Of a stretch of DNA of 64,000 nt, positions 1 to 64,000 are shown in pieces; position 1 is the first letter of the stretch; the number at the start of each line of letters is the position of its first letter. The DNA is taken from NCBI RefSeq assembly GCF_002979475.1, contig NZ_PCOY01000004.1:124001-188000 (forward strand). Reading direction: 5' to 3'. Position numbers and translations under genes: made by a program. This stretch comes from Microbacterium sp. MYb62. GTDB lineage: Bacteria; Actinomycetota; Actinomycetes; Actinomycetales; Microbacteriaceae. The notes below the pieces were generated by a model. The model saw only the letters and a program-made list of their open reading frames with translations. It had not been told where the DNA came from and searched no databases.

Positions 1-450
1 GTCGCCCACGGCCGTCGTCCCCGGCTGCACCTGGAGGCCGGCCAGGGGAGACCCGTTCGCCGGATCGCCGATGTACGCGATGTTGCGTGCGACGTCGGTC
101 GCGGTGAGAGGCGTGCCGTCTTCGCAGGTGAGGCCGTCGCGCAGCGTGAAGACCGCACCCTCGGTGTCCGCCTCCCACTCCGCTGCGAGTCCGGCGAGCA
201 CCTCGCCGTCGTTCTGCACCTCGACGAGACGGGAGTAGAGGTAGCGGTCGATCTGCCTCGCCGCGCCCATGGTCGTGGTGAACGGATCGAGGGTGCCCGG
301 GTCGGTGGCGAACACCGCGGTGAAGGTCTTGCCGTCGGCGAGGACGCCGTCGGTGCTGTCCCCTCCACCGGGAGGGGCGCTGGCGGCACAGGATGTCAGG
401 GCGAGCGCCGCAGCGCCCAGCAGCGCGATCAGCGGGGTACGGGAACGCAT
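1..450 (-). CDS. Peptide ABC transporter substrate-binding lipoprotein (family 5), N-terminal part
   Basis: The first 150 residues of an extracellular solute-binding protein run off the left edge of the window. A signal peptide ends in a lipobox (L-T-S-C, Cys21), followed by a Gly/Pro-rich linker. The segment with T-D-P-G-T-L-D-P-F, then R-Y-L-Y-S-R-L-V and A-A-E-W-E, is characteristic of dipeptide/oligopeptide/nickel-binding proteins (SBP family 5). The start ATG at 450 is preceded by GGAGG. It lies 81 bases after the serine hydrolase gene on the same strand and is probably the first transporter gene of the D-peptide operon upstream. The ligand cannot be read from the sequence; peptides are inferred from the neighbouring hydrolases. 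Confidence 0.85.
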   Translation of the reverse strand, partial: MRSRTPLIALLGAAALALTSCAASAPPGGGDSTDGVLADGKTFTAVFATDPGTLDPFTTTMGAARQIDRYLYSRLVEVQNDGEVLAGLAAEWEADTEGAVFTLRDGLTCEDGTPLTATDVARNIAYIGDPANGSPLAGLQVQPGTTAVGD

Positions 451-531
451 CAGAAGCCTCCAGCAGTGTTCGGGATGGTGCAGGTGGATGGTGCAGGGGT
501 GAGTGCGGATGGTGCGGTCAGCGGTCAGCGG

Positions 532-1449
532 TCAGGCGGTGAGGGCGTGCAGGTGTTCGACGGCCGTGAAGCCGGCTCGACCGATCGAGGCGTCGACGAG
601 CGGCTGACGGTCGGCGAGGGAGGCGGCCCGGGTGAACACCGCCACCGCGTACTGCCGGCCGTCGGGATAGGTCACGACCCCCGCTTCGTTGCGCCAGGTG
701 GGCAGAGTGCCCGTCTTCGCCGCGAGGCGGACGCCGGCGGGAAAACCGGAGGTCAGGCGGTGCGGCCAGATCTGCTGCGCCATGATGTCGCGTGACTGAC
801 GGCAGGCCTCGGCGGGTGCCGCGGTGTCGGTCCACAGGGCGTCGAGCAGCGTCGTGACGTCGCGGGGGGTGGAGTGCGAGGTCTTCACCGGTTGCACCGC
901 ATCGAGCGCGAGGATCTGCTCGGAGGTCGCGCTCTCGAACAGCTCGTCGAGGTCGCTGTCCGGTGCGCCGCCGAGGTCGGCGATCACCGAGGCGAACAGG
1001 TCTTCGCAGCATCCGATGAGGCGTGTGTGTCTCAGCCCCAGGTCGGCGATGACCCGGTCGACCGCCGCTGCCCCGAGGCGGTGGTAGATCACGTCGGTGG
1101 CGGCGTTGTCGCTCATCGACATCATGTTCAGGGCGAGGTCGCGCCAGCTGATCACGACGTCGTCGGCGAACCCCGCCGTGCCCACGCCGCCGATGCGGTA
1201 GCGCGCTGTCACGGTGGTCCGCTCGGTCGGGTCGAGCTCGCCGGCGGCGACCGCTCGGACGTACGCCGTGAGCACGAGGATCTTGAAGACCGAGGCGAGG
1301 ACGACGGGCTCATCCGCGCCTTCGCCCACCTCAGGACCGCCCTGCACGCCGATCTCCCGCGCGTGCAGGAAGCCCGTGGCGCCGGCGTCCGCGAAGATCT
1401 CGGCGATGTCCGCCGCGGTGTCCCGTTCGATCGCCGCGGCCGTGCTCAT
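532..1449 (-). CDS. Serine hydrolase of the class A beta-lactamase fold, cytoplasmic
   Basis: A 305-residue protein carries the three active-site motifs of class A beta-lactamases and related enzymes: S53-V-F-K56, S113-D-N115 and K245-T-G247. Unlike true secreted beta-lactamases it has no signal peptide, so it is expected to act in the cytoplasm. The ATG overlaps the stop codon of the preceding serine hydrolase by four bases, which indicates translational coupling. In this operon a role in hydrolysing imported peptides or amides is more likely than antibiotic resistance, but that is inferred from context. The substrate is unknown. Confidence 0.8.
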   Translation of the reverse strand: MSTAAAIERDTAADIAEIFADAGATGFLHAREIGVQGGPEVGEGADEPVVLASVFKILVLTAYVRAVAAGELDPTERTTVTARYRIGGVGTAGFADDVVISWRDLALNMMSMSDNAATDVIYHRLGAAAVDRVIADLGLRHTRLIGCCEDLFASVIADLGGAPDSDLDELFESATSEQILALDAVQPVKTSHSTPRDVTTLLDALWTDTAAPAEACRQSRDIMAQQIWPHRLTSGFPAGVRLAAKTGTLPTWRNEAGVVTYPDGRQYAVAVFTRAASLADRQPLVDASIGRAGFTAVEHLHALTA

Positions 1450-2834
1450 GCGCCGACCCGGCGATCGGCGCGGCCCGTGTGCAGGTACAGCGCGCGCCCC
1501 GTGCCGTCGTCGCCGACGAACGCGTGCGGCATGTGCATGCCGTGCTGCTGTTCGCGGGGGAGGAGGGTGTCCGCGGTCCAGCCCACCAGCTCGACGGGCT
1601 CGGGCGCCGGGCCGAGCTCGGCGAAGATGCCCTTCATGGTGCGCTCGAGCCAGATGCGACCGTCGTCGTCGAGCCGGACCGTGGAGTCGGACACGGACGA
1701 CGAGTAGGTGCCGAGGATCCGTTCGACGTCGACCGCGACCGGCGTGTCCGGGATCGCCGGCAGCGCGGGCATCGTGACTCCTGCGAGAGCGGCGAGGACC
1801 TTCGAGGTGATCGCGTGGTAGGCGTCGACGGTCCGTCCGCCGTTGGTGAGGACGGCGACGGCGACCCCCGCGGAGGGCACCATCCGCAGGAACGCGTTCT
1901 GGCCGATCGTGCCGCCGTCGTGGCCGATCACGGGGCCGCCGTCCCAGTCGAAGATCTCCCAGCCGAGGCCCCAGGCATCGCCCATGACGCCCAGCTCGGG
2001 AAGGTCGACCTGCCGCTCCTGCATCGCCCGCACGCTCTCCTCCGAGAGCACGCGCGTCCCGTCGGCGGCGACGCCGCCGTCCAGATGCATGCGCGCGTAG
2101 CTCACCAGATCGCGCGCCGTCATGGCGAGCATCGACCCGGCCGGTGCGTTGGAGCGCACGAGGCTCCAGACCGGCGCCGGCACCGGTTCATCGCCACCCT
2201 CGGCGGGGATGTGCCCGAGTGCGGCGCGGAACATGATCGCCTCCGAGGCGGTCGTCGCCACGTGCGTCAGTCCCAGCGGAGCGGCGAGGTGGGCGCGCAG
2301 CGCCTGGTCGTACGACGTGCCGCGCAGCACCTCCACGATGCGGCCCAGCACCACGAAGGCGGCGTTGTTGTACGAGAAGCGCTCGCCGGGCGTGAAGAGC
2401 TGCGGCGCATCGGCGATCGTCGCGAGATACTTCTCCACGGCGTCGTCGCCGACCCCGGTGTCGTTGAACAGGTCGCCCTCGAAGCCGCTCACGTGGCTCA
2501 GCAGCTGTCGGGCGGTGATCGCGCTGGCCGCGGCGTCGTCGCCGATCGCGAACGCGGGAACGGTGTCGCGCACCGGGGCGTCGATGTCGAGCAGGCCCTC
2601 GTCGACGAGCTGCATGATGAGCGTCGCCGTCCACGTCTTGGTGATCGAGCCGATCTGGAAGACCGAGTCCTCGTCGGCTTCGACGCCGGTGTTGCGGTTC
2701 AGGATGCCGGCGGCGGTGGTGAAGATCTCACCATCGGCCAGGATCGCGACGGATGCCGCGGGGATGTGCGCTTCGGTCAGCATCGCGGGCAGGTTCTCCC
2801 GCACCCAGCTGCCGATTTCGTTCAGGTCGGACAC
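1446..2834 (-). CDS. Serine hydrolase, class C beta-lactamase / D-aminopeptidase type
   Basis: This 462-residue protein belongs to the penicillin-binding-protein-like serine hydrolase family (Beta-lactamase, PF00144). It has S63-I-T-K66, Y155-N-N157 and H305-D-G-G308 motifs in the usual order. The C-terminal 110 residues after the HDGG motif form an extra domain, as in D-aminopeptidases and esterases of this family. The GTG start at 2834 is chosen because AGAGGAG lies a few bases upstream and homology-like sequence begins there. The open frame upstream of it is non-coding in character. No signal peptide is present. The gene overlaps the next hydrolase by ATGA. Confidence 0.82.
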   Translation of the reverse strand: MSDLNEIGSWVRENLPAMLTEAHIPAASVAILADGEIFTTAAGILNRNTGVEADEDSVFQIGSITKTWTATLIMQLVDEGLLDIDAPVRDTVPAFAIGDDAAASAITARQLLSHVSGFEGDLFNDTGVGDDAVEKYLATIADAPQLFTPGERFSYNNAAFVVLGRIVEVLRGTSYDQALRAHLAAPLGLTHVATTASEAIMFRAALGHIPAEGGDEPVPAPVWSLVRSNAPAGSMLAMTARDLVSYARMHLDGGVAADGTRVLSEESVRAMQERQVDLPELGVMGDAWGLGWEIFDWDGGPVIGHDGGTIGQNAFLRMVPSAGVAVAVLTNGGRTVDAYHAITSKVLAALAGVTMPALPAIPDTPVAVDVERILGTYSSSVSDSTVRLDDDGRIWLERTMKGIFAELGPAPEPVELVGWTADTLLPREQQHGMHMPHAFVGDDGTGRALYLHTGRADRRVGA

Positions 2835-2974
2835 GTGCGCTCCTCTTCGTCGAGTGGGTCGTCGCTTTCGGGGCGACGGCGATGGGCCGAGACTATTCGC
2901 GTGCTCCGCCGGCTCGTTGGTGCCCGGCGACGAGACTTGCGCGGACCTTGGTTCGTCCGGACGAAGGATCCGCG

Positions 2975-4306
2975 TCAGCGCCGACGCACCGCGCGCATCC
3001 CGACGTGGAGCAGCGCGGGGCCGCCTTCCGCCGGGTCGAGGAGTCGACCCACGGGCTGGTCGGCATCGGTGATCAGAGCCCCGTCCGCGCGCACACGCAC
3101 CCGCAGCGGCGGACGCGGAGGGATGCCGAGGGCGGCGATGTCCTCGCGCAGCACCATCGCGAATTCGAGGGCTTCGCCGACACGGGTCACGTCGTAGTGC
3201 CATTGCCCGGCGTCGTAGCTGCCGACCACCTCGTCGAGGGCATCGGTCGGCCGCAGCGCTGCCGTCTGCGTCGTCTTCTCGATGCCGCGCAGGTGCGCGA
3301 AGCACCAGTCGACGACCTTCGCGCCGAGGGCCTTGCCGCTGCCGCTGTTGGTCAGCACGGTGACGGCCAGATCCTCGTCCGGGGCCAGGACGAACTCGCT
3401 CAGCTGCGTGTCGGCGATGTTGCCGCCGTGCATGACGACGCGGGCTCCTCCGTGCCGTGTCAGCAGCCAAGGGAGACCGATCGCGTCGATGGGCGGCCCG
3501 GCGGCGAGCTGGGGCTGCTGCATCCGCAGCCGCGTCTCCTCGCTCACCGGCGCGGTCCCCTCGGATTCGCCGCGCATCTGGAACCGCGCGTAGGCCAGCT
3601 GGTCGCGCACCGACGACACGATGCCGCCTTCAGGAGCGATGTCGCGGGTCAGCGGCCACTGCGCGAACGTGGTCAGGGCGCCGCCGTCGCCGGGGACGTG
3701 CCCGACGGCGTGAGGGCGCGCGATCACGTCCCACGGGAAGAAGAACGTCTCCGACATCCCCAGCGGGTCGAGGACGATGCGCTGCACCGCCTGTTCGAAC
3801 GTCTCGCCCGTGACCTTCTCGATCACACGGCCCAGAAGGCGGATGCCCGCATTGCTGTACGACGCGATCGTGCCGGGCGCGAAGTACTGCGGGAGGTCGG
3901 CGAAGGACGCCACGTTGCGGGCGAGCGCGTCGTCGTCCCAGCCCGGCTGCTCGTCGGCGTCGCCCAGGAACCCGCCGGAGTGGGTGAGGAGGTGCCGGAC
4001 GCGCAGTGCGGCGAGGGCGTCCGCGTCCCCCAGTCGGAAATCGGGGAGCACATCGACCACGCGCGTCTCGAGACCGAGCATCCCGTTCTCGACCAGGCGC
4101 ATCGCGACCGTGCCGGTGAACGTCTTCGAGGTCGAGCCGATCTGGAACAGGGTGCGCGCGGTCACGGCCGCCCCCGTGTCGACGGCCGCGACGCCGGTCG
4201 TGGCGACGATCTCCCGGTCGCCGTCGACCACGCCGACGACCGCGCCGGGCACGCCGAGCTCCGCGGCGGTGGTGTCCAGGAACTCCTGCAGGTCGTCGTC
4301 CATCAT
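2975..4306 (-). CDS. Serine hydrolase, class C beta-lactamase / D-aminopeptidase type
   Basis: A second PF00144-type serine hydrolase of 443 residues, clearly paralogous to the downstream gene. It has S58-T-S-K61, Y150-S-N152 and H293-G-G-N296. The ATG at 4306 (followed by a second ATG) overlaps the stop of the deacylase gene in an ATGATG arrangement and has GAGGAG upstream. No signal peptide or membrane segment is seen, so the enzyme should be cytoplasmic. Two paralogues next to a D-amino-acid deacylase suggest division of labour on different D-peptides or amides; the exact substrates are not deducible. Confidence 0.82.
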   Translation of the reverse strand: MMDDDLQEFLDTTAAELGVPGAVVGVVDGDREIVATTGVAAVDTGAAVTARTLFQIGSTSKTFTGTVAMRLVENGMLGLETRVVDVLPDFRLGDADALAALRVRHLLTHSGGFLGDADEQPGWDDDALARNVASFADLPQYFAPGTIASYSNAGIRLLGRVIEKVTGETFEQAVQRIVLDPLGMSETFFFPWDVIARPHAVGHVPGDGGALTTFAQWPLTRDIAPEGGIVSSVRDQLAYARFQMRGESEGTAPVSEETRLRMQQPQLAAGPPIDAIGLPWLLTRHGGARVVMHGGNIADTQLSEFVLAPDEDLAVTVLTNSGSGKALGAKVVDWCFAHLRGIEKTTQTAALRPTDALDEVVGSYDAGQWHYDVTRVGEALEFAMVLREDIAALGIPPRPPLRVRVRADGALITDADQPVGRLLDPAEGGPALLHVGMRAVRRR

Positions 4307-5787
4307 GCGTCTCCTCGTACGGGGCGCCCCGGCAGGGCATCGGTCACGATCTCTCCGTCGCGCACGACGGGGGTGCCGTGCACGTACAGCCGGCGGATGC
4401 CCTGCGAAGGGCGGGTCGGGTCGGCGTAGGTCGCACGGTCGGTCAGCGTCGCCGGGTCGATCACCACGATGTCGGCATCCGCTCCGACCGAGAGGTGTCC
4501 CTTGCCCCGCATCCCGGACGAGACCTCGTCGAGCACGCGCGCCGGGAGGAACGCGCAGCGGCGGAACGCTTCGAGCCAGGTCCAGGTGCCGCTCTCGATG
4601 ACCATGAGGCGCAGCGACTTCGCGAACGTGCCCGCCGTGCGCGGATGCGTGTGTCCGCCCGAGGGGAGGGGCCATCCACGCTGCTCGTAGATCGTCTCGC
4701 CGCCCACCTCCGTCCAGGAGATCGGCATCGCATCGCTGGCGACGATCGAGTCGGGATAGGCCAGGGCACGGTGCAGGTGCGCGCGATCCAAGGGGTCGGC
4801 CTCGTCGAGGAACGTCACGATGTACGCGGCCCCGGGGTCGGTCGCCCGCACCTCGCGCAGCCGGGCCTCGTCGGCGATGCGCTCGCCGGTGTCGACCAGC
4901 ACGAGGGAGGACGGCGTGATGCCGAGGCCCGCAAGCTTCTCCGGGGCCAGGAAGAAGGCGCCGATCGCCGTGCTGCCCGCGCCGTACGGATAGGCCTCGA
5001 CGGTGACGCGGGAGCCGGCGGCGCGGCTGCGGTCGAGCAGGCCCAGCACACGGTCGATGTGGCGCAGCGAGGTGCTGTTCACATGACAGTGGTGCATCGC
5101 GGCGCCGGTCTCGGCTGCGGCGCGCACGAGCTCCTCCGAGCCGTCGATCGGCGTGCGGGGGTCGGCTTCGATCAGCTCGCGCACGTGCGTGAAGGTCGGG
5201 GCATGTGCCGCGGCGGCCAACCGGGAGAGCTCCAGGTACTCGTCCGGATCGGAGCGGGGCGCGTAACCCATGAGCACGCCGATCCCGAGCGCACCCGCGC
5301 CGAGCTCGTCTTCCAGCAGGCCGAGCCAGCGGCGGCGTTCGCTGGGGGAGGAGGCACGTTGCCAGTCCGGCGTGCCGAGCAGATCCATCGATGCCGTGAA
5401 GTCGGCGACGGGCACCCGTTCGAGGTGCGCGTACGCCCGTGCCTGCGACCAGGAGGCCGAGAAGCCGTAGTTGAGCGGTCGCCCGTCGGCGGCGGCGCGT
5501 GCGAGGGCCTCAGCGATCGGCATGAGCCCGGCCTCGAGATCGAGCGCCGTGGTGACGCCGTCCATCGCCTGCAGCCGCTGCCCCGCGATCGAGTGCACGT
5601 GGCTGTGCAGGTCGACGAATCCCGGACCGACGATGAGGCCGGCGACGTCGACGACCTCGGTGTCGGACGGTGCGGTGAGCGCGTCGCCCACCGCGGCCAC
5701 GCGTCCATCCGCGAGCAGGAGGTCGGTGATCCGGTCGGTTCCGGTCTTCGGGTCGATGACGCGCCCGCCGCGCAGCAGAGTGTCCAC
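4303..5787 (-). CDS. N-acyl-D-amino-acid deacylase family amidohydrolase
   Basis: A 494-residue metal-dependent amidohydrolase of the D-aminoacylase branch. It has a short N-terminal beta domain, then the metal-binding D-L-H-S-H motif near residues 60-65. Further possible ligands are in T-H-V-R-E, H-H-C-H-V-N and S-D-A-M-P. The C-terminal region contains the family-typical segment on reaching maturity of the barrel (G-H-L-S-V-G-A-D-A-D-I). Such enzymes remove N-acyl groups from D-amino acids or D-Glu/D-Asp derivatives. The GTG at 5787 is the likely start; there is no strong ribosome-binding site, and a CATCGT hexamer six bases upstream could mean a leaderless transcript. It is the first gene of the minus-strand peptide operon. 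Confidence 0.8.
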   Translation of the reverse strand: MDTLLRGGRVIDPKTGTDRITDLLLADGRVAAVGDALTAPSDTEVVDVAGLIVGPGFVDLHSHVHSIAGQRLQAMDGVTTALDLEAGLMPIAEALARAAADGRPLNYGFSASWSQARAYAHLERVPVADFTASMDLLGTPDWQRASSPSERRRWLGLLEDELGAGALGIGVLMGYAPRSDPDEYLELSRLAAAAHAPTFTHVRELIEADPRTPIDGSEELVRAAAETGAAMHHCHVNSTSLRHIDRVLGLLDRSRAAGSRVTVEAYPYGAGSTAIGAFFLAPEKLAGLGITPSSLVLVDTGERIADEARLREVRATDPGAAYIVTFLDEADPLDRAHLHRALAYPDSIVASDAMPISWTEVGGETIYEQRGWPLPSGGHTHPRTAGTFAKSLRLMVIESGTWTWLEAFRRCAFLPARVLDEVSSGMRGKGHLSVGADADIVVIDPATLTDRATYADPTRPSQGIRRLYVHGTPVVRDGEIVTDALPGRPVRGDA

Positions 5788-5937
5788 GCCGCCACGATGC
5801 CATGCTGGACGTGGCCGTTCCGGTGCCGTCCGACGAAAGCGGGCGGGCGTTCCGGTGCTCGCGCACAACCCGTCACGCGCGGCGATGGCGGCCGAGAGGT
5901 GCACACGCGCGCGCCGCCAGACATAATGTAGTGACGA

Positions 5938-5951
5938 TGTGACCGTGCACA
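5938..5951. promoter_or_regulatory. LacI-type operator in front of the lacI-family gene
   Basis: The 14-mer TGTGACCGTGCACA has the LacI/GalR plan TGTnAnCGnTnACA with one mismatch and the central CG. It lies just downstream of a CATAAT -10-like hexamer (5922-5927) and upstream of the AAGGAGG ribosome-binding site of the regulator. This suggests autoregulation. A near-identical site sits before the transporter operon at 7096. Confidence 0.6.
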
Positions 5952-5967
5952 CGCAAGGAGGCAAGTG

Positions 5968-6981
5968 ATGTCCACCGCCTCCGAGCGTGCGCGGTTGCCG
6001 AGCATCCGCGACGTCGCGCGTCTCGCCGGGGTGTCCCATCAGACGGTGTCCCGCGTGCTCAACGATCATCCGAGCATCCGCCCGGAGACGAAGGCCAAGG
6101 TCCTCGACGCGATCGCGGTCCTGGACTACCGGCCGAACCTCGCCGCCCGCGCGCTCGTCACCAGCAAATCGAACATGCTCGGCATCCTGTCGGCCACGAT
6201 CGGGGAGTTCGGTCCCACGTCGTCGATCGCCGGGATCGAGGATGCGGCGCGCGAGGAGGGGTACTCGGTGTCGACCCTGAACCTCGCCGACACGACTCCG
6301 GAGGCCATCGGCAATGCGGTGCGACAGCTGTCGCGCGAGCAGGTCGACGGCATCGTGGTGCTCGCTCCGCAGGTGCGGGTGTTCCATGTCCTGCGCGGCA
6401 TGTCGGTCGACACGCCGTTCGTCACGCTGCAGACAGCCTCGGGGGCGGACGGCGTGAGCCTCTCGGCGGACCAGGTCGCGGGCGCCAGAGCGGCGACGGA
6501 GCACCTGATCGCGCTCGGCCACAGCGACATCCTGCATCTCGCGGGCCCCCAGGACTGGATCGAGGCCGAGTCGCGGATGCGCGGATACCTCGACGGCCTG
6601 CGCGAGGCCGATCTGCCGACCTTCCCGCCGATCCGCGGAGACTGGACGGCGGACTTCGGATACTTCGCCGGCAAGGAGCTCTCGCTCCGCCGCGACTTCA
6701 CCGCGGTCTTCGCGGCCAACGATCTGATGGCGATCGGGCTCCTGCACGGCTTCCGCGACGCGGGCGTGCGGGTGCCGCACGACGTGAGCGTGATCGGGTT
6801 CGACGACATCCCGGTCGCGGCCCACGTGGCACCGACGCTCAGCACGGTCCATCAGGACTTCCCCGAGCTCGGGCGTCGCGCCGTCCGCATCCTCCTCGCG
6901 CAGATCCGCGGCGAGGACGTGCCGGAGTTCGGCCCTCTGCAGACGATCCTGCGCGCGCGCGAGTCTGCCGCGGCGCGATAG
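5968..6981 (+). CDS. LacI-family transcriptional regulator of the sugar transporter operon
   Basis: A 337-residue regulator has an N-terminal LacI helix-turn-helix (residues about 12-35, with G-V-S-H-Q-T-V-S-R-V-L-N) and a hinge containing A-A-R-A-L-V. A periplasmic-binding-like sugar sensor domain follows, with F-A-A-N-D-L-M-A-I-G and V-I-G-F-D-D-I-P near the end. The ATG at 5968 fits the AAGGAGG at 5955-5961 better than the GTG three bases earlier. It is divergent from the D-peptide operon and directly upstream of the gguA-gguB-chvE operon, whose promoter carries a matching operator. It most likely represses that operon until its sugar is present. Confidence 0.9.
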   Translation: MSTASERARLPSIRDVARLAGVSHQTVSRVLNDHPSIRPETKAKVLDAIAVLDYRPNLAARALVTSKSNMLGILSATIGEFGPTSSIAGIEDAAREEGYSVSTLNLADTTPEAIGNAVRQLSREQVDGIVVLAPQVRVFHVLRGMSVDTPFVTLQTASGADGVSLSADQVAGARAATEHLIALGHSDILHLAGPQDWIEAESRMRGYLDGLREADLPTFPPIRGDWTADFGYFAGKELSLRRDFTAVFAANDLMAIGLLHGFRDAGVRVPHDVSVIGFDDIPVAAHVAPTLSTVHQDFPELGRRAVRILLAQIRGEDVPEFGPLQTILRARESAAAR

Positions 6982-7057
6982 CCCCCCGCGACGGGACCGC
7001 TCCCACCGCGTCGCGCATCGCCGCATCACGGTAGGGAAACGAAATATCGGCGCGGAC

Positions 7058-7110
7058 TTGACAGCGGTTCGTCGTGAGTGGACGATGTAATCCAATGTGA
7101 ACGGTCACAT
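7058..7110 (+). promoter_or_regulatory. Promoter and LacI-type operator of the monosaccharide ABC operon
   Basis: A consensus -35 TTGACA (7058-7063) is followed after 17 bases by GACGAT (7081-7086). The 16-base palindrome ATGTGAACGGTCACAT covers 7095-7110, across the predicted transcription start. Its core TGTGAACGGTCACA matches the LacI-family pattern with central CG and resembles the site at 5938. Confidence 0.65.
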
Positions 7111-7142
7111 CGAAGGTGACCGCACGTCGCGAGGAAAGATCC

Positions 7143-8707
<1,565 letters not shown>

Positions 8708-8711
<4 letters not shown>

Positions 8712-10075
8712 CCACCGACACCACCGCAACGAAGCGCGGCTTCCACTTCAAGGACATCACCAAGATGTTCGGCGGCGGGCAGTCGACGCTCCGTCAGTTC
8801 GGCATCCTCGGCAGCCTCCTCGTGATCCTGGTCGTCTTCCAGGTGCTGACCTGGATCATCAAGGGCACCGGCCTCACGCTCTCGTCGGGCAACCTGATCA
8901 ACGTCGTCAACCAGTACTCCTACATCCTGATCCTCGCGATCGGCATGGTGATGGTCATCATCATGGGCCACATCGACCTCTCGGTCGGTTCCGTGGCGGC
9001 GTTCACCGGCATCGTGGTCGCGAAGGCGATGGCCGACTGGAATCTCCCCTGGCCGCTCGGCATCCTCCTGGGTCTCGGGGTGGGCGTGCTCGTCGGTGCC
9101 TGGCAGGGATTCTGGGTGGCCTACGTCGGGGTGCCGGCGTTCATCGTGACGCTGGCCGGCATGCTGTTCTTCCGCGGTGCGAACCAGTGGGTCGGCGACT
9201 CGCAGTCGATCCCGGTGCCGCAGGGGTTCAAGGTCATCGGCGCCGGTTATCTGCCCGAGCTCTCGTTCATCCCCGTGCCGTTCAACGTCTTCACGATGCT
9301 GCTCGCCCTCCTCGGAGTCGCGTGGATCGTGTTCTGGGAGATCCGCACCCGACGAATCCAGCACCGGATGGGTGCCGATATGGCGCCCCTGTGGGTCAGC
9401 GTCACGAAGGTCGTGCTGATCTCCGCCGTGATCCTCATCGCCGGATGGCTGTTCGCGACCGGGCGCGAGGGCACGAGCTTCCCGATCTCGGGCGTCATCC
9501 TGCTCGCCCTCGTCATCCTCTACTCGTTCATCACGAACAACACAGTCTTCGGCCGTCACATCTACGCGGTCGGCGGCAACCGGCAGGCCGCGCGGCTGTC
9601 GGGCGTGAAGGATCGCTGGGTCGACTTCTTCGTGATGATGAACATGTCCGTCCTTGCCTCCCTCGCCGGCATGATCTACGTCGCCAGGGCGACCGCGTCG
9701 GGGCCGCAGGACGGCAACGGCTGGGAGCTCGACGCGATCGCCTCGGTGTTCATCGGCGGCGCGGCCGTCTCGGGCGGGATCGGCACCGTGATCGGGTCGA
9801 TCATCGGTGGTCTCGTGATGGCGTTCCTGAACAACGGACTCGCGCTGCTCGGCGCGGGCGCCGATGTCGTGTCGATGATCAAGGGCCTCGTGCTGCTCTT
9901 CGCCGTCGGTGTCGACGTGTGGAACAAGCAGCAGGGCCGTCCGTCGATCATCGGCTTCCTCACGCGTCGCTTCGGCCGCAAATCCGACCCGGCGGAGGAG
10001 ACCTTCGACCCGAAGGCGAACTATCCCACCAGCCAGAAGTACGAAGCCCCCGCCGTCGACGAGACGCGCGGATAG
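8708..10075 (+). CDS. gguB: Monosaccharide ABC transporter permease (GguB/XylH type)
   Basis: A 455-residue polytopic membrane protein of the BPD_transp_2 family, with about ten hydrophobic segments. It contains the family motif [15 protein letters not shown] near residues 80-95 and [12 protein letters not shown] near the C-terminal third. The length (long form with an extra central loop) fits the XylH/GguB subgroup rather than RbsC. It is translationally coupled to the ATPase gene and followed by the binding-protein gene, completing a three-component importer. Confidence 0.9.
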
Positions 10076-10137
10076 TAGGGGTCGAATCGCGTGCCGCACG
10101 CGTGACGAGACCTTCACACACCAGAGAAAGAGATCAC

Positions 10138-11253
10138 ATGAAGAAGATTCTTCTGTCGGCGACAGCGCTTGTCGTCGCGGGCGCCTTCGCCCTCACCGGC
10201 TGCTCCTCGGAGCGCGGCGGGGACACCGGTTCCGGGTCGGGGGACGACGCCAAGGGCTTCGCCGCCGACGCCACGATCGGTGTCGCCCTCCCGGACAAGA
10301 CCTCGGAGAACTGGGTCCTCGCCGGTCAGCTGTTCACGGACGGTCTCGAGGAGGCCGGCTTCAAGGCGGACGTGCAGTATGCGCCCGCCAGCAACACGGT
10401 CGCCGAGCAGCAGAACCAGATCCAGGCGATGGTCACCGGTGGCGCCAAGGTCATCATCATCGGCGCGAAGGACGGCAAGCAGCTCGCGACGCAGGTCGAG
10501 GCCGCCCGCGACGCCGGCGTCACCGTCATCGCCTACGACCGTCTGATCGAGAACACGGAGGCCGTCGACTACTACGTCGCGTTCGACAACTTCAAGGTCG
10601 GCCAGCTGCAGGGCCAGGCTCTGCTCGACGGTCTCGCCGAGCGTGCGGGCCACGAGGCCCCGTACAACATCGAGCTGTTCTCCGGCTCTCCGGATGACGC
10701 GAACTCCGCCGTGTTCTTCAACGGTGCGATGGATGTGCTCCAGCCGAAGATCGATGACGGCACGCTGAAGGTCGTCTCGGGTCAGACCGAGATCGCCCAG
10801 ACGGCGACCGAGGGTTGGAAGGCCGAGAACGCGCAGCGTCGTATGGACTCGCTGCTGACGTCGACCTACAGCTCGGAGACGCTCGACGGCGTCCTGTCCC
10901 CGAACGACACGCTCGCTCGCGCCATCATCACCTCGGTGCAGGGCGCAGGCAAGGACGTCCCGGTCGTCACCGGTCAGGACTCCGAGGTCGAGTCGGTCAA
11001 GTCGATCATGGAGGGCATCCAGTACTCCACGATCAACAAGGACACCACGCTCCTCGTCGAGCAGTCGATCAAGATGGTCGGCCAGCTCCAGAAGGGCGAA
11101 GAGGTCGACGTCAACGACACCGAGCAGTACGACAACGGCGTGAAGGTCGTTCCGGCCTACCTGCTCGACCCGATCATCGTGACCAAGGAGAACGCGGCCG
11201 AGGCCTACGCCAACGTCCCGAGCCTCCTCGAGATCGTGAACTCGTACAAGTAA
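10138..11253 (+). CDS. chvE: Monosaccharide-binding lipoprotein (ChvE type)
   Basis: A 371-residue substrate-binding protein has a lipobox L19-T-G-C22, so it is anchored to the outer face of the membrane. The mature part reads like ChvE/GguC-partner proteins: A-T-I-G-V-A-L-P-D-K-T-S-E-N-W near the start, Q-Y-A-P-A-S-N-T and Q-N-Q-I-Q-A-M-V-T-G-G-A-K, then V-I-A-Y-D-R-L-I. ChvE homologues bind several aldoses including glucose, galactose, arabinose and xylose. The specificity here is not determined. It is the third gene of the LacI-controlled operon and is followed by a strong hairpin. Confidence 0.88.
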   Translation: MKKILLSATALVVAGAFALTGCSSERGGDTGSGSGDDAKGFAADATIGVALPDKTSENWVLAGQLFTDGLEEAGFKADVQYAPASNTVAEQQNQIQAMVTGGAKVIIIGAKDGKQLATQVEAARDAGVTVIAYDRLIENTEAVDYYVAFDNFKVGQLQGQALLDGLAERAGHEAPYNIELFSGSPDDANSAVFFNGAMDVLQPKIDDGTLKVVSGQTEIAQTATEGWKAENAQRRMDSLLTSTYSSETLDGVLSPNDTLARAIITSVQGAGKDVPVVTGQDSEVESVKSIMEGIQYSTINKDTTLLVEQSIKMVGQLQKGEEVDVNDTEQYDNGVKVVPAYLLDPIIVTKENAAEAYANVPSLLEIVNSYK

Positions 11254-11290
11254 CAGCGTCATCTCCCGCAGCGCTCGCTGTTGCGGACCC

Positions 11291-11326
11291 ACGAGCCGTC
11301 CGGACCCTCGGGTCCGGACGGCTCGT
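11291..11326. terminator. Bidirectional terminator hairpin
   Basis: A perfect 16-bp stem with a CTCG loop (11291-11307 against 11310-11326), followed by TCGTTCG. It sits between the convergent ends of the sugar-binding lipoprotein gene and the dehydrogenase gene, so it probably serves both strands. Confidence 0.85.
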
Positions 11327-11337
11327 TCGTTCGAGAG

Positions 11338-12297
11338 TCAGCGGGCCGTGGCGGCCGCTCCCTCCCAGAGAGCCGTGTGCGCGAGCAGCTGGTCGTCGCG
11401 CCAGCGCCCCCGCGCCTCCCACGCCTCCAGAGGCAGCAGCGCGCGCCGTTGCGCCTCGACCTCCTCGACGAGCTCCGGCGTCCAGGGGTCGTGCTGTCCG
11501 CGCTCCGCGCCCATCCGTCCGTAGGCGGGCCCCATCTTGACGGCGTGCGAGGCGATCCCTCCGCGCGTGTTGAGATCGCTCGTCTCGAACGGGCCGATCA
11601 CGCTCCAGCGCCGGCCCAGTCCGCTGCGGACGATCTCGTCGATGTCGTCGACATCCACGACCCCGTCCCTGACGAGACAGTATGCCTCCCGAAGGAGGGC
11701 GCCCTGCAGGCGGTTGAACACGAATCCCTCCACCTCGCGCCGGATGGTGACGGGGCGCAGACCCGCTGCGGCGTAGAGCGAGCGCGCGAGGCCGAGGGCA
11801 TCCGGCGACGTGCGCGGAGTCGGCACCACCTCGATCACGGGCAGCAGGTACGGCGGGTTGCCGGGGTGGCCGACGATGACGCGCGCGGCGACGTCGTCCG
11901 GCAGCTCGATCGCGATCTCCGACGGCAGGATGGCTGAGGCCGAGCTGGCGAGCACCGCGTGAGCGGGAGCGGCGGCGGCGACCTCGCGGAACACCGCACG
12001 CTTGACATCCTTCTGCTCCGGCGCGCACTCCTGCACGAGCTCCGCGCCTCCGACGGCCCTGGCGACGTCCGTGCCGAACCGCACCCGCGCGGCGACCTCG
12101 CCCCGAGGAGCGCCGAGCATCCCGGCGTTCTCGAGGAGCTCGAGTCGGACGTCGAGGTCGCTGCGCCCGCGGGCGAGTGCGTCCGCATCCACATCGGTCA
12201 CGGCGACCTCGAACCCCGCTCGGGCGAACACCACGGCGAAGGCGACGCCGATCGACCCGCTGCCGATCACCGCGACGTGGGGAGCGGCGGGCATCAT
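11338..12297 (-). CDS. 3-Hydroxyacyl-CoA dehydrogenase-family NAD-dependent dehydrogenase (lambda-crystallin-like)
   Basis: A 319-residue protein of the 3HCDH family has a Rossmann fold with G-S-G-S-I-G near the N-terminus. The C-terminal domain contains E-V-E-G-F-V-F-N-R-L-Q and W-S-V-I-G-P-F-E-T-S-D-L-N. That last segment is typical of the short form that includes L-gulonate 3-dehydrogenase (lambda-crystallin) and carnitine dehydrogenase. It may oxidise a 3-hydroxyacid or a 3-hydroxyacyl-CoA. It is the third gene behind the aldehyde and alcohol dehydrogenases. ATG at 12297 gives an ATGA overlap with the upstream gene; a GTG at 12306 is an alternative start. Confidence 0.78.
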   Translation of the reverse strand: MMPAAPHVAVIGSGSIGVAFAVVFARAGFEVAVTDVDADALARGRSDLDVRLELLENAGMLGAPRGEVAARVRFGTDVARAVGGAELVQECAPEQKDVKRAVFREVAAAAPAHAVLASSASAILPSEIAIELPDDVAARVIVGHPGNPPYLLPVIEVVPTPRTSPDALGLARSLYAAAGLRPVTIRREVEGFVFNRLQGALLREAYCLVRDGVVDVDDIDEIVRSGLGRRWSVIGPFETSDLNTRGGIASHAVKMGPAYGRMGAERGQHDPWTPELVEEVEAQRRALLPLEAWEARGRWRDDQLLAHTALWEGAAATAR

Positions 12298-13565
12298 CCC
12301 GTCCACCAGCTGCGGTCGCCAGAGAGCCCGTGCTCGAGGATCGTGATGATCGCCTCGCGCGTGAGCTCCCGGGGGTTGTTCGCGGTCAGCCGCGTCGCGA
12401 GCATCGCCTGGTCGGCGACGAATCCCACGTCGTCGGGGGAAAGGCCCAGGGTGGTGAGGTCGGTGGGCGCGCCCAGCGCGTCCAGCAGCCCCTCGACCGC
12501 GATGATGCCCGCGTGGGCCTGGTCGAGTGCGGGGGCCGCCGGGTCCGCCGTGCCCATCAGGCGTCCGATCTCCGCGAACTCCGGGATCCTCGTCGGCAGG
12601 TTGTAGCGCATGACGGAGGGAAGGAGGGCGGCGATGCCGAAGCCGTGAGGCGTGTGCGTCAGGTTCCCGATCGGCGACTGGATCGCGTGGGCGCCGGCCG
12701 TGCCCGCGGTGTTGATCGCCATTCCGGCGCAGTACGACGCGAACATCGTGTCGGTGCGGGCATCGATGTCGCTCGGGTCGGCGACGACCGCAGGCAGTGA
12801 TCGGGCGAGCAGTGCGAGCCCCTGGCGGGCGTAGACGTCGGTGAGGAGGTTCTTCCCCGCATACAGCTTCGTGCGCAGATGTGCGGAGTCCGGGTTCTTG
12901 GCGCGCCCCGTGAAGGCCTCCACCAGGTGCGAGAGCGCGTCGGCTCCGGTCGCCGCTGTCAGGCCAGGCGGGCAGCTGAGCGTGAGCTCCGGGTCGATCA
13001 CCGCGGTGTGCGCTTCGAGGTGCGGGCTCGCGACTCCGACCTTCATGCCGCGCTCGGCGTCGTACACGACGGAGATGCAGGTCACCTCCGCACCTGTGCC
13101 TCCCGTCGTCGGAACCGTGACGACCGGGAGGCCCGGTCCGGGGACGAGGAACTCGCCGTAGTAGTCGCGGACGTCACCGCCGCGGGCGAGCACGATCGCC
13201 GCGACCTTCGCGAGGTCCAGACAGGATCCGCCGCCGATCCCGACGATCGCGTCGATGTCACGGCCGTGGAAGCGCTGCGCCACGTCCATCACGTTCTCCC
13301 GAGGGAGGTCGGGCTCCGTGGCGTCGTAGACGTCGACGGCGACGCCGGCCGCACGGATCCCGTCCGCGATCTCGCGGAACTCCGCACTCGCGGCCATCCG
13401 GGCATCGGTGACCACGAGCGCGCGTGACGCGATGCCGGCGACGATGCTCGGCACTTGGCGACGCTGCCCCGGGCCGAAGAGCACGGTGCCCGGCTGCCGG
13501 AGGATCCCGACCGCCAGGGCGTTCTCGGAGCGGACAGCGGCGGGGAGGTCCTCGGCGATCGTCAT
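12294..13565 (-). CDS. Iron-containing alcohol dehydrogenase
   Basis: A 423-residue group III (Fe-type) alcohol dehydrogenase. It shows G-I-G-G-G-S-C-L-D near residue 110 for NAD(P) binding, V-P-T-T-G-G-T-G-A-E-V-T, and the metal-site region G-A-D-A-L-S-H-L-V-E-A-F with later H-T-P-H-G-F-G. It begins with an ATGA overlap with the aldehyde dehydrogenase gene and ends overlapping the next dehydrogenase. This three-gene unit would oxidise an alcohol to aldehyde and then acid. In the proposed pathway it could oxidise the omega-hydroxy acid released from a lactone; that assignment is inference. Confidence 0.88.
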   Translation of the reverse strand: MTIAEDLPAAVRSENALAVGILRQPGTVLFGPGQRRQVPSIVAGIASRALVVTDARMAASAEFREIADGIRAAGVAVDVYDATEPDLPRENVMDVAQRFHGRDIDAIVGIGGGSCLDLAKVAAIVLARGGDVRDYYGEFLVPGPGLPVVTVPTTGGTGAEVTCISVVYDAERGMKVGVASPHLEAHTAVIDPELTLSCPPGLTAATGADALSHLVEAFTGRAKNPDSAHLRTKLYAGKNLLTDVYARQGLALLARSLPAVVADPSDIDARTDTMFASYCAGMAINTAGTAGAHAIQSPIGNLTHTPHGFGIAALLPSVMRYNLPTRIPEFAEIGRLMGTADPAAPALDQAHAGIIAVEGLLDALGAPTDLTTLGLSPDDVGFVADQAMLATRLTANNPRELTREAIITILEHGLSGDRSWWTG

Positions 13566-15055
13566 GCGAGTGCTCCCTCTTCGTCCACGGTCACGGCGAG
13601 GTACTTGGGTTCGAGGAACTCGCAGATGCCGTGCTGGCCGCCCTCTCGGCCCAGCCCGGAGGCTTTCGTGCCGCCGAACGGCGCCGCCGGATCGGCCATG
13701 ATGCCGCGGTTCACGCCCACCATCCCGAACTCGAGGCGCTCGCCGACAGTGAACGCCCGTGACAGGTCGCGTGTGAAGACGTAGGCGGCCAGGCCGTAGC
13801 GGGTGTCGTTGGCGAAGGTGATCGCCTCGGCGGTGTCGGCCACACGGTAGATCGTGGCGATGGGTGCGAAGAGCTCCCGGTGGCAGAGCTCATTGTCGCG
13901 GTCGTGCACCTCGTACACGGTCGGCTCGAAGAAGTAGCCCTCGCCCTCGATGATTCCCCCGCCGGTGAGGCGGGTCGCGTCGATCTCCTCGAACGCGGCG
14001 ACGAGGGCCGCGACGCCTTCACGCTGCGTGGCGGAGATGATCGGTCCCACGTCGGTCGCCGGATCGAAGCCGCTCCCGACGTGCAGCGCCTTCGTGAGGG
14101 CCACGAACCTCTCGATGAACGCATCCGCGATCCTCTCGTCGACGATGATGCGGTTCGCGGCGACGCACGCCTGCCCGGCGTTGCGGAACTTCGCGATGAC
14201 CGCCTGGGACGCCGCCAGCTCGATGTCCGCGTCATGCAGGACGACGAGTGGTCCGTCGCCTCCCAGCTCCATCGCCGCGTTGACGATGCCGGGGGCGGCC
14301 TGGCGGAGCAAGGTCGTGCCGACCTCGGTGGAGCCGGTGAAGCTCACCTTGCGCAGTCGGGGGTCGCCCATGACCGCGGCGGAGAGTCGAGCCGACGACG
14401 TGGTGTGCACGAGGTTCACGACGCCCGGGGGGAACCCCGCATCGTGGAGCACCTGCACGAACAGCGCGCAGGTGAGCGGTGTCTCGCGGGCCGACTTCAC
14501 CACGGCGGTGCATCCTGCGGCGAGCGCGGCGCCGGCCTTGCGGGCGATCATCAGGAGCGGGAAGTTCCACGGGGTGATGAGCAGGGTCGGCCCGACGGGC
14601 TCGTGCGACGTGATGATCCGGTATCCGCCCTGCGACGCTTCGGCGAACGACCCGTGCAGGTGAGCGATCTGCTCGGAGTACCAGAGGAAGAAGTCGGCGC
14701 TCAGCGCGAACTCCGCCCGTGCCTCCGCGAGGGGCTTGCCGCTCTCGAGGGTCATGATCTCGGAGATCATGTCCGCGCGCTCGCGCAGGATCCGGTGTGC
14801 GCGGGCGAACAGATCTGCGCGTCGGCGTGGCGGGAGCCCCCGCCAGGTCTGTTGGGCGTCGACGGCGGCGTCGAGTGCCTCCAGAGCGCGGCTCTCGTCG
14901 GCGTCGGCGACCTCGGCGATCTGCCGGCCGGTGGCTGGGTCGAAGACGGCGAATCGATCGGAATCAGCGACCCAGGTGCCGCCGATGTAGTGATCGACGG
15001 GCACGGCGTGCCCTCGGAGGTCGGTCACGACCGGCGGGGTGAGGACGGTGGTCAT
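13562..15055 (-). CDS. Aldehyde dehydrogenase (succinate-semialdehyde dehydrogenase-like)
   Basis: This 497-residue enzyme has all main ALDH motifs: W-N-F-P-L, the F-T-G-S-T-E-V-G cofactor segment, the general-base region M-E-L-G-G-D-G-P and the nucleophile in N-A-G-Q-A-C-V-A-A-N-R. Sequence style (P-W-N-F-P-L-L-M-I-A-R-K and G-R-E-G-G at the end) resembles semialdehyde dehydrogenases of the GabD group. The ATG at 15055 follows GGAAAGGAACC. It is the first gene of a three-gene unit divergent from a GntR regulator. Oxidation of a carboxylic semialdehyde to a dicarboxylate is the favoured role, but the chain length is unknown. Confidence 0.88.
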   Translation of the reverse strand: MTTVLTPPVVTDLRGHAVPVDHYIGGTWVADSDRFAVFDPATGRQIAEVADADESRALEALDAAVDAQQTWRGLPPRRRADLFARAHRILRERADMISEIMTLESGKPLAEARAEFALSADFFLWYSEQIAHLHGSFAEASQGGYRIITSHEPVGPTLLITPWNFPLLMIARKAGAALAAGCTAVVKSARETPLTCALFVQVLHDAGFPPGVVNLVHTTSSARLSAAVMGDPRLRKVSFTGSTEVGTTLLRQAAPGIVNAAMELGGDGPLVVLHDADIELAASQAVIAKFRNAGQACVAANRIIVDERIADAFIERFVALTKALHVGSGFDPATDVGPIISATQREGVAALVAAFEEIDATRLTGGGIIEGEGYFFEPTVYEVHDRDNELCHRELFAPIATIYRVADTAEAITFANDTRYGLAAYVFTRDLSRAFTVGERLEFGMVGVNRGIMADPAAPFGGTKASGLGREGGQHGICEFLEPKYLAVTVDEEGALA

Positions 15056-15085
15056 GGTGGTTCCTTTCCCTTTGCGGTATTCTCG

Positions 15086-15098
15086 TATTACGGTAATA
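15086..15098. promoter_or_regulatory. Candidate GntR operator 1
   Basis: TATTACGGTAATA is a perfect palindrome around a central G. It lies in the 108-bp divergent region between the aldehyde dehydrogenase gene and the GntR regulator and is strikingly AT-rich against the GC-rich background. It may overlap a promoter. Confidence 0.5.
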
Positions 15099-15123
15099 GG
15101 GCGACCCCGCGCGGGGGCTCGGG

Positions 15124-15140
15124 TGTCTCGATATGAGACA
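15124..15140. promoter_or_regulatory. Candidate GntR operator 2
   Basis: TGTCTCGATATGAGACA has perfect 6-bp arms around a 5-base centre, close before the ribosome-binding site of the GntR gene. Its spacing suits a dimeric regulator and autoregulation. It does not share sequence with the palindrome at 15086, so only one of them may be the GntR site. Confidence 0.5.
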
Positions 15141-15163
15141 GTCCGCCAGGGAAGGGAGACCGG

Positions 15164-15871
15164 ATGCCGGTCATCGAGAGACATGCGGCACCGCTGCGCC
15201 AGCAGGTGCTCACCCTCCTGCGCGAGGAGATCCTCGAGGGGCGCCACGTCCCGGGAGAACGCCTGCGGGAGCAGGATCTCTGCGTCGCGTACGGCGTCTC
15301 TCGCACCGTGATCCGCGAGGTGCTCCGGCAGCTCGAGAGCGAGAGCCTCATCTCGGTGATCCCCGGGCGCGGACCGATCGTCGCCGTGCTCTCCAAACAC
15401 GACATCGCATCGCTCTACGAGGTGCGCGCGGCTCTGGAGGGCCTGGCGGCTTCGCTCTTCGCCCGTCGCGCGAGCAGCCCGCAGGCGGAGCGGCTGATCG
15501 ACCACCTGGCGCGGATGGAGCGCACCTATCTGCAGGGGGATCTGGCGAGCCGCGAGGAGAGCAAGTCCGCGTTCTACCGCATCCTGCTCGACGGAGCGGG
15601 CAACGAGGTGCTCACGGCTGATCTCGCCGGGGTCCACACCCGGATCGGGCTGTTCCGTCGCTATGCGTTCCTCGACGACGGCCGCGTCGCGCAGTCCTAC
15701 GAGGAGCTGCGCGCCATCGTCCGCGCCGCGGCGGAGGACCGCGACCCGGAGGCCGCGAGGAGCGCGAGCGTCCATCACATCGAGCTGGCGGGGCACCTCG
15801 CGATCCTCGAGTACGAGCGCAGGGTGACGGTCGACGGCGGCGTCGTCCATCTCGACGAGGTCGCCGTGTGA
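15164..15871 (+). CDS. GntR-family transcriptional regulator (FCD/FadR type)
   Basis: A 235-residue regulator has an N-terminal winged helix (Q-D-L-C-V-A-Y-G-V-S-R-T-V-I-R-E-V-L-R-Q-L) and a C-terminal all-helical FCD effector domain. Histidines around H193-H194 could contribute to the usual metal site. The ATG at 15164 is preceded by GGAAGGGAG. It is transcribed away from the aldehyde/alcohol dehydrogenase unit and probably controls it. FCD effectors are usually organic acids or other pathway intermediates. It is followed after 138 bases by an AcoR-like regulator on the same strand, giving the region two regulators. Confidence 0.88.
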   Translation: MPVIERHAAPLRQQVLTLLREEILEGRHVPGERLREQDLCVAYGVSRTVIREVLRQLESESLISVIPGRGPIVAVLSKHDIASLYEVRAALEGLAASLFARRASSPQAERLIDHLARMERTYLQGDLASREESKSAFYRILLDGAGNEVLTADLAGVHTRIGLFRRYAFLDDGRVAQSYEELRAIVRAAAEDRDPEAARSASVHHIELAGHLAILEYERRVTVDGGVVHLDEVAV

Positions 15872-16009
15872 ACCCTCGCCCCGCCGTTCCCCGCCGACGT
15901 CCCATGCGGTACTCTCGGCGCACCCGACCCTGTACCCTCCTCGATCGAACCCGCTGACGTATTCGCATGCGACGGCTCGGGAGATCCGTCGTCGACGAAG
16001 GAGTCGAAG

Positions 16010-17731
16010 ATGACCACAGCACATGCACGCCCCGCGGACCAGGCGAAAGAAGCGCTGCTCAGCGGAACCGATCTCGCGCGCCCGGCCCGGCCGGACCTGA
16101 TGATCTCGTGGCAGAGATCGAAGGACGCTCTGGGGTCGCCGGGCAACATCCGCGACGTTCCCCAGGTCGGTCTCGACCTGCTCGACAGCCACCTCCTGGA
16201 GATGTTCCAAGCACCGCTCGCCCGAGTGTCCGATGAACTCGACGGCACGGGCCTCGGGCTCCTGCTCGCGGATTCCGAGGGGCGGATCCTGCAGCGGTGG
16301 ACACATGATCGTTCGGCGGCCGCGCACCTGGATCGCCTGGGAACCGTGCGTGGCGCCGTGCTGTCCGAGGCAGCGGTCGGCACGAACGGCGTCGGCACCG
16401 TCGCGGCGACCGGGCGCAGCGTGCAGATCACCGGAGAGGAGCACTTCGCCGAGTTCTACCGATCCGCGGTGTGCACGGGGTCGCCCGTGCGGCACCCGAT
16501 CACCGGGCGCCTCCTCGCGGTCGTCACGATCTCGACCCGGGTCACGGAACGGGCCGAGTTGCTGCGTCCGCTGACGCACTCGATCGCGGCGCAACTCGGC
16601 CAGCACGTCGTCGAGGCCGAGCGGCCGGCGGCCCGGAGCATGCTCGCCGCGTTCCTCAGCGCGTCGCGCACGCAGAGCGGGCCTGTCGTCGCGGTCGGCC
16701 CGGATGGGCTTCTCATGCAGAACCAGCGTGCCGCGCGCCTGACCTCGGCCGATCTCGGACTCCTGCAGCGCCTGTGCACCGACGACGCCCGCTCCGGCCG
16801 CATCGGGGTGGAGTTCTCCGGGGGGCACGCCGACATCCAGGTGACGCGGCTGGACGCGGGCGCCGGAGCAGTGGCGGTGATCGTCGAACCGGAGCGCCGG
16901 GTGCGGCACACCGGGTTCGGTCCCGCGCGACCGGTCCTCGCCGGTCGTTCCCCGGAGTGGCTCGGGATCGCACAGCTCGTCGGCCGCCACCGTGAGGCCC
17001 GCACACCGCTGCTCATCGCCGGCGAGGCGGGCACGGGGAAGACGTCGCTCGCCCTGGGGCACCCTCATCGCCCCGGTTCCTCCGCGCACGCGGCGAGCGT
17101 CGACGCGGCGGAGAGGCACGTGCTCGGCGCGAAGCGCTGGCTGCAACGGCTCTCCGAGCGGCTCGAGCGAGGCGCAGCCGTCATCGTGCGCGGGATCGAG
17201 ACGCTCGATGCGCCGTCGACCTCCGGGATGAAGTCGCTGATCGACTCGACAGGCGCCCGCAGCGCGGTCCTGCTGACGATGTCGGCTGCGACGCAGGCCG
17301 ATGCGGAGGCGGCGGCGACACGGCTGGGCTATCCCGTCGCCTGGGTCCCCGCCCTCCGCGAACGCTCCGGCGACATCGCGCTGCTGTGGCGGGCGCTCGC
17401 CGATCACGCCGCTCCGGCGGCGCATCTCGAGCCCACCAGGGAAGCGCTCGTCGCGCTCGAGGCGCACTCCTGGTCGGGGAACCTCATCGAGCTGCGGAAC
17501 GCGATCGAGCATCTGGCGATGAGCGGGCGGCGCGGAGCGATCGGGGTGGCCGACCTGCCGATGTCGATCAGAGGGACACGCACACTGTCGATGATCGAAC
17601 GGGTGGAGCTCGAGGCGATCCAACGGGCGCTTCAGGAGGCGGGCGGCAACCGGTCTCGAGCCGCCGAGATCCTCGGCCTGTCGCGGGCCACCGTCTACCG
17701 GAAGATGAAGACCTATCGGCTGAGCGCCTAG
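16010..17731 (+). CDS. AcoR/MimR-like GAF-AAA-Fis regulator without sigma-54 contact motif
   Basis: A 573-residue regulator starts with a GAF-type sensor region (about 60-190; G-L-G-L-L-L-A-D-S-E-G-R-I-L and V-G-T-N-G-V-G-T), like AcoR. The central AAA+ region has Walker A G-E-A-G-T-G-K-T-S but no GAFTGA loop and no clear Walker B. The end carries a Fis helix-turn-helix (N-R-S-R-A-A-E-I-L-G-L-S-R-A-T-V-Y-R-K). Actinobacteria normally lack sigma-54, and related proteins such as MimR control ketone, alcohol or phenol degradation genes. It probably regulates the surrounding BVMO/dehydrogenase genes. GTCGACGAAGGAGTCGAAG precedes the start. Confidence 0.82.
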   Translation: MTTAHARPADQAKEALLSGTDLARPARPDLMISWQRSKDALGSPGNIRDVPQVGLDLLDSHLLEMFQAPLARVSDELDGTGLGLLLADSEGRILQRWTHDRSAAAHLDRLGTVRGAVLSEAAVGTNGVGTVAATGRSVQITGEEHFAEFYRSAVCTGSPVRHPITGRLLAVVTISTRVTERAELLRPLTHSIAAQLGQHVVEAERPAARSMLAAFLSASRTQSGPVVAVGPDGLLMQNQRAARLTSADLGLLQRLCTDDARSGRIGVEFSGGHADIQVTRLDAGAGAVAVIVEPERRVRHTGFGPARPVLAGRSPEWLGIAQLVGRHREARTPLLIAGEAGTGKTSLALGHPHRPGSSAHAASVDAAERHVLGAKRWLQRLSERLERGAAVIVRGIETLDAPSTSGMKSLIDSTGARSAVLLTMSAATQADAEAAATRLGYPVAWVPALRERSGDIALLWRALADHAAPAAHLEPTREALVALEAHSWSGNLIELRNAIEHLAMSGRRGAIGVADLPMSIRGTRTLSMIERVELEAIQRALQEAGGNRSRAAEILGLSRATVYRKMKTYRLSA

Positions 17732-17766
17732 GGGGTCGGGGCCGCCCTCCGGCGACCCCGACCCCC
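17731..17766. terminator. Terminator hairpin between convergent genes
   Basis: GGGGGTCGGGG (17731-17741) pairs with CCCCGACCCCC (17756-17766), an 11-bp perfect stem. It begins at the last base of the AcoR-like gene and ends three bases before the permease stop on the other strand. Confidence 0.8.
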
Positions 17767-17768
17767 CA

Positions 17769-18824
17769 CTACTGCGCGCCGAGCTTTCGTACCGCACGTC
17801 GACGGACGACAGCGGGAACGATCTCGCGCAGCAGCACCACGGTGATGAGCACGACCGCCTGGGCGATGAGCTGCAGGGCATCAGGCCACCCGATCGAGCG
17901 CAGGAGCTGGCCGAGCTGGGTGAGGAAGAGCGCTGCCACCGCCGTCGCCGCGATGGAGGAGATGCCGCCCGTCAACGCGGTGCCGCCCAGCACGACGGCG
18001 GCCACGGTCGGAAGCAGGTACTGGTCGCCGAGGAACAGCGCCGGCGTCTTCGTGTACCCGGCGAGCAGCACTCCGGCCGCGCCGTAGCAGAGACCGGCGA
18101 AACCGTACGCGGCCACCTGGTAGAGCCCGATCCGCACGCCGATGATCGACGCCGCGGGCTCGCTGATGCCGACCGCTGTGAGCCGGCGCCCCACGATCGT
18201 CCGCTGGGTGACGACGGCGGCGACCACGATGACGACCAATGCGACGAGCAGGGTGTTCGGCACGCCGAGGGTTCTGGCGAGGGCGAACCTGTTCAGCTCG
18301 TCCGCGGCGCCCGAGGGGGTGCCGTTCGCGAGGGAGAACACCGTCCCCAGCAGCACCGCGTTCATGCCGAGCGTCGCCACCAGCGGGATGATCCGGAGTC
18401 CGCCGATCACCAGTCCGTTGAGCACACCGAAGAGACCGGGGACGATGACCGCCATCGCGACGGCCGGCCACACACCCCAGCCGTACTGCTGCGGGAGGGC
18501 GGTCGCGAGGACGGCGGCGAGCGCGATCATCCCCGGCACCGAGAGATCCAGCCCCCGTTGCTGCACGACGAGGGTCTGTCCGGCCGCGGCGATCGCGAGG
18601 ACGGCTGCGAAGGGCAGCATCGACAGCAGGGGCGCCTCGCCGAGGCTTCCCGGCGCGACGACCGGGCTGACGAGGAACAGGGCCAGCGTCGCGAGCGTGA
18701 TCGGGACCCAGCTCCCGGCGAGGCTGCGGCGCCAGAGAGCGTCCGCCGTCCGCGCCGTCGGGGGAACCGGGAGCGACGTCGTGGTCGTCGTGGGGCTCGG
18801 AGCGCGGGGGTCGAGACGGGTCAT
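17769..18824 (-). CDS. CUT2-type ABC transporter permease
   Basis: A 351-residue integral membrane protein of the BPD_transp_2 family with about nine hydrophobic segments. It has Q-R-G-L-D-L-S-V-P-G-M-I-A-L, which matches the family's conserved D-L-S-V-G region, and L-G-G-T-A-L-T-G-G-I-S-S near the end. A Thr/Pro-rich cytoplasmic N-terminus of about 30 residues precedes the first segment. The ATG at 18824 overlaps the stop of the fused ATPase-permease gene (ATGA). It probably pairs with the permease half of that protein to make a heterodimeric channel. Confidence 0.88.
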   Translation of the reverse strand: MTRLDPRAPSPTTTTTSLPVPPTARTADALWRRSLAGSWVPITLATLALFLVSPVVAPGSLGEAPLLSMLPFAAVLAIAAAGQTLVVQQRGLDLSVPGMIALAAVLATALPQQYGWGVWPAVAMAVIVPGLFGVLNGLVIGGLRIIPLVATLGMNAVLLGTVFSLANGTPSGAADELNRFALARTLGVPNTLLVALVVIVVAAVVTQRTIVGRRLTAVGISEPAASIIGVRIGLYQVAAYGFAGLCYGAAGVLLAGYTKTPALFLGDQYLLPTVAAVVLGGTALTGGISSIAATAVAALFLTQLGQLLRSIGWPDALQLIAQAVVLITVVLLREIVPAVVRRRAVRKLGAQ

Positions 18825-21403
18825 GAGACACCTCCGGAGGATGCGATGGGTGCGGACCTTCTTCGACGCGCAGGCGGCACGTCCCGGCGGCGCGTGCCAC
18901 TGCGGAGCGCGGAGTACAGCCCGGCGGCGGCCAGGGTGACGAGCCCGGGAAGCCAGTACGACCACGCCTGGGACAGCCCGAGGAAGGGGGAGACGTTGAG
19001 GATCTGCTGCACGAGGAATGCGGCTGCCAGCACCGCGATGAACGATCCTCGCCCGCCGAAGATGCTCGTTCCGGCGAGGACGACCACCGTGACCGATGCG
19101 AGCGTGTACGACACCGAGGGGCGTCCGTCTCCGATGCCGATCTGCGCCATCATCGCGACGGCGGCCGGGAGCACGAGGACCGAGCACAGCACGTAGGAGA
19201 GGAATCGCACCCATCCGACGCGGATGCCGAGACGGGAGGCTGCGGCATCCTGGGATCCGACCGCCCGCAGCTCGACACCCCACCGGGTGCGACGCAGCGC
19301 CACATCCAGCAGGACGAGCACCGCGACGCCGATCAGGGTCATCACGGGCACGACGCCGACTCTGGCCTGGATCATCTCGGCCACGGCGGGGAAGATCACC
19401 CCGCCCGGCGTGCTGCGCAGGGACAGGTACACACCCTGCAGCGCCATGAACATCGCAAGCGTCGCGACGACGGGGCTGATCGCGAATCGGGTGACGAGGA
19501 TGCCGTTGATCACGCCGACGCCGACCGCTCCGGCCAGCATGAGGGCCAATCCGACGACGAGGTTGCCGCCATCGACGATCCAGAACGAACCGAGCACGAC
19601 GAGGAATCCCATGAGAGGGCCGATCGACAGATCGAACCCCGCCCCCAGGACGACGACCTGCTGCGCGGCGGCTACGAACAGCAGCGGCGCGACCATGAAC
19701 AGCAGATTGTTGATGTTGAAACCGGAGAGGTAGGCCGGGTTCGCGGCCGCGACGGCCAGACCGAGAGCGAGGAACACGGCGGTGAGTGCGACCGCGGGGG
19801 CGTTGTCTCCGCGGAGCCACGTCCGCAGACCTCCTCGTCCGGTCTCGGTGCTCCGGCGTTCTCGGACCGTCGTCGAAGTCAGCGCGGCTCGGGCGATGGC
19901 CGATTCGCTCACGTCCTCGCCGACGAGCTCCCGGACGACCTCGCCGCGGGACAGGATGAGCACGCGGTCGCAGAGACCCTCGAGCTCGACGCCGTCGGAG
20001 GAGAGCACGACGACCGCCGCACCGCCATCGGCCGCTTCCCGCAGGATGCGGTAGATGTCGACCCGGGCGCCGACGTCGACGCCCTGGGTGGGCTCCTCGG
20101 CGAGCAGCACCCTCGGGCGGGCGAGCAGAGTCCTGGCGAGCACGACCTTCTGCTGGTTGCCTCCGGAGAGGGACGCGACCGGGGTTCGCGGGCTCGGCGT
20201 CTTGATCGCCAGACGGGCGATCATGTCGCGGGCGCGGGACTGTATCCGGCGCTCGCTCACGAACCCGCCGGGGGAGACAGCGGGCAACGTGGCCGCCGAC
20301 ACGTTCTCCGCCACCGACAGGGGGAGGAACACTCCCTCGCGGTGGCGATCCGCCGGCACATAGACGACGCCGGCCGCGGCGGCCCCGGCGTTCCCACCGC
20401 GCACCGGCCGTCCGTCGACCTCGAGTGCTCCCGTGGTGGGCGACTGGCCGGCGAGCGCGCGGATCAGCGCGGCCTGCCCGTTGCCCTGCACCCCGGCGAG
20501 GCCGATGATCTCGCCCTCGCGTACGGTGAGCGACACATCGTGGAAGCCGTCGCCCCTGAGGCCTCTCACGACGAGGCGCTCGGCGTCGCCGATGGTCCCG
20601 GCGAGACTTCCCTTCTCGGGGAACACGGTGTCGAGCGTGCGCCCGATCACGAGTTCGATGATCTGCGCCTCGTCGACCTCGGCCGCCGCGAACGTCCCGC
20701 GGACCCTGCCGTCGCGCAGCACCGTGATCCGATCGGAGATCTGTTTGACCTCGGGGATGCGGTGCGAGATGTACACGACGGCGGTCCCTCCGGCGGCGAC
20801 CTCGCGGACGCGGTCGAACAACAGCTGCACCTCGTCGAGGCTGAGATGCTCGGTCGGCTCGTCGAGGATCAGCACACGCGGTTCCAGCGCGAGGGCCTTG
20901 GCGATCTCGACGATGAAGCGCTGCTCGACGGTCAGCTCGGCCACCCTGGTGCGGGGGTCGATGCCCATGCCCCACGGGGCGAGCTGCGTCGCAGCCCAGG
21001 TGACGGCGCGGCCGAGGCCGCCGACGCGTCGATACCCCACCCCGACGGCCATATTCTCGGCGACGGTGAGATCGGGGAGGAGTGCGGGGTCCTGCCGCAC
21101 GATGCCCAGACCGAGTTCACGGGCCTCGTCCGGGTGTGACGACGACAGCTCCCTTCCACCGATCCGCACGGTGCCCTCGTCGGGTGCGAGCGCACCGGAG
21201 GCCACGGCCATCAGTGTGGACTTGCCGGCGCCGTTCTCTCCCACGAGGGCGTGTATCTCGCCGGCGGCGACCTCGAGGTCCACCTCGGTGAGAGCGCGCA
21301 CGCCGGGGAACGTCTTCGAGATGCCCTGTAGGCGCAGGGCGGAGGTGCCCCTCCGGTCGGGGGCGTCCCCGGCACGCGGAAAGGCGATGTCGGTGTCTGT
21401 CAT
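18821..21403 (-). CDS. Fused ABC transporter: duplicated CUT2 ATPase plus permease in one chain
   Basis: This 860-residue protein joins parts that are normally separate. Residues about 20-500 form two ABC domains: Walker A G55-E-N-G-A-G-K-S-T63, signature L-T-V-E-Q-R, Walker B L-I-L-D-E-P-T; then a degenerate P-loop [16 protein letters not shown] and an altered Walker B L-L-A-E-E-P-T-Q-G-V-D-V-G. From about 530 to 840 it is a BPD_transp_2 permease with many hydrophobic segments and G-A-G-F-D-L-S-I-G-P. The reading frame is continuous with no stop between the halves. It sits between an SDR gene and a second permease gene in one operon with the binding protein. Confidence 0.88.
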   Translation of the reverse strand: MTDTDIAFPRAGDAPDRRGTSALRLQGISKTFPGVRALTEVDLEVAAGEIHALVGENGAGKSTLMAVASGALAPDEGTVRIGGRELSSSHPDEARELGLGIVRQDPALLPDLTVAENMAVGVGYRRVGGLGRAVTWAATQLAPWGMGIDPRTRVAELTVEQRFIVEIAKALALEPRVLILDEPTEHLSLDEVQLLFDRVREVAAGGTAVVYISHRIPEVKQISDRITVLRDGRVRGTFAAAEVDEAQIIELVIGRTLDTVFPEKGSLAGTIGDAERLVVRGLRGDGFHDVSLTVREGEIIGLAGVQGNGQAALIRALAGQSPTTGALEVDGRPVRGGNAGAAAAGVVYVPADRHREGVFLPLSVAENVSAATLPAVSPGGFVSERRIQSRARDMIARLAIKTPSPRTPVASLSGGNQQKVVLARTLLARPRVLLAEEPTQGVDVGARVDIYRILREAADGGAAVVVLSSDGVELEGLCDRVLILSRGEVVRELVGEDVSESAIARAALTSTTVRERRSTETGRGGLRTWLRGDNAPAVALTAVFLALGLAVAAANPAYLSGFNINNLLFMVAPLLFVAAAQQVVVLGAGFDLSIGPLMGFLVVLGSFWIVDGGNLVVGLALMLAGAVGVGVINGILVTRFAISPVVATLAMFMALQGVYLSLRSTPGGVIFPAVAEMIQARVGVVPVMTLIGVAVLVLLDVALRRTRWGVELRAVGSQDAAASRLGIRVGWVRFLSYVLCSVLVLPAAVAMMAQIGIGDGRPSVSYTLASVTVVVLAGTSIFGGRGSFIAVLAAAFLVQQILNVSPFLGLSQAWSYWLPGLVTLAAAGLYSALRSGTRRRDVPPARRRRSAPIASSGGVS

Positions 21404-21431
21404 GTTCTGTTCCTCTCGTCAGGATCGCGCG

Positions 21432-22151
21432 TCATTGCGCGAGGTAGCCGCCGTCGATGACCAGCTCGGAGCCCGTGACGAAGCTCGCTTCGTCGCTCGC
21501 GAGGAAGACCACGCCAGCGGCGATCTCGTGGGGCCTTCCCGCGCGGCCCATCGGCGTCTGAGACACGACGTACTCGTTCACGGCGGGGGCCTGCGAATCG
21601 GTGAGGGGCGTTTCGATGAAACCGGGGTGCAGCGAGTTCACCCGCACCTTCTGGGTCGCGTAGGTGATGGCGGCGTTCTTGGACATGTTCCGCACCGCCC
21701 CTTTCGTCGCGTGATAGGCGTGCGCACCGCCCACGGCGGCCGATCCCCAGATCGACGAGATGTTCACGATCGACCCGCCGCCCTGCGTGATCATGTGCGG
21801 TACGACCTCGCGCATCCCGAGCCAGACACCCGTCTGGTTCGTGGCGACCACGTTGTGCCAGTCCTCGATCGTGAGCTCGTGCAGCGGCTCGTACGCGATG
21901 ATGCCCGCGTTGTTGACGAGGATGTCGATGTGGCCGTGCACCTCGAGCACGTCGGTGACGACGCGCCGCCAGTCGGCTTCGTCGGCGACGTCGAGCTGCG
22001 CGTAGTGGATCTCGCCGAAGGTCGGATCGGAGGAGGCGCGGGACGTGGCGATGGTCGTCGCGCCCTCGGCGTGCAGTGCCTCTGCGATCGCGCGGCCGAT
22101 GCCTCGCCCCGCGCCGGTCACGATGGCGACTTTGCCGTCGAGACGATTCAT
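21432..22151 (-). CDS. Short-chain dehydrogenase/reductase
   Basis: A 239-residue classical SDR has the cofactor motif T12-G-A-G-R-G-I-G19, N-N-A-G at 80-83, catalytic Ser near 132 and Y146-H-A-T-K150. The C-terminal V-I-D-G-G-Y is typical. It lies between the binding-protein gene and the fused ABC gene and is thus part of the transport operon, which suggests that it oxidises or reduces the imported compound soon after uptake. Substrate unknown. Confidence 0.88.
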   Translation of the reverse strand: MNRLDGKVAIVTGAGRGIGRAIAEALHAEGATTIATSRASSDPTFGEIHYAQLDVADEADWRRVVTDVLEVHGHIDILVNNAGIIAYEPLHELTIEDWHNVVATNQTGVWLGMREVVPHMITQGGGSIVNISSIWGSAAVGGAHAYHATKGAVRNMSKNAAITYATQKVRVNSLHPGFIETPLTDSQAPAVNEYVVSQTPMGRAGRPHEIAAGVVFLASDEASFVTGSELVIDGGYLAQ

Positions 22152-22224
22152 AATTGCTCCTCGTTGCTGGGTCCGGATGCCGGACGGGGCCGCGACGCAC
22201 GAGTCGCCGCGGCCCGGACGGCGG

Positions 22225-23385
22225 TTACTGGAAGAGGGCCTCGAGCTGCTCGACGGACAGCCCGGAGGAGAGGATGGCGTCTGCGGGCAGAGCCTCCTCG
22301 CACCGTGGCTGCTTCGAGGGGTCGGTCGAGTCCTCGATGATCTCGAGGTTGTAGATGGACGGCTCGTCGTTGGGCAGGCCGTTCGCGGCGGCGAGCGCCT
22401 TGTGGAGAGCGACCGTGACGATCCAGTTCCGCGACGACTCGGTCGCGATCTGATAGGTCGGCTGCGTGTCCTTGTACTCGTACCAGAGGCACGCGAACTC
22501 GTTGGAGTCGTTCGCCGACCACACGGGGAACGGCTTGCCCGCGGCCTCGAAGGCCCGGATGCCGCCGACCGAGCCGCCGCCGTAGTCCGCGACGATCCCG
22601 TCGATGTCCCCGTACTTCGTGATCAGGCCGGCTACCACCTGCTGGATCTTGCCGGGTTCCCAATCGGTCGCGACGGGACCGTCCTCGTTCAGGAGCGTGA
22701 TGCCCGGGTTCGCCTCGACCGCTTCGATCACGCCGTCGTAGACGCCCTGCGAGTAGGAGTTGCCGGCGATGCCGCCGAGCATGACGAGATTGCCCTCGCC
22801 CCCCATCGCCTCGATCGTCCATTCGGCGAGATTGCGCCCGTACGTGGTGATGTCCTCCGAGACGAAGTCGACGTAGTCCGTGCCGGGTGTGCCGCCCGGC
22901 GACCCGACGTACGGGACGACGGCGACGCCGGCCTCGGTGGCCTTCTTGATCGTGGGCAGCAGGGCCTCGCCGCCGTCCACGAACGTGACGATGACGTCGA
23001 CGCCCTGTGCGACGAGCGAGTTGATGTCGCTGATCGCCTTCTGCGTGTCGCCCTGGGCGTCCGTGTACAGGACCTTGGTGATGTTCGGACACTTCGCCGC
23101 CTCGGCTTCGAAGATCGCTCGGGTGATCTTGCGCCACGAGTTCCCGCCGAATCCATCGGCGAGCGCGACCGTGAGGTCCTCTTCACCGCAGAACGCGGTG
23201 ATGTCCTGGATGTCGCCCTGGACGCCCACCTCTCCCGTGGTGACGGCGCCGGCTGCCGCGCCGTCACCGCTGTCGGCGGATCCGCCCGAGCCGGACAGGG
23301 ATCCGGTGGAGCAGGCGGTCGTGAGCAGGAGTGCGCCGGCGGCGATGAGTGTCATCGCTCCCTGACGTCTGGTGATGGATCGCAT
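22225..23385 (-). CDS. ABC transporter substrate-binding lipoprotein (Peripla_BP_4 type)
   Basis: A 386-residue lipoprotein has twin Arg followed by a hydrophobic segment and a lipobox L-T-T-A-C25. The mature protein after a Gly/Ser-rich linker has the type-1 periplasmic fold: V-A-L-A-D-G-F-G-G-N-S-W, Q-K-A-I-S-D-I-N-S-L-V-A-Q-G-V-D-V-I-V, P-Y-V-G-S-P-G-G and W-S-A-N-D-S-N-E-F-A. It is the first gene of the CUT2 operon with SDR, fused ATPase-permease and permease. AAAGGTGG precedes the ATG at 23385. Such proteins bind sugars, but also other polar organics; neighbours suggest a hydroxylated or cyclic compound. That is inference. Confidence 0.87.
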   Translation of the reverse strand: MRSITRRQGAMTLIAAGALLLTTACSTGSLSGSGGSADSGDGAAAGAVTTGEVGVQGDIQDITAFCGEEDLTVALADGFGGNSWRKITRAIFEAEAAKCPNITKVLYTDAQGDTQKAISDINSLVAQGVDVIVTFVDGGEALLPTIKKATEAGVAVVPYVGSPGGTPGTDYVDFVSEDITTYGRNLAEWTIEAMGGEGNLVMLGGIAGNSYSQGVYDGVIEAVEANPGITLLNEDGPVATDWEPGKIQQVVAGLITKYGDIDGIVADYGGGSVGGIRAFEAAGKPFPVWSANDSNEFACLWYEYKDTQPTYQIATESSRNWIVTVALHKALAAANGLPNDEPSIYNLEIIEDSTDPSKQPRCEEALPADAILSSGLSVEQLEALFQ

Positions 23386-23507
23386 GTGCGTGCCACCTTT
23401 CTCTTCATTGAGAGCCGGCTGCGGAGGGACGAGCCCTGCGGGTCCGCGTCGGCACGGATGTGGTGCTGTGTGCAGCAGTCTGCGGCCGTGGTGCACGGGG
23501 CGATCGC

Positions 23508-23529
23508 GTCACCGTGAGACGACGGTGAC
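23508..23529. promoter_or_regulatory. Perfect inverted repeat in divergent promoter region
   Basis: GTCACCGT and ACGGTGAC (8-bp perfect arms, 6-base spacer) lie midway in the 255-bp region between the transport operon and the esterase-BVMO operon. The position suits an operator shared by both directions, perhaps for the GntR or AcoR-like regulator. No other obvious signal is seen in this region apart from the ribosome-binding sites. Confidence 0.5.
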
Positions 23530-23640
23530 TCATTCTGCGACAGCCCCTCGGTGGCCCTCCTGCGTCGGGTCATCCTGGTTCGACGGCGCCCCGCTGCGGC
23601 GCCGAGTCTTCTGGAAATCCGCGATGAGGAGGATCCGTCC

Positions 23641-24579
23641 ATGCCCGATTCCGTGCACGCCGACCCCGTACCGGTCGACCCGCTCGGTGCGATCTATGCC
23701 GAGTGGACCGTCGAGTTCACGGCAGCACCCGACATGTCGCTCCCGGTGCTGCGCTGGGTCTTCGAGGACTGGCAGCGCGCGACCGCCGAACCCGAGGGCG
23801 TCACTTACGCCTCGCGAGTCGTCGGCGGCGTCCCCGGCATCCTCGTGACACCCGTCGACGCCGATCCCGATCAGCTCCTGCTCGTGCTCCACGGGGGCGG
23901 TTTCGCCCTCGGCTCGTCCGCGAGCCATCGCAAGCTGGCTGGTCACCTCGCCAAGGCCGCGGGCGCCCACGCCTTCGTCGCCGACTTCCGGCTCGCTCCG
24001 GAGCATCCGTACCCCGCACAGCTGGATGACACGGATGCCGTCCTGGATGTGCTCATCGCCGAGGGACAGGCACCCGAGGGGATCACCCTCGTCGGCGACA
24101 GCGCCGGAGCGAGCATCGCGATCGCGACCACCCTGCGCCGCCTCCGGCGCGGAGCGGCTCTCCCCGGGCAGGTCATCGCGGTGTCGCCATGGGTCGACAT
24201 GGAGAACAGCGGCGAGACGATCGAGACGAACGACGCGACGGACTTCCTGATCGCGAGGGAAGGGCTGCAGGGGAACATCGACCGCTACCTGTCCGGCGGC
24301 GCCGATCCGACCGATCCGCTGGTCAATCCGCTGTATGCGGACTTCCGCGGGTTCCCGCGGCTGTACATCGCCGCGTCGGAGACGGAGTCGCTGTACCACG
24401 ACGCGGTGCGCCTGCACGCGCTCGCGGAGCGCGCCGGCATCGATGTGACCTTCGACGGCGTGCACGGCGAGCAGCACGTGTGGCTGCTGCAGGCCGGCAC
24501 CCACGCGCCGGCCGACGCCGCCATCGCCCGCATCGCCCGCTGGCACCGTGCCGGTCGATCCCCCCGCGTCGACGGCTGA
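23641..24579 (+). CDS. Alpha/beta hydrolase of the HSL family (ester or lactone hydrolase)
   Basis: A 312-residue esterase of the hormone-sensitive-lipase family. It has the oxyanion motif H84-G-G-G87 and the nucleophile elbow G152-D-S154-A-G156, with D-F-R-L-A-P-E-H-P-Y-P between them as in the family. The Asp and His of the triad are expected near residues 255-285 (H-G-E-Q-H). The start ATG has GAGGAGGA before it. It is 31 bases before a Baeyer-Villiger monooxygenase gene. HSL-type hydrolases such as MlhB and ChnC open the lactones or esters formed by such monooxygenases, so that function is proposed here. Confidence 0.85.
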   Translation: MPDSVHADPVPVDPLGAIYAEWTVEFTAAPDMSLPVLRWVFEDWQRATAEPEGVTYASRVVGGVPGILVTPVDADPDQLLLVLHGGGFALGSSASHRKLAGHLAKAAGAHAFVADFRLAPEHPYPAQLDDTDAVLDVLIAEGQAPEGITLVGDSAGASIAIATTLRRLRRGAALPGQVIAVSPWVDMENSGETIETNDATDFLIAREGLQGNIDRYLSGGADPTDPLVNPLYADFRGFPRLYIAASETESLYHDAVRLHALAERAGIDVTFDGVHGEQHVWLLQAGTHAPADAAIARIARWHRAGRSPRVDG

Positions 24580-24610
24580 CGAAACCCCCTCTGGAAAGGA
24601 ACGCATTCTC

Positions 24611-26275
24611 ATGACCGACATCACCACCGCACGCGACTACGACGCGATCGTCATCGGCGCAGGCTTCTCGGGGCTCGCGATACTGCATCATCTGCGGGAG
24701 ATCGGCCTGCGCACCCTCGTGCTCGATGGCGAGGACGCCATCGGCGGCACGTGGTGGGTGAACCGCTATCCGGGCGTCCGCACCGACAGCGAGTACTCCT
24801 ACTACTCTTTCTCCTTCTCGAAGGAGGTGCGGGACGAGTGGGCCTGGACCGAGCGCTACCCCTCGGGCGAGGAAGTGCTCGCGTATCTGAACTTCGTCGC
24901 CGACCGTCTCGACCTGCGCCGCGACATCCAGCTCCAGTCCCGCGTGGAGTCCGCCGTGTACGACGAGACGTCGAACACGTGGGCGGTGCACCTCGCGGAC
25001 GGTGGGACGCTCACCACTCGCTATCTGGTGAGCGGCATGGGCGTGCTCTCGCAGCCGATCTATCCCGACATCCCGGGCGTCGACAGCTTCCGCGGGGAGA
25101 AGTACCACACGGCCGAATGGCCGCGCGAAGGGGTGGATCTCGCCGGGAAGCGGGTCGGCCTGATCGGTCTCGGGGCCTCCGGTATCCAGATCGTCCCCGT
25201 CATCGCCGGCGAGGTGGACGAGTTCCACGTGTTCCAGCGGACTCCGAACTTCGTCGTGGAGACGGAGAACGAGAAGGTCTCCGCCGCGGACATGGCCTGG
25301 TTGCGGGAGAACTACGACGCCGTCTACGAGAAGGCCGCGAATCATCCGTTCGGCGTCGCGATGGAGCCGGCGGAACACAGCGCGCTCGACGTGTCGGCGG
25401 AGGAGCGTCGACGGATCTTCGAGAGCAAGTGGAACGAGGGTGGTTTCCATTTCGCGAACGAGTGCTTCACCGACCTCGCGACCAGTCACGAGGCGAGCGA
25501 GCTGGCATCGGAGTTCATCCGCTCGAAGATCGCAGAGATCGTCCGCGATCCCGCGACCGCCGAGCTGCTGTCGCCGCGTGACTACTCGTTCAACGGCAAG
25601 CGCGTGCCCACGGGCCACGGTTACTACGACGCGTTCAACCAGGAGCACGTCCATCTGGTCGACACCGCGGAGACGCCCATCACGGCGGTCACCGAGAAGG
25701 GGATCCTGGTGGGGGACACCGAGTACGAACTCGACGTCGTCATCTTCGCGACCGGGTTCGACGCGATGACCGGGACGCTGACCAACATCGACATCGTCGG
25801 CCGCGGGGGCCGCACGCTGCGCGACAAGTGGCTCGCGGACGGCCTGAAGTCCAACCTCGGCATCAACGCACACGGGTTCCCGAACTTCTTCATGTCGCTC
25901 GGCCCGCAGACGCCGTACTCGAACCTGATCGTGCCGATCCAGCTCGGTGCGCAGTGGCTGCAGCGAGCCCTGAGATGGGCGCAGGAGAACGATGTGGAGT
26001 ACTTCGAGGCGACGCCCGAGTCCGAGGACTGGTGGCGTGCCGAGACGGAGCGCACCGGCCGTCAGACCGTGATGTACACCGAGGGGAAGAAGGCGAAGGC
26101 CTGGTTCCTCGGCGAGAACATCCCCGGCAAGCCCGAGGAGTTCCAGGTCTACATGGGCGGTGGACAGGTGTATCAGCAGCACTGCCGCGAACTCGAGGAA
26201 TCCGGCTATGCGTCACTGCTGCACCGGGTCGACGCCCCGGAGTCGGTCGACGTGTCAGAGTCGGTCGACGCATGA
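24611..26275 (+). CDS. Type I Baeyer-Villiger monooxygenase (cyclohexanone monooxygenase-like)
   Basis: This 554-residue flavoprotein has two Rossmann motifs (G16-A-G-F-S-G21 for FAD and G186-L-G-A-S-G191 for NADPH). Between them lies the BVMO fingerprint F160-R-G-E-K-Y-H166-T-A-E-W170-P171, an exact match to FxGxxxHxxxWP. The long insert (S-F-S-F-S-K-E-V-R-D-E-W-A-W) and total length resemble cyclohexanone and cyclopentanone monooxygenases. It would insert oxygen beside a ketone to give a lactone or ester. The C-terminus ends in a short repeated E-S-V-D motif. Its stop codon overlaps the SDR start. Confidence 0.93.
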   Translation: MTDITTARDYDAIVIGAGFSGLAILHHLREIGLRTLVLDGEDAIGGTWWVNRYPGVRTDSEYSYYSFSFSKEVRDEWAWTERYPSGEEVLAYLNFVADRLDLRRDIQLQSRVESAVYDETSNTWAVHLADGGTLTTRYLVSGMGVLSQPIYPDIPGVDSFRGEKYHTAEWPREGVDLAGKRVGLIGLGASGIQIVPVIAGEVDEFHVFQRTPNFVVETENEKVSAADMAWLRENYDAVYEKAANHPFGVAMEPAEHSALDVSAEERRRIFESKWNEGGFHFANECFTDLATSHEASELASEFIRSKIAEIVRDPATAELLSPRDYSFNGKRVPTGHGYYDAFNQEHVHLVDTAETPITAVTEKGILVGDTEYELDVVIFATGFDAMTGTLTNIDIVGRGGRTLRDKWLADGLKSNLGINAHGFPNFFMSLGPQTPYSNLIVPIQLGAQWLQRALRWAQENDVEYFEATPESEDWWRAETERTGRQTVMYTEGKKAKAWFLGENIPGKPEEFQVYMGGGQVYQQHCRELEESGYASLLHRVDAPESVDVSESVDA

Positions 26276-27054
26276 CCGGCGAGCGGAGGGGGCGCGTGGC
26301 CGGCAAACGCGTCGTCATCACGGGCGCGGCCTCCGGGATGGGGCGTGCGACGGCCGAGCTGTTCGCGACCGAGGGTGCGCGTGTCGCACTGCTCGACACG
26401 CACGGCGACGGCGAGAGCGTGGCGGCGGAGATCCGCGCGGCCGGTGGGGACGCGCTGTTCGTGCGAGCCGACGTCACGAAGGAGCACGAAGTCCGTGCGG
26501 CCGTCGATGCGGCGGCCGAAGCCTTCGGGGGCCTCGACATCCTGGTGAACAGTGCGGGGATCATCGGTGCGGACAAGCGCACGCACGAGGTCAGCGAGCA
26601 GGAGTGGGACGCGGTCTTCGCCGTGGACGTGAAGGGCGTCTTCTTCGCGACGAAGGCGGTCGTGCCGCATCTGCTCGTCGCGGGCAAGGGCGCCATCGTG
26701 AACTTCTCCTCGATCTACGGCCTGCTCGGCAACGACGAGTTCACGCCGTATCACGTGGCGAAAGGCGCGGTGAACATGCAGACCAAGCAGGATGCCGCCA
26801 CGTACGGCCGTGACGGGATCCGTGTCAACGCCGTGAACCCGTCGACGGTGCTCACTCCGCTCGTGGAGGGGATCGCCGCGCAGTACCCGGGCGGTCTGCC
26901 CGCGTATGAGGAGACGATGACGGCCCATCAGTCACTGCGACGACTCGGGCGACCGATCGATGTGGCGTACAGCGTGCTGTTCCTCGCCTCGGACGAGGCG
27001 GACTGGATCACCGGTGTCACCCTCCCGGTCGATGGCGGATACACGGCACGATGA
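26272..27054 (+). CDS. Short-chain dehydrogenase/reductase in the BVMO operon
   Basis: A 260-residue SDR with T17-G-A-A-S-G-M-G, N-S-A-G in place of the more usual N-N-A-G, a Ser in N-F-S-S-I-Y-G and Y160-H-V-A-K164. ATG at 26272 overlaps the BVMO stop by ATGA, so the two are probably made together. The simplest role is oxidation of a secondary alcohol to the ketone used by the BVMO, as ChnA does in cyclohexanol degradation. That role is inferred from the operon. Confidence 0.87.
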   Translation: MTGERRGRVAGKRVVITGAASGMGRATAELFATEGARVALLDTHGDGESVAAEIRAAGGDALFVRADVTKEHEVRAAVDAAAEAFGGLDILVNSAGIIGADKRTHEVSEQEWDAVFAVDVKGVFFATKAVVPHLLVAGKGAIVNFSSIYGLLGNDEFTPYHVAKGAVNMQTKQDAATYGRDGIRVNAVNPSTVLTPLVEGIAAQYPGGLPAYEETMTAHQSLRRLGRPIDVAYSVLFLASDEADWITGVTLPVDGGYTAR

Positions 27055-27097
27055 GCGGGCGCACACGGGCGGCGGCGATGATGCGGGAGGACCCGGG

Positions 27098-27856
27098 ATG
27101 ATCGACAAGACGGTGCAGGACGCGGCGGCGGCCGTCGCCGGGATCGGCGACGGCGCGACGGTGATGATCGGCGGATTCGGGCGGGCGGGGCAACCCGTCG
27201 AACTGATCGACGCGCTCATCGCCCAGGGGGCGACAGACCTCACGATCGTCAACAACAACGCGGGGAACGGCGACACCGGATTGGCGGCGCTGCTGGCGAG
27301 CGGGCGGGTGCGCAGGATCATCTGCTCCTTCCCTCGCCAGCACGACTCCTGGATCTTCGATGAGCTCTACCGCACCGGACGGATCGAGCTGGAGCTCGTG
27401 CCGCAGGGGAACCTCGCGGAGCGCATCAGAGCGGCGGGAGCGGGGATCGGCGCCTTCTTCTCGCCGACCGGCGCGGGGACCGACCTCGCCGTCGGCAAGG
27501 AGGTGCGCCGGATCGGTGACCGCGACCACGTGCTCGAATACCCGATCACGGCCGACTACGCCCTGATCTCCGCTTTCGAGGGCGATCGGTGGGGGAATCT
27601 CGTCTACCGGAAGACCGCGCGGAACTTCGGGCCGGTCATGGCGACCGCCGCCGAGGTGACGATCGCTCAGGTCGACGCGATCGTCGAGCTCGGAGCCCTC
27701 GATCCGGAGGCGGTCGTGACCCCGGGCATCTTCGTCGATCGCGTCGTCGCGGTCGGCTCGCGGCCCTGGCTGGTCGACGGAGAGTTCCGCGGGAACGTCG
27801 ATGTCGAGGGCCGCCCACTCGAGACGGACAGAGGAACTGTGGAGACGAACACATGA
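27098..27856 (+). CDS. 3-Oxoacid CoA-transferase subunit A (PcaI/ScoA type)
   Basis: A 252-residue subunit of a family I CoA transferase, with the conserved G-G-F-G-R-A-G-Q-P near residue 25 and N-N-N-A-G. Later comes the G-T-D-L-A-V-G-K-E region. The ATG at 27098 follows GGGAGG. The B-subunit gene overlaps its stop codon. Similar enzymes transfer CoA from succinyl-CoA to 3-oxoadipate (PcaIJ), to acetoacetate (ScoAB) or to other acids. The thiolase next door favours a 3-oxoadipate- or dicarboxylate-like substrate, but the exact one is open. Confidence 0.88.
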   Translation: MIDKTVQDAAAAVAGIGDGATVMIGGFGRAGQPVELIDALIAQGATDLTIVNNNAGNGDTGLAALLASGRVRRIICSFPRQHDSWIFDELYRTGRIELELVPQGNLAERIRAAGAGIGAFFSPTGAGTDLAVGKEVRRIGDRDHVLEYPITADYALISAFEGDRWGNLVYRKTARNFGPVMATAAEVTIAQVDAIVELGALDPEAVVTPGIFVDRVVAVGSRPWLVDGEFRGNVDVEGRPLETDRGTVETNT

Positions 27857-28506
27857 CGAACCCGACCATCGACCGTGCGGAACTCGCTCGTCGCGTCGCC
27901 GCCGACATCCCGGAGGGCTCCTCCGTCAACCTCGGCATCGGTGCTCCGACCCTGGTGGCGAACTACCTTCCCCACGACCAGGAGATCATCCTGCACACGG
28001 AGAACGGGTTGCTCGGGATGGGGGCGGCGCCGCCGCCCGATCGGGTGGACCCCGACCTCCTGAACGCGGGCAAGCAGCCGGTGACGGAGGTCGCCGGGTC
28101 GGCGTACTTCCATCACGCGGATTCGTTCGCGATGATGCGCGGCGGGCACCTGGACATCTGCGTGCTCGGGGCGTTCCAGGTCTCCGAGACGGGAGACCTC
28201 GCCAACTGGTCGACGGGTGCGCCGGGAGCGATCCCGGCGGTCGGCGGTGCGATGGATCTCGCGATCGGGGCGAAGCAGGTGTTCGTGATGACCGACCTGC
28301 TCACGAAGGACGGCCGACCGAAGCTGGTCGCGGCGTGCACGTATCCGCTGACGGGCGTCGGATGCGTGACGCGGGTCTACACCGACCACGGCGTGCTCGA
28401 CGTGACCCCGTCGGGGTTCCAGGTGCGCACGGGCTTCTCCGGACACACCGCCGCGTCGCTCTCGGCGCTCACCGGGCTCGACATCGTGTCGGCAGAGGAG
28501 GACTGA
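27853..28506 (+). CDS. 3-Oxoacid CoA-transferase subunit B (PcaJ/ScoB type)
   Basis: A 217-residue B subunit with the catalytic glutamate in H-T-E50-N-G-L-L-G-M-G, which forms the glutamyl-CoA intermediate in this family. It also has N-L-G-I-G-A-P-T-L-V near the start, H-A-D-S-F-A-M-M-R-G-G-H and G-G-A-M-D-L-A. It is coupled to the A subunit by an ATGA overlap and ends one base before the thiolase start. Confidence 0.9.
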   Translation: MTNPTIDRAELARRVAADIPEGSSVNLGIGAPTLVANYLPHDQEIILHTENGLLGMGAAPPPDRVDPDLLNAGKQPVTEVAGSAYFHHADSFAMMRGGHLDICVLGAFQVSETGDLANWSTGAPGAIPAVGGAMDLAIGAKQVFVMTDLLTKDGRPKLVAACTYPLTGVGCVTRVYTDHGVLDVTPSGFQVRTGFSGHTAASLSALTGLDIVSAEED

Positions 28507-28507
28507 C

Positions 28508-29680
28508 ATGCCCGCTTCCTTCGTCTACGATGCCGTCCGGACGCCCTTCGGGCGAGCCGGTGGTGCTTTGGCCGGCGTGCGCCCCGACGACCTTGCCGCC
28601 CTGGTGATGAAGTCGATGGTGGAGCGGGCTGACCTGGATCCCGCACGCATCGACGATGTCGTGTTCGGCGACGCGAATCAGGCAGGTGAGGACAATCGCA
28701 ACGTCGCGCGCTTCGGCGCCCTGCTCGCCGGGTTCCCGACCACCGTCACCGGGGTGACCGTGAACCGCCTGTGCGCCTCGTCGCTCGAGGCGGTGATCCA
28801 GGCATCCAGGGCGGTCGAGGCCGGCGACGCCCGCATCGTCCTCGCGGGCGGTGTCGAGTCGATGAGTCGCGCGCCGTTCGTGCTGGAGAAGTCGGCGCGA
28901 TCCTGGCCGGCCTCCGGCAACCCCACGCTGTGGAACACCTCGATCGGCTGGCGCATGGTGAACCCGGCTCTTCCGGGAGCCTGGACGATCAGCAACGGGG
29001 AAGCAGCGGAGAAGATCGCCGGAGAGTGGCTGATCTCGCGCGAGGAGCAGGATGCCTTCGCCGTCCGCTCGCATCGCCTCGCCGCAGAGGCGTGGGCAGC
29101 AGGCGTCTTCGACGCCGAGACCGTCCCGGTGCCCGGCTGCGAACTCGGTCGGGACGAATCCATCCGTCCCGACACGTCGGGGGAGAAGCTGGGAGGGCTG
29201 CGGGCACTCTTCGCCGATGGCGGCACCGTCACCGCGGGGAACTCGTCGCCGATCAACGACGGCGCCTCGGCGGTCCTCGTCGCCGCGGAAGGCGCACTGC
29301 CCGGCGACCCGCTGGCGCGGATCGTCTCCCGGGCATCTCATGGCGTCGATCCCGATCAATTCCCGATCGCTCCGATCGAGGCAGCGAACACGGCGCTCGC
29401 CCGGGCGGGGATGACCTGGGACGACGTCGACTTCGTCGAGCTCAACGAGGCGTTCGCCTCGCAGAGCCTGGCCTGCCTGCGAGGGTGGCCCGACCTCGAC
29501 CCGGCGAAGCTGAACATTCATGGCGGCGCTCTCGCGATCGGACACCCGCTCGGCGCCTCGGGCGGGCGGATCATCGGTCGCGCCGCGCACGAACTCGCGC
29601 GACGTGGCCGCGGCGTCGCGGTCGTGGCCATCTGCATCGGGGTCGGACAGGGGCTGGCCGTCGTCTTGGAACGGCGCTGA
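28508..29680 (+). CDS. Thiolase (3-oxoadipyl-CoA thiolase-like)
   Basis: A 390-residue thiolase has the acyl-carrying Cys89 in V-N-R-L-C-A-S-S, then G-G-V-E-S-M-S-R-A-P. The C-terminal catalytic residues lie in G-H-P-L-G-A-S-G and the C-I-G-V-G-Q-G segment. The segment V-V-F-G-D-A-N-Q-A-G-E-D-N-R-N-V-A-R is typical of the PcaF/PaaE branch that splits 3-oxoadipyl-CoA into succinyl-CoA and acetyl-CoA. The order CoA-transferase A, B, thiolase is that of pcaIJF, but no protocatechuate or catechol genes are present in the window. In this setting it may finish beta-oxidation of a dicarboxylyl-CoA. Confidence 0.88.
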   Translation: MPASFVYDAVRTPFGRAGGALAGVRPDDLAALVMKSMVERADLDPARIDDVVFGDANQAGEDNRNVARFGALLAGFPTTVTGVTVNRLCASSLEAVIQASRAVEAGDARIVLAGGVESMSRAPFVLEKSARSWPASGNPTLWNTSIGWRMVNPALPGAWTISNGEAAEKIAGEWLISREEQDAFAVRSHRLAAEAWAAGVFDAETVPVPGCELGRDESIRPDTSGEKLGGLRALFADGGTVTAGNSSPINDGASAVLVAAEGALPGDPLARIVSRASHGVDPDQFPIAPIEAANTALARAGMTWDDVDFVELNEAFASQSLACLRGWPDLDPAKLNIHGGALAIGHPLGASGGRIIGRAAHELARRGRGVAVVAICIGVGQGLAVVLERR

Positions 29681-29779
29681 TTCGGATGCGACGAGGACGT
29701 CTGCGGGCGATCCCCGGGCCCGCCATGTCGAGGCGCCCCCGGCGTCGTTCGAGACCGCAGCGCCTGGTTGACTGAGCGG

Positions 29780-30502
29780 ATGCTTCTCCACGCGATCGAC
29801 AGGGGCGAGGGCCCGCGCACCGCCGTGCTGCTCCACGGCCTGATGGGATCGGCGGAGAGCTGGTGGCGCGTCGTCCCACCGCTCATGGAGCGCGGGTACC
29901 GCGTGCTCGCCCTCGATCTCCCCGGTCACGGCCTCTCTCCGCGCGACCCGGAGCTCACGATCGAGCGCGCCGCCGCCGCCGTCGTGGCGACCGTGCGGAG
30001 TCTCGCGCCGGATGCGCCGATCGATGCCGTCGGGCACTCCTATGGTGCGACGGTGCTCGCCGAGGCCGTCCCGCAGCTCGGACCGGAGCTCGCGGTGTAT
30101 GTCGACGCCGCGCTGGCACTCGCCGGAGGTGGCGACCGCGCGGCCCTCATCGACGACTACACGCGGGACCGTCTCGTGCGGATGTCCGCGGAGTCGCTGC
30201 GCCGGAGTCGCCCGTTCTACTCGGAGACGGATGCCGCGGTGGAGGCGAGGGCCGCGGAGCGCTTCGACCCCGCCACCTCCGCCTCCCTCTCCTGCGGTGT
30301 CGACGCCTCGTGGGAAGCGGCGCCGGGGTCGATCGTGATCCGGGCGGATCCGAGCGCGTGGGTCGGTGAGGCCGATGTCCGACGGTTCGAGGAAGGGGGT
30401 GTCTCGGTCCGCAGCATCCCGGGCGCGGCCCACACCGTCTGGTACAGCCACTTCCGGGAGTTCACGGCATCCCTGCCGGAGTTGTTCGGCGACCGGGCCT
30501 GA
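29780..30502 (+). CDS. Alpha/beta-fold hydrolase
   Basis: A 240-residue alpha/beta hydrolase with H-G-L-M-G-S near the start, the nucleophile elbow G-H-S-Y-G and a late His in P-G-A-A-H-T. It resembles small esterases, lactonases and C-C hydrolases. The start is uncertain: ATG 29780 lacks a clear ribosome-binding site, and a TTG at 29768 would add four residues. It follows the thiolase gene by about 100 bases on the same strand and may be part of the catabolic operon. The substrate cannot be told. Confidence 0.75.
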   Translation: MLLHAIDRGEGPRTAVLLHGLMGSAESWWRVVPPLMERGYRVLALDLPGHGLSPRDPELTIERAAAAVVATVRSLAPDAPIDAVGHSYGATVLAEAVPQLGPELAVYVDAALALAGGGDRAALIDDYTRDRLVRMSAESLRRSRPFYSETDAAVEARAAERFDPATSASLSCGVDASWEAAPGSIVIRADPSAWVGEADVRRFEEGGVSVRSIPGAAHTVWYSHFREFTASLPELFGDRA

Positions 30503-30518
30503 CCCGTCCGCGCCGTGT

Positions 30519-31376
30519 TCAGTCGCGCAGGGCGCGCATGGCGACGTGGGTGCGCTCCAGGGCGTCGACCGTCTCGGCGAACCGTCGTTTCGCGACGCCG
30601 ACGAACAGGCAGTCGACGAGGGCGAGCTGCGCGATGCGGCTCACCATGGCTCCGGCACGGAACGCGGATTCCCGTACCTCGGTGAACAGGGCGTGGTCCG
30701 CCGCGTGGGAGAGGGGGGAGTCCTTCGCCGAGGTGACCGCGATGGTCGCTGCGCCGTTGGCGCGCGCCGTCTCGAGGAAGCGCACGGTCTCGACGGTGGA
30801 CCCGGCATGCGAGAAGCCGATCGCGACGGTCTGGGCGGTTCGCAGCACGGTCGCGGCGATCGCCTCGTGCGGGTCGGCGAGCAGATGGGCGTTGCGGCCG
30901 ACGCGGAGCAGCTTGTGGGCCAGGTCCTGCGCCACGAACTGGCTCGCGCCGATGCCGTAGAGGAGGATGCGGTCGGCGGTGTCGATCGCGTCGATCGCGG
31001 CTTCGAGCACGCCGAGATCGAGTCGGGCGACGGTCTCCTCGATCGCGAGCAGCTCGAGGGCGGCGAGCTTCGACACGGCCTCCTGGAGGGTGTCCTCGTC
31101 GGAGATCTCCGATCCGAAGGCGCCACGAGCGGAGAACTGCGCGGATTCCTTGCCGAGCTCGGTCGCCAGTGCCATCCGCAGCGGGGCGTAGCCGCTGAAG
31201 CCGATCGCGCGGCAGAAGCGGACGACGGAGGCGACCGAGGTGCGGCATTCCTGCGCCAGCTCGTTTATCGTCATGTCGATCACGATGGAGGGGTTCTCGC
31301 GGACCATGTTCGCGATGCGGGAGAGGGAGGGTGGCAGGGTCGACGCGGTGGCCTCGATCGTCGACTGGATGCTCAT
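30519..31376 (-). CDS. RpiR/MurR-family transcriptional regulator with SIS domain
   Basis: A 285-residue regulator has an N-terminal RpiR helix-turn-helix (T-I-N-E-L-A-Q-E-C-R-T-S-V-A-S-V-V-R-F-C-R) and a SIS sugar-phosphate isomerase domain from about residue 120. Within the SIS part is L-Y-G-I-G-A-S-Q-F-V and I-G-F-S-H-A-G-S-T. It is divergent from a sugar kinase gene and murQ. MurR proteins sense N-acetylmuramate 6-phosphate and repress murQ operons, so the same job is likely here. GGAGG lies before the ATG at 31376. Confidence 0.9.
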   Translation of the reverse strand: MSIQSTIEATASTLPPSLSRIANMVRENPSIVIDMTINELAQECRTSVASVVRFCRAIGFSGYAPLRMALATELGKESAQFSARGAFGSEISDEDTLQEAVSKLAALELLAIEETVARLDLGVLEAAIDAIDTADRILLYGIGASQFVAQDLAHKLLRVGRNAHLLADPHEAIAATVLRTAQTVAIGFSHAGSTVETVRFLETARANGAATIAVTSAKDSPLSHAADHALFTEVRESAFRAGAMVSRIAQLALVDCLFVGVAKRRFAETVDALERTHVAMRALRD

Positions 31377-31411
31377 CGTTCCTCCGCGCGTTCGGTGTAA
31401 ATTCTTTTCGG

Positions 31412-31436
31412 AGAGTCTACTTCGCATGTAGTCTCT
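31412..31436. promoter_or_regulatory. Candidate MurR/RpiR operator
   Basis: AGAGTCTAC (31412-31420) and GTAGTCTCT (31428-31436) form an inverted repeat with one mismatch and a 7-base spacer. It lies in the 97-bp divergent region between the RpiR-family gene and the kinase-murQ operon. This AT-rich strip also holds the direct repeats of TTCTTTTCG and CTCTTTTCG. Confidence 0.55.
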
Positions 31437-31473
31437 TTTCGCTACCTTTTCCGACCGATCACGAGGAGATCCG

Positions 31474-32370
31474 ATGAGCGCGCACATCACCGCATCCGTC
31501 GATCTGGGCAAGTCCCGGTGTCGGGTCGTCCTCGCCGGCGACGGCACTCGCATCGAGCGCGCAGACGCCGGGGCGCCGGGTCTCGCCGCTGCCGGCGGTG
31601 TCGCCGCTGCCCTCGGCTCCATCCTGCCGCTCCTCGCCGCCGACGCTCCTCTCGACCTGATCGGCGTCGGCGCCGCCGGCGCATGGCTCGCCCCCGAAGA
31701 GGCGCAGGAGCTGGCGTCGCGACTCGCGAGCGCGACCGGCGCCAGGGTCGCCGTCGCCTCGGATGTCGTGACCGCGCACGCCGGTGCCCTCGACGGTGCG
31801 GAGGGCGTGCTCCTGATCGCGGGAACCGGCGCCGCAGCGCTCGGCATCGACGCCGACGGCGCGCGGCTCCTCGACGGTTGGGGTCCCGAGCTCGGCGACT
31901 TCGGCAGCGGTTCGTGGCTCGGGCGTGAGGCGCTGCGAGCCGTGCTGCGAGCGGATGACGGTCGGGCTGCGCGCACCGCTCTCACCGCCGCGATCGTGGA
32001 GCCTGTGGGGGCACCATCCGACATCCAGGCGTGGCTCGCTCGGAGCGGACCGCTCGCACGACGCCTCGCGACGCTCGCGCCCCTCGTGCTCGATGCCGCG
32101 GAGGCGGGCGATGCCGTCGCCGGCGAGATCGTGACCGAGGGTATCGAGCTGCTCGCGGGGACCGCCGTCGCCGCTTCCGCACGCACCACCGACGTCGTGC
32201 TCCACGGCGGTCTCACCGGCCACGCGTGGTTCCGCGCGTCCTTGACCTCCGCGCTGCGGAACGCCGGGCGTCGGGTCGCTCCCGCGCACGGCGACGCCTT
32301 CGACGGCGCGCTGCTGCTCGCACGCCGCACCGACCTCCCCCACGAAAGGTTCGTCCACCGTGCCGAATGA
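31474..32370 (+). CDS. BadF/NAGK-family amino sugar kinase, probably MurNAc/GlcNAc kinase (MurK-like)
   Basis: A 298-residue ASKHA-fold kinase of the BadF/BadG/BcrA/BcrD group. It has the phosphate-1 motif V-D-L-G-K-S-R-C near the start, I-A-G-T-G-A-A-A-L-G and G-W-G-P-E-L-G-D-F-G-S-G-S-W-L-G, as in N-acetylglucosamine kinases. It is followed by murQ with an 11-base overlap. Since no MurP-type PTS is seen, this kinase could supply N-acetylmuramate 6-phosphate for MurQ, as MurK does in Clostridium. GAGGAG stands before the ATG. Confidence 0.82.
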   Translation: MSAHITASVDLGKSRCRVVLAGDGTRIERADAGAPGLAAAGGVAAALGSILPLLAADAPLDLIGVGAAGAWLAPEEAQELASRLASATGARVAVASDVVTAHAGALDGAEGVLLIAGTGAAALGIDADGARLLDGWGPELGDFGSGSWLGREALRAVLRADDGRAARTALTAAIVEPVGAPSDIQAWLARSGPLARRLATLAPLVLDAAEAGDAVAGEIVTEGIELLAGTAVAASARTTDVVLHGGLTGHAWFRASLTSALRNAGRRVAPAHGDAFDGALLLARRTDLPHERFVHRAE

Positions 32371-33295
32371 CGACTCCCGCCTGTCCGCCCTCCTCTCCGT
32401 GCTCGAGCGCCTCGACACCGAAGCGTCGACGACGGAGCGCGGCGACCTCGACCTGCTCGGCACGGCCGAGCTCGTGCGACGGATGAACGCCGAGGACCGT
32501 CGAGTGCCCGAGGCGGTCGCCGAGCGCGCCGGGGAGATCGCCGCCGCCGTCGACGGCATCACCGCGCGGTTCCGTGCCGGCGGTCGCCTCATCTACATCG
32601 GCGCCGGCACCGCGGGCCGCATCGGAGTGCTCGATGCCAGCGAATGCCCGCCCACGTTCGGCACCGATCCGTCGATGGTGGTCGGTCTGATCGCCGGCGG
32701 CGAGACGGCGATCCGCTCCGCAGTGGAGAACGCGGAGGACGACGATGAGGCGGCGGAGGCATCGCTGCGCGAACTCGGATTGACCGCAGACGACACGGTG
32801 GTCGGCATCTCCGCATCCGGCCGCACGCCGTACGTCGTGGGAGGGCTGACGTATGCACGCAGCGTCGGTGCGCTCACCGTGGCGATCGCGTCGAACTCCG
32901 CCTCCGACATCGGCGCGGCGGCAGAGATCGCGATCGAGGTCGTCACCGGACCGGAGTTCATCTCGGGATCCACGCGGCTCAAGTCCGGCACCGCGCAGAA
33001 GCTCGTCGTGAACATGCTGACGACCCTGTCGATGATCAACCTCGGCAAGACGTATCGCGGTGTGATGGTCGATCTGCTCGCCACGAACGAGAAGCTCCAT
33101 GCGCGCTCGATCCGCACGGTCTCGCAGCTCGCCGGTGTCGACGTCGACCAGGCGGCGACCGCGCTGCAGGCGGCCGAGGGTTCGGTCAAGCTCGCGTTGC
33201 TGATGCTCGCCGTCGACGCATCGCCGCAGGCGGCGGCCAGCGCGCTCGACGACGCCGACGGCATCCTCCGCGACGCGATCGCCGCGCTCGCCTGA
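32360..33295 (+). CDS. murQ: N-acetylmuramic acid 6-phosphate etherase
   Basis: A 311-residue SIS-domain lyase that cleaves the lactyl ether of MurNAc 6-phosphate to give GlcNAc 6-phosphate and D-lactate. The signature G-A-G-T-A-G-R-I-G-V-L-D is followed by A-S-E-C-P-P-T-F-G, which carries the catalytic Glu of MurQ. E-F-I-S-G-S-T-R-L-K-S-G-T and K-L-V-V-N-M-L-T-T are further family hallmarks. It starts with GTG at 32360 inside the kinase gene, with AAAGG upstream. A 15-base stretch from its end (33277-33291) is duplicated at 33328-33342. Confidence 0.94.
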   Translation: MPNDDSRLSALLSVLERLDTEASTTERGDLDLLGTAELVRRMNAEDRRVPEAVAERAGEIAAAVDGITARFRAGGRLIYIGAGTAGRIGVLDASECPPTFGTDPSMVVGLIAGGETAIRSAVENAEDDDEAAEASLRELGLTADDTVVGISASGRTPYVVGGLTYARSVGALTVAIASNSASDIGAAAEIAIEVVTGPEFISGSTRLKSGTAQKLVVNMLTTLSMINLGKTYRGVMVDLLATNEKLHARSIRTVSQLAGVDVDQAATALQAAEGSVKLALLMLAVDASPQAAASALDDADGILRDAIAALA

Positions 33296-33400
33296 TCTCT
33301 GCATCCCCCTGATCTCACCCCTCGCCTGATCGCCGCGCTCGCGGGAAATCCGGATGCCGCGGCACTGCGGCCCTGCGGCCCTGCGGCGCTCCGGCGTCAA

Positions 33401-33412
33401 TAGGATTCGGGT
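33401..33412 (+). promoter_or_regulatory. Leaderless -10 element
   Basis: TAGGAT (33401-33406) is followed by six bases and then the GTG start of the membrane protein. No ribosome-binding site is present. This spacing places the transcription start at the start codon. Confidence 0.6.
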
Positions 33413-33961
33413 GTGGATGATCTCGTGCCGGCAGCGCCCTGGCTGCTCGTCGGCGCTGCGGTCGTCGCGGTCGTGGCCTCGCTGATCGCAGGACGCTCTG
33501 TGCCGTGGCAGGGCAGGCAGGCGGTGATGATCATGGCGGCGGCGATGGTCGCGACCGCGCTCGTGGGTGACGTCGCCATGGTCGGATTGGTGCTCGGGGC
33601 CGTACTGCTGCTCTCCGCCATGCTCGGCACGGTCGGGGTGCGCGGAACGCCGGCAGCCGGCGAGTGCTTCCGTCGTGCGCTCATCGCAGTGCTCCTGGCC
33701 GTCTGCTCGTTCGAGGGCGCGGCGACGGGTGCGGCGACGGGTGTGGCCGCGGAGGCGAGCACGGGAGTGCACGGAGGTCACGGCGGCCTCTCGGGCCTGC
33801 TGTCGGTGCTGATCGTCGCCGGAGTGATCGGCGTGGTGCTGTGGACGGTCGTCGCCGACTGGATCGTCGAACCGATCCATCACGGGCGTACTGCACGCCT
33901 CATCGCCGTCGAGTCGTGGGCGCTGGCTGCCGGTGCCGCCGTGATGTGTCTCGCGACCTGA
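33413..33961 (+). CDS. Small integral membrane protein of unknown function
   Basis: A 182-residue protein has four or five hydrophobic segments (about 10-26, 36-72 as two helices, 86-100, 128-150 and 165-180). A Gly/Ala/His-rich loop near residues 103-125 contains H-G-G-H-G-G. I do not recognise a family with confidence. The GTG start follows a TAGGAT hexamer by six bases and is probably read from a leaderless transcript. The IS481 element is inserted 23 bases after the stop codon, separating it from the SDR gene that must once have followed closely. Confidence 0.7.
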   Translation: MDDLVPAAPWLLVGAAVVAVVASLIAGRSVPWQGRQAVMIMAAAMVATALVGDVAMVGLVLGAVLLLSAMLGTVGVRGTPAAGECFRRALIAVLLAVCSFEGAATGAATGVAAEASTGVHGGHGGLSGLLSVLIVAGVIGVVLWTVVADWIVEPIHHGRTARLIAVESWALAAGAAVMCLAT

Positions 33962-33978
33962 TGCGGGGGCCGGGTTCC

Positions 33979-33984
33979 GCTAGC
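33979..33984. repeat. Target-site duplication of IS481 element, left copy
   Basis: GCTAGC directly precedes the left terminal repeat, and the same six bases follow the right one at 35082-35087. An NCTAGN duplication is the known target preference of IS481-type elements. Confidence 0.9.
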
Positions 33985-34961
33985 TGTACTGCCCGGGGAG
34001 GTTGGTTAACCGGGTGATGGGTGGGACCTTGCCGATGGCGGTGTGGGGCCTGTGGTGATTGTAGTGATGCAGCCATGCGGGGAGCGCGTTTCGGCGGGCT
34101 GATTCGGAGTTGTAGTGCCGGCTGAATGCCCATCCGTCGGCGAGGGTGCGGTGGAAGCGTTCGATCTTCCCGTTCGTCTGCGGCCGGTAGGGGCGGGTCC
34201 GTTTCGGGCGGATGCCGAGCTCGGCGCATGCGTCTCTCCAGGCGTGTGATTTGTAGGCCGACCCGTTGTCGGAGAGGACGCGCTCGACGGTGACGCCGCG
34301 CGCCGCGAACCAGGACGTTGCGCGGCGGAGCACGTCGATCGCGGTCGCGGCTTTCTCGTCGTCGTGGACCTCCGCGTAGGCGACGCGGGAGTTGTCGTCG
34401 ATGACGGTGTGAACGAACGCGTGTCGCATCAAGACCCCGCGATGCGTGCGGCTGCGTTCTTTCCCTGGCGTCGCTGCTCTGTTCCGGTCTCCCTGCTGCT
34501 TGCCGACCATCCGCCAGCCGCCGCCATCTGGGATGTTGCCCAGCTTCTTCACATCGACGTGGATCATCGACCCCGGATACGCATGCTCGTAGCGACGGAT
34601 CGGTTCACCCGTGCGGACATCGACGTGCCGCAACCTGTGCAACCGGCAGCGGACCAGGACCGCGTGGACGGTCGAGGCGGGAATCTGCAGCATCCCACCG
34701 ATCGCGACCGGACCGAGTCGCTTCTTCCACCGCAAATGCACGATCCGCCGCACCACATTCTGCGGCGTGCGGTTCGGCGACCGATACGGTCGCGACGACC
34801 TATCCTGCATCCCTGCATCGCCCATCGCGGCATACCGATCGGCCCACCGCTTCGCGGTCGGCCACGCGACGTGGAAGAACACAGCCGCGTGCGCGACCGG
34901 CCAACCATCGTCAACGACGAGTTTCCCGATTCGGAGTCAGAGCAGCATTAGCGTGGGACAC
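33980..34961 (-). pseudogene. IS481-family transposase, frameshifted near the N-terminus
   Basis: The DDE integrase-type transposase is intact from about 34920 to its end, with D-V-K-K and V-I-D-D-N-S-R-V, L-S-D-N-G-S-A-Y-K-S and P-Q-T-N-G-K-I-E-R-F-H-R-T. The family's usual N-terminus (S-H-A-N-A-A-L-T-P) is encoded from GTG 34961, with AGGAGGT before it. That frame stops after 16 codons. The family sequence resumes in another frame at L-R-I-G-K-L-V-V-D-D-G-W. The offset needs a missing 3n+2 bases; 11 or 14 fit. A GTG at 34882 could yield a 300-residue product lacking part of the DNA-binding domain. The stop codon TAG lies in the left target duplication. Confidence 0.88.
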
Positions 34962-35081
34962 GAGGACCTCCTGGTCGACGAGACGGAACCTGAACAGCTC
35001 CACTCTCGACCGGAGGTCCTTCTCACGCCCGAACGACTACAGCGAGTCGTCACAGATCAACCAACGTCCCTGGGCAGTACA
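33985..35081 (-). mobile_element. IS481-family insertion sequence, 1097 bp
   Basis: The element is bounded by imperfect terminal inverted repeats of about 25 bp (33985-34009 and 35057-35081, 22 of 25 matching, both starting TGTACTGCCC) and by GCTAGC duplications. It contains one transposase gene on the minus strand covering most of the length. The perfect duplication suggests a fairly recent single insertion. The transposase frame is broken near its start, so this copy is probably not autonomous. Confidence 0.92.
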
Positions 35082-35087
35082 GCTAGC
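35082..35087. repeat. Target-site duplication of IS481 element, right copy
   Basis: GCTAGC, identical to the copy at 33979-33984. Its TAGC is also the start of the TAGCGT hexamer (35084-35089) six bases before the ATG of the SDR gene. Confidence 0.9.
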
Positions 35088-35095
35088 GTGGCGGC

Positions 35096-35761
35096 ATGCC
35101 CCTCGCTCTGATCACCGGCGCCGCCCGTGCCAACAGCATCGCCGCCGGCATCGTCCCCCGGCTGCGCGCCGCCGGCTGGACCGTCGTCACCAGCGACCTG
35201 CAAGACGCCGACCACCCCGCCGACCTCTCGACGCACGAAGGCCCCGAGGTGCTGATCGCCGAGGTGAACGCCGCGCACGGTCCGATCTCGGCGCTCATCC
35301 TGAGCCACGCGCACGACGTGGAATCGGGGATCCTCGACACCACGGCCGAGAGCTTCGACCGGCACGTCGCCGTGAACGCACGGGCGAGTCTGCTGCTGAT
35401 CGCGGCGTTCGCGCGGCAGGCCGGCGACGACGGGGGAGTGATCCTGGCGCTCACCAGCGACCACGTGACCGGCAACCTCCCGTACGGCGCATCGAAGGGC
35501 GCGCTCGACCGGCTCGTCATCTCTGCCGCGCGCGAACTCGGCCCTCGGGGGATCTCGGCGAACGTGCTGAACCCCGGACCGGTCGACACCGGATGGATGG
35601 ATGATGAGACGCGTACAGGGCTGACTGGTATGACCCCGCTCGGTCGGCTCGGGCAACCTCGCGATGTGGCGGCCGTGGTGGAATTCCTCGTGTCGGACGA
35701 AGGCCGCTGGATCTCGGGGCAGCTGCTGAAGTCCGACGGCGCGTTCTCGGCGCGATACTGA
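35096..35761 (+). CDS. Short-chain dehydrogenase/reductase with atypical cofactor loop
   Basis: A 221-residue SDR has a divergent glycine motif (I-T-G-A-A-R-A-N-S-I-A-A-G-I) near the N-terminus, Ser121 and Y130-G-A-S-K134. The C-terminal G-Q-L-L-K-S-D-G-A-F replaces the common V-D-G-G motif. There is no ribosome-binding site. The ATG follows TAGCGT by six bases, which suggests a leaderless transcript. The IS481 element ends 14 bases upstream, so everything beyond the -10 region has been replaced by IS sequence and expression may be changed. Substrate unknown. Confidence 0.85.
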   Translation: MPLALITGAARANSIAAGIVPRLRAAGWTVVTSDLQDADHPADLSTHEGPEVLIAEVNAAHGPISALILSHAHDVESGILDTTAESFDRHVAVNARASLLLIAAFARQAGDDGGVILALTSDHVTGNLPYGASKGALDRLVISAARELGPRGISANVLNPGPVDTGWMDDETRTGLTGMTPLGRLGQPRDVAAVVEFLVSDEGRWISGQLLKSDGAFSARY

Positions 35762-35776
35762 ATTCGTCACGACATG

Positions 35777-35830
35777 CTGAGGTTGTCGACGAGCTTCTGA
35801 GGTTCTCGACGAGTTCTGAGGTTGTCGACG
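35777..35830. repeat. Three imperfect 19-20 bp tandem repeats
   Basis: Copies at 35777-35796, 35797-35815 and 35816-35830 (truncated) share CTGAGGTTnTCGACGAG. They fill most of the 80-bp gap between two convergent genes. No hairpin stands out. Function unknown; replication slippage is the likely origin. Confidence 0.75.
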
Positions 35831-35841
35831 CGGCGCCCTGC

Positions 35842-36222
35842 CTACTGCTCGCGCTCGTGCGCGAGGGCGACGGCGCGGTCGAAGGTCGACACGATGACCT
35901 GGCGTCGATCCTTCCGGTAGTCCTCATCGGGCTCGAGCTCGTCGATGTAACCGTCCCAGACGCGGACGTAGCGGTCCCGCCATGCTTCGAGTGTGGCGCT
36001 CGGCGGGAACGTCGCACCTACGCGGCCCGCCGATCCGATGTCGGTGAGGATCTCCAGCCACGCCGGCACCATGCTGCCGCCCCATTCGTCGGGCTGCAGC
36101 TCGGTGTCGTCGTCCTCATCGGCGAACGACTCGGCGATCTTCGCGGTGAGATCGTCGGTGATCTCGCTCAGCCCGTCGGCGACGGTGTCGTCGTCGAAAT
36201 TTCCCGGACCCCACGTACCCAT
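35842..36222 (-). CDS. DUF4259-domain protein
   Basis: A 126-residue acidic protein beginning M-G-T-W-G-P-G-N-F-D-D-D-T, the hallmark of DUF4259 proteins. It also has W-R-D-R-Y-V-R-V-W-D-G-Y near the middle. No signal peptide or membrane segment is present. The function of this family is unknown. The ATG at 36222 follows AGAGGGAAGG. Confidence 0.85.
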   Translation of the reverse strand: MGTWGPGNFDDDTVADGLSEITDDLTAKIAESFADEDDDTELQPDEWGGSMVPAWLEILTDIGSAGRVGATFPPSATLEAWRDRYVRVWDGYIDELEPDEDYRKDRRQVIVSTFDRAVALAHEREQ

Positions 36223-36296
36223 GGTGCGCCTTCCCTCTGTCGGTTGCCGTTCGGGAACCAGTGAACCATGCAGCGGCGACGTCGCCGGCTTCGGCG

Positions 36297-36620
36297 TCAG
36301 TGGACACCGCCGAACTCGATCATTCCGACCCCGACGGCGATGAGCGCGACGCCGAGGGCCATCATCGCCGAGAAATGGTCTTTGAAGATCACCCTTCCCA
36401 GCACGGCTGTCAGGGCGACGCCGGCGGCGGCCCAGATGCCGTAGGCGACGCCCACGGGCATCCCCAGCGCCAGGATCGTGCCGAGCAGCGTGAACGCAGC
36501 GAGGTAGCCGACGGCGATCACGGGGATCCAGCGGCGGCGGCGCAGTCCCTCGGATGCGCGCAGGCTCAGCGTCGCGGTGACTTCGCTCGCGATCGCGAGG
36601 GAGAGGAGCAGCCACGTCAC
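36297..36620 (-). CDS. SMR-family multidrug efflux subunit (second of a pair)
   Basis: A 107-residue protein with four transmembrane helices. The essential Glu of the SMR family lies in the first helix (A-S-E-V-T-A-T-L-S-L-R), and P-V-G-V-A-Y-G-I-W-A is the conserved helix-2/3 motif. The GTG at 36620 overlaps the stop of the partner gene and has AGGAGG upstream. Tandem coupled SMR genes usually make a heterodimeric proton/drug antiporter such as EbrAB or YkkCD. Confidence 0.9.
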   Translation of the reverse strand: MTWLLLSLAIASEVTATLSLRASEGLRRRRWIPVIAVGYLAAFTLLGTILALGMPVGVAYGIWAAAGVALTAVLGRVIFKDHFSAMMALGVALIAVGVGMIEFGGVH

Positions 36621-36985
36621 GACGCGACCTCCTTCGCCTCCCGCTGGTGCGAGCCGAGCTCGACCAGCAGCACACCGACCACGATCACGCCGACGCCGAC
36701 GATCTGCACGGGTCCCAGCAGCTCGTCGAACAGAACGGTGCCGAGCATCGCGGTCAGCACGACGCCGATCGCCGACCAGATGCCGTACGCCACGCCCACC
36801 GGCATGCCGCGATCGAGCACGACCGACAGCAGCCACAGCGAGCCGGAGTAGCCGATCGCCACGACGACCAGCCAGAGCGGATGCGTGAACCCTTCGGCGG
36901 CGCGCAGCGAGAGGGTCGCGGTGACCTCCAACGCGATCGCGACCAACAGGGGTGGCCAGGCCGAACGGCGAGGGCGATCTGTCAT
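36617..36985 (-). CDS. SMR-family multidrug efflux subunit (first of a pair)
   Basis: A 122-residue SMR protein with E-V-T-A-T-L-S-L-R-A-A in helix 1 and M-P-V-G-V-A-Y-G-I-W-S in the middle. A charged N-terminus (M-T-D-R-P-R-R) and a longer C-terminal tail distinguish it from its partner. This asymmetry is typical of obligate SMR pairs with opposite membrane orientation. GAAAGG precedes the ATG at 36985. Upstream is an inverted repeat that could be an operator. Confidence 0.9.
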   Translation of the reverse strand: MTDRPRRSAWPPLLVAIALEVTATLSLRAAEGFTHPLWLVVVAIGYSGSLWLLSVVLDRGMPVGVAYGIWSAIGVVLTAMLGTVLFDELLGPVQIVGVGVIVVGVLLVELGSHQREAKEVAS

Positions 36986-37020
36986 CGGGGGCCTTTCGTG
37001 GAGGGTCCGAGGGGGAGAAC

Positions 37021-37046
37021 GCGAGGGATGAGCGGGTGATTCCCTC
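37021..37046. promoter_or_regulatory. Inverted repeat upstream of the SMR pair
   Basis: CGAGGGA (37021-37027) and TCCCTCG (37040-37046) form 7-bp perfect arms with a 12-base spacer, about 35 bases before the SMR operon start. It may be an operator or a small leader hairpin. I saw no guanidine-riboswitch-like sequence here. Confidence 0.4.
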
Positions 37047-37172
37047 GGTGGCAGTCGAGTGTCGTGATGCTCTCGCGCACGCGGGTTCCGGAGGCAGGGG
37101 AAGGGCGCGGACGCGCTGCTGATATCCCGGCATTGAATCGAACGAAGATTCGAATCTCTGACGAGTCCGCGG

Positions 37173-37183
37173 TAAAATCGAGC
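37173..37183 (+). promoter_or_regulatory. Leaderless -10 element
   Basis: TAAAAT (37173-37178) is followed by five bases and then the ATG of the HNH gene. There is no ribosome-binding site, which supports the start at 37184 over an upstream ATG at 37064. Confidence 0.6.
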
Positions 37184-38536
37184 ATGTCCAAACTCACCGC
37201 GTTGCACGAGGCGATGTCCCGCCTCGATGAGGTGTGGGCAGAAGCCGACGACTCCGCAGAGCTGTCGAGGGAGCAGCTGATCGCGGTGAGCGAGTCGATC
37301 GGAGTGCTGCGGCGTCGGCTCGATGCGGTGCATGTCTCGGTGGCGGCGTGCATCTCTCGCGAGTCCCGCCCCGAGCTCGGGGCCGAGAGCCTGGCCAAGC
37401 AGCAGGGCTTCCGTAACCCGGCGACCTTGATCGCGGCGGCGACGGGTGTGTCCATGGGCGATGCCTCGCGCCTGGTCAAGGTGGGTGAGGCCACTGCTCC
37501 GCGCAGCGATCTCCTGGGCACTCCGCTTCCGGCCAAATACCCGTCGGTGAGTGAGGCGCTCGAATCGGGTGCGCTCGGCGCCCCCGCTGCGGCGATGATC
37601 ATCGCCGCACTCGATCGGTGCCGCATCGCCGCCGGGGCGGAGCGCATCGCCGAAGGGGAGCGGATGCTGGCGGAGAAGGCCGCAGGGCTGGCGCTCGATG
37701 ACGTGCGCAAGCTCGTGGTCCGGGTGGAGGCGTGGCTCGACCCTGATGGCCTGAAGCCTCAGGAAGAAGAACGCCGCAGCAAGCGTGCGCTTTCGCTGTT
37801 CGAGCGGGACGGGATGGTGCACCTGAACGCGGTACTCGATGTCGAGACCGCGGCTCCGGTGGTGACGGCGATCCGGGGGTTCGTGACGGCGGCGTTCGCC
37901 GCGCGCGAAGACACTCCCGACGCGGATGCTCCGGATGCGGATCGGCGGACGGTGCCGATGATCCAGGCCGACGCTCTCGCCGTGTTCTGCGCGCACGTGC
38001 TCGGGTGCGAACGGCGGGTTCCGGTCGCCGGCGCGACGGTGATCGTGCGGATGGACCTCGACGATCTGGAGGCCGGCGCGGGGTCGGCGACGATCGATGG
38101 ATTGGACCAGCCGGTGAGCATCTCGGCGGCTCGGCGGATGGCCGCCGGAGGCGGGGTGATCCCGTGTGTGCTGGGTGGGGACAGTGAAGTCCTCGATTGG
38201 GGGCGCGAGAAGCGGTTGTTCACCCGGGCGCAGCGCCTCGCCCTGGTGGAACGGGATGGGGGATGCGCGATGTGCGGGTTGCCGCCCGAAATGACGAAAG
38301 CGCATCACATCCGGTGGTGGAAACGCGATCGGGGTCCGACGGATCTCTCCAACGGGGTGCTGCTGTGCGAGACGTGCCACCATCGCATCCACGACAGCGG
38401 ATGGGAGATCCGCATCGAGGCTGGCGGGAGCGGGAGCGGAAGCGGGGCCCACGTGTGGTTCATACCGCCGCCATACGTCGACCCTGCACGAACCCCGAGG
38501 CTCGGCGGTCGCGCGCGCTTCGACATCGCAGCTTGA
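37184..38536 (+). CDS. DUF222 and HNH-endonuclease domain protein
   Basis: A 450-residue protein of the actinobacterial DUF222-HNH family. The N-terminal two thirds are helical DUF222 sequence. The C-terminal HNH module shows C-A-M-C-G, then A-H-H-I-R-W-W, N-G-V-L-L-C-E-T-C-H-H-R-I-H. Cys pairs probably bind zinc, and the His residues form the beta-beta-alpha-metal active site. These genes are present in many copies in some actinobacteria; their biological role is not established. The end of the gene runs into a 16-bp tandem repeat that contains its stop codon. Confidence 0.88.
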   Translation: MSKLTALHEAMSRLDEVWAEADDSAELSREQLIAVSESIGVLRRRLDAVHVSVAACISRESRPELGAESLAKQQGFRNPATLIAAATGVSMGDASRLVKVGEATAPRSDLLGTPLPAKYPSVSEALESGALGAPAAAMIIAALDRCRIAAGAERIAEGERMLAEKAAGLALDDVRKLVVRVEAWLDPDGLKPQEEERRSKRALSLFERDGMVHLNAVLDVETAAPVVTAIRGFVTAAFAAREDTPDADAPDADRRTVPMIQADALAVFCAHVLGCERRVPVAGATVIVRMDLDDLEAGAGSATIDGLDQPVSISAARRMAAGGGVIPCVLGGDSEVLDWGREKRLFTRAQRLALVERDGGCAMCGLPPEMTKAHHIRWWKRDRGPTDLSNGVLLCETCHHRIHDSGWEIRIEAGGSGSGSGAHVWFIPPPYVDPARTPRLGGRARFDIAA

Positions 38537-38600
38537 CGAGACCGCAGCCTGACGAGACCGCAGCCCGACGGGACCGCAGCGTGACGGGACCGCAGCGTGA
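38528..38600. repeat. Tandem repeat, four 16-bp units plus a partial unit
   Basis: Units start at 38528, 38544, 38560 and 38576 with a partial copy from 38592. The consensus is GCAGCnTGACGRGACC. The first unit holds the stop codon of the HNH gene. No spacers exist, so it is not a CRISPR array. Confidence 0.85.
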
Positions 38601-38735
38601 TGATCCGATCGAGGATTCTCGACGTCCGGATTCGGCGCGTGTTCCCGCGGCTTGTACGCTGGATGCATCCCCCGATTCACCCGGCAACTCGCGCGCCGGC
38701 GATCTCGGCGTGCGCTCACACATGCAAGGACGCAG

Positions 38736-40184
38736 ATGAACGATTCCGCGGCACACCGCGACGACTGGACCGAGAGCGAAGAGCTGGCAGAGCGGATGAT
38801 CCCGCTCATCGGGGCGCTCCGACGCGAGCACGACGTGGTCACTTCCCTCCACGGCCACCGGCTGCTCGGGCTGTCGGCGACCGGACTGGTCGAGGTGCAC
38901 GAGCGCGTGGCCCAGCTCGGACACGAACGCCTCCCCGTGGCCGACAGCCTCGCGGTGCTGGAAGCGATCCACGCGCTCGCCCCGGGCGCTTCCTCCCTCG
39001 ACGTCGCCCGACTCGTCGCCGGGCATGCCGAGAGCGGCCAGACCCTCGAGACCTACCTCGCCGAGGTCCTCGCCCCCGCGATGGGAGCCGTCGCCGCCGA
39101 ACCCACCGACGTCGTGCTCTACGGCTTCGGACGCATCGGACGCCTGCTCGCCCGCATCCTCATCGCCCACACCGGCGGTGGCAGCGGACTCCGACTGCGC
39201 GCGATCGTCGTCCGCCGTGGCGCCGACAACGACCTCGTGAAGCGCGCATCCCTGCTCCTGCGCGATTCCGTGCACGGCCGTTTCGCCGGCTCCGTCACCG
39301 TCGACGAAGAGGCCGAGCAGATCATCGCGAACGGCACTCGCATCCAGGTGATCTACTCCGACGACCCGGCATCCATCGACTACACCGCCCACGGGATCGA
39401 CAACGCCATCGTCGTCGACAACACCGGACGCTGGCGTGACGAGGCCGGTCTCTCGCAGCACCTGCGCTCGAAGGGCGTCGCCCGCGTACTGCTCACCGCC
39501 CCGGGGAAGAGCCCGCTCAAGAACATCGTCCACGGCATCAACGACCACACGATCGCCGACACCGACCGCATCCTCTCGGCCGCCTCCTGCACGACGAACG
39601 CGATCACGCCGGTGCTCGCCGCCATCGACGAGGCGTACGGCGTCGTCAAGGGGCACGTCGAGACCGTGCACTCGTTCACGAACGACCAGAACCTGATCGA
39701 CAACTTCCACAAGGGCGACCGACGGGGACGCTCGGCCGTGCTCAACATGGTCATCACCGAGACGGGGGCAGCGAAGGCCGTCGCCAAGGCGCTCCCGCAG
39801 CTCGAGGGCAAGCTCACCGGCAGCTCGATCCGCGTTCCCACGCCCGATGTCTCGCTCGCGGTGCTGCACCTGACCATCGCGCGGCCCGCGACCAAGGACC
39901 AGGTGAACGACTACCTGCGCCGTGTCTCGCTGCACTCCAAGCTCCGCCAGCAGATCGATTACGTCGAGAGTCCCGACGTCGTCTCGACCGACTTCGTCGG
40001 ATCCCACCGCGCCGGCATCGTCGACGGGCTCGCCACGATCGCCGACGACGACACCCTCATCCTGTACGTCTGGTACGACAACGAGTTCGGCTACTCGTGC
40101 CAGGTGATCCGTGTGCTCGAGGTCATGGCCGGATCCCACCCGATCGTGCTCCCCGAGCGCCCCGAGGTGACTCTGCAGGGCTGA
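38736..40184 (+). CDS. gapB: Glyceraldehyde-3-phosphate dehydrogenase, long GapB-like form
   Basis: A 482-residue GAPDH has an N-terminal extension of about 120 residues before the Rossmann motif G130-F-G-R-I-G-R136. The catalytic cysteine is Cys285 in S-A-A-S-C-T-T-N-A. H-S-F-T-N-D-Q-N and the C-terminal W-Y-D-N-E-F-G-Y-S are intact. The length and extension match the GapB (GapX) type of Corynebacterium, which serves mainly gluconeogenesis. PEP carboxykinase and a RamB-like regulator lie 3 kb downstream, which supports that role. AAGGA precedes the ATG. Confidence 0.88.
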   Translation: MNDSAAHRDDWTESEELAERMIPLIGALRREHDVVTSLHGHRLLGLSATGLVEVHERVAQLGHERLPVADSLAVLEAIHALAPGASSLDVARLVAGHAESGQTLETYLAEVLAPAMGAVAAEPTDVVLYGFGRIGRLLARILIAHTGGGSGLRLRAIVVRRGADNDLVKRASLLLRDSVHGRFAGSVTVDEEAEQIIANGTRIQVIYSDDPASIDYTAHGIDNAIVVDNTGRWRDEAGLSQHLRSKGVARVLLTAPGKSPLKNIVHGINDHTIADTDRILSAASCTTNAITPVLAAIDEAYGVVKGHVETVHSFTNDQNLIDNFHKGDRRGRSAVLNMVITETGAAKAVAKALPQLEGKLTGSSIRVPTPDVSLAVLHLTIARPATKDQVNDYLRRVSLHSKLRQQIDYVESPDVVSTDFVGSHRAGIVDGLATIADDDTLILYVWYDNEFGYSCQVIRVLEVMAGSHPIVLPERPEVTLQG

Positions 40185-40216
40185 GCTCCCTGATGCGCCG
40201 CGTCGGTGGCGCCCGG

Positions 40217-40228
40217 CATGATGAGGTC
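40217..40228 (+). promoter_or_regulatory. Possible leaderless -10 element
   Basis: CATGAT (40217-40222) stands six bases before the ATG of the winged-helix gene, and no ribosome-binding site is seen. Weaker than the TAnnnT examples in this window. Confidence 0.4.
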
Positions 40229-41275
40229 ATGAACACCGCGACCCTGCGCGCCGAGCGCCTCCGATCGCACCGCCTCACCGCGCCGACGCGCACCGTGGCG
40301 GATGCCGCACGCCACATGCTCGCCGTGCAGAGCCAGGACTTCACGGCCGGACGGTGGGCGCTCGCGGTCCGCAGCAAGGACCCCGTCGGGCTGCCCGCGG
40401 TCGACCGTGCGTTCGACCGCGGCGAGCTCGTGCGCGGCTGGACCATGCGAGGGACGCTGCATACGATCCCGGCGCGAGACCTCGGCTGGGTGCTGCAGGT
40501 CACCGCCGGGCGACAGCGTCAGCAGGCGGCATCCCGGCACCGCGATCTCGGCATCGACGACGACATGATCGCCGCGACTGTGCGGGCCCTGACACCCGCA
40601 TTGCGCGACGGCGGACGCACACGAGCCGAGGTGTTCGAGATCCTCGAAGGCATCGGCGTCGATCCGACGGGCCAGCGCGGCATCCACCTGCTGTTCACCC
40701 TCACGATCGACGGACTCATCTGTCAGGGGCCCGTGGTTCCGCGGGCGGGCGTCGCACGGGAGCAGCGGTTCGTCCTCGTCGAAGACCACATCCGCGAGCA
40801 CGCCTATCCCGCCGACCCGCTCGCGGAGCTCTTCGTCCGCTACATCGACGGTCATGGCCCCGCGGGCGTCGCCGACTTCGCCTGGTGGTCCGGGCTGACA
40901 CTCGGTCAGGCACGCGAGGCGGTCGAGCGCGCGGCAGGACGTGTCCAGCAGGTCGACGAGGGGACGTTCGTCGCCCTCCAGCACCCGCGCAGGGCGGCGG
41001 GTGCGGCATCCGTCCACGCCCTCGGCGCCTTCGACGAGTACTACATCTCCTACGCCGATCGCACCACGGTCTGCGCCCCGGAACACCTGGCGGCCGTCGG
41101 CCCCGGCAAGAACGGGATGGTCCGTGCGACGCTCGTCGAGCACGGGAGCGTGATCGGCACCTGGTCGCATGCGAGTGCCACCCGTCACACGCCGCCCGAG
41201 CTGTTCGTCGCCCCCGGCGAGCCCCCTGCAGTGGATGCCGCCCTCACCCGCTTCGCCCGTTTCCTCGGCGACTGA
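40229..41275 (+). CDS. Winged-helix DNA-binding domain protein (AlkX/YcaQ-related family)
   Basis: A 348-residue protein of the 'winged helix DNA-binding domain-containing' family that is widespread in actinobacteria. The N-terminus has A-A-R-H-M-L-A-V-Q-S-Q-D-F and R-G-W-T-M-R-G-T-L-H, both typical. The C-terminal part contains G-A-F-D-E-Y-Y-I-S-Y and N-G-M-V. Relatives include YcaQ-like DNA glycosylases acting on crosslinks, but whether this protein has that activity cannot be judged from sequence alone. It starts 44 bases after the gap gene. Confidence 0.8.
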   Translation: MNTATLRAERLRSHRLTAPTRTVADAARHMLAVQSQDFTAGRWALAVRSKDPVGLPAVDRAFDRGELVRGWTMRGTLHTIPARDLGWVLQVTAGRQRQQAASRHRDLGIDDDMIAATVRALTPALRDGGRTRAEVFEILEGIGVDPTGQRGIHLLFTLTIDGLICQGPVVPRAGVAREQRFVLVEDHIREHAYPADPLAELFVRYIDGHGPAGVADFAWWSGLTLGQAREAVERAAGRVQQVDEGTFVALQHPRRAAGAASVHALGAFDEYYISYADRTTVCAPEHLAAVGPGKNGMVRATLVEHGSVIGTWSHASATRHTPPELFVAPGEPPAVDAALTRFARFLGD

Positions 41276-41422
41276 CGCCCCGTGCGGACCCGTGTTCTCA
41301 CTCGTCCGCGCCGCCGACCGGTGCCGCCCCAGCTGTGGCTCGGACTCGGGCTCGTGCTCGGACTCGTGCTCGTGCTCGTGTCGCCTGCGTGGTGCCGCCC
41401 CCGTCGCGCACCCAAGGTGCCC

Positions 41423-41481
41423 GCCGACACGCCAGATGTCGGACGCATCGGCTGACGGCATCCGACATCTGGCGTGTCGGC
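41423..41481. repeat. Large nested inverted repeat
   Basis: Two perfect 21-base arms (41423-41443 and 41461-41481) flank a 17-base spacer. Each arm is itself a small hairpin, CCGACA-CGCCAGA-TGTCGG. It is more than 145 bases from either flanking stop codon and has no T-run, so it is not a standard terminator. It may be a dispersed palindromic element or a protein-binding site. Confidence 0.85.
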
Positions 41482-41598
41482 CCCCGAAGTGGGCCGGGGT
41501 GAGTGGTCACACCGACGGTCGCCGTGCACAGGCACTCCGCGGTCGCTGTTCCCGGCACCCGTGGTGGCAGTTCACGGGGCCGTCAACGTTTGTCGTTC

Positions 41599-41622
41599 GC
41601 GGTCACGTCGTGGGGTGACCGC
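41599..41622. terminator. Possible terminator of the RamB-like gene
   Basis: GCGGTCAC (41599-41606) pairs with GTGACCGC (41615-41622) around an 8-base loop. It lies about 60 bases beyond the stop of the minus-strand RamB-like gene. Confidence 0.4.
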
Positions 41623-41679
41623 GCACGGTCAGCGCACGCTCCGCGACCGGTCGATGCTCTACGCCGTGCGCCGGACGGG

Positions 41680-43122
41680 CTACTCGCTCGCGTGACGTCC
41701 GAGGAAGTTGTACACCTCGTTGTCGTCGACGCCGGGGAACGCGCCGCGGGGGAGCGGCGAGAACATGTGCGTGTGCACGCGGGCACTCGGCCAGGCGCGA
41801 CCGTTCCAGCGCTCGGTGAGTTCGGCCGAGGGGCGGCGGCAGCAGGACTCGTCGGGACAGGTCGACACGGCACGGTCATTCGTCTCGCGACCGCGCCACC
41901 AGCGCGCGTCGTCGAACGGCACACCGACGGTGATCGAGAACTCCCCGTCGCTCGACGATCCGGTCTGCGTCGAACACCAGAACGTCCCCGAGGGGGTGTC
42001 GGTGTACTGGTGATGCTCGGTGGTGCGGTTCTGTTGCGTGAAAGCCGCCCGCGCCTGGAACTTCCGGCACACCCGCTGCCCTTCCACCGCTCCGGTGACA
42101 TCCATCGGCAAGGGCAGATCGTCGTTCTCGTACACGCGTGTGATGGCGCCGTTGGAATCCACGCGCAGGAAGTGCAGCGACATGCCGAGGTGCTGGGTGA
42201 GCAGGTTCGTCATGCGCATGCCCGCGCCCTCATGCGTGACGCCGAACGCATCGCGGAAGTCCTCGACGGCGAGGTTGCGGTCCTTCTTGGCCTGCTGCAG
42301 GAATGCGACGGCCGCGGTCTCCGGCATCAGGCAGCACGCGGCGAAGTAGTTGATCTCGAGGCGTTGCTGGAGGAAGTCGGCGTAGTCGGTGGGCGGCGTG
42401 TGCCCGAGGTAGCGGTGCGCCATCGCCTGCAGCGCCATCGATCGCAGGCCGTGGCCACCGGGGATGGAAGCAGGCGGCAGGTAGATCCGCCCGTTCTCGA
42501 GGTCGGTGACCGAGCGGGTGGAGTGCGGGAGATCGTTGACGTAGATGAGTTCGAAGCCGAGCTTCTCGGCCATGATGCTGACCGTGCGGTGTGTGAGCGC
42601 GCCCTGCACGTGCCCTGCCGCCTTGAGGTGCTTCTCGGCGAGCTTCTCGATCTCGGGGAGGTAGTTGTGCTGCGCGCGCATCCGGAGCCGCAGCTCGGTG
42701 TTCGCGCGCCGTGCCTCCTCGGGGGTTGCGATGGCCTCCCTCTCGCGACGTTCCAGTTCGCGGTGCAGGCCGAGGACCGACTCGATGGTCTCGTCGCTCA
42801 TCCCCTTCGTCACGCGCACCGGGGCGACGCCGAGCTGGCGGAACACCGGACTCTCCTGGGCGCGTTCGAGCTCGATCTCGAGCGCCGCGCGACGGTTCGG
42901 CGGCTCCCCGGAGATGAGGTCGGTGACCTCGGTGCTGGTGGCCTGCGCGATCGCCTGCAGCAGGGAGAGCTTGGGTTCGCGCTTGCCGTTCTCGATCAGG
43001 CTCAGCTGGGAACCGGCGACGCCGACGAGGGCGCCGAGCTCGTCGAGCGTGTATCCGTTCTCGAGCCGGTGGTGACGGATGCGGTGGCCGAGAGTGGTGA
43101 GGTGGATGCCGGAGGACGCCAT
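41680..43122 (-). CDS. ramB: RamB/ScfR-like XRE-family transcriptional regulator
   Basis: A 480-residue regulator has an N-terminal XRE helix-turn-helix (Y-T-L-D-E-L-G-A-L-V-G-V-A-G-S-Q-L-S-L-I-E-N). The middle is an ImmA/IrrE-like region whose usual H-E-x-x-H is degenerate (A-H-R-Y-L-G-H), and the end is Cys-rich (S-T-C-P-D-E-S-C-C-R-R-P). This layout is that of RamB, which controls acetate and carboxylate metabolism genes in Corynebacterium. It is divergent from pckG. The ATG follows TAGACT by six bases, indicating a leaderless transcript; no ribosome-binding site at proper distance is present. Confidence 0.87.
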   Translation of the reverse strand: MASSGIHLTTLGHRIRHHRLENGYTLDELGALVGVAGSQLSLIENGKREPKLSLLQAIAQATSTEVTDLISGEPPNRRAALEIELERAQESPVFRQLGVAPVRVTKGMSDETIESVLGLHRELERREREAIATPEEARRANTELRLRMRAQHNYLPEIEKLAEKHLKAAGHVQGALTHRTVSIMAEKLGFELIYVNDLPHSTRSVTDLENGRIYLPPASIPGGHGLRSMALQAMAHRYLGHTPPTDYADFLQQRLEINYFAACCLMPETAAVAFLQQAKKDRNLAVEDFRDAFGVTHEGAGMRMTNLLTQHLGMSLHFLRVDSNGAITRVYENDDLPLPMDVTGAVEGQRVCRKFQARAAFTQQNRTTEHHQYTDTPSGTFWCSTQTGSSSDGEFSITVGVPFDDARWWRGRETNDRAVSTCPDESCCRRPSAELTERWNGRAWPSARVHTHMFSPLPRGAFPGVDDNEVYNFLGRHASE

Positions 43123-43134
43123 TCCTTGAGTCTA
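43123..43134 (-). promoter_or_regulatory. Leaderless -10 element of the RamB-like gene
   Basis: On the minus strand TAGACT (43134-43129) is followed by CAAGGA and then ATG. Six bases between hexamer and start codon place the transcript start at the ATG. Confidence 0.55.
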
Positions 43135-43138
43135 GCGA

Positions 43139-43154
43139 AAGAATTCAAGTTCTT
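43139..43154. promoter_or_regulatory. Inverted repeat between ramB-like gene and pckG
   Basis: AAGAA-TTCAAG-TTCTT lies in the 109-bp divergent region, close to the leaderless start of the RamB-like gene. It could be an operator for one or both genes. It is not a close match to the Corynebacterium RamB site I know of. Confidence 0.35.
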
Positions 43155-43231
43155 ATCGTCCGATGTACCCGAAAGCCGCGCTCCAACCGGAAGAAGATAG
43201 GTGCAACGCCCCATACTTCAAAGGAGCAGAC

Positions 43232-45094
43232 ATGGCCATCGCCGAAGTCTTCACCCCCCGCACGTCTCCCGTCGCACCGACGCGTACGTTCGGCGCGGCT
43301 CCGACGTATGACACCCCCGCCATGGCCGAGCTGGCCGCATGGGTCGAGGAGATCCGCGCGCTCACTCAGCCCGACTCCGTGCACTGGATCGACGGTTCAC
43401 GCGCCGAGAACGACTGGCTGCTGCACGGCCTCGTCGACGAGGGCAAGCTCATCAAGCTCAACCCGGAATGGCGTCCCGGTTCCTACCTCGCCCGCTCGCA
43501 CCCGAGCGACGTCGCTCGCACCGAGGGGCGCACCTTCATCGCGTCGGAGCACGAGGAGGACGCCGGCCCCACGAACAACTGGGCGGCTCCCGCCGAGATG
43601 CGCGAGAAGATGGACGGCCTCTTCGAGGGCTCGATGCGCGGACGCACGATGTACGTCGTGCCGTTCTCGATGGGTCCGGTGGGCGGTCCGCTGTCGCACA
43701 TCGGCGTCCAGGTCACCGACAGCGCGTACGCCGTCGCGTCGATCGGCATCATGACCCGCGTCGGCGACGCCGTCACGCGTCAGATCGCCGAGGGCGCGCC
43801 CTGGGTCAAGACGGTCCACACGGTCGGCGCGCCCCTCGCTGCCGGTGAGCAGGACGTCGAGTGGCCGTGCAACGACGACAAGTACATCGTCCACTTCCCC
43901 GAGACCCTCGAGGTCTACTCGTACGGTTCGGGCTACGGCGGAAACGCGATCCTCGCGAAGAAGTGCTTCGCGCTGCGCATCGCCTCGGTGATCGCCCGCG
44001 ACGAGGGCTGGCTCGCCGAACACATGCTGCTCATCCGCGTGATCGATCCGCAGGGCAAGGCCTACCACGTGGCGGCGGCGTTCCCGTCGGCGTGCGGCAA
44101 GACCAACCTCGCCATGCTGCGCCCGACCATCCCCGGCTGGCGCGTCGAGACCCTCGGCGACGACATCGCCTGGATCCGCCCGGGGGAGGACGGTCGTCTG
44201 TGGGCGATCAACCCCGAGGCGGGCTTCTTCGGCGTCGCACCCGGCACCGGCGAGTCGACCAACGTCACCGCGGTCGAGACCCTGTGGGGCAACACGATCT
44301 TCACCAACGTCGCGCTCCGCCCGGACGGCGACGTGTGGTGGGAGGGCCTGACCGACGAGGCGCCCGCGCACCTGGTCGACTGGGAGGGCAACGACTGGAC
44401 CCCCGAGTCCGGCCGACCGGCAGCGCACCCCAACTCCCGCTTCACGGTGTCGGCGGCGCAGTGCCCCCAGATCTCCGAGGACTGGGAAGAGGCCGTGCCG
44501 CTCGATGTCATCCTCTTCGGCGGACGCCGCGCCAGCAACGTGCCGCTCGTGGTCGAGGCGACCGACTGGACGCACGGTGTCTTCCTCGGTTCGAACATCT
44601 CGTCCGAGCGCACCGCCGCCGCGGAGGGGACGGTCGGGGAACTGCGTCGTGACCCCTTCGCGATGCTGCCCTTCTGCGGGTACAACATGGCCGACTACTT
44701 CGGTCACTGGCTCACGGTCGGTCGGGGCCTGCGCTTCGACCGTGCCCCGCGCATCTTCCAGGTGAACTGGTTCCGCCGTGGCGATGACGGCCGGTTCCTG
44801 TGGCCGGGCTTCGGAGACAACTCGCGTGTCGTCGACTGGATCATCCGCCGCATCGCGGGTGACGTGCCCGCGGTCGACAGCCCGATCGGACGCCTGCCGC
44901 GCGTGGAGGACCTCAACCTCGACGGGCTCGACATCCCCGCCGCCGACCTCGAGGAGCTGTTCTCCGTCGATCCCGATTCGTGGAAGACCGAGGCCGACCT
45001 GACCGAGGAGTTCTACGACACGTTCGGCGACAAGGTTCCGGCGGCGCTGCGCGCCGAGCTGGCCTCGCTGCGCTACCGCCTCGCGAAGGCGTAG
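43232..45094 (+). CDS. pckG: Phosphoenolpyruvate carboxykinase (GTP)
   Basis: A 620-residue GTP-dependent PEPCK that converts oxaloacetate to PEP, the entry step of gluconeogenesis. It has the family's P-loop [10 protein letters not shown], with the reactive cysteine inside it. Also present are [20 protein letters not shown] and the Y-G-S-G-Y-G-G-N and F-C-G-Y-N-M segments. Length matches the actinobacterial family. AAAGGAG precedes the ATG at 43232. It is divergent from a RamB-like regulator and followed by two hairpins. Confidence 0.96.
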
Positions 45095-45104
45095 CCCCCA
45101 GACC

Positions 45105-45130
45105 GGTGCCGGTTCGGGGGAGCCGGCACC
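45105..45130 (+). terminator. Terminator hairpin after pckG
   Basis: GGTGCCGG (45105-45112) pairs with CCGGCACC (45123-45130) around a 10-base loop, 10 bases after the pckG stop. Confidence 0.65.
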
Positions 45131-45158
45131 CTCGGCGCCCCGTGCGCCGCAGATCCGC

Positions 45159-45215
45159 GAAGGCGGGACATCCGAGACCGACCCATGGCTGAGTGGTCTC
45201 AGACGTCCCGCCTTC
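45159..45215. terminator. Long hairpin between convergent genes
   Basis: Two 21-base arms (45159-45179 and 45195-45215) pair with only two mismatches around a 15-base loop. It sits between pckG and the convergent ABC exporter gene and is likely a bidirectional terminator, though it is much longer than usual. Confidence 0.65.
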
Positions 45216-45293
45216 GTGTTGTCGTTCGCCTCCCCCGGACGAGAGGGCTCGGCGATCGCAGGGGCTCCGAGACCGGACCGGGACCGCGACGCG

Positions 45294-47180
45294 TCAGGTG
45301 AGCAGCTGGTGCCGGGCGAGATCGCGGTACAGCGGCGTCGACTCCACGAGTTCGGCGTGCGTGCCCTGGCCGACCACGACGCCGTCCTGCAGCACCACGA
45401 TCAGGTCGCTGTCGACGACCGTCGACAGGCGGTGGGCGATGACGATGAGCGTGCGGTCGGTCGAGACGGCGTCGATGGCTTCGCGCATCCGCTGCTCGTT
45501 CACGCCGTCGAGCGATGACGTCGACTCGTCGAGCAGCAGGATCGGCGCGTCCGTGAGCAGGGCGCGGGCGATCGCGAGGCGCTGACGCTCTCCGCCGGAG
45601 AGCATCACGCCGTCCTCGCCCACGGGCGCCTCGATGCCGAGCGGGTTGCGCTCCAGCACGTCGCCGAGGTTCACGGCGCGCAGCACGCGCTCGCAGTCGG
45701 CGTCGGACGCCTCGGGTGAGGCGAGCCGCAGATTCTCGGCGAGCGTGCCGGCGAGGGTCGGTGCGTCCTGTTCCACGTATCCGAAGTGGGCGCGGAGTTC
45801 GTCGCGCGGGTAGGTGCGGGCATCGTGTCCGTGCAGCCGGATCGAGCCCCCGGTGGGGTCGTAGAAGCGCTCGATCAGCGACAGGATGGTGCTCTTCCCG
45901 GCGCCGCTGGGGCCGACGAGGGCGACCCTGGCACCGCGCGGCACGGCGAACGACACTCCGCGGAGCACTTCGTGATCCTGCACGGCAGGAGCCGCATCCT
46001 CCGCCGATTCCAGGTGCGCATCGGCGAGGAGGCTGCGTGCTTCCTTCGCCGCCGCCTGGCGGGCCGCCACGACGTTCGCGGGGTAGTGGAAGCGCACGTC
46101 GCGGAACTCGACCGCCGGCGCGTCCGGGGCGATGTCGGCAGGCGGAAGCGCGGCGGCGATGGCCTTGTCGTCCTGCGATTCGGTGGGGAGGTCGAGCACT
46201 TCCTGGATGCGTCCGAGCGCGCCGAGCGCCTGGTTCACCGAGGTGATCGCGCCGAACGTCGTGGCCAGCGGCATCACCAGCAAGAACAGGAACATGATGA
46301 ACGAGATCAGCGAGGCGACCGTGATCGCGCCCGCAGCGACGCGGAATCCGCCGACGCCGAGGACCACGAGCAGCGACAGCTGCAGGGCGATGCCGGAGAC
46401 GGGCACCACGAGCGAGGAGATCTTGGCGATGCGCACGCCGATGCCATAGGCGTCGGAGGCGAGTCCGGACACGGCAGCGGTCTCGCGCTCGGTCGCACCC
46501 GAGGCGCGGATGGTGCGGATCGAGCCGACGGCCCGCTCCACGCCGGAGGCCAGTTCCCCGACCTTCTCCTGCTGTGCGGTCGAGGCCGTGCGGATCCGGC
46601 CGCTGAGCAGCACGACGACGGTGACGGAGATGCCGATCACGACGACGATGAGCAGCAGCAGGATCGGGTCGATCAGCAGCATCGCGACCAGGGCGCCGAG
46701 GAAGAGGACGGCGCTGCCGACGGCATCCGCGAGCCCCTGCGTGAGCACGGCGTACAGGAGCGTCGTGTCGGTGCCGACCCGGGAGACGAGGTCGCCGGTG
46801 CGGCGCGCGTCGAACTCCGACGTGGGCAGGTGCAGGATGCGGGCGATGAGCTTGCGGCGGCTCGAGTACACGACCGCGGTGCCCGTGCGCTGCAGCAGGT
46901 AGTGCTGGAAGCCCGAGATGATCGACGAGGCGACCACGAATCCGACCAGGAGCCAGACGAGCATGCCGATCCCGGTCGCCGACTGCACCGCCTCGATCAC
47001 CTGGCCCACGAGCAGCGGTTGCACGAGCGACGTCGCGGCGCCGACGACGCTGAGGATCGCGACCACGATCAGCGTGCGCTTGTGCTCGAAGAGGAAGGGG
47101 AGGAGCTGGCGGAAGGTGGCGCGCGGGCCTTCGGGCTGCGCGCCCCGTCCGCGGCGGCGTGCTGTCGCCGTACCGGACAT
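45294..47180 (-). CDS. ABC exporter, fused membrane and ATP-binding domains
   Basis: A 628-residue half-transporter has an ABC type-1 membrane domain with six predicted helices (about 30-330). The ATPase domain follows, with Walker A G-P-S-G-A-G-K-S-T, signature L-S-G-G-E-R-Q-R and Walker B I-L-L-L-D-E-S-T-S-S-L-D, then the switch His in I-A-H-R-L-S-T. An unusual Ala/Glu-rich insertion of about 30 residues (A-A-R-Q-A-A-A-K-E-A-R-S-L) interrupts the start of the ATPase domain. It probably works as a homodimer exporting a drug or lipid. It lies 77 bases downstream of a small HTH gene. Confidence 0.9.
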   Translation of the reverse strand: MSGTATARRRGRGAQPEGPRATFRQLLPFLFEHKRTLIVVAILSVVGAATSLVQPLLVGQVIEAVQSATGIGMLVWLLVGFVVASSIISGFQHYLLQRTGTAVVYSSRRKLIARILHLPTSEFDARRTGDLVSRVGTDTTLLYAVLTQGLADAVGSAVLFLGALVAMLLIDPILLLLIVVVIGISVTVVVLLSGRIRTASTAQQEKVGELASGVERAVGSIRTIRASGATERETAAVSGLASDAYGIGVRIAKISSLVVPVSGIALQLSLLVVLGVGGFRVAAGAITVASLISFIMFLFLLVMPLATTFGAITSVNQALGALGRIQEVLDLPTESQDDKAIAAALPPADIAPDAPAVEFRDVRFHYPANVVAARQAAAKEARSLLADAHLESAEDAAPAVQDHEVLRGVSFAVPRGARVALVGPSGAGKSTILSLIERFYDPTGGSIRLHGHDARTYPRDELRAHFGYVEQDAPTLAGTLAENLRLASPEASDADCERVLRAVNLGDVLERNPLGIEAPVGEDGVMLSGGERQRLAIARALLTDAPILLLDESTSSLDGVNEQRMREAIDAVSTDRTLIVIAHRLSTVVDSDLIVVLQDGVVVGQGTHAELVESTPLYRDLARHQLLT

Positions 47181-47257
47181 GCGGGACCTCGATCTGGAGA
47201 TGGTACTTCGACCGTACTTCGTTCGCGGTCGAATCCTATGGAGAGGCTGTATGCGGC

Positions 47258-47464
47258 TCAGGCGCGACCGAATCGCCGATGCGCCGCCTGCTTGCTCACG
47301 CCCAGCGCGCTGGCGATCGCCTGCCACGAGTAGCCGAGGTTGCGTGCGCGGCGAACGTGCACCTCCTCGGCGCGTGCGACCTCCTTGCGCGTCTCGGCGA
47401 GCCTGTGCAGTGCGGCGAGCGGCTCGCTTCCGTCATCCTGTGCGATCGTCGTGGGAACTGTCAT
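47258..47464 (-). CDS. Small helix-turn-helix protein
   Basis: A 68-residue protein consists mainly of one helix-turn-helix at the C-terminus (Y-S-W-Q-A-I-A-S-A-L-G-V-S-K-Q-A-A-H-R-R-F). The part before it is a charged helix rich in Arg and Glu. It resembles the small sigma-region-4-like or Clp-associated HTH proteins of actinobacteria. The ATG at 47464 follows AGGAGG. Two matching palindromes lie in its promoter region and suggest autoregulation. The downstream ABC exporter may be in the same operon. Confidence 0.78.
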   Translation of the reverse strand: MTVPTTIAQDDGSEPLAALHRLAETRKEVARAEEVHVRRARNLGYSWQAIASALGVSKQAAHRRFGRA

Positions 47465-47478
47465 GATGAACCTCCTGC

Positions 47479-47494
47479 GTCAATACTCGTTGAC
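47479..47494. promoter_or_regulatory. Palindromic operator, proximal copy
   Basis: GTCAATACTCGTTGAC has the plan GTCAA-N6-TTGAC. It is 15 bases upstream of the start of the small HTH gene. On the minus strand it contributes a GAGTAT -10-like hexamer. Confidence 0.6.
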
Positions 47495-47506
47495 ACAGGA
47501 GCAGAC

Positions 47507-47522
47507 GTCAATAGATGTTGAC
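47507..47522. promoter_or_regulatory. Palindromic operator, distal copy
   Basis: GTCAATAGATGTTGAC, same GTCAA-N6-TTGAC plan, 28 bases centre to centre from the proximal copy. On the minus strand its TTGACG can serve as -35, 17 bases before GAGTAT. Confidence 0.6.
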
Positions 47523-47540
47523 GATCCAGCGCATGGCCCA

Positions 47541-47586
47541 TCACAGAAAGGGCACCCGCGTCCGTAGACGGGGTGCCCTTCTGTGA
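47541..47586. terminator. Terminator hairpin of the MFS gene
   Basis: The arms 47541-47557 and 47570-47586 form a 16-bp stem with one bulged A and a 12-base loop. It lies 18 bases beyond the stop codon of the minus-strand MFS gene. Confidence 0.8.
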
Positions 47587-47603
47587 TCCGAACGATTCGG
47601 GAG

Positions 47604-49064
47604 CTACAGCTCGACGGCCGCAGCGACCCCGAGGTCGTCGTCGTAATCGTGGTCCTTCGTCTCCGGGGAGAGGATCAGTGCGACGAAGGTGAGCACACCC
47701 ATCGCGGACAGGTACAGGCCCACCAGCCACGGAGCGCCGTCTCCCAGCGACCACAGCCAGAGCGCGATCAGCGGCGCCACGGCTGCGCCGAGGATCGACG
47801 AGACGTTGTAGGCGATCGCCGAGCCGGTGTATCGCACATTGGTCGGGAACAGTTCGGGCAACAGGGCGCCCATCGGCCCGAAGGTCGCTCCCATCAGCAT
47901 GAACCCGAACACGAGGAACGCCTGTGCGAGTGCGCCGGTGAACTTCGGATCGACGGCGGGGAGGAGGAACGTGTTGAAGGTGAAGCCGAACACGATGATC
48001 GCCCCGGTCACCCACAGCAGCAGCTTCCGTCGTCCGACCGCGTCGGCGATGGGTCCGGAGAGCAGCGTGAAGATGCCGAAGAACACCACGCCGATGATCT
48101 GCATCAACACGAAGTCGGTGTAGCCGAAGCCGAGGCCGGGATAGAACTGCGCCGCGAATTTGATCGGGTCGAACGGGGCGCCCGTCGCTTCGGCGGCGGC
48201 CTTCGCGGCGGCCGACGCCGTCTCGAGCGACGCGGGCTTGGTGCCGTAGGCGAGCGTGAAGTTCGTCATCAGGTAGAACAGCACATATGTCGCCAGCATG
48301 ATGAACGTGCCGAGGATGAGCTGCTTCCAGTGGTGACGGAAGACGGTCGCGAGCGGGAGCTTGCGGATCACGCCCTTGGTCTCGGCCTTCTTGAAGGTGT
48401 CGGACTCGACGAGCTTGAGTCGTACCCACAGGCCGATGATCACCATCACGGCGGAGAACAGGAACGGGATGCGCCAGCCCCAGGAGAGGAATGCCTCGGA
48501 CTTCAGGACCGGGTTCTCGGCGTGGGGCAGCAGCCAGTTGATGGCGAGGAAGAGGAAGTTGGCGATGATGAAGCCCAGCGGGGCTCCCAGCTGCGGGAAC
48601 GTCCCGTACCAGGCGCGCTTGCCCTTCGGTGCGTTCTCGGTGGCGACGAGCGCCGCCCCCGACCACTCGCCACCGAGCGCGAAGCCCTGGGCGAGTCGCA
48701 GGATCAGCAGCAGCAGGGCGGCCCACCAGCCGATGTCCTGGTACGTCGGCAGCAGGCCGATCACGAAGGTCGCGATACCCATCGTCAGCAGCGAGGCGAC
48801 GAGCGTGGCCTTGCGTCCGAACTTGTCGCCGAAGTGGCCGAAGACCACGGCGCCGATGGGGCGTGCGACCATCGCGGCGCCGAACACGGCGAATGACGAC
48901 AGGAGCGAGGTGGTGTCGTCGCCGGTGGGGAAGAACAGCACCGGGAAGACGAGCACCGCCGCCGTCGCATACGCGTAGAAGTCGTAGAACTCGATCGTGG
49001 TGCCGACCAGGCTCGCGGTGATGACACGCGAGCGAGGATTCGCGGGCGCAGTGGCAGTACTCAT
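47604..49064 (-). CDS. MFS transporter of the metabolite:proton symporter (MHS) family
   Basis: A 486-residue protein with about twelve transmembrane helices. It has E-F-Y-D-F-Y-A-Y-A in helix 1, typical of the MHS group (ProP, ShiA, citrate and alpha-ketoglutarate carriers). The loop motif G-H-F-G-D-K-F-G-R-K and the segment R-L-A-Q-G-F-A-L-G-G-E-W are also present. A larger than usual extracellular loop follows helix 7 (about residues 280-320). A carboxylate or betaine substrate is likely from the family, not from neighbours. GGAGGAG precedes the ATG at 49064. Confidence 0.9.
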   Translation of the reverse strand: MSTATAPANPRSRVITASLVGTTIEFYDFYAYATAAVLVFPVLFFPTGDDTTSLLSSFAVFGAAMVARPIGAVVFGHFGDKFGRKATLVASLLTMGIATFVIGLLPTYQDIGWWAALLLLILRLAQGFALGGEWSGAALVATENAPKGKRAWYGTFPQLGAPLGFIIANFLFLAINWLLPHAENPVLKSEAFLSWGWRIPFLFSAVMVIIGLWVRLKLVESDTFKKAETKGVIRKLPLATVFRHHWKQLILGTFIMLATYVLFYLMTNFTLAYGTKPASLETASAAAKAAAEATGAPFDPIKFAAQFYPGLGFGYTDFVLMQIIGVVFFGIFTLLSGPIADAVGRRKLLLWVTGAIIVFGFTFNTFLLPAVDPKFTGALAQAFLVFGFMLMGATFGPMGALLPELFPTNVRYTGSAIAYNVSSILGAAVAPLIALWLWSLGDGAPWLVGLYLSAMGVLTFVALILSPETKDHDYDDDLGVAAAVEL

Positions 49065-49213
49065 GTAGCTCCTCCGATCGAGTGCCCGGTATGCCGAGCG
49101 ACTCGGGCGAGTTTACGCCTTCCTGAGTGTTTGCTGTGCGCGCATTTCGCGTGTCATCGGGGAGAGCATCCTCGGTGCGTAGAGTCGGAGGGGCGGAAGG
49201 CGGGGAGGACGCG

Positions 49214-49711
49214 ATGTCGACGAGGATGCTGCTGCTGGCGGACACGCACGTCCCGAAACGGGCGAAGAGACTGCCGGACTCCGTGCTGCGGGCGATCGAC
49301 GACGCCGACGTCGTCGTGCATGCGGGGGACTGGGTCGACGCGGCCACCCTGGACCTGTTCGCGTCGAAGGCACGGGTGCTGCACGGGGTGTTCGGCAACA
49401 ACGACGGAGACGAGCTGCGAGCACGTCTGCCGGAGGTCGCCCGATTCACGGTCGAGGGGGTCGAGGTCGCCGTCGTGCACGAGACGGGGGCGTCTCGGCA
49501 GCGGGAGGTCCGGATGGACGCGGCCTACCCCGGTACGGACCTGCTCGTGTTCGGCCACTCCCACATCCCATGGGACACGGTGTCGCCGGCGGGCATGCGG
49601 CTGCTCAACCCCGGATCGCCCACAGACCGGCGTCGACAGCCCGTCTGCACCATGATGTGGGCTGTCGTCGACGGGGCGATGGTGGATGCGACGCTGGTGC
49701 CGCTGCCGTGA
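49214..49711 (+). CDS. YfcE-type metallophosphoesterase
   Basis: A 165-residue calcineurin-like phosphodiesterase of the YfcE/MJ0936 family. All metal motifs are visible: D-T-H near the start, G-D-W-V-D, G-N-N-D, then H-E-T-G and G-H-S-H. The ATG at 49214 follows GGGGAGGA. Members hydrolyse phosphodiesters with Mn or similar metals; the natural substrate is not known. Confidence 0.9.
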   Translation: MSTRMLLLADTHVPKRAKRLPDSVLRAIDDADVVVHAGDWVDAATLDLFASKARVLHGVFGNNDGDELRARLPEVARFTVEGVEVAVVHETGASRQREVRMDAAYPGTDLLVFGHSHIPWDTVSPAGMRLLNPGSPTDRRRQPVCTMMWAVVDGAMVDATLVPLP

Positions 49712-49841
49712 GCAGCCGGTCCGCGTGCCGCGCTCCGATGCGGTCGCGCGACGATCGTGCGACGTCGATGCCGCAGAGGCCTCGGCTGCGCTCCGGGACC
49801 GTCCGGGAAGCCACTGACCGGGCAGAACCTCTTGGTCCGGA

Positions 49842-51590
49842 CTATTCCTCCGCATCGCCGAGCGCGGGGGCGCCGACGAAGACCGCGCGCGGCTCCAGCA
49901 CGTGTTCGAGCTCCAGCGCGACCAGGTGGTTGGTGCCTGCTCTGGTGACGGGCGCGGGCACCATGAGCGTGCGCTGGGGTCCGTTGCGCCAGTAGCGGCC
50001 GAGAAAGAACCCGTTCACGAACGCGTAGCCCTTGCTCCAGGACGAGGTGTCGACGAAGAGGTCCGCGGGCGCATCCAGGGGGAACTCGGCGGTCCACGCT
50101 GCCGGCCCGTTCTCCGTGATCGCGTCGACTGCGTCCGTTGTGATCGCTGTGGTGATCTCCGCGGCGATCGCGGCGACGTCCAGCGGCGTCGACCGCCACC
50201 CCGTGACGCGCGCGCCGTCGAGCGTGATCTCGCCGATCAGTCCCTTCTCCTCGCCGAGCCGATGGTCGTAGTTCACGCGCCCCTGATCCTCGACCAGGAT
50301 GCTGAGGACACGACCATCCGGGATCCGCATCGCGCGGTCGTGCCGGGTGCGGGACAGCGTGCCGACCGGGTGACCGTCGACGCTCACCCACGCCAGGTCA
50401 CGCACCTCATCGATGACGAGGAGTCCGCCGTTCCCCTCCGGCAGCTCGATGTCGTAGCGCACGAGGGCACTCAGGTGCCCGAGCGCGTCGAAGGTCTGCG
50501 GCAGAGCCGTGGTCGACGCGGCGCCTGCGGCGTCGGTCCACGACCCCGCCGCGCGGAGCGGCACCTCGAACGCGGGCGCACCGTCGGCCACCGCGGGGAG
50601 CTCGTCGGGTACCGGCGCATACCGCGCGATCACCTCGCGGAAGACGAAGAACTTCTCCGTCGGATTCCCGGCTTCGTCGAGTGGGGCGTCGTAGTCGTAG
50701 GAGGTCACGAGCGGGAGGTAGCGGCCTTTGTCGTTCGCGCCGTTGGTGAGGCCGAAGTTCGTGCCCCCGTGGAACATGTAGATGTTGACCGAGGCGCCGG
50801 CGGCGAGGAGCGCGTCGAGGTCGGCGGCGGTGGCGGCGGCGTCCGTCGTGTGATGCACTCCGCCCCACCAGTCGAACCATCCGTCCCAGAACTCCGAGCA
50901 CATCAGAGGTCCGGTCGGCTGGTGCCGACGCAGCGTCGCGAGCCGTTCCGTGCTGCGCGAGCCGAAGGAGCCGGTCTTGTGCAGCTCCGGCAGGCTCCCC
51001 CCGCTCAGCATCCGATCGACGGGCTGGTCGACGGTCGTCAGCGGCACCGTGATCCCGGACTCGCGGGTGACGGCGACCAGCGCCTCGAGATAGGCCGAGT
51101 CCGAGCCGTAGGCACCGTACTCGTTCTCGATCTGCACGAGCACGACGGGCCCGCCGCGGTCGATCTGCCGCGGGGCGACGATGTCGTACACGCGGCGCAG
51201 GTAGGCGCTCACCTCGAGAAGGAACGCCGGAGCGGAGGAGCGCAAGCCCTCGACGCTTCCGGTGAGCCACACCGGAAGCCCTCCGTTGTGCCACTCGGCG
51301 CAGATGTAGGGGCCGGGGCGCACGATCGCGTCGAGACCCTCGGCGTGCACCAGGTCGAGGAAGCGCCCGAGGTCGCTCCATCCGGTCGCGTCCCACTCGC
51401 CCCGACGCGGCTCGTGCACGTTCCAGGCGACGTACGTCTCGATCGTGTTCAGACCCATCAGCCGTGCCTTGCGGATGCGGTCCTGCCATTGGTCGGGATG
51501 AACACGGAAGTAGTGGATGGCGCCGGAGATCACCCGGTGCGGCTGTCCGTCGCGGAGGAAGTCGGTGTCGCCGAGGGAGAAGGAGGTCAC
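49842..51590 (-). CDS. Beta-galactosidase, glycoside hydrolase family 35
   Basis: A 582-residue GH35 enzyme has the family signature G-G-P-V-V-L-V-Q-I-E-N-E-Y-G, containing the acid/base Glu. The likely nucleophile is the Glu in C-S-E-F-W-D-G-W-F-D. An R-P-G-P-Y-I-C-A-E-W segment and a C-terminal jelly-roll part (V-N-G-F-F-L-G-R-Y-W) complete the pattern. It has no signal peptide, so it acts on imported galactosides. The start is GTG at 51590. It is divergent from a LacI-family regulator, with two operator-like repeats between them. Confidence 0.92.
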   Translation of the reverse strand: MTSFSLGDTDFLRDGQPHRVISGAIHYFRVHPDQWQDRIRKARLMGLNTIETYVAWNVHEPRRGEWDATGWSDLGRFLDLVHAEGLDAIVRPGPYICAEWHNGGLPVWLTGSVEGLRSSAPAFLLEVSAYLRRVYDIVAPRQIDRGGPVVLVQIENEYGAYGSDSAYLEALVAVTRESGITVPLTTVDQPVDRMLSGGSLPELHKTGSFGSRSTERLATLRRHQPTGPLMCSEFWDGWFDWWGGVHHTTDAAATAADLDALLAAGASVNIYMFHGGTNFGLTNGANDKGRYLPLVTSYDYDAPLDEAGNPTEKFFVFREVIARYAPVPDELPAVADGAPAFEVPLRAAGSWTDAAGAASTTALPQTFDALGHLSALVRYDIELPEGNGGLLVIDEVRDLAWVSVDGHPVGTLSRTRHDRAMRIPDGRVLSILVEDQGRVNYDHRLGEEKGLIGEITLDGARVTGWRSTPLDVAAIAAEITTAITTDAVDAITENGPAAWTAEFPLDAPADLFVDTSSWSKGYAFVNGFFLGRYWRNGPQRTLMVPAPVTRAGTNHLVALELEHVLEPRAVFVGAPALGDAEE

Positions 51591-51695
51591 GTGTCGTGCG
51601 CTTTCGATGAGGCGGGGTGCGCCGACCCCGGCGGTGCCGGGCCGGCGCAGCTGCGGGTGTCGTTGACGGTCGCATGCGGGCGCTTCATGCGCCGT

Positions 51696-51712
51696 GTGTC
51701 AACGTCAACATA
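51696..51712. promoter_or_regulatory. LacI-type operator, copy 1
   Basis: GTGTCAACGTCAACATA is repeated exactly at 51730-51746. Its core TGTCAACGTCAACA fits the LacI-family plan TGTnAnCGnTnACA with one mismatch. It lies between the divergent GH35 and lacI-family genes. Confidence 0.6.
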
Positions 51713-51729
51713 TGGGATGCGCTGCTAGT

Positions 51730-51746
51730 GTGTCAACGTCAACATA
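51730..51746. promoter_or_regulatory. LacI-type operator, copy 2
   Basis: Exact second copy of the 17-mer at 51696, 34 bases away, about three helical turns. It is 11 bases before the start of the regulator gene and so is well placed for autoregulation. Confidence 0.6.
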
Positions 51747-51757
51747 CGAGGGGATGG

Positions 51758-52801
51758 ATGATCGTGATCCCAGAGCATCCGGCAGAGACGTCGACGCGCA
51801 GACGCGAGCCCTCGATGGAAGACGTCGCCCGTGAGGCGGGCGTCTCGGGCCAGACCGTGTCACGCGTCGTGAATGCCAGGGGATACGTCGGCGCCGCCAC
51901 CCGCGAGCGTGTCGAGGCCGCGATGCACAACCTCGGATATCGTCCCAACAGCGCGGCTCGGGCGCTGCGTTCGGGGCGGTTTCGCACGATCGGCGTCGTG
52001 ATGTTCTCCTTCAGCTCCTACGGCAACCAGCGCACGCTCGATGCGATCGCCGTGCGCGCCGCGCAACTCGGCTACGCCCTCACCCTCATCCCCGTGGAGT
52101 CGAGTGCCCGCGAGACGGTTGCCGGCGTTTTCCGGCGACTGGAGGAGCATGCGGTCGACGGGATCATCATCGTGATCGAGGCGCACCAGCTCGACGAGAC
52201 CGACATGGAGATCCCCGAGGCGCTTCCGGTCGTCTTCGTCGACTCGAACCGCGATGCGCTGCACCCGTTCGTCGACACGGACCAGGCGCAGGGGGCGCGG
52301 CTTGCGACCGAGCACCTCCTCGGGCTCGGCCACGATACGGTCTGGCACGTCACCGGTCCGTCGCGCTCGTACTCGGCCGAGCGCCGTCGTGAGGCCTGGC
52401 GGAAGACACTGGAGAAGCACGGGCGTGTGGTGCCCGAGCCGCTGCCGGGGGACTGGTCGGCGGCATCGGGGCACGCCGCCGGCGCGCGCTTGAGGGAGAT
52501 CGACGGGGTCACCGCCGTGTTCGCGGCGAACGACCAGATGGCGATCGGCGTGCTCCGCGCGTTCCGGGAAGCGGGGCGGGACATCCCGGGCGACGTCAGC
52601 CTCGTGGGTTTCGACGGGCTGCCCGACGCCGCGCAGCTGTGGCCGCCCCTGACGACGGTGCAGCAGCACCCGGAGAAGGTCGGCGCGCTCGCGGTGGATG
52701 CGCTGCTCGCCGAGCTCGACGGTGTCGAACGTCAGCAGACGCCACTGGTCGGCACCGAGCTCATCGTGCGGGAGAGCACGGCGGCACCGCGCATGCGCTG
52801 A
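51758..52801 (+). CDS. LacI-family transcriptional regulator of the galactosidase gene
   Basis: A 347-residue LacI-type regulator has a 15-20 residue N-terminal tail before its helix-turn-helix (M-E-D-V-A-R-E-A-G-V-S-G-Q-T-V-S-R-V-V-N). The hinge has N-S-A-A-R-A-L-R-S-G. The sensor domain contains F-A-A-N-D-Q-M-A-I-G-V-L and V-G-F-D-G-L-P. It is divergent from the GH35 beta-galactosidase and probably represses it in the absence of galactoside. Confidence 0.9.
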   Translation: MIVIPEHPAETSTRRREPSMEDVAREAGVSGQTVSRVVNARGYVGAATRERVEAAMHNLGYRPNSAARALRSGRFRTIGVVMFSFSSYGNQRTLDAIAVRAAQLGYALTLIPVESSARETVAGVFRRLEEHAVDGIIIVIEAHQLDETDMEIPEALPVVFVDSNRDALHPFVDTDQAQGARLATEHLLGLGHDTVWHVTGPSRSYSAERRREAWRKTLEKHGRVVPEPLPGDWSAASGHAAGARLREIDGVTAVFAANDQMAIGVLRAFREAGRDIPGDVSLVGFDGLPDAAQLWPPLTTVQQHPEKVGALAVDALLAELDGVERQQTPLVGTELIVRESTAAPRMR

Positions 52802-52804
52802 GGC

Positions 52805-53158
52805 TCAGCGCCAGAGCATCCCCATGCCGGCATTCGCGAGCGTCAGGATTCCGATCAGCCAGAACACGGCGGACGGCACGGCCTCCCCGCGCTTCTGACG
52901 TGCGGTTCCGATGCCCAGCAGGGCGCCGATGATCACCAGGACGACGAGCTTGACGCCGATCTTCACGTAGTTGAGGTCGTACTCGATGCCCCAGGGGGCG
53001 GCGAGGGCGAGGCCGGCGAGGCCGGCGATCGCGAGACCATAGTCCATGATCTTCGTGATCTGGCGCTTGCCGCCGAATGCCTGTGCGGCCCACGCGCCGA
53101 AGAGCACGGCGAAGCCGATGAGGTGGATGAACACGACGACCAGACGCAGAGTCTCCAT
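52805..53158 (-). CDS. Small four-helix membrane protein of unknown function
   Basis: A 117-residue protein has four hydrophobic segments (about 5-27, 42-56, 66-84 and 98-114) and few polar loops. M-E-T-L-R-L-V-V-V-F-I-H-L-I-G-F starts the first helix, which contains a conserved-looking His. The family is found widely in actinobacteria but I know no function. It lies about 50 bases downstream of ribH on the same strand and could be read through from the riboflavin operon. Confidence 0.72.
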   Translation of the reverse strand: METLRLVVVFIHLIGFAVLFGAWAAQAFGGKRQITKIMDYGLAIAGLAGLALAAPWGIEYDLNYVKIGVKLVVLVIIGALLGIGTARQKRGEAVPSAVFWLIGILTLANAGMGMLWR

Positions 53159-53211
53159 ACCCTCACCGTAGGAGCGCGAGGGCGATCTGCGCTAGCAAGG
53201 GCAGGCTGACC

Positions 53212-53685
53212 TCAGCCGCGCAGCTCCCGGGTCACGAGGGCCGTGCGCAGCGCGGCGTCCGCCGCTTCCGCGCCCTTGTCCTCCTTCGAGCCCTCGAGCC
53301 CCGCACGGTCGAGGCCCTGCTGCTCATCGTCGAGCGTCAGCACACCGAATCCGACCGGCTTGCCGGCGTCGAGGGCGACGCGCGTCAGTCCGTCGGTGGT
53401 CGCCGCAGACACGTACTCGAAGTGGGGAGTCCCGCCGCGGATGATCACGCCGAGCGCCACGACCGCATCCGCCCCTCCGGCGAAGGCCGCCTGCGCGGCG
53501 AGAGCGAGCTCGAAGGACCCGGGCACGCGCACCAGTCGGTGCGTGGCCTGCGCCGCGTCGAGCACGCGCTGGGCGCCGGCGATCAGGCCGTTCGAGATCG
53601 TCTCGTGCCACGTTCCGGCGATGATGACGACGTTCAGTCCGCGTCCGTCGATGTTCCCGGTCTCGGGTGCTCCTGCGCCGCTCAT
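53212..53685 (-). CDS. ribH: 6,7-Dimethyl-8-ribityllumazine synthase
   Basis: A 157-residue lumazine synthase, the penultimate enzyme of riboflavin synthesis. It joins the dihydroxybutanone phosphate from RibB with the pyrimidine from RibD. P-G-S-F-E-L-A-L-A-A-Q and G-V-I-I-R-G-G-T-P-H-F-E-Y-V are the family's substrate-binding motifs, the latter with the catalytic His. The start overlaps the ribBA stop by four bases. It is the last biosynthetic gene of the rib operon. Confidence 0.95.
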   Translation of the reverse strand: MSGAGAPETGNIDGRGLNVVIIAGTWHETISNGLIAGAQRVLDAAQATHRLVRVPGSFELALAAQAAFAGGADAVVALGVIIRGGTPHFEYVSAATTDGLTRVALDAGKPVGFGVLTLDDEQQGLDRAGLEGSKEDKGAEAADAALRTALVTRELRG

Positions 53686-54950
53686 CCGTGTTCCTTTCCG
53701 TGGGCGAGCGCCTCTGCGAGTTCCGCTTCGCCGATGATGTGACCCATCCGGTCACGCTTGGTCTCCAGGTACTGGTGGTTGTTGGGGCCGACACCGACGA
53801 TCAGCGGCACCTGCTCGACGACGTCGAGTCCGAGCTCGCGCAGCTGCGCGACCTTGTCGGTGTTGTTCGTCAGCAGCCGCACCTTCGAGACGCCGAGGTC
53901 TGCGAGGATCCCCGCCGCGGCGGCGTAGTCGCGGGCGTCGGCGGGGAGCCCGAGTGCGAGGTTGGCATCGACCGTGTCGAGGCCCTCCTCCTGCAGGCTG
54001 TACGCGCGCAGCTTGTTGATGAGGCCGATTCCCCGTCCCTCGTGCCCACGCATGTAGATGACGATCCCGCCCTCCTTCTCGATCGCGTCGAGGGCGGAGT
54101 CGAGCTGCGGGCCGCATTCGCACTTCAGCGAGCCGAACGCCTCGCCGGTGAGGCATTCGGAGTGCACGCGCACGAGTGCGGTCTCGCCGAGCTCTCCCGA
54201 GACGACCGCGATGTGGTCGGTGCCGGTGACGCGGTCCTTGTACGCGAGGAATCGGAAGGTGCCGTGCGTGGTCGGCACCGTGGCGTCGGCGCGCAGACTC
54301 ACGCGGCGCCCGCGATGCGCGCTCGGCGTCGCCCCCTCGGGGTCGATCTCGTTGAGGTGGGCGATGAGCTGCTCGATCGTGATGACCGGCACTCCATCGC
54401 GAGCGCCCAGCTCGATCAGACCGGGGAGACGCATCATGCTGCCGTCCTCCGCGACGACCTCGGCGATCGCGCCGACCGGCTGGAGGCCCGCGAGCTTCAT
54501 CAGCTCGACGGCTGCTTCGGTGTGCCCGCTGCGCTCACGCACGCCGCCGTCGACCGCCCGCAGTGGCAGGACGTGGCCGGGGCGGATGATGCTGGTCGAC
54601 GTCGAATCCGGGTTCGACAGCACGTTCAGGGTGTGTGCGCGATCGTGGGCACTGATGCCGGTGGTGACGCCGTGGGCGGCATCGACGCTCACGGTGTAGG
54701 CGGTCGAACGGGCATCTTCGCTGGCGGCCACCATCGGCGGCAGGTTCAGGTGATCGGCGAGGTCCGACGGCATCGGGGCGCAGATGAAGCCGGACGACCA
54801 GCGCACGGTCCACGCCACCCACTCGGGCGTCGCGAGCTCCGCCGACAGCACGACATCGCCTTCGTTCTCGCGGTTCTCATCGTCGGCGACGAGGACGGGA
54901 CGCCCGGCGCGCAGCGCCTCCAGGGCTTCGGGGATCGTGGAAAGGCTCAT
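53682..54950 (-). CDS. ribBA: Bifunctional DHBP synthase / GTP cyclohydrolase II
   Basis: A 422-residue fusion. The N-terminal half makes 3,4-dihydroxy-2-butanone 4-phosphate (R-E-N-E-G-D-V-V, S-G-F-I-C-A-P-M, then R-P-G-H-V-L-P-L and R-S-G-H-T-E-A-A). The C-terminal half is GTP cyclohydrolase II with zinc ligands in S-E-C-L-T-G-E-A-F-G-S-L-K-C-E-C-G and M-R-G-H-E-G-R-G-I-G. Together they supply both precursors of riboflavin. The gene overlaps its neighbours on both sides by four bases (ATGA). Confidence 0.95.
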   Translation of the reverse strand: MSLSTIPEALEALRAGRPVLVADDENRENEGDVVLSAELATPEWVAWTVRWSSGFICAPMPSDLADHLNLPPMVAASEDARSTAYTVSVDAAHGVTTGISAHDRAHTLNVLSNPDSTSTSIIRPGHVLPLRAVDGGVRERSGHTEAAVELMKLAGLQPVGAIAEVVAEDGSMMRLPGLIELGARDGVPVITIEQLIAHLNEIDPEGATPSAHRGRRVSLRADATVPTTHGTFRFLAYKDRVTGTDHIAVVSGELGETALVRVHSECLTGEAFGSLKCECGPQLDSALDAIEKEGGIVIYMRGHEGRGIGLINKLRAYSLQEEGLDTVDANLALGLPADARDYAAAAGILADLGVSKVRLLTNNTDKVAQLRELGLDVVEQVPLIVGVGPNNHQYLETKRDRMGHIIGEAELAEALAHGKEHG

Positions 54951-55576
54951 CGCGAGCCTCCTTCCGGTGCGGCGCGGAACGCGAGCAGACGCTCGACGTG
55001 GCGAGCGAGGATGTCGGTCTCCAGGTTCACGCGGTCTCCGACGGCGCGGCCGCCGAGGGTGGTCGCGGCGAGGGTCTCCGGGATCAGCGACACCTCGAAC
55101 CAGGGGGACGGGTCTGTGGGGGCGCTGACGGCGCTCACGGTCAGCGAGGTGCCGTCGACCGAGATCGACCCCTTGTCGACGACGAGCGGGGCGAGATCGG
55201 CGGGCAGGCTGATGCGCAGAACGCTCCACTGGGCGCCGGGGCGGACCTCGACGACCGTGCCGATGCCGTCCACGTGGCCCTGCACGATGTGCCCTCCGAG
55301 CCGGGCGCCGACCGGCATCGCCTTCTCGATGTTCACGCGCGTTCCGATGGTCGCCGATCCGATCGCCGCGACGTCGAGCGTCTGCTTCATCACGTCGGTG
55401 TCGAAGCTGTCGGCGGTCGATCCCACCACGGTCAGGCACACGCCCGAGACGGCGATGGACTCGCCGTGCACGGCATCCTCCGCGGCGCGCGGGGCGCGCA
55501 CGGTCAGACGCCAGCCGTCGCCCGCGGGGGCGATCGCGACGATCTCGCCGATCTCCTCGATGATTCCGGTGAACAT
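54947..55576 (-). CDS. ribE: Riboflavin synthase, alpha subunit
   Basis: A 209-residue protein of two repeated lumazine-binding barrels. It begins with the diagnostic M-F-T-G-I-I-E-E-I-G, has S-V-S-G-V-C-L-T-like V-S-G-V-C-L-T-V in repeat 1 and V-D-G-T-S-L-T-V in repeat 2, and G-G-H-I-V-Q-G-H-V-D between. It dismutates two lumazines to riboflavin. The start codon shares one base with the ribD stop (TGATG). Confidence 0.94.
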   Translation of the reverse strand: MFTGIIEEIGEIVAIAPAGDGWRLTVRAPRAAEDAVHGESIAVSGVCLTVVGSTADSFDTDVMKQTLDVAAIGSATIGTRVNIEKAMPVGARLGGHIVQGHVDGIGTVVEVRPGAQWSVLRISLPADLAPLVVDKGSISVDGTSLTVSAVSAPTDPSPWFEVSLIPETLAATTLGGRAVGDRVNLETDILARHVERLLAFRAAPEGGSR

Positions 55577-56619
55577 CAGGCTGCTCCTTCGTTCTGAGGG
55601 TCGTTCTCTTCCGCGGGGTGCGCGATCGCGAGCAGGTCGGACCCCAGAGGGACCCACTCGTCGATGGTCAGACGGCGCACCTGGTCGATGGAGGCGACGC
55701 CGATGTCGGTGAGGGCGAGCCGCGGGCCGCCGAGCAGCACCGGGGCGATGTAGGCGAGTATCCGGTCGGCGAGGCCGGCAGCGATGAAGGCGCTGGCGAG
55801 CGTCGGTCCGCCCTCCACGAAGAGGCTCTGGACACCGCGGGCGTGCAGTTCTGCCGCGACGACGTGCAGGTCGTGCGTGTCGTAGAAGAGCGGGGTGTGC
55901 GGATGCCGGTGCACCGCGGCATCCGCCGGAGTCGGCCGCGACCCGATCACCACGGGGATCGGCTGGTGCGGCAGCAATGCGTCGCCGTCACGGGCGGTGA
56001 GCGCGGGGTCGTCGGCGAGCACGGTGCCGGTCCCGACGGCGATCGCGTCGGCCTCTGCGCGGCGGCGGTGCACGTCGGCGCGGGCGTCCGATCCGGTGAT
56101 CCACTGGCTCGACCCGTCTGCGGCGGCGGCACGACCGTCGAGGCTCTGCGCCCACTTCACCGTGATGTGCGGGCGGCCGAGCCGCTGGGCCGTGAGCCAT
56201 CCGTCGATCAGGGCGTGTGCGGCGTCCGCCTGCTCGCCCGCTTCGACCTCGACGCCTGCGGCACGCAGTCGTTCCGCTCCGCCGCCGGAGACGACGCCGG
56301 GATCGTCGAGCGCGTAGACGACGCGGGCGATACCCGCCTCGATGAGTGCGAGCGCGCAGGGGCCGGTGCGCCCGGTGTGGTTGCAGGGCTCCAGGGTCAC
56401 GACGGCGGTGGCGCCGCGGGCTTCGCCGGGGACGAGCTTCGAGAGCGCGTCGACTTCGGCGTGCGGGGTGCCTGCACCGTGGTGCCAGCCCTCGGCCATC
56501 ACCTCGCCGTCGGTGGAGAGGATGACGGCACCGACCTGGGGGTTCGCCCCGCGGGGTCCGCGGGCGGCGAGGTGGAGCGCGCGGTCCATCGCGCTGCGCT
56601 CTGCCGCGTTCACTGCCAT
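55576..56619 (-). CDS. ribD: Bifunctional pyrimidine deaminase/reductase
   Basis: A 347-residue enzyme has an N-terminal zinc deaminase (H-A-E-V-D-A-L and P-C-N-H-T-G-R-T-G-P-C) and a C-terminal NADPH reductase domain (V-K-W-A-Q-S-L-D-G-R and F-V-E-G-G-P-T-L-A). It carries out the second and third steps of riboflavin synthesis. GAGGAGG precedes the ATG at 56619. It is the first gene after the FMN riboswitch. Confidence 0.95.
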   Translation of the reverse strand: MAVNAAERSAMDRALHLAARGPRGANPQVGAVILSTDGEVMAEGWHHGAGTPHAEVDALSKLVPGEARGATAVVTLEPCNHTGRTGPCALALIEAGIARVVYALDDPGVVSGGGAERLRAAGVEVEAGEQADAAHALIDGWLTAQRLGRPHITVKWAQSLDGRAAAADGSSQWITGSDARADVHRRRAEADAIAVGTGTVLADDPALTARDGDALLPHQPIPVVIGSRPTPADAAVHRHPHTPLFYDTHDLHVVAAELHARGVQSLFVEGGPTLASAFIAAGLADRILAYIAPVLLGGPRLALTDIGVASIDQVRRLTIDEWVPLGSDLLAIAHPAEENDPQNEGAA

Positions 56620-56684
56620 CCGTCGTCCTCCTCTGAGGCTCCGGGGTGGGACAGGGGTGGCGGAACGGACGCACGGATGCGCCG

Positions 56685-56825
56685 CGTGCTGCCTCCCTTC
56701 CGGACTAGCGAGGTCTCCCTCGCATCACCGTCGGTCCCGGAATTCCACCGGATCGGCATCCCGATCTCTCGAGACGCTCGCGGACTGTCACCGCCGGTTC
56801 GGATTCTCACCGACCCCGGAGCACG
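56685..56825 (-). promoter_or_regulatory. FMN riboswitch (RFN element)
   Basis: On the minus strand the conserved RFN blocks appear in order: GGGGTCGGTGAGAATCC, ACCGGCGGTGACAGTCCGCGA, GGTGGAATTCCGGGACCGAC and TAGTCCGGAAGGGAGG. Stem P1 is CGTGCT (56825-56820) with AGCACG (56690-56685). It lies 65 bases before ribD and should turn the rib operon down when FMN is high. The downstream segment with GAGGAGG suggests control of translation, but I did not find a decisive sequestering helix. Confidence 0.93.
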
Positions 56826-56907
56826 TTGTTGCTCTGAGTGTACTCAACGCGTCTGAGCACATTTCATTCCAAGACATGGATCGGCGCCTACGGGGACACC
56901 GCCGCCC

Positions 56908-57771
56908 TCACTTCAGCAACCGCGAGAGGCGCCGGTCGGCGAGCACCTTGCCACCGGTCTGACAGGTGGGGCAGTACTCGAGTGAACGGTCGGCGAAGAA
57001 CACGCTGCGCACGGTGTCGCCGCAGACGGGGCAGGCCTCGCCGCGGCGTGCGTGCACCTGCATCCCCCGGCGCTTGGCGTCTTTGAGGTCGGCCGGAGGC
57101 TTGCCTGCGGCCTCGGCGACCGCCTCCGTCAGCGTCTCGCGCATCGCCCCGAACAGGCGATCGATCTCGGCGTCGTCGAGCTTTCCGGCGATCGCGTACG
57201 GCGACATGCGTGCGGCATGCAGGATCTCGTCGGAGTACGCGTTGCCGATGCCCGCGATCACGGCCTGGTCGCGCAGCAGTCCCTTGATCTGCATCCGCCG
57301 ATCGTCGAGCAGTGCGGCGAACGCCTCGCGCGTGAACGAGGGGTCGAGCGGATCGGGGCCGAGCCGGGCGATGCCGGGGACCTCCTGCGGATCGCGCACC
57401 ACGTAGACCGCGAGGGACTTCTTGGTCCCCGCCTCGGTGAGGTCGAAACCGCTGCCGTCATCGAGCGCGATGCGCAGGGCGATGGGCGACTTGCCCGGCT
57501 TGATGAGCGTCGTCGGGAGTGCCTCGTACCAGCGCAGCCACCCGGCCTTGGCGAGGTGGAACACCAGGTGCAGATCATCGCCGCAAGAGAGCACGACGAA
57601 CTTCCCGAGACGAGCGGACCCGGTGATCGCGGCGCCCTGCAGCGCGGTGATCGGGGGATCGTAGGTCTTCAACGCCGCGATGGCCGCGACCGTCGCGCGC
57701 GTGATCGTGCGCCCGACGGCGCGCTCGGCGAGGAAGGTGGTCAGGCCTTGGACTTCCGGCATCTCCGGCAT
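56908..57771 (-). CDS. Fpg/Nei-family DNA glycosylase
   Basis: A 287-residue base-excision repair glycosylase/AP lyase. The mature N-terminal Pro2-Glu3 (M-P-E-M-P-E-V) is the catalytic centre of the family. The helix-two-turn-helix has G-I-G-N-A-Y-S-D-E-I-L. A zinc finger near the C-terminus has C-P-V-C-G and C-P-T-C-Q-T-G-G-K. Relatives act on oxidised or formamidopyrimidine bases. Its substrate may differ from canonical Fpg, since the N-terminus reads M-P-E-M rather than M-P-E-L and the sequence elsewhere is divergent. Confidence 0.9.
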   Translation of the reverse strand: MPEMPEVQGLTTFLAERAVGRTITRATVAAIAALKTYDPPITALQGAAITGSARLGKFVVLSCGDDLHLVFHLAKAGWLRWYEALPTTLIKPGKSPIALRIALDDGSGFDLTEAGTKKSLAVYVVRDPQEVPGIARLGPDPLDPSFTREAFAALLDDRRMQIKGLLRDQAVIAGIGNAYSDEILHAARMSPYAIAGKLDDAEIDRLFGAMRETLTEAVAEAAGKPPADLKDAKRRGMQVHARRGEACPVCGDTVRSVFFADRSLEYCPTCQTGGKVLADRRLSRLLK

Positions 57772-57822
57772 GCGTTCATCCTGTCATCGGCCGCCGACAC
57801 TGTCACCCGTCTGCGGTCCCGC

Positions 57823-60165
57823 TCAGGGCGTCCGGTACGCATCCTGATACTGCGCGGGAATCCATCCGTCGGAATCGAGGGTGCGCGCGGCGTGGTCCGT
57901 GAACTGCGATTCGTTGATCAGGAGGTACTCGCGGGGATCGCCGCCGTCGTTCCACGTCGAATCCACGGCCTTCCACTCGCCGTCCACCTTGACATGGTTC
58001 CAGGCGTGGGCGGCGTTCGAGTCCAGCACCGTGCCGCTGACGTAGACCGATTCGAGCCCGGCTTTGCGGATCAGGAGATTGAACGTGTCGGCATATCCGC
58101 CGCAGATTACCATCCGATCGATGAGACCCCCGCGGGCATCGGAGACGCGCATGTCCTCACCGGGGCGGGAGAAGCCCAGCCCCGCATCGAGCTTCTCCAG
58201 TGCGGCGTAGTCGTACTCCATGTGGTCGACGATCCACTGGTTCACTGCCGTGACCTTCTCGGCATCGCTCATCCCGTCCGTGACGGCCTCCGCCACGGCG
58301 GCATCGGCGATGTCCTCGACCTGGTCGCGCACGTCGTCAGTGGTTCGCTCGTTGTAGGCGACGTAGAGTCGGTCTCGATCGGCGCGGAAGGTGTCGACCG
58401 ACATCTTCACCAGGGGGTTCTGGCTGATCGCCTCGATCGCGGCGTCGTTCACATCGGGGTATGCGGCGCTCTCGGTGAACCGGGAGATGTCGATCGACTC
58501 GGTTCCACCGAGCATGTGTCCCGCGATGAACGTGGTGAAGTCGTTGCTGCCGTAGACCTCATGCTCGGAATCGGGAACCTCGGAGACGGGTTCCATCTTG
58601 CGGTAGGCGGCCATCGACATCGACGCGTCCGCGGTGATGACGCGATCGCCCAGCTTGGGGGCCTCCTGCGCGGCGCGGGTGTTGTACGCCTCCGCATTCG
58701 CCACCGACGCGTTCAGCCAGTCCGCCTCCGACATGCCTGCGGGCATCACCGCGGTGATGCGGCCCGTCAGCGTGGTTCCCAGGAGGCTGAAGGGGAATCG
58801 CGCGTACGTGGCGCCGCTTCCGTCCAGGTACCAATACGGCTCGTACTTCACCTCGATCGTCGAGGTGTCGATGCGGATCGGCATCTTCTGCGTGTTGCCG
58901 TTGAGCGTGGTCACCGGGTACCAGATCGGAAGACCGGTGAGATCGCCGGCGTCCACGGGGAAGAGGTCGCGACTCTGCCAGAACGCCTTCTGGAGCGGGA
59001 AGTGACCGATCTGCGAGTCGGCGGGTTCGATCACCATCGGAGTGTGCACACTCTTGTCCGGCGCGATGGCGACTATCGAGAGATTCGCGAGTCGAGCGGA
59101 GGCGTTGTCGAACGATCGGCCGGAGTAGTTGGCGTCGTCGGCGGAGTCCAGCCCGAACAGCTGCAGCTCCCGGTTCACCAGGTATCCGCCCTCCGTCTCC
59201 TCGGAGGGGGTCGACTGCCACGAGGTCTCCGTGGTCTCGGCGATGGCCTCGAAACTGGCGGACGCGGCGTTGATGTCGTCGTCGGAACCGAAGGAGTCGG
59301 TCACCGTCTTCATGATGTAGTACGTGCTGCCTTTGGGCATGCCCTCCGGCTTCTCCCAGGACAGTTCGACCACGCCGGGGGTCTCGTCCGACATCGACGT
59401 GTTCAGCTCGATGGGTTCCAGGCCGTCCTCCTGCGAGGAGGAGATGGTGTGCACGATCGGGGAGTCCAGCTTCTCGCCTGACCGGTCGTACCGCTGGACC
59501 ACGTAGTACTGGTCCATCTCGGTCCAGTACGTGAACCCGTCGGCACCGTCGGAGACCTCGACCTCGCCTGCGCCCAGGTACGTGTTCTCGATCACGCGTG
59601 CGGATTCGGACGACCACGGGTAGGCCTTCGCGTCGCGCGACTGGATCACCGCCTCCCGGTCGTCTTCCCACCAGAGCACGAGCGACGTGGCGGGCGACAC
59701 CTGGAACGCCTTGTCGACGTACACGTCGATGACGCCGTGCGTCCCGGACCACTCGTTGCCCAGCTCCTTGCTGATGGCCTCGGGGTCGACATCGAACGGG
59801 ATGATGAAGTCCTCGTCGACGTCGAGGTACTCGATCGGCGCCCAGGAGTACCCGTTCGCCTCGACGTACCCGCTCTGCGCCCCGCCGTTGAGGGCGTTGA
59901 CGACCACGATTCCGCCGACGACGAGGGCGGCGGCCGCGACGCCGCCGACGACGGAGAACAGAACCTTCCGGCTCTTCCGCGGGGCGACGGCATCCGGGGC
60001 CTCGGCGGTGGGGGTGAGCACGGGGTGCTCACCCTGCGGCACCACGGTCTCGGTGGTCTGGGCTGCCGGCCGGTTGGTGTGCTCCGTCCACTGGCTGCCG
60101 TCCCACCACCGATGGAATCGCGGTTCCTGCGGGTCCGGATACCAGCCTGGTGCGGCAGTGTTCAT
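57823..60165 (-). CDS. DUF2510 membrane protein with extracytoplasmic transglutaminase-like domain
   Basis: A 780-residue protein has an N-terminal DUF2510 module (P-G-W-Y-P-D-P, W-W-D-G-S-Q-W-T-E-H-T). One transmembrane helix follows at about 66-92, then a long extracytoplasmic part. The last 130 residues look like a transglutaminase-type papain-like domain with the triad near Cys688 (V-I-C-G-G-Y-A), His720 (A-H-A-W-N-H-V) and Asp735 (A-V-D-S-T-W-N-D). The region between about 95 and 600 is of unknown fold. A role at the cell surface, as protease or crosslinker, is inferred. Confidence 0.82.
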   Translation of the reverse strand: MNTAAPGWYPDPQEPRFHRWWDGSQWTEHTNRPAAQTTETVVPQGEHPVLTPTAEAPDAVAPRKSRKVLFSVVGGVAAAALVVGGIVVVNALNGGAQSGYVEANGYSWAPIEYLDVDEDFIIPFDVDPEAISKELGNEWSGTHGVIDVYVDKAFQVSPATSLVLWWEDDREAVIQSRDAKAYPWSSESARVIENTYLGAGEVEVSDGADGFTYWTEMDQYYVVQRYDRSGEKLDSPIVHTISSSQEDGLEPIELNTSMSDETPGVVELSWEKPEGMPKGSTYYIMKTVTDSFGSDDDINAASASFEAIAETTETSWQSTPSEETEGGYLVNRELQLFGLDSADDANYSGRSFDNASARLANLSIVAIAPDKSVHTPMVIEPADSQIGHFPLQKAFWQSRDLFPVDAGDLTGLPIWYPVTTLNGNTQKMPIRIDTSTIEVKYEPYWYLDGSGATYARFPFSLLGTTLTGRITAVMPAGMSEADWLNASVANAEAYNTRAAQEAPKLGDRVITADASMSMAAYRKMEPVSEVPDSEHEVYGSNDFTTFIAGHMLGGTESIDISRFTESAAYPDVNDAAIEAISQNPLVKMSVDTFRADRDRLYVAYNERTTDDVRDQVEDIADAAVAEAVTDGMSDAEKVTAVNQWIVDHMEYDYAALEKLDAGLGFSRPGEDMRVSDARGGLIDRMVICGGYADTFNLLIRKAGLESVYVSGTVLDSNAAHAWNHVKVDGEWKAVDSTWNDGGDPREYLLINESQFTDHAARTLDSDGWIPAQYQDAYRTP

Positions 60166-60248
60166 GACTCATCCCCCCGGATGCCTAGGTGCTCGACGTC
60201 TTCAGCAGAGTACTGGATGCTCGGCACGGCGCCGGACATCGGCGTGCG

Positions 60249-60830
60249 TCACTCCGGATCGGCAGGAGAGAGCACGGGCCAGTCCACGGGCGTGCGGTCA
60301 TCCGTCGGCAGCAGCCCGGCGATCCAGCCGTCATCACGGCCGCGCTGGCTGGTGAGAGCGTGGCGCTGCAGGCCCTCGTAGCGGAACCCGAGAGTGCGAG
60401 CGGCGCGGGCGGAGGGGACGTTCCCTGCCACAGCCTGCCAGCGGATGCGGACCAGCCCGAGTTCGGCGAAGCCCCAGTCGATCACGGCGCGACCCGCCTC
60501 CGTGAGATACCCCTTGCCCCGTGCACCGGCCGTCACCCAATAGCCGAGCTCGGCGGAGGCGCCCGTGAAGTGGGTCGCGATGTTGTGCAGACCGATCATG
60601 CCCACGAGTTCCTCGCCGGCGTACATGCCCCAGACGACCTCTGAGCCATCGGCCCACCACCCGGCCACGTGACGAACGAACTCTTCGGCGTCCTCACGGG
60701 TGTACGGGTTCGGCACCGTGGTCCAGCGCGGGATCTCCGGGTCACGGCATGCGTCTGCGATCGCATCGATGTCCGCCTCCGTCGGGGCGCGCAGGATGAG
60801 GCGTTCGGTGGTGAGGGCGACGGATTCCAT
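60249..60830 (-). CDS. GNAT-family N-acetyltransferase (RimJ/RimL type)
   Basis: A 193-residue acetyltransferase. It begins with L-T-T-E-R-L-I-L-R-A-P-T and has the acetyl-CoA site in V-T-A-G-A-R-G-K-G-Y, plus N-V-P-S-A-R-A-A-R-T-L-G-F, typical of the Acetyltransf_3/RimJ-RimL group. The acceptor is unknown. The ATG follows TAGGCT by six bases and lacks a ribosome-binding site, so the message is likely leaderless. It is divergent from mfd. Confidence 0.88.
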   Translation of the reverse strand: MESVALTTERLILRAPTEADIDAIADACRDPEIPRWTTVPNPYTREDAEEFVRHVAGWWADGSEVVWGMYAGEELVGMIGLHNIATHFTGASAELGYWVTAGARGKGYLTEAGRAVIDWGFAELGLVRIRWQAVAGNVPSARAARTLGFRYEGLQRHALTSQRGRDDGWIAGLLPTDDRTPVDWPVLSPADPE

Positions 60831-60842
60831 CCCGACAGCCTA
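60831..60842 (-). promoter_or_regulatory. Leaderless -10 element of the GNAT gene
   Basis: On the minus strand TAGGCT (60842-60837) is followed by GTCGGG and then ATG. Confidence 0.55.
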
Positions 60843-60896
60843 TTTCGGTGAGCACCGTCCGTACCGGGGAGCGGCCGGAGTGTCCGTGGGCGCGAC

Positions 60897-60908
60897 TAGT
60901 CTTGTCCG
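60897..60908 (+). promoter_or_regulatory. Leaderless -10 element of mfd
   Basis: TAGTCT (60897-60902) is followed by six bases and the GTG start of mfd. No ribosome-binding site is present. Confidence 0.55.
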
Positions 60909-63900
60909 GTGACTGTTCCGGGGATTCTGCGCGCCTTGGAAGAGGCGTCTCTGTACCGTGATGCCCTCCGCTGGGCGCGCACCGATGCCGACCTCGGCCT
61001 GGTCGACGGGCTCGATGCCCCGGCGCTCGCCGGGCTGCTCGAGAAGCGGGGAGCGACGGGGCAGCCCTCGGCTCTGCTCGCGGTCGTCCCCACCGGCAGG
61101 CGTGCGGAGAGCCTGGCCCTGGCGATGCACGCCTACCTGCCCGACGCCGAGATCCTCACCTTCCCGGCGTGGGAGACGCTCCCGCATGAGCGGCTCAGCC
61201 CCAGCCCCGACACGGTCGGTCAGCGCCTCCAGACGCTTCGTCGGATCGCCGAATGGTCGGGCGATCACCCGCTCGTGGTCGTCGCCTCGGTACGGGCCGC
61301 GCTGCAGCCGATCGCGGGAAACCTGGGCGAGATCGCCCCTCTCGACCTCGCGGTCGGCACCCGGGGGCACGAGCTCGACCGCGTGGTCGAGCAGCTGGTC
61401 GAGCGCGCGTACTCCCGGGTCGACATGGTGTCGCGGCGCGGTGAGTTCGCCGTGCGCGGTGGCATCCTCGACGTCTTCCCTCCCACGTCCGAGCACCCGT
61501 ATCGTGTCGAGTTCTTCGGCGACGAGATCGACCAGATCCGCGCGTTCTCCGTCGCCGACCAGCGTTCGCTGCCGGGCGATGTCCCCGGGGTCGACCTCCC
61601 ACCGACGCGAGAGCTGCTGCTCACGGCCGACGTCCGCGAGCGTGCCAGGGCACTGGTCGGCGGGTTCCCGGCGATCTCGGGCATGCTCGAGAAGATGGCC
61701 GAGGGCATCCCGGTCGAGGGCATGGAGTCGCTGCTCCCCGCCGTCGCCGGACCGCTGAAGTCGCTCGCCGAGTATCTGCCGGCCGGCAGCGCCACCGCGA
61801 TCATCGACCCCGAACGCTCGAGTGCGCGCGCCATCACGCTGGGCGACACGAACCGCGAGTTCCTCGACGCCGCCTGGAGCGCGGCCACGTCCGGCGCGTC
61901 CGCGCCCATCGACCTGGGCGCCGGCGACTTCCTGACGATCGCGGAGTTGCGCGAGGTGGTGCGCGACCGCGGCGGCGTCTGGTGGCGGCTCAGCCCGTTC
62001 GGGGCGGGACTCGGCGAAGGCGATGCGGATGCCGCGAATCTCGATGCCGCCGTCATCCCCTCGTTCCACGGCAACGTCGACGGCGCGATCTCCTTCGTCG
62101 AGGCGAAGGTGACAGACGGCTGGCGGGTGGTGGTCATCGCCGCGGGGCACGGTCTGGTCGATCGCGCGCGCGACGTGCTCGCCGACCGCGGTCTGGCAGC
62201 GCGCGTCGTCGAGACGCTCGCCGACGCGCCGGAGGGCGGCGTCGCGACCCTGGTCACCGGATCGGTCGAGGCCGGGTTCCAGGTGGCGGAGGCGAAACTC
62301 GCCGTCCTCACCGACAACGAGTTCTACGGGCGCACGATCGGCGGCGACCAGCGCGTCGTCAAGAAGCTCGCGTCCCGGCGCAAGAACGTCGTCGACCCGC
62401 TGCAGCTGAAGCCCGGAGATTTCGTCGTGCACGCCACCCACGGCATCGGCCGCTTCGTCGAGATGACGCAGCGCGAGGTGTCGACCGGAGGGCGCAACGC
62501 CACGAAGTCGGTCCGTGACTACCTGGTGTTGGAGTACGCGCCCTCCAAGCGGGGGTACCCGGGCGACAAGCTGTTCGTGCCGACGGATCAGCTCGACCTG
62601 CTGTCGAAGTACGTGGGCGGCGAGGCTCCGAACCTGTCGAAGATGGGCGGCAGCGACTGGTCGCAGGCCAAGGGCAAGGCACGCAAGGCCGTCCGCGACA
62701 TCGCCGTCGAGCTCGTGAAGCTCTACTCCGCCCGGATGAGCGCGAAGGGGCACGCCTTCGGCCCGGACACCCCGTGGCAGCGCGAGCTGGAAGAGGCCTT
62801 CCCGTTCGCCGAGACCCACGACCAGCTGCAGACGATCGACGAGATCAAGGCCGACATGGAGCGGCCCATCCCGATGGACCGCCTGCTGTCGGGCGACGTC
62901 GGCTTCGGCAAGACCGAGGTCGCCGTCCGTGCCGCGTTCAAGGCGATCCAGGACGGCAAGCAGGTCGCGATGCTCGTCCCGACGACCCTGCTCGTGAAGC
63001 AGCACCTCGAGACCTTCACGGAGCGCTTCGCCGGGTTCCCGGTCAAGGTGCGGCCGCTCTCGCGCTTCCAGTCCGACAAGGAGGCGCGGCTCACACTGCA
63101 GGGGCTGCTGGAGGGATCGGTCGACATGGTCATCGGCACCCACCGCATCCTCACCGACCAGGTCATGTTCAAAGACCTCGGCCTGATGATCATCGACGAG
63201 GAGCAGCGGTTCGGCGTCGAGCACAAGGACACGCTCAAGAAGATGAAGACCAACGTCGACATCCTCGCGATGAGCGCCACCCCGATCCCGCGCACGCTGG
63301 AGATGGCGGTCACCGGCATCCGTGAGATGTCGACACTCGCGACCCCGCCCGAGGACCGGCATCCGATCCTCTCGTTCGTCGGACCCCGCAGCGACAAGCA
63401 GATGGCCGCCGCGATCCGCCGCGAGATCCTGCGCGAGGGCCAGGTGTTCTTCGTGCACAACCGGGTGCAGTCGATCCAGCGCGTCGCCGCGCAGCTGGCA
63501 GAGCTCGTTCCCGAGGCACGGATCGCCGTCGCGCACGGACAGATGGGCGAGCACCAGCTGGAGCAGGTCGTCGATGACTTCTGGGAGCGCAAGTTCGACG
63601 TGCTCGTCTCGACGACCATCATCGAGACGGGTCTCGACATCGCCAACGCGAACACGATCATCATCGACCGCGCCGACAAGTACGGACTCAGCCAGCTGCA
63701 CCAGCTGCGCGGTCGTGTCGGGCGCGGGCGCGAGCGCGCTTATGCGTACTTCTTGTATGACGAGATGAAGCCCCTCTCCGAGACCGCGGCCGACCGGCTG
63801 CAGACCATCGCCGTCAACAACGACCTCGGCTCCGGGATGCAGGTCGCGCTGAAGGACCTCGAGCTGCGCGGGGCGGGAAACCTCCTCGGTGCCGAGCAGG

Positions 63901-64000
63901 CGGGCCACATCGCCGGTGTCGGCTTCGACCTGTACCTGCGCATGATCGGCGAGGCCGTGGCGACCTTCCGGGGGGACGAGGTCGAGACCGGTCAGGAGCT
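60909..64000 (+). CDS. mfd: Transcription-repair coupling factor Mfd, N-terminal 1030 residues
   Basis: The gene runs off the right edge; about 1030 of a usual 1150-1200 residues are present. Mfd displaces stalled RNA polymerase and recruits UvrA. The N-terminal UvrB-like part has A-V-V-P-T-G-R-R-A-E and the UvrA-contact region R-R-G-E-F-A-V-R-G-G-I-L-D-V-F. An RNA-polymerase-interaction segment has G-D-F-V-V-H-A-T-H-G-I-G-R-F. The translocase part has Walker A G-D-V-G-F-G-K-T-E-V-A, Walker B D-E-E-Q-R-F-G, S-A-T-P-I-P-R-T and E-T-G-L-D-I-A-N-A-N-T. The GTG at 60909 is probably read from a leaderless transcript. Confidence 0.95.
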   Translation, partial: MTVPGILRALEEASLYRDALRWARTDADLGLVDGLDAPALAGLLEKRGATGQPSALLAVVPTGRRAESLALAMHAYLPDAEILTFPAWETLPHERLSPSPDTVGQRLQTLRRIAEWSGDHPLVVVASVRAALQPIAGNLGEIAPLDLAVGTRGHELDRVVEQLVERAYSRVDMVSRRGEFAVRGGILDVFPPTSEHPYRVEFFGDEIDQIRAFSVADQRSLPGDVPGVDLPPTRELLLTADVRERARALVGGFPAISGMLEKMAEGIPVEGMESLLPAVAGPLKSLAEYLPAGSATAIIDPERSSARAITLGDTNREFLDAAWSAATSGASAPIDLGAGDFLTIAELREVVRDRGGVWWRLSPFGAGLGEGDADAANLDAAVIPSFHGNVDGAISFVEAKVTDGWRVVVIAAGHGLVDRARDVLADRGLAARVVETLADAPEGGVATLVTGSVEAGFQVAEAKLAVLTDNEFYGRTIGGDQRVVKKLASRRKNVVDPLQLKPGDFVVHATHGIGRFVEMTQREVSTGGRNATKSVRDYLVLEYAPSKRGYPGDKLFVPTDQLDLLSKYVGGEAPNLSKMGGSDWSQAKGKARKAVRDIAVELVKLYSARMSAKGHAFGPDTPWQRELEEAFPFAETHDQLQTIDEIKADMERPIPMDRLLSGDVGFGKTEVAVRAAFKAIQDGKQVAMLVPTTLLVKQHLETFTERFAGFPVKVRPLSRFQSDKEARLTLQGLLEGSVDMVIGTHRILTDQVMFKDLGLMIIDEEQRFGVEHKDTLKKMKTNVDILAMSATPIPRTLEMAVTGIREMSTLATPPEDRHPILSFVGPRSDKQMAAAIRREILREGQVFFVHNRVQSIQRVAAQLAELVPEARIAVAHGQMGEHQLEQVVDDFWERKFDVLVSTTIIETGLDIANANTIIIDRADKYGLSQLHQLRGRVGRGRERAYAYFLYDEMKPLSETAADRLQTIAVNNDLGSGMQVALKDLELRGAGNLLGAEQAGHIAGVGFDLYLRMIGEAVATFRGDEVETGQE

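Follow-up and report, generated by a model that had tools for sequence, protein, structure and literature searches.

The window (the whole 64,000-nt stretch of Microbacterium sp. MYb62 DNA analysed here) contains two genes that converge on an intergenic region of 404 nt (41276..41679): on the left, a gene for an AlkZ-like DNA glycosylase (40229..41275, + strand) and, on the right, a gene for an HTH regulator (41680..43122, - strand), which we take to be RamB/ScfR-like. Within this region lies an element consisting of a left arm, CCGACACGCCAGATGTCGG, with the inner motif CAGATGTCGG (41424..41442, +), a 19-nt spacer, ACGCATCGGCTGACGGCAT (41443..41461), and a right arm that is the left arm exactly inverted (41462..41480, -). 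The arms are exact inverse 19-mers and, when the next bases are counted, perfectly paired over 21 bp (41423-41443 and 41461-41481); hence the initial annotation of the site as two perfect 21-base inverted arms is verified, as is its gene-free setting, which is bounded by the stops of the two convergent genes. The small hairpin that was noted within each arm (CCGACA-7 nt-TGTCGG) is present as well, so that a single arm is itself a small dyad; this inner dyad is not general, however, because in two other repeat families considered below (termed TGCACGA and GATCTGC) the arms are direct repeats of a motif. Immediately to the right is an outer block, CCCCCGAAGTG (41481..41491, +), which is weakly conserved with a consensus of roughly CCCCCGnnGTG. 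Its mirror image, CACnnCGGGGG, occurs to the left of the element in many relatives, in which the order of the longer hairpin is CACnnCGGGGG, arm, spacer, arm, CCCCCGnnGTG; at the window element the block is unmirrored.

Among inverted repeats at most 200 nt apart within the 64-kb window, the pair at 41423-41481 is the top entry, and the annotated low chance of so perfect a structure is borne out: the 19-mer in loose form (at most 3 mismatches) has an expectation of 0.12 per shuffled window, and 2 of 100 shuffles contain it at least twice; the two occurrences observed are exact. In three relatives (G005, G014 and G022) the AlkZ-like and HTH regulator genes, when aligned, end only 3-9 nt apart. 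Two further features of the window may be mentioned: a short degenerate repeat of the type GCTCG(T/G)GCTCG to the left of the element (41332-41373), similar stretches of which match elsewhere in relatives, and a hairpin (45158-45216; 22 nt, 91% complementary) between the convergent ends of the PEPCK gene and the next gene, which is plausibly a terminator.

The element is one member of a dispersed family. In the host genome (G000, genus Microbacterium; 4.15 Mb in 51 contigs) the 19-mer occurs with at most 3 mismatches at 48 places, 28 of them exact, versus 2 places for a backward control. Forty-two of the 48 places make 21 pairs, in which the arm spacing is always exactly 19 nt, and 10 of these 21 copies are perfect across all 38 arm bases. 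The suggested 'dispersed REP-like pair' thus corresponds to 21 host copies of a strict inverted-doublet design. The arms are nearly identical among these copies and the spacers are unrelated, that of the window element having the fixed length but letters without clear likeness to those of the other 20 copies. The best matches between spacers comprise 7-11 of 15 positions (column-shuffled chance: mean 8.7, 95% point 10), the exception being a tandem pair on contig C2, whose spacers are alike at 14 of 15. Because no other two host spacers are clearly alike, plain copying and pasting of the whole element is not seen; a recent common donor for the spacers was also considered and, the same tandem pair excepted, lacks clear support.

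Among the 16 host copies that lie outside genes and have two called neighbours, 9 are flanked by convergent genes (the tandem pair supplying two of these), 6 by tandem genes and 1 by divergent genes; among 340 comparison gaps of at least 100 nt (about 1 Mb of two relatives), 46 are convergent and 125 divergent, gene calling being by a simple codon-usage script instead of a standard gene finder. Elements are frequently located no more than about 150 nt from a contig end (in the host genome, for example, at C12:65, C23:141, C34:232604 and C50:169510), and in G128 one spacer is found at the ends of two contigs (L124/L125); hence it is probable that the hairpins break assemblies, and copies may be undercounted. 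A scan against Rfam yielded just three matches, each far under the gathering score, and a search of a plasmid collection yielded one weak match of 29 nt.

Within the genus, 18 of 149 genomes contain a match with at most 3 mismatches over 24 arm bases (the sole match in G109 being doubtful), and an exact-pattern scan found matches in Microbacterium only (15 stretches). The initial annotation proposed a search for copies in this and related genomes and took a sequence that was unique and unconserved in relatives as grounds for abandoning the idea of a repeat; with multiple host copies and matches in relatives, the sequence is neither. For the comparison of sites across genomes, 97 copies were kept after removal of those with more than 8 mismatches and of L082, L083 and L091, which duplicate G066 or G128 copies. 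At orthologous sites, that is, sites at which both flanking genes are homologous (although a few nuclease-locus pairs set an upstream against a downstream copy), identity is 89% for the arms, 42% for the inner 15 nt of the spacer and 37% for the flank, based on 84 non-independent pairs. A hypervariable spacer is unsupported, because spacer and flank diverge alike. Comparison of arms across 21 pairs of genomes gives an identity of 0.904 between genomes, at orthologous and other sites alike, and a slightly higher one, 0.928, within genomes.

Changes at arm positions affect one side only in 156 cases, are compensatory in 14 (10 of these at one position) and affect both sides without restoring pairing in 7. 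Since most changes are non-compensatory, the constraint on the arms acts on sequence more than on pairing as such. Such a pattern fits a sequence-specific protein that would use the arms and ignore most of the spacer. The spacer is not wholly free, because A+T is enriched at its positions 5 and 6 (0.75 and 0.72, respectively, versus 0.25 in the flank). Compensatory changes within the spacer are at or below shuffled values for 8 of 9 spacer pairs (two of which are nearly invariant), the sole excess being at pair 8-12 (0.46 versus 0.36, p 0.014, uncorrected).

These observations bear on whether the element could act as an intrinsic terminator in both directions, or as an RNA hairpin at 3' ends under selection for structure, as might be supposed from the many copies at convergent 3' ends and from a predicted fold that is very strong (z -7.0 and -8.1). 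Both the one-sided arm changes, which outnumber the compensatory ones by 156 to 14, and a missing T run (a search of window positions 40000-43200 found 0 sites with hairpin and T run) disfavour this reading; moreover, terminators would presumably have no need of identical 19-mers across loci, and one copy is in frame within a protein gene. A role as terminator or RNA structure is therefore considered very improbable.

The copy within a protein gene is found in the host's lactonase gene and likewise in CBA3102 and G036; lactonase-like genes with the element are located at L054:903-2081 (-), L084:5644-6810 (+) and L138:854-2029 (-). The element is read in frame within a variable loop of the lactonase-like propeller, where it gives a peptide of the form ADTPD(V/G)G...RPTSGVSAP. 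In a close relative, G077, the lactonase gene is without the element, is 72 nt shorter and keeps its frame; no element copy was found in G077 at up to 3 mismatches, nor is a homolog of the nuclease described below listed for it. Palindromic repeats read in frame within protein genes are known from the Rickettsia palindromic elements. In this respect the lactonase copy resembles these, but the copies of the present family lie mostly between genes and a candidate cognate enzyme can be identified for them.

Close relatives also differ in which elements they possess. G036 and G076, which are about 90% alike in most compared flanks and have same-locus nucleases of different clades, contain 18 and 2 copies, respectively. 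Among 17 G036 sites tried, 6 could be located in the fetched part of G076: at 2 the element is present, at 3 it is absent and at 1 neither was called. A clean empty site occurs only in the lactonase gene, the other absences between G036 and G076 and between the host and G077 involving rearranged intergenic DNA. G042 and G107 are likewise close relatives (98% at one flanking-gene pair) whose nucleases differ in clade; between the aligned flanks of one intergenic site, G042 has a CAGATG-type element and G107 a GATCTGC-type element. At the locus termed P0007, among the 30 best loci, an element of the host's type was called in G036, G076, G042, G005 and G083, and in G128 the palindrome called is a different one; imperfect copies below threshold occur there in G033 and G107. 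Elements of three unrelated families are found at one and the same intergenic site in different species (L139, L157, L247 and L268).

REP-type repeats are tied to RAYT transposases (PMC3116915), and the initial annotation proposed a check for a single-copy REP-associated transposase. A classical REP/REPIN moved by a RAYT (Y1 tyrosine transposase) would have the same doublet architecture as that described for REPINs (PMC3116915), but the Y1 transposase domain, PF01797, was not found in the host genome and was found in 1 of 149 genus genomes, the same search being positive in 5 of 14 control genomes. On these results a RAYT is rejected as the partner, and the classical REPIN reading is scarcely credible. 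What was found instead is a different single-copy enzyme flanked by repeats: 43 kb past the window on the same contig (C34:231658-232491), and between two element copies, is a gene for a protein with AbiEi-like and Vsr/DUF559-like nuclease parts, which is the sole homolog in the host genome at E <=1e-50. In the host, G005, G071, G033 and M. paraoxydans EaN35-6, two copies about 1-3 kb apart enclose a gene for such a protein, about 278 residues long (in G071 and G033 they enclose a second gene as well); in G128 the gene is bracketed likewise, but the contig stops at one copy.

Pfam assigns AbiEi_4 to the N-terminal and DUF559 to the C-terminal part of the protein, both above the cut-off, although AbiEi_4 barely so (in 3 of 3 proteins); PADLOC gives weak AbiEi hits, and an NCBIfam scan of three nucleases assigned no family. 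An AlphaFold2 model built from 69 sequences has a mean pLDDT of 92.9. Its residues 1-174 resemble AbiEi (6y8q, Foldseek E 4.5e-5, Z 7.1; also 1zel), and its residues 176-277 resemble nucleases of the Vsr fold with Z scores of 7.8-10.2 (3hrl 10.2, I-Bth0305I 9.9, Vsr 7.9), with the caveat that common arrangements can yield Z scores of 7-8. Five residues (E181, D208, E218, D220 and H225), which by reference to Vsr-type enzymes we take to be catalytic, are invariant in 69 of 69 aligned proteins; both the fold and the conserved acidic and His residues by which Vsr-like (EDxHD) nucleases are recognized are present. The two scanned neighbours at the main locus encode a fumarase and a PhoH-PIN protein, neither of which is a DUF1814 (AbiEii) toxin.

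A homolog of the nuclease at E <=1e-50 is present in 89 of 149 genus genomes; outside Microbacterium, among the 198 genomes of the order that were searched, homologs at 1e-40 were found in 2 genomes only, belonging to one other genus of the family. Seventy homologs were examined by rank out of the top 73, three being skipped as partial (G128:C33) or as having an internal stop (G132:C68 and G124:C183). Palindromes with the design of the element were called upstream of 21 of these, downstream of 17, on both sides of 7 and on any side of 31, versus 0, 4, 0 and 4, respectively, of 48 control genes; in the 21 homologs with an upstream call, 96-134 nt separate the palindrome from the nuclease gene. 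The flanks also have stronger predicted folds than those of controls, both upstream (median -52.4 versus -43.5 kcal/mol, p 2e-8) and downstream (-49.8 versus -46.0 kcal/mol, p 0.002). A repeat common to the upstream and downstream flanks (score >=16) is found for 47 of 70 homologs, versus 1.8% of mismatched pairs, and for 44 of 70 the homolog's own downstream flank ranks best of all 70; the remaining 23 have no shared flank repeat at this threshold. Among the 47, the shared repeat matches better in direct orientation in 40, in inverted orientation in 6 and equally in 1 (direct in 22 of 23 strong cases, with scores >=25). A homolog at E below 1e-90 is present in 17 of the 18 genomes that carry the host's type of element and in 26 of 131 non-carriers (Fisher p 6e-10), a limit that was chosen afterwards and a p value uncorrected for kinship. 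As a side observation, several nuclease genes (L221, L229, L177, L178, L181, L186, L189, L194, L204 and L225) are preceded, at a distance of about 195-275 nt, by a second short hairpin, approximately GCGGATGCCGCGGGGA-5 nt-TCCCCGCGGCATCCGC, which in L221 and L229 is found on either side of the gene.

Of the 70 homologs, 32 are found at a single locus, next to fumarase and/or PhoH genes. Clustering by flanking genes places 29 of the 70, from 29 species, at this locus (19 with both genes and 10 with one); the further three, L221, L225 and L229, are outside the tree. Repeats at this locus belong to several families, among them CAGATGTCGG, GATCTGC and TGCACGA. In a tree built from 28 proteins (the alignment of 69 sequences omits one long row, L217, and therefore contains 28 of the 29 clustered rows), three families require 2, 2 and 1 changes, versus shuffled means of 7.8, 5.5 and 4.7, and none of 500 shuffles reached values this low; support is weak for many branches, however, and clustered labels are also expected from descent alone. 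The labels were assigned partly by eye, in that L173, L175, L179 and L183, automatically called 'other', were relabelled CAGATG from their flanking elements; L176 and L180 have diverged CAGATG-like motifs. With these caveats, the tree indicates that repeat family follows nuclease clade, though part of the association is shared ancestry, because both are inherited. Residue 28 of the predicted recognition helix is alone in being fully disjoint among the three repeat families, a possible specificity signature that is suggestive only.

Each of the two other families tested is scattered in its own genomes and missing from others searched: GATCTGC occurs at about 10 places in G126 and at none in the host, G034, G042, G111, G036 or G004, and TGCACGA at 9 places in G034, 9 in G042 and 11 in G107, and at none in the host, G126, G014, G083, G004 or G036 (the counts for G126, G034 and G042 include nuclease-side copies). 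There are also mismatches. CAGATG-type elements in G107, G083, G034 and G042 are unlike the flanks of the best nuclease homolog, and the 11 TGCACGA places in G107 are unlike the flank of its present nuclease. The latter are read as an old population left after a swap of nuclease alleles; equally, they count against a strict match of repeat to nuclease, and the CAGATG-type copies in G083, G034 and G042 do so too.

It could be argued that some other transposase, encoded elsewhere, moves the palindromes and that the nuclease gene is a tolerant landing place or a passenger, given that spread driven by the nuclease is a step that we infer. This would leave unaccounted for that at one fixed locus the bracketing repeat changes with nuclease clade, and that shared flank repeats are found also at homologs in other genomic contexts; hence this possibility is rated as very unlikely.

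Taken together, the evidence is best explained if the element is a REPIN-like doublet serving as the recognition site of an AbiEi-Vsr fusion nuclease that probably maintains and spreads such elements, a reading given a probability of about 0.6 on the basis of sequence comparison and a structural model. Within it, the partnership of nuclease and repeat is well supported; that the nuclease binds and cleaves the elements, and moves or maintains them, is what we infer. Specifically, the winged-helix/AbiEi part would bind the arm motifs as an oligomer, thereby setting the Vsr-like nuclease domains above the spacer. Given the nuclease domain, the DNA may be nicked or cut at that position and then repaired, by which elements could be kept or restored and occasionally spread, replaced or swapped; this would take place where an insert is tolerated, mainly at convergent gene ends.

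A different role for the same protein would be that of a regulator or chromosome-organising factor for which the elements are fixed binding sites, with no movement by the nuclease; a site for a chromosome-organising protein was among the suggestions of the initial annotation. Consistent with this are the constraint on arm sequence with a drifting spacer at orthologous sites, the many sites common to several species, the upstream copy placed 96-134 nt ahead of the gene in 21 homologs and the description of AbiEi as a DNA-binding autoregulator of inverted repeats (PMC7319586). Promoters, however, are avoided (9 of 16 copies are convergent and 1 of 16 divergent, versus 46 and 125 of 340 gaps), the in-frame lactonase addition and the presence or absence of elements among relatives point to gain and loss, and the five putative catalytic residues are invariant in 69 proteins. 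Fixed binding sites are thus regarded as unlikely, though deserving of serious consideration.

The element is best compared with REPINs, which are described as having two inverted conserved ends, a spacer of defined length, extragenic dispersal and an enzyme gene beside its own repeats (PMC3116915), and for which co-evolution of repeat and enzyme has been proposed (PMC3116915); a GTAG or CGTC tag at one end is also described for the REPIN/RAYT system (PMC3733652). The inverted doublet, the length-defined spacer, the many dispersed copies and the cognate enzyme gene beside the repeats are shared. In contrast, the enzyme here is AbiEi-Vsr/DUF559 rather than a Y1 transposase, compensatory changes in the spacer are scarce and there are 21 copies, whereas REPs usually exceed 100 (PMC2817692). 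Because the defining enzyme was tested for and is absent, the element is classed as working like the REPIN system, not as a member of it.

With regard to the nuclease, known AbiEi members bind inverted repeats (PMC7319586), and the modelled protein resembles the AbiE type IV antitoxins (AbiEi, Rv2827c) in its predicted N-terminal winged helix and AbiEi-like fold (6y8q, 1zel). It differs from them in adding a C-terminal Vsr-like domain, in having fumarase and PhoH-PIN neighbours at the scanned locus and in having proposed sites that are genome-wide. Conversely, the predicted fold of residues 176-277 resembles that of Vsr endonuclease and the homing endonuclease I-Bth0305I (Z 7.9 and 9.9), but the nuclease domain here is fused to an AbiEi module, and the gene has cognate repeats on either side. 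A literature search for DUF559 with inverted repeats or AbiEi and for Microbacterium repeats, from whose coverage subscription papers were mostly absent, found nothing relevant.

A broader interpretation, advanced tentatively and with somewhat less than even confidence, is that AbiEi-Vsr nucleases fixed at host loci rule their own scattered palindromes, and that allele exchange would give rise to a new site family, which may take over old positions (as in G107 versus G042). By the same tentative account, these would constitute a new class of actinobacterial repeat system, REPIN-like in kind, in which a Vsr-type nuclease would either spread short sites by homing or rewrite them where they lie. 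If true, an enzyme family unrelated to the RAYTs would likewise be paired with dispersed palindromes of its own, suggesting that partnerships between repeats and enzymes arose more than once, and an AbiEi/DUF559 family that has no assigned function would gain a role. Moreover, the natural allele differences among close species of Microbacterium would let the turnover of such repeats be followed.
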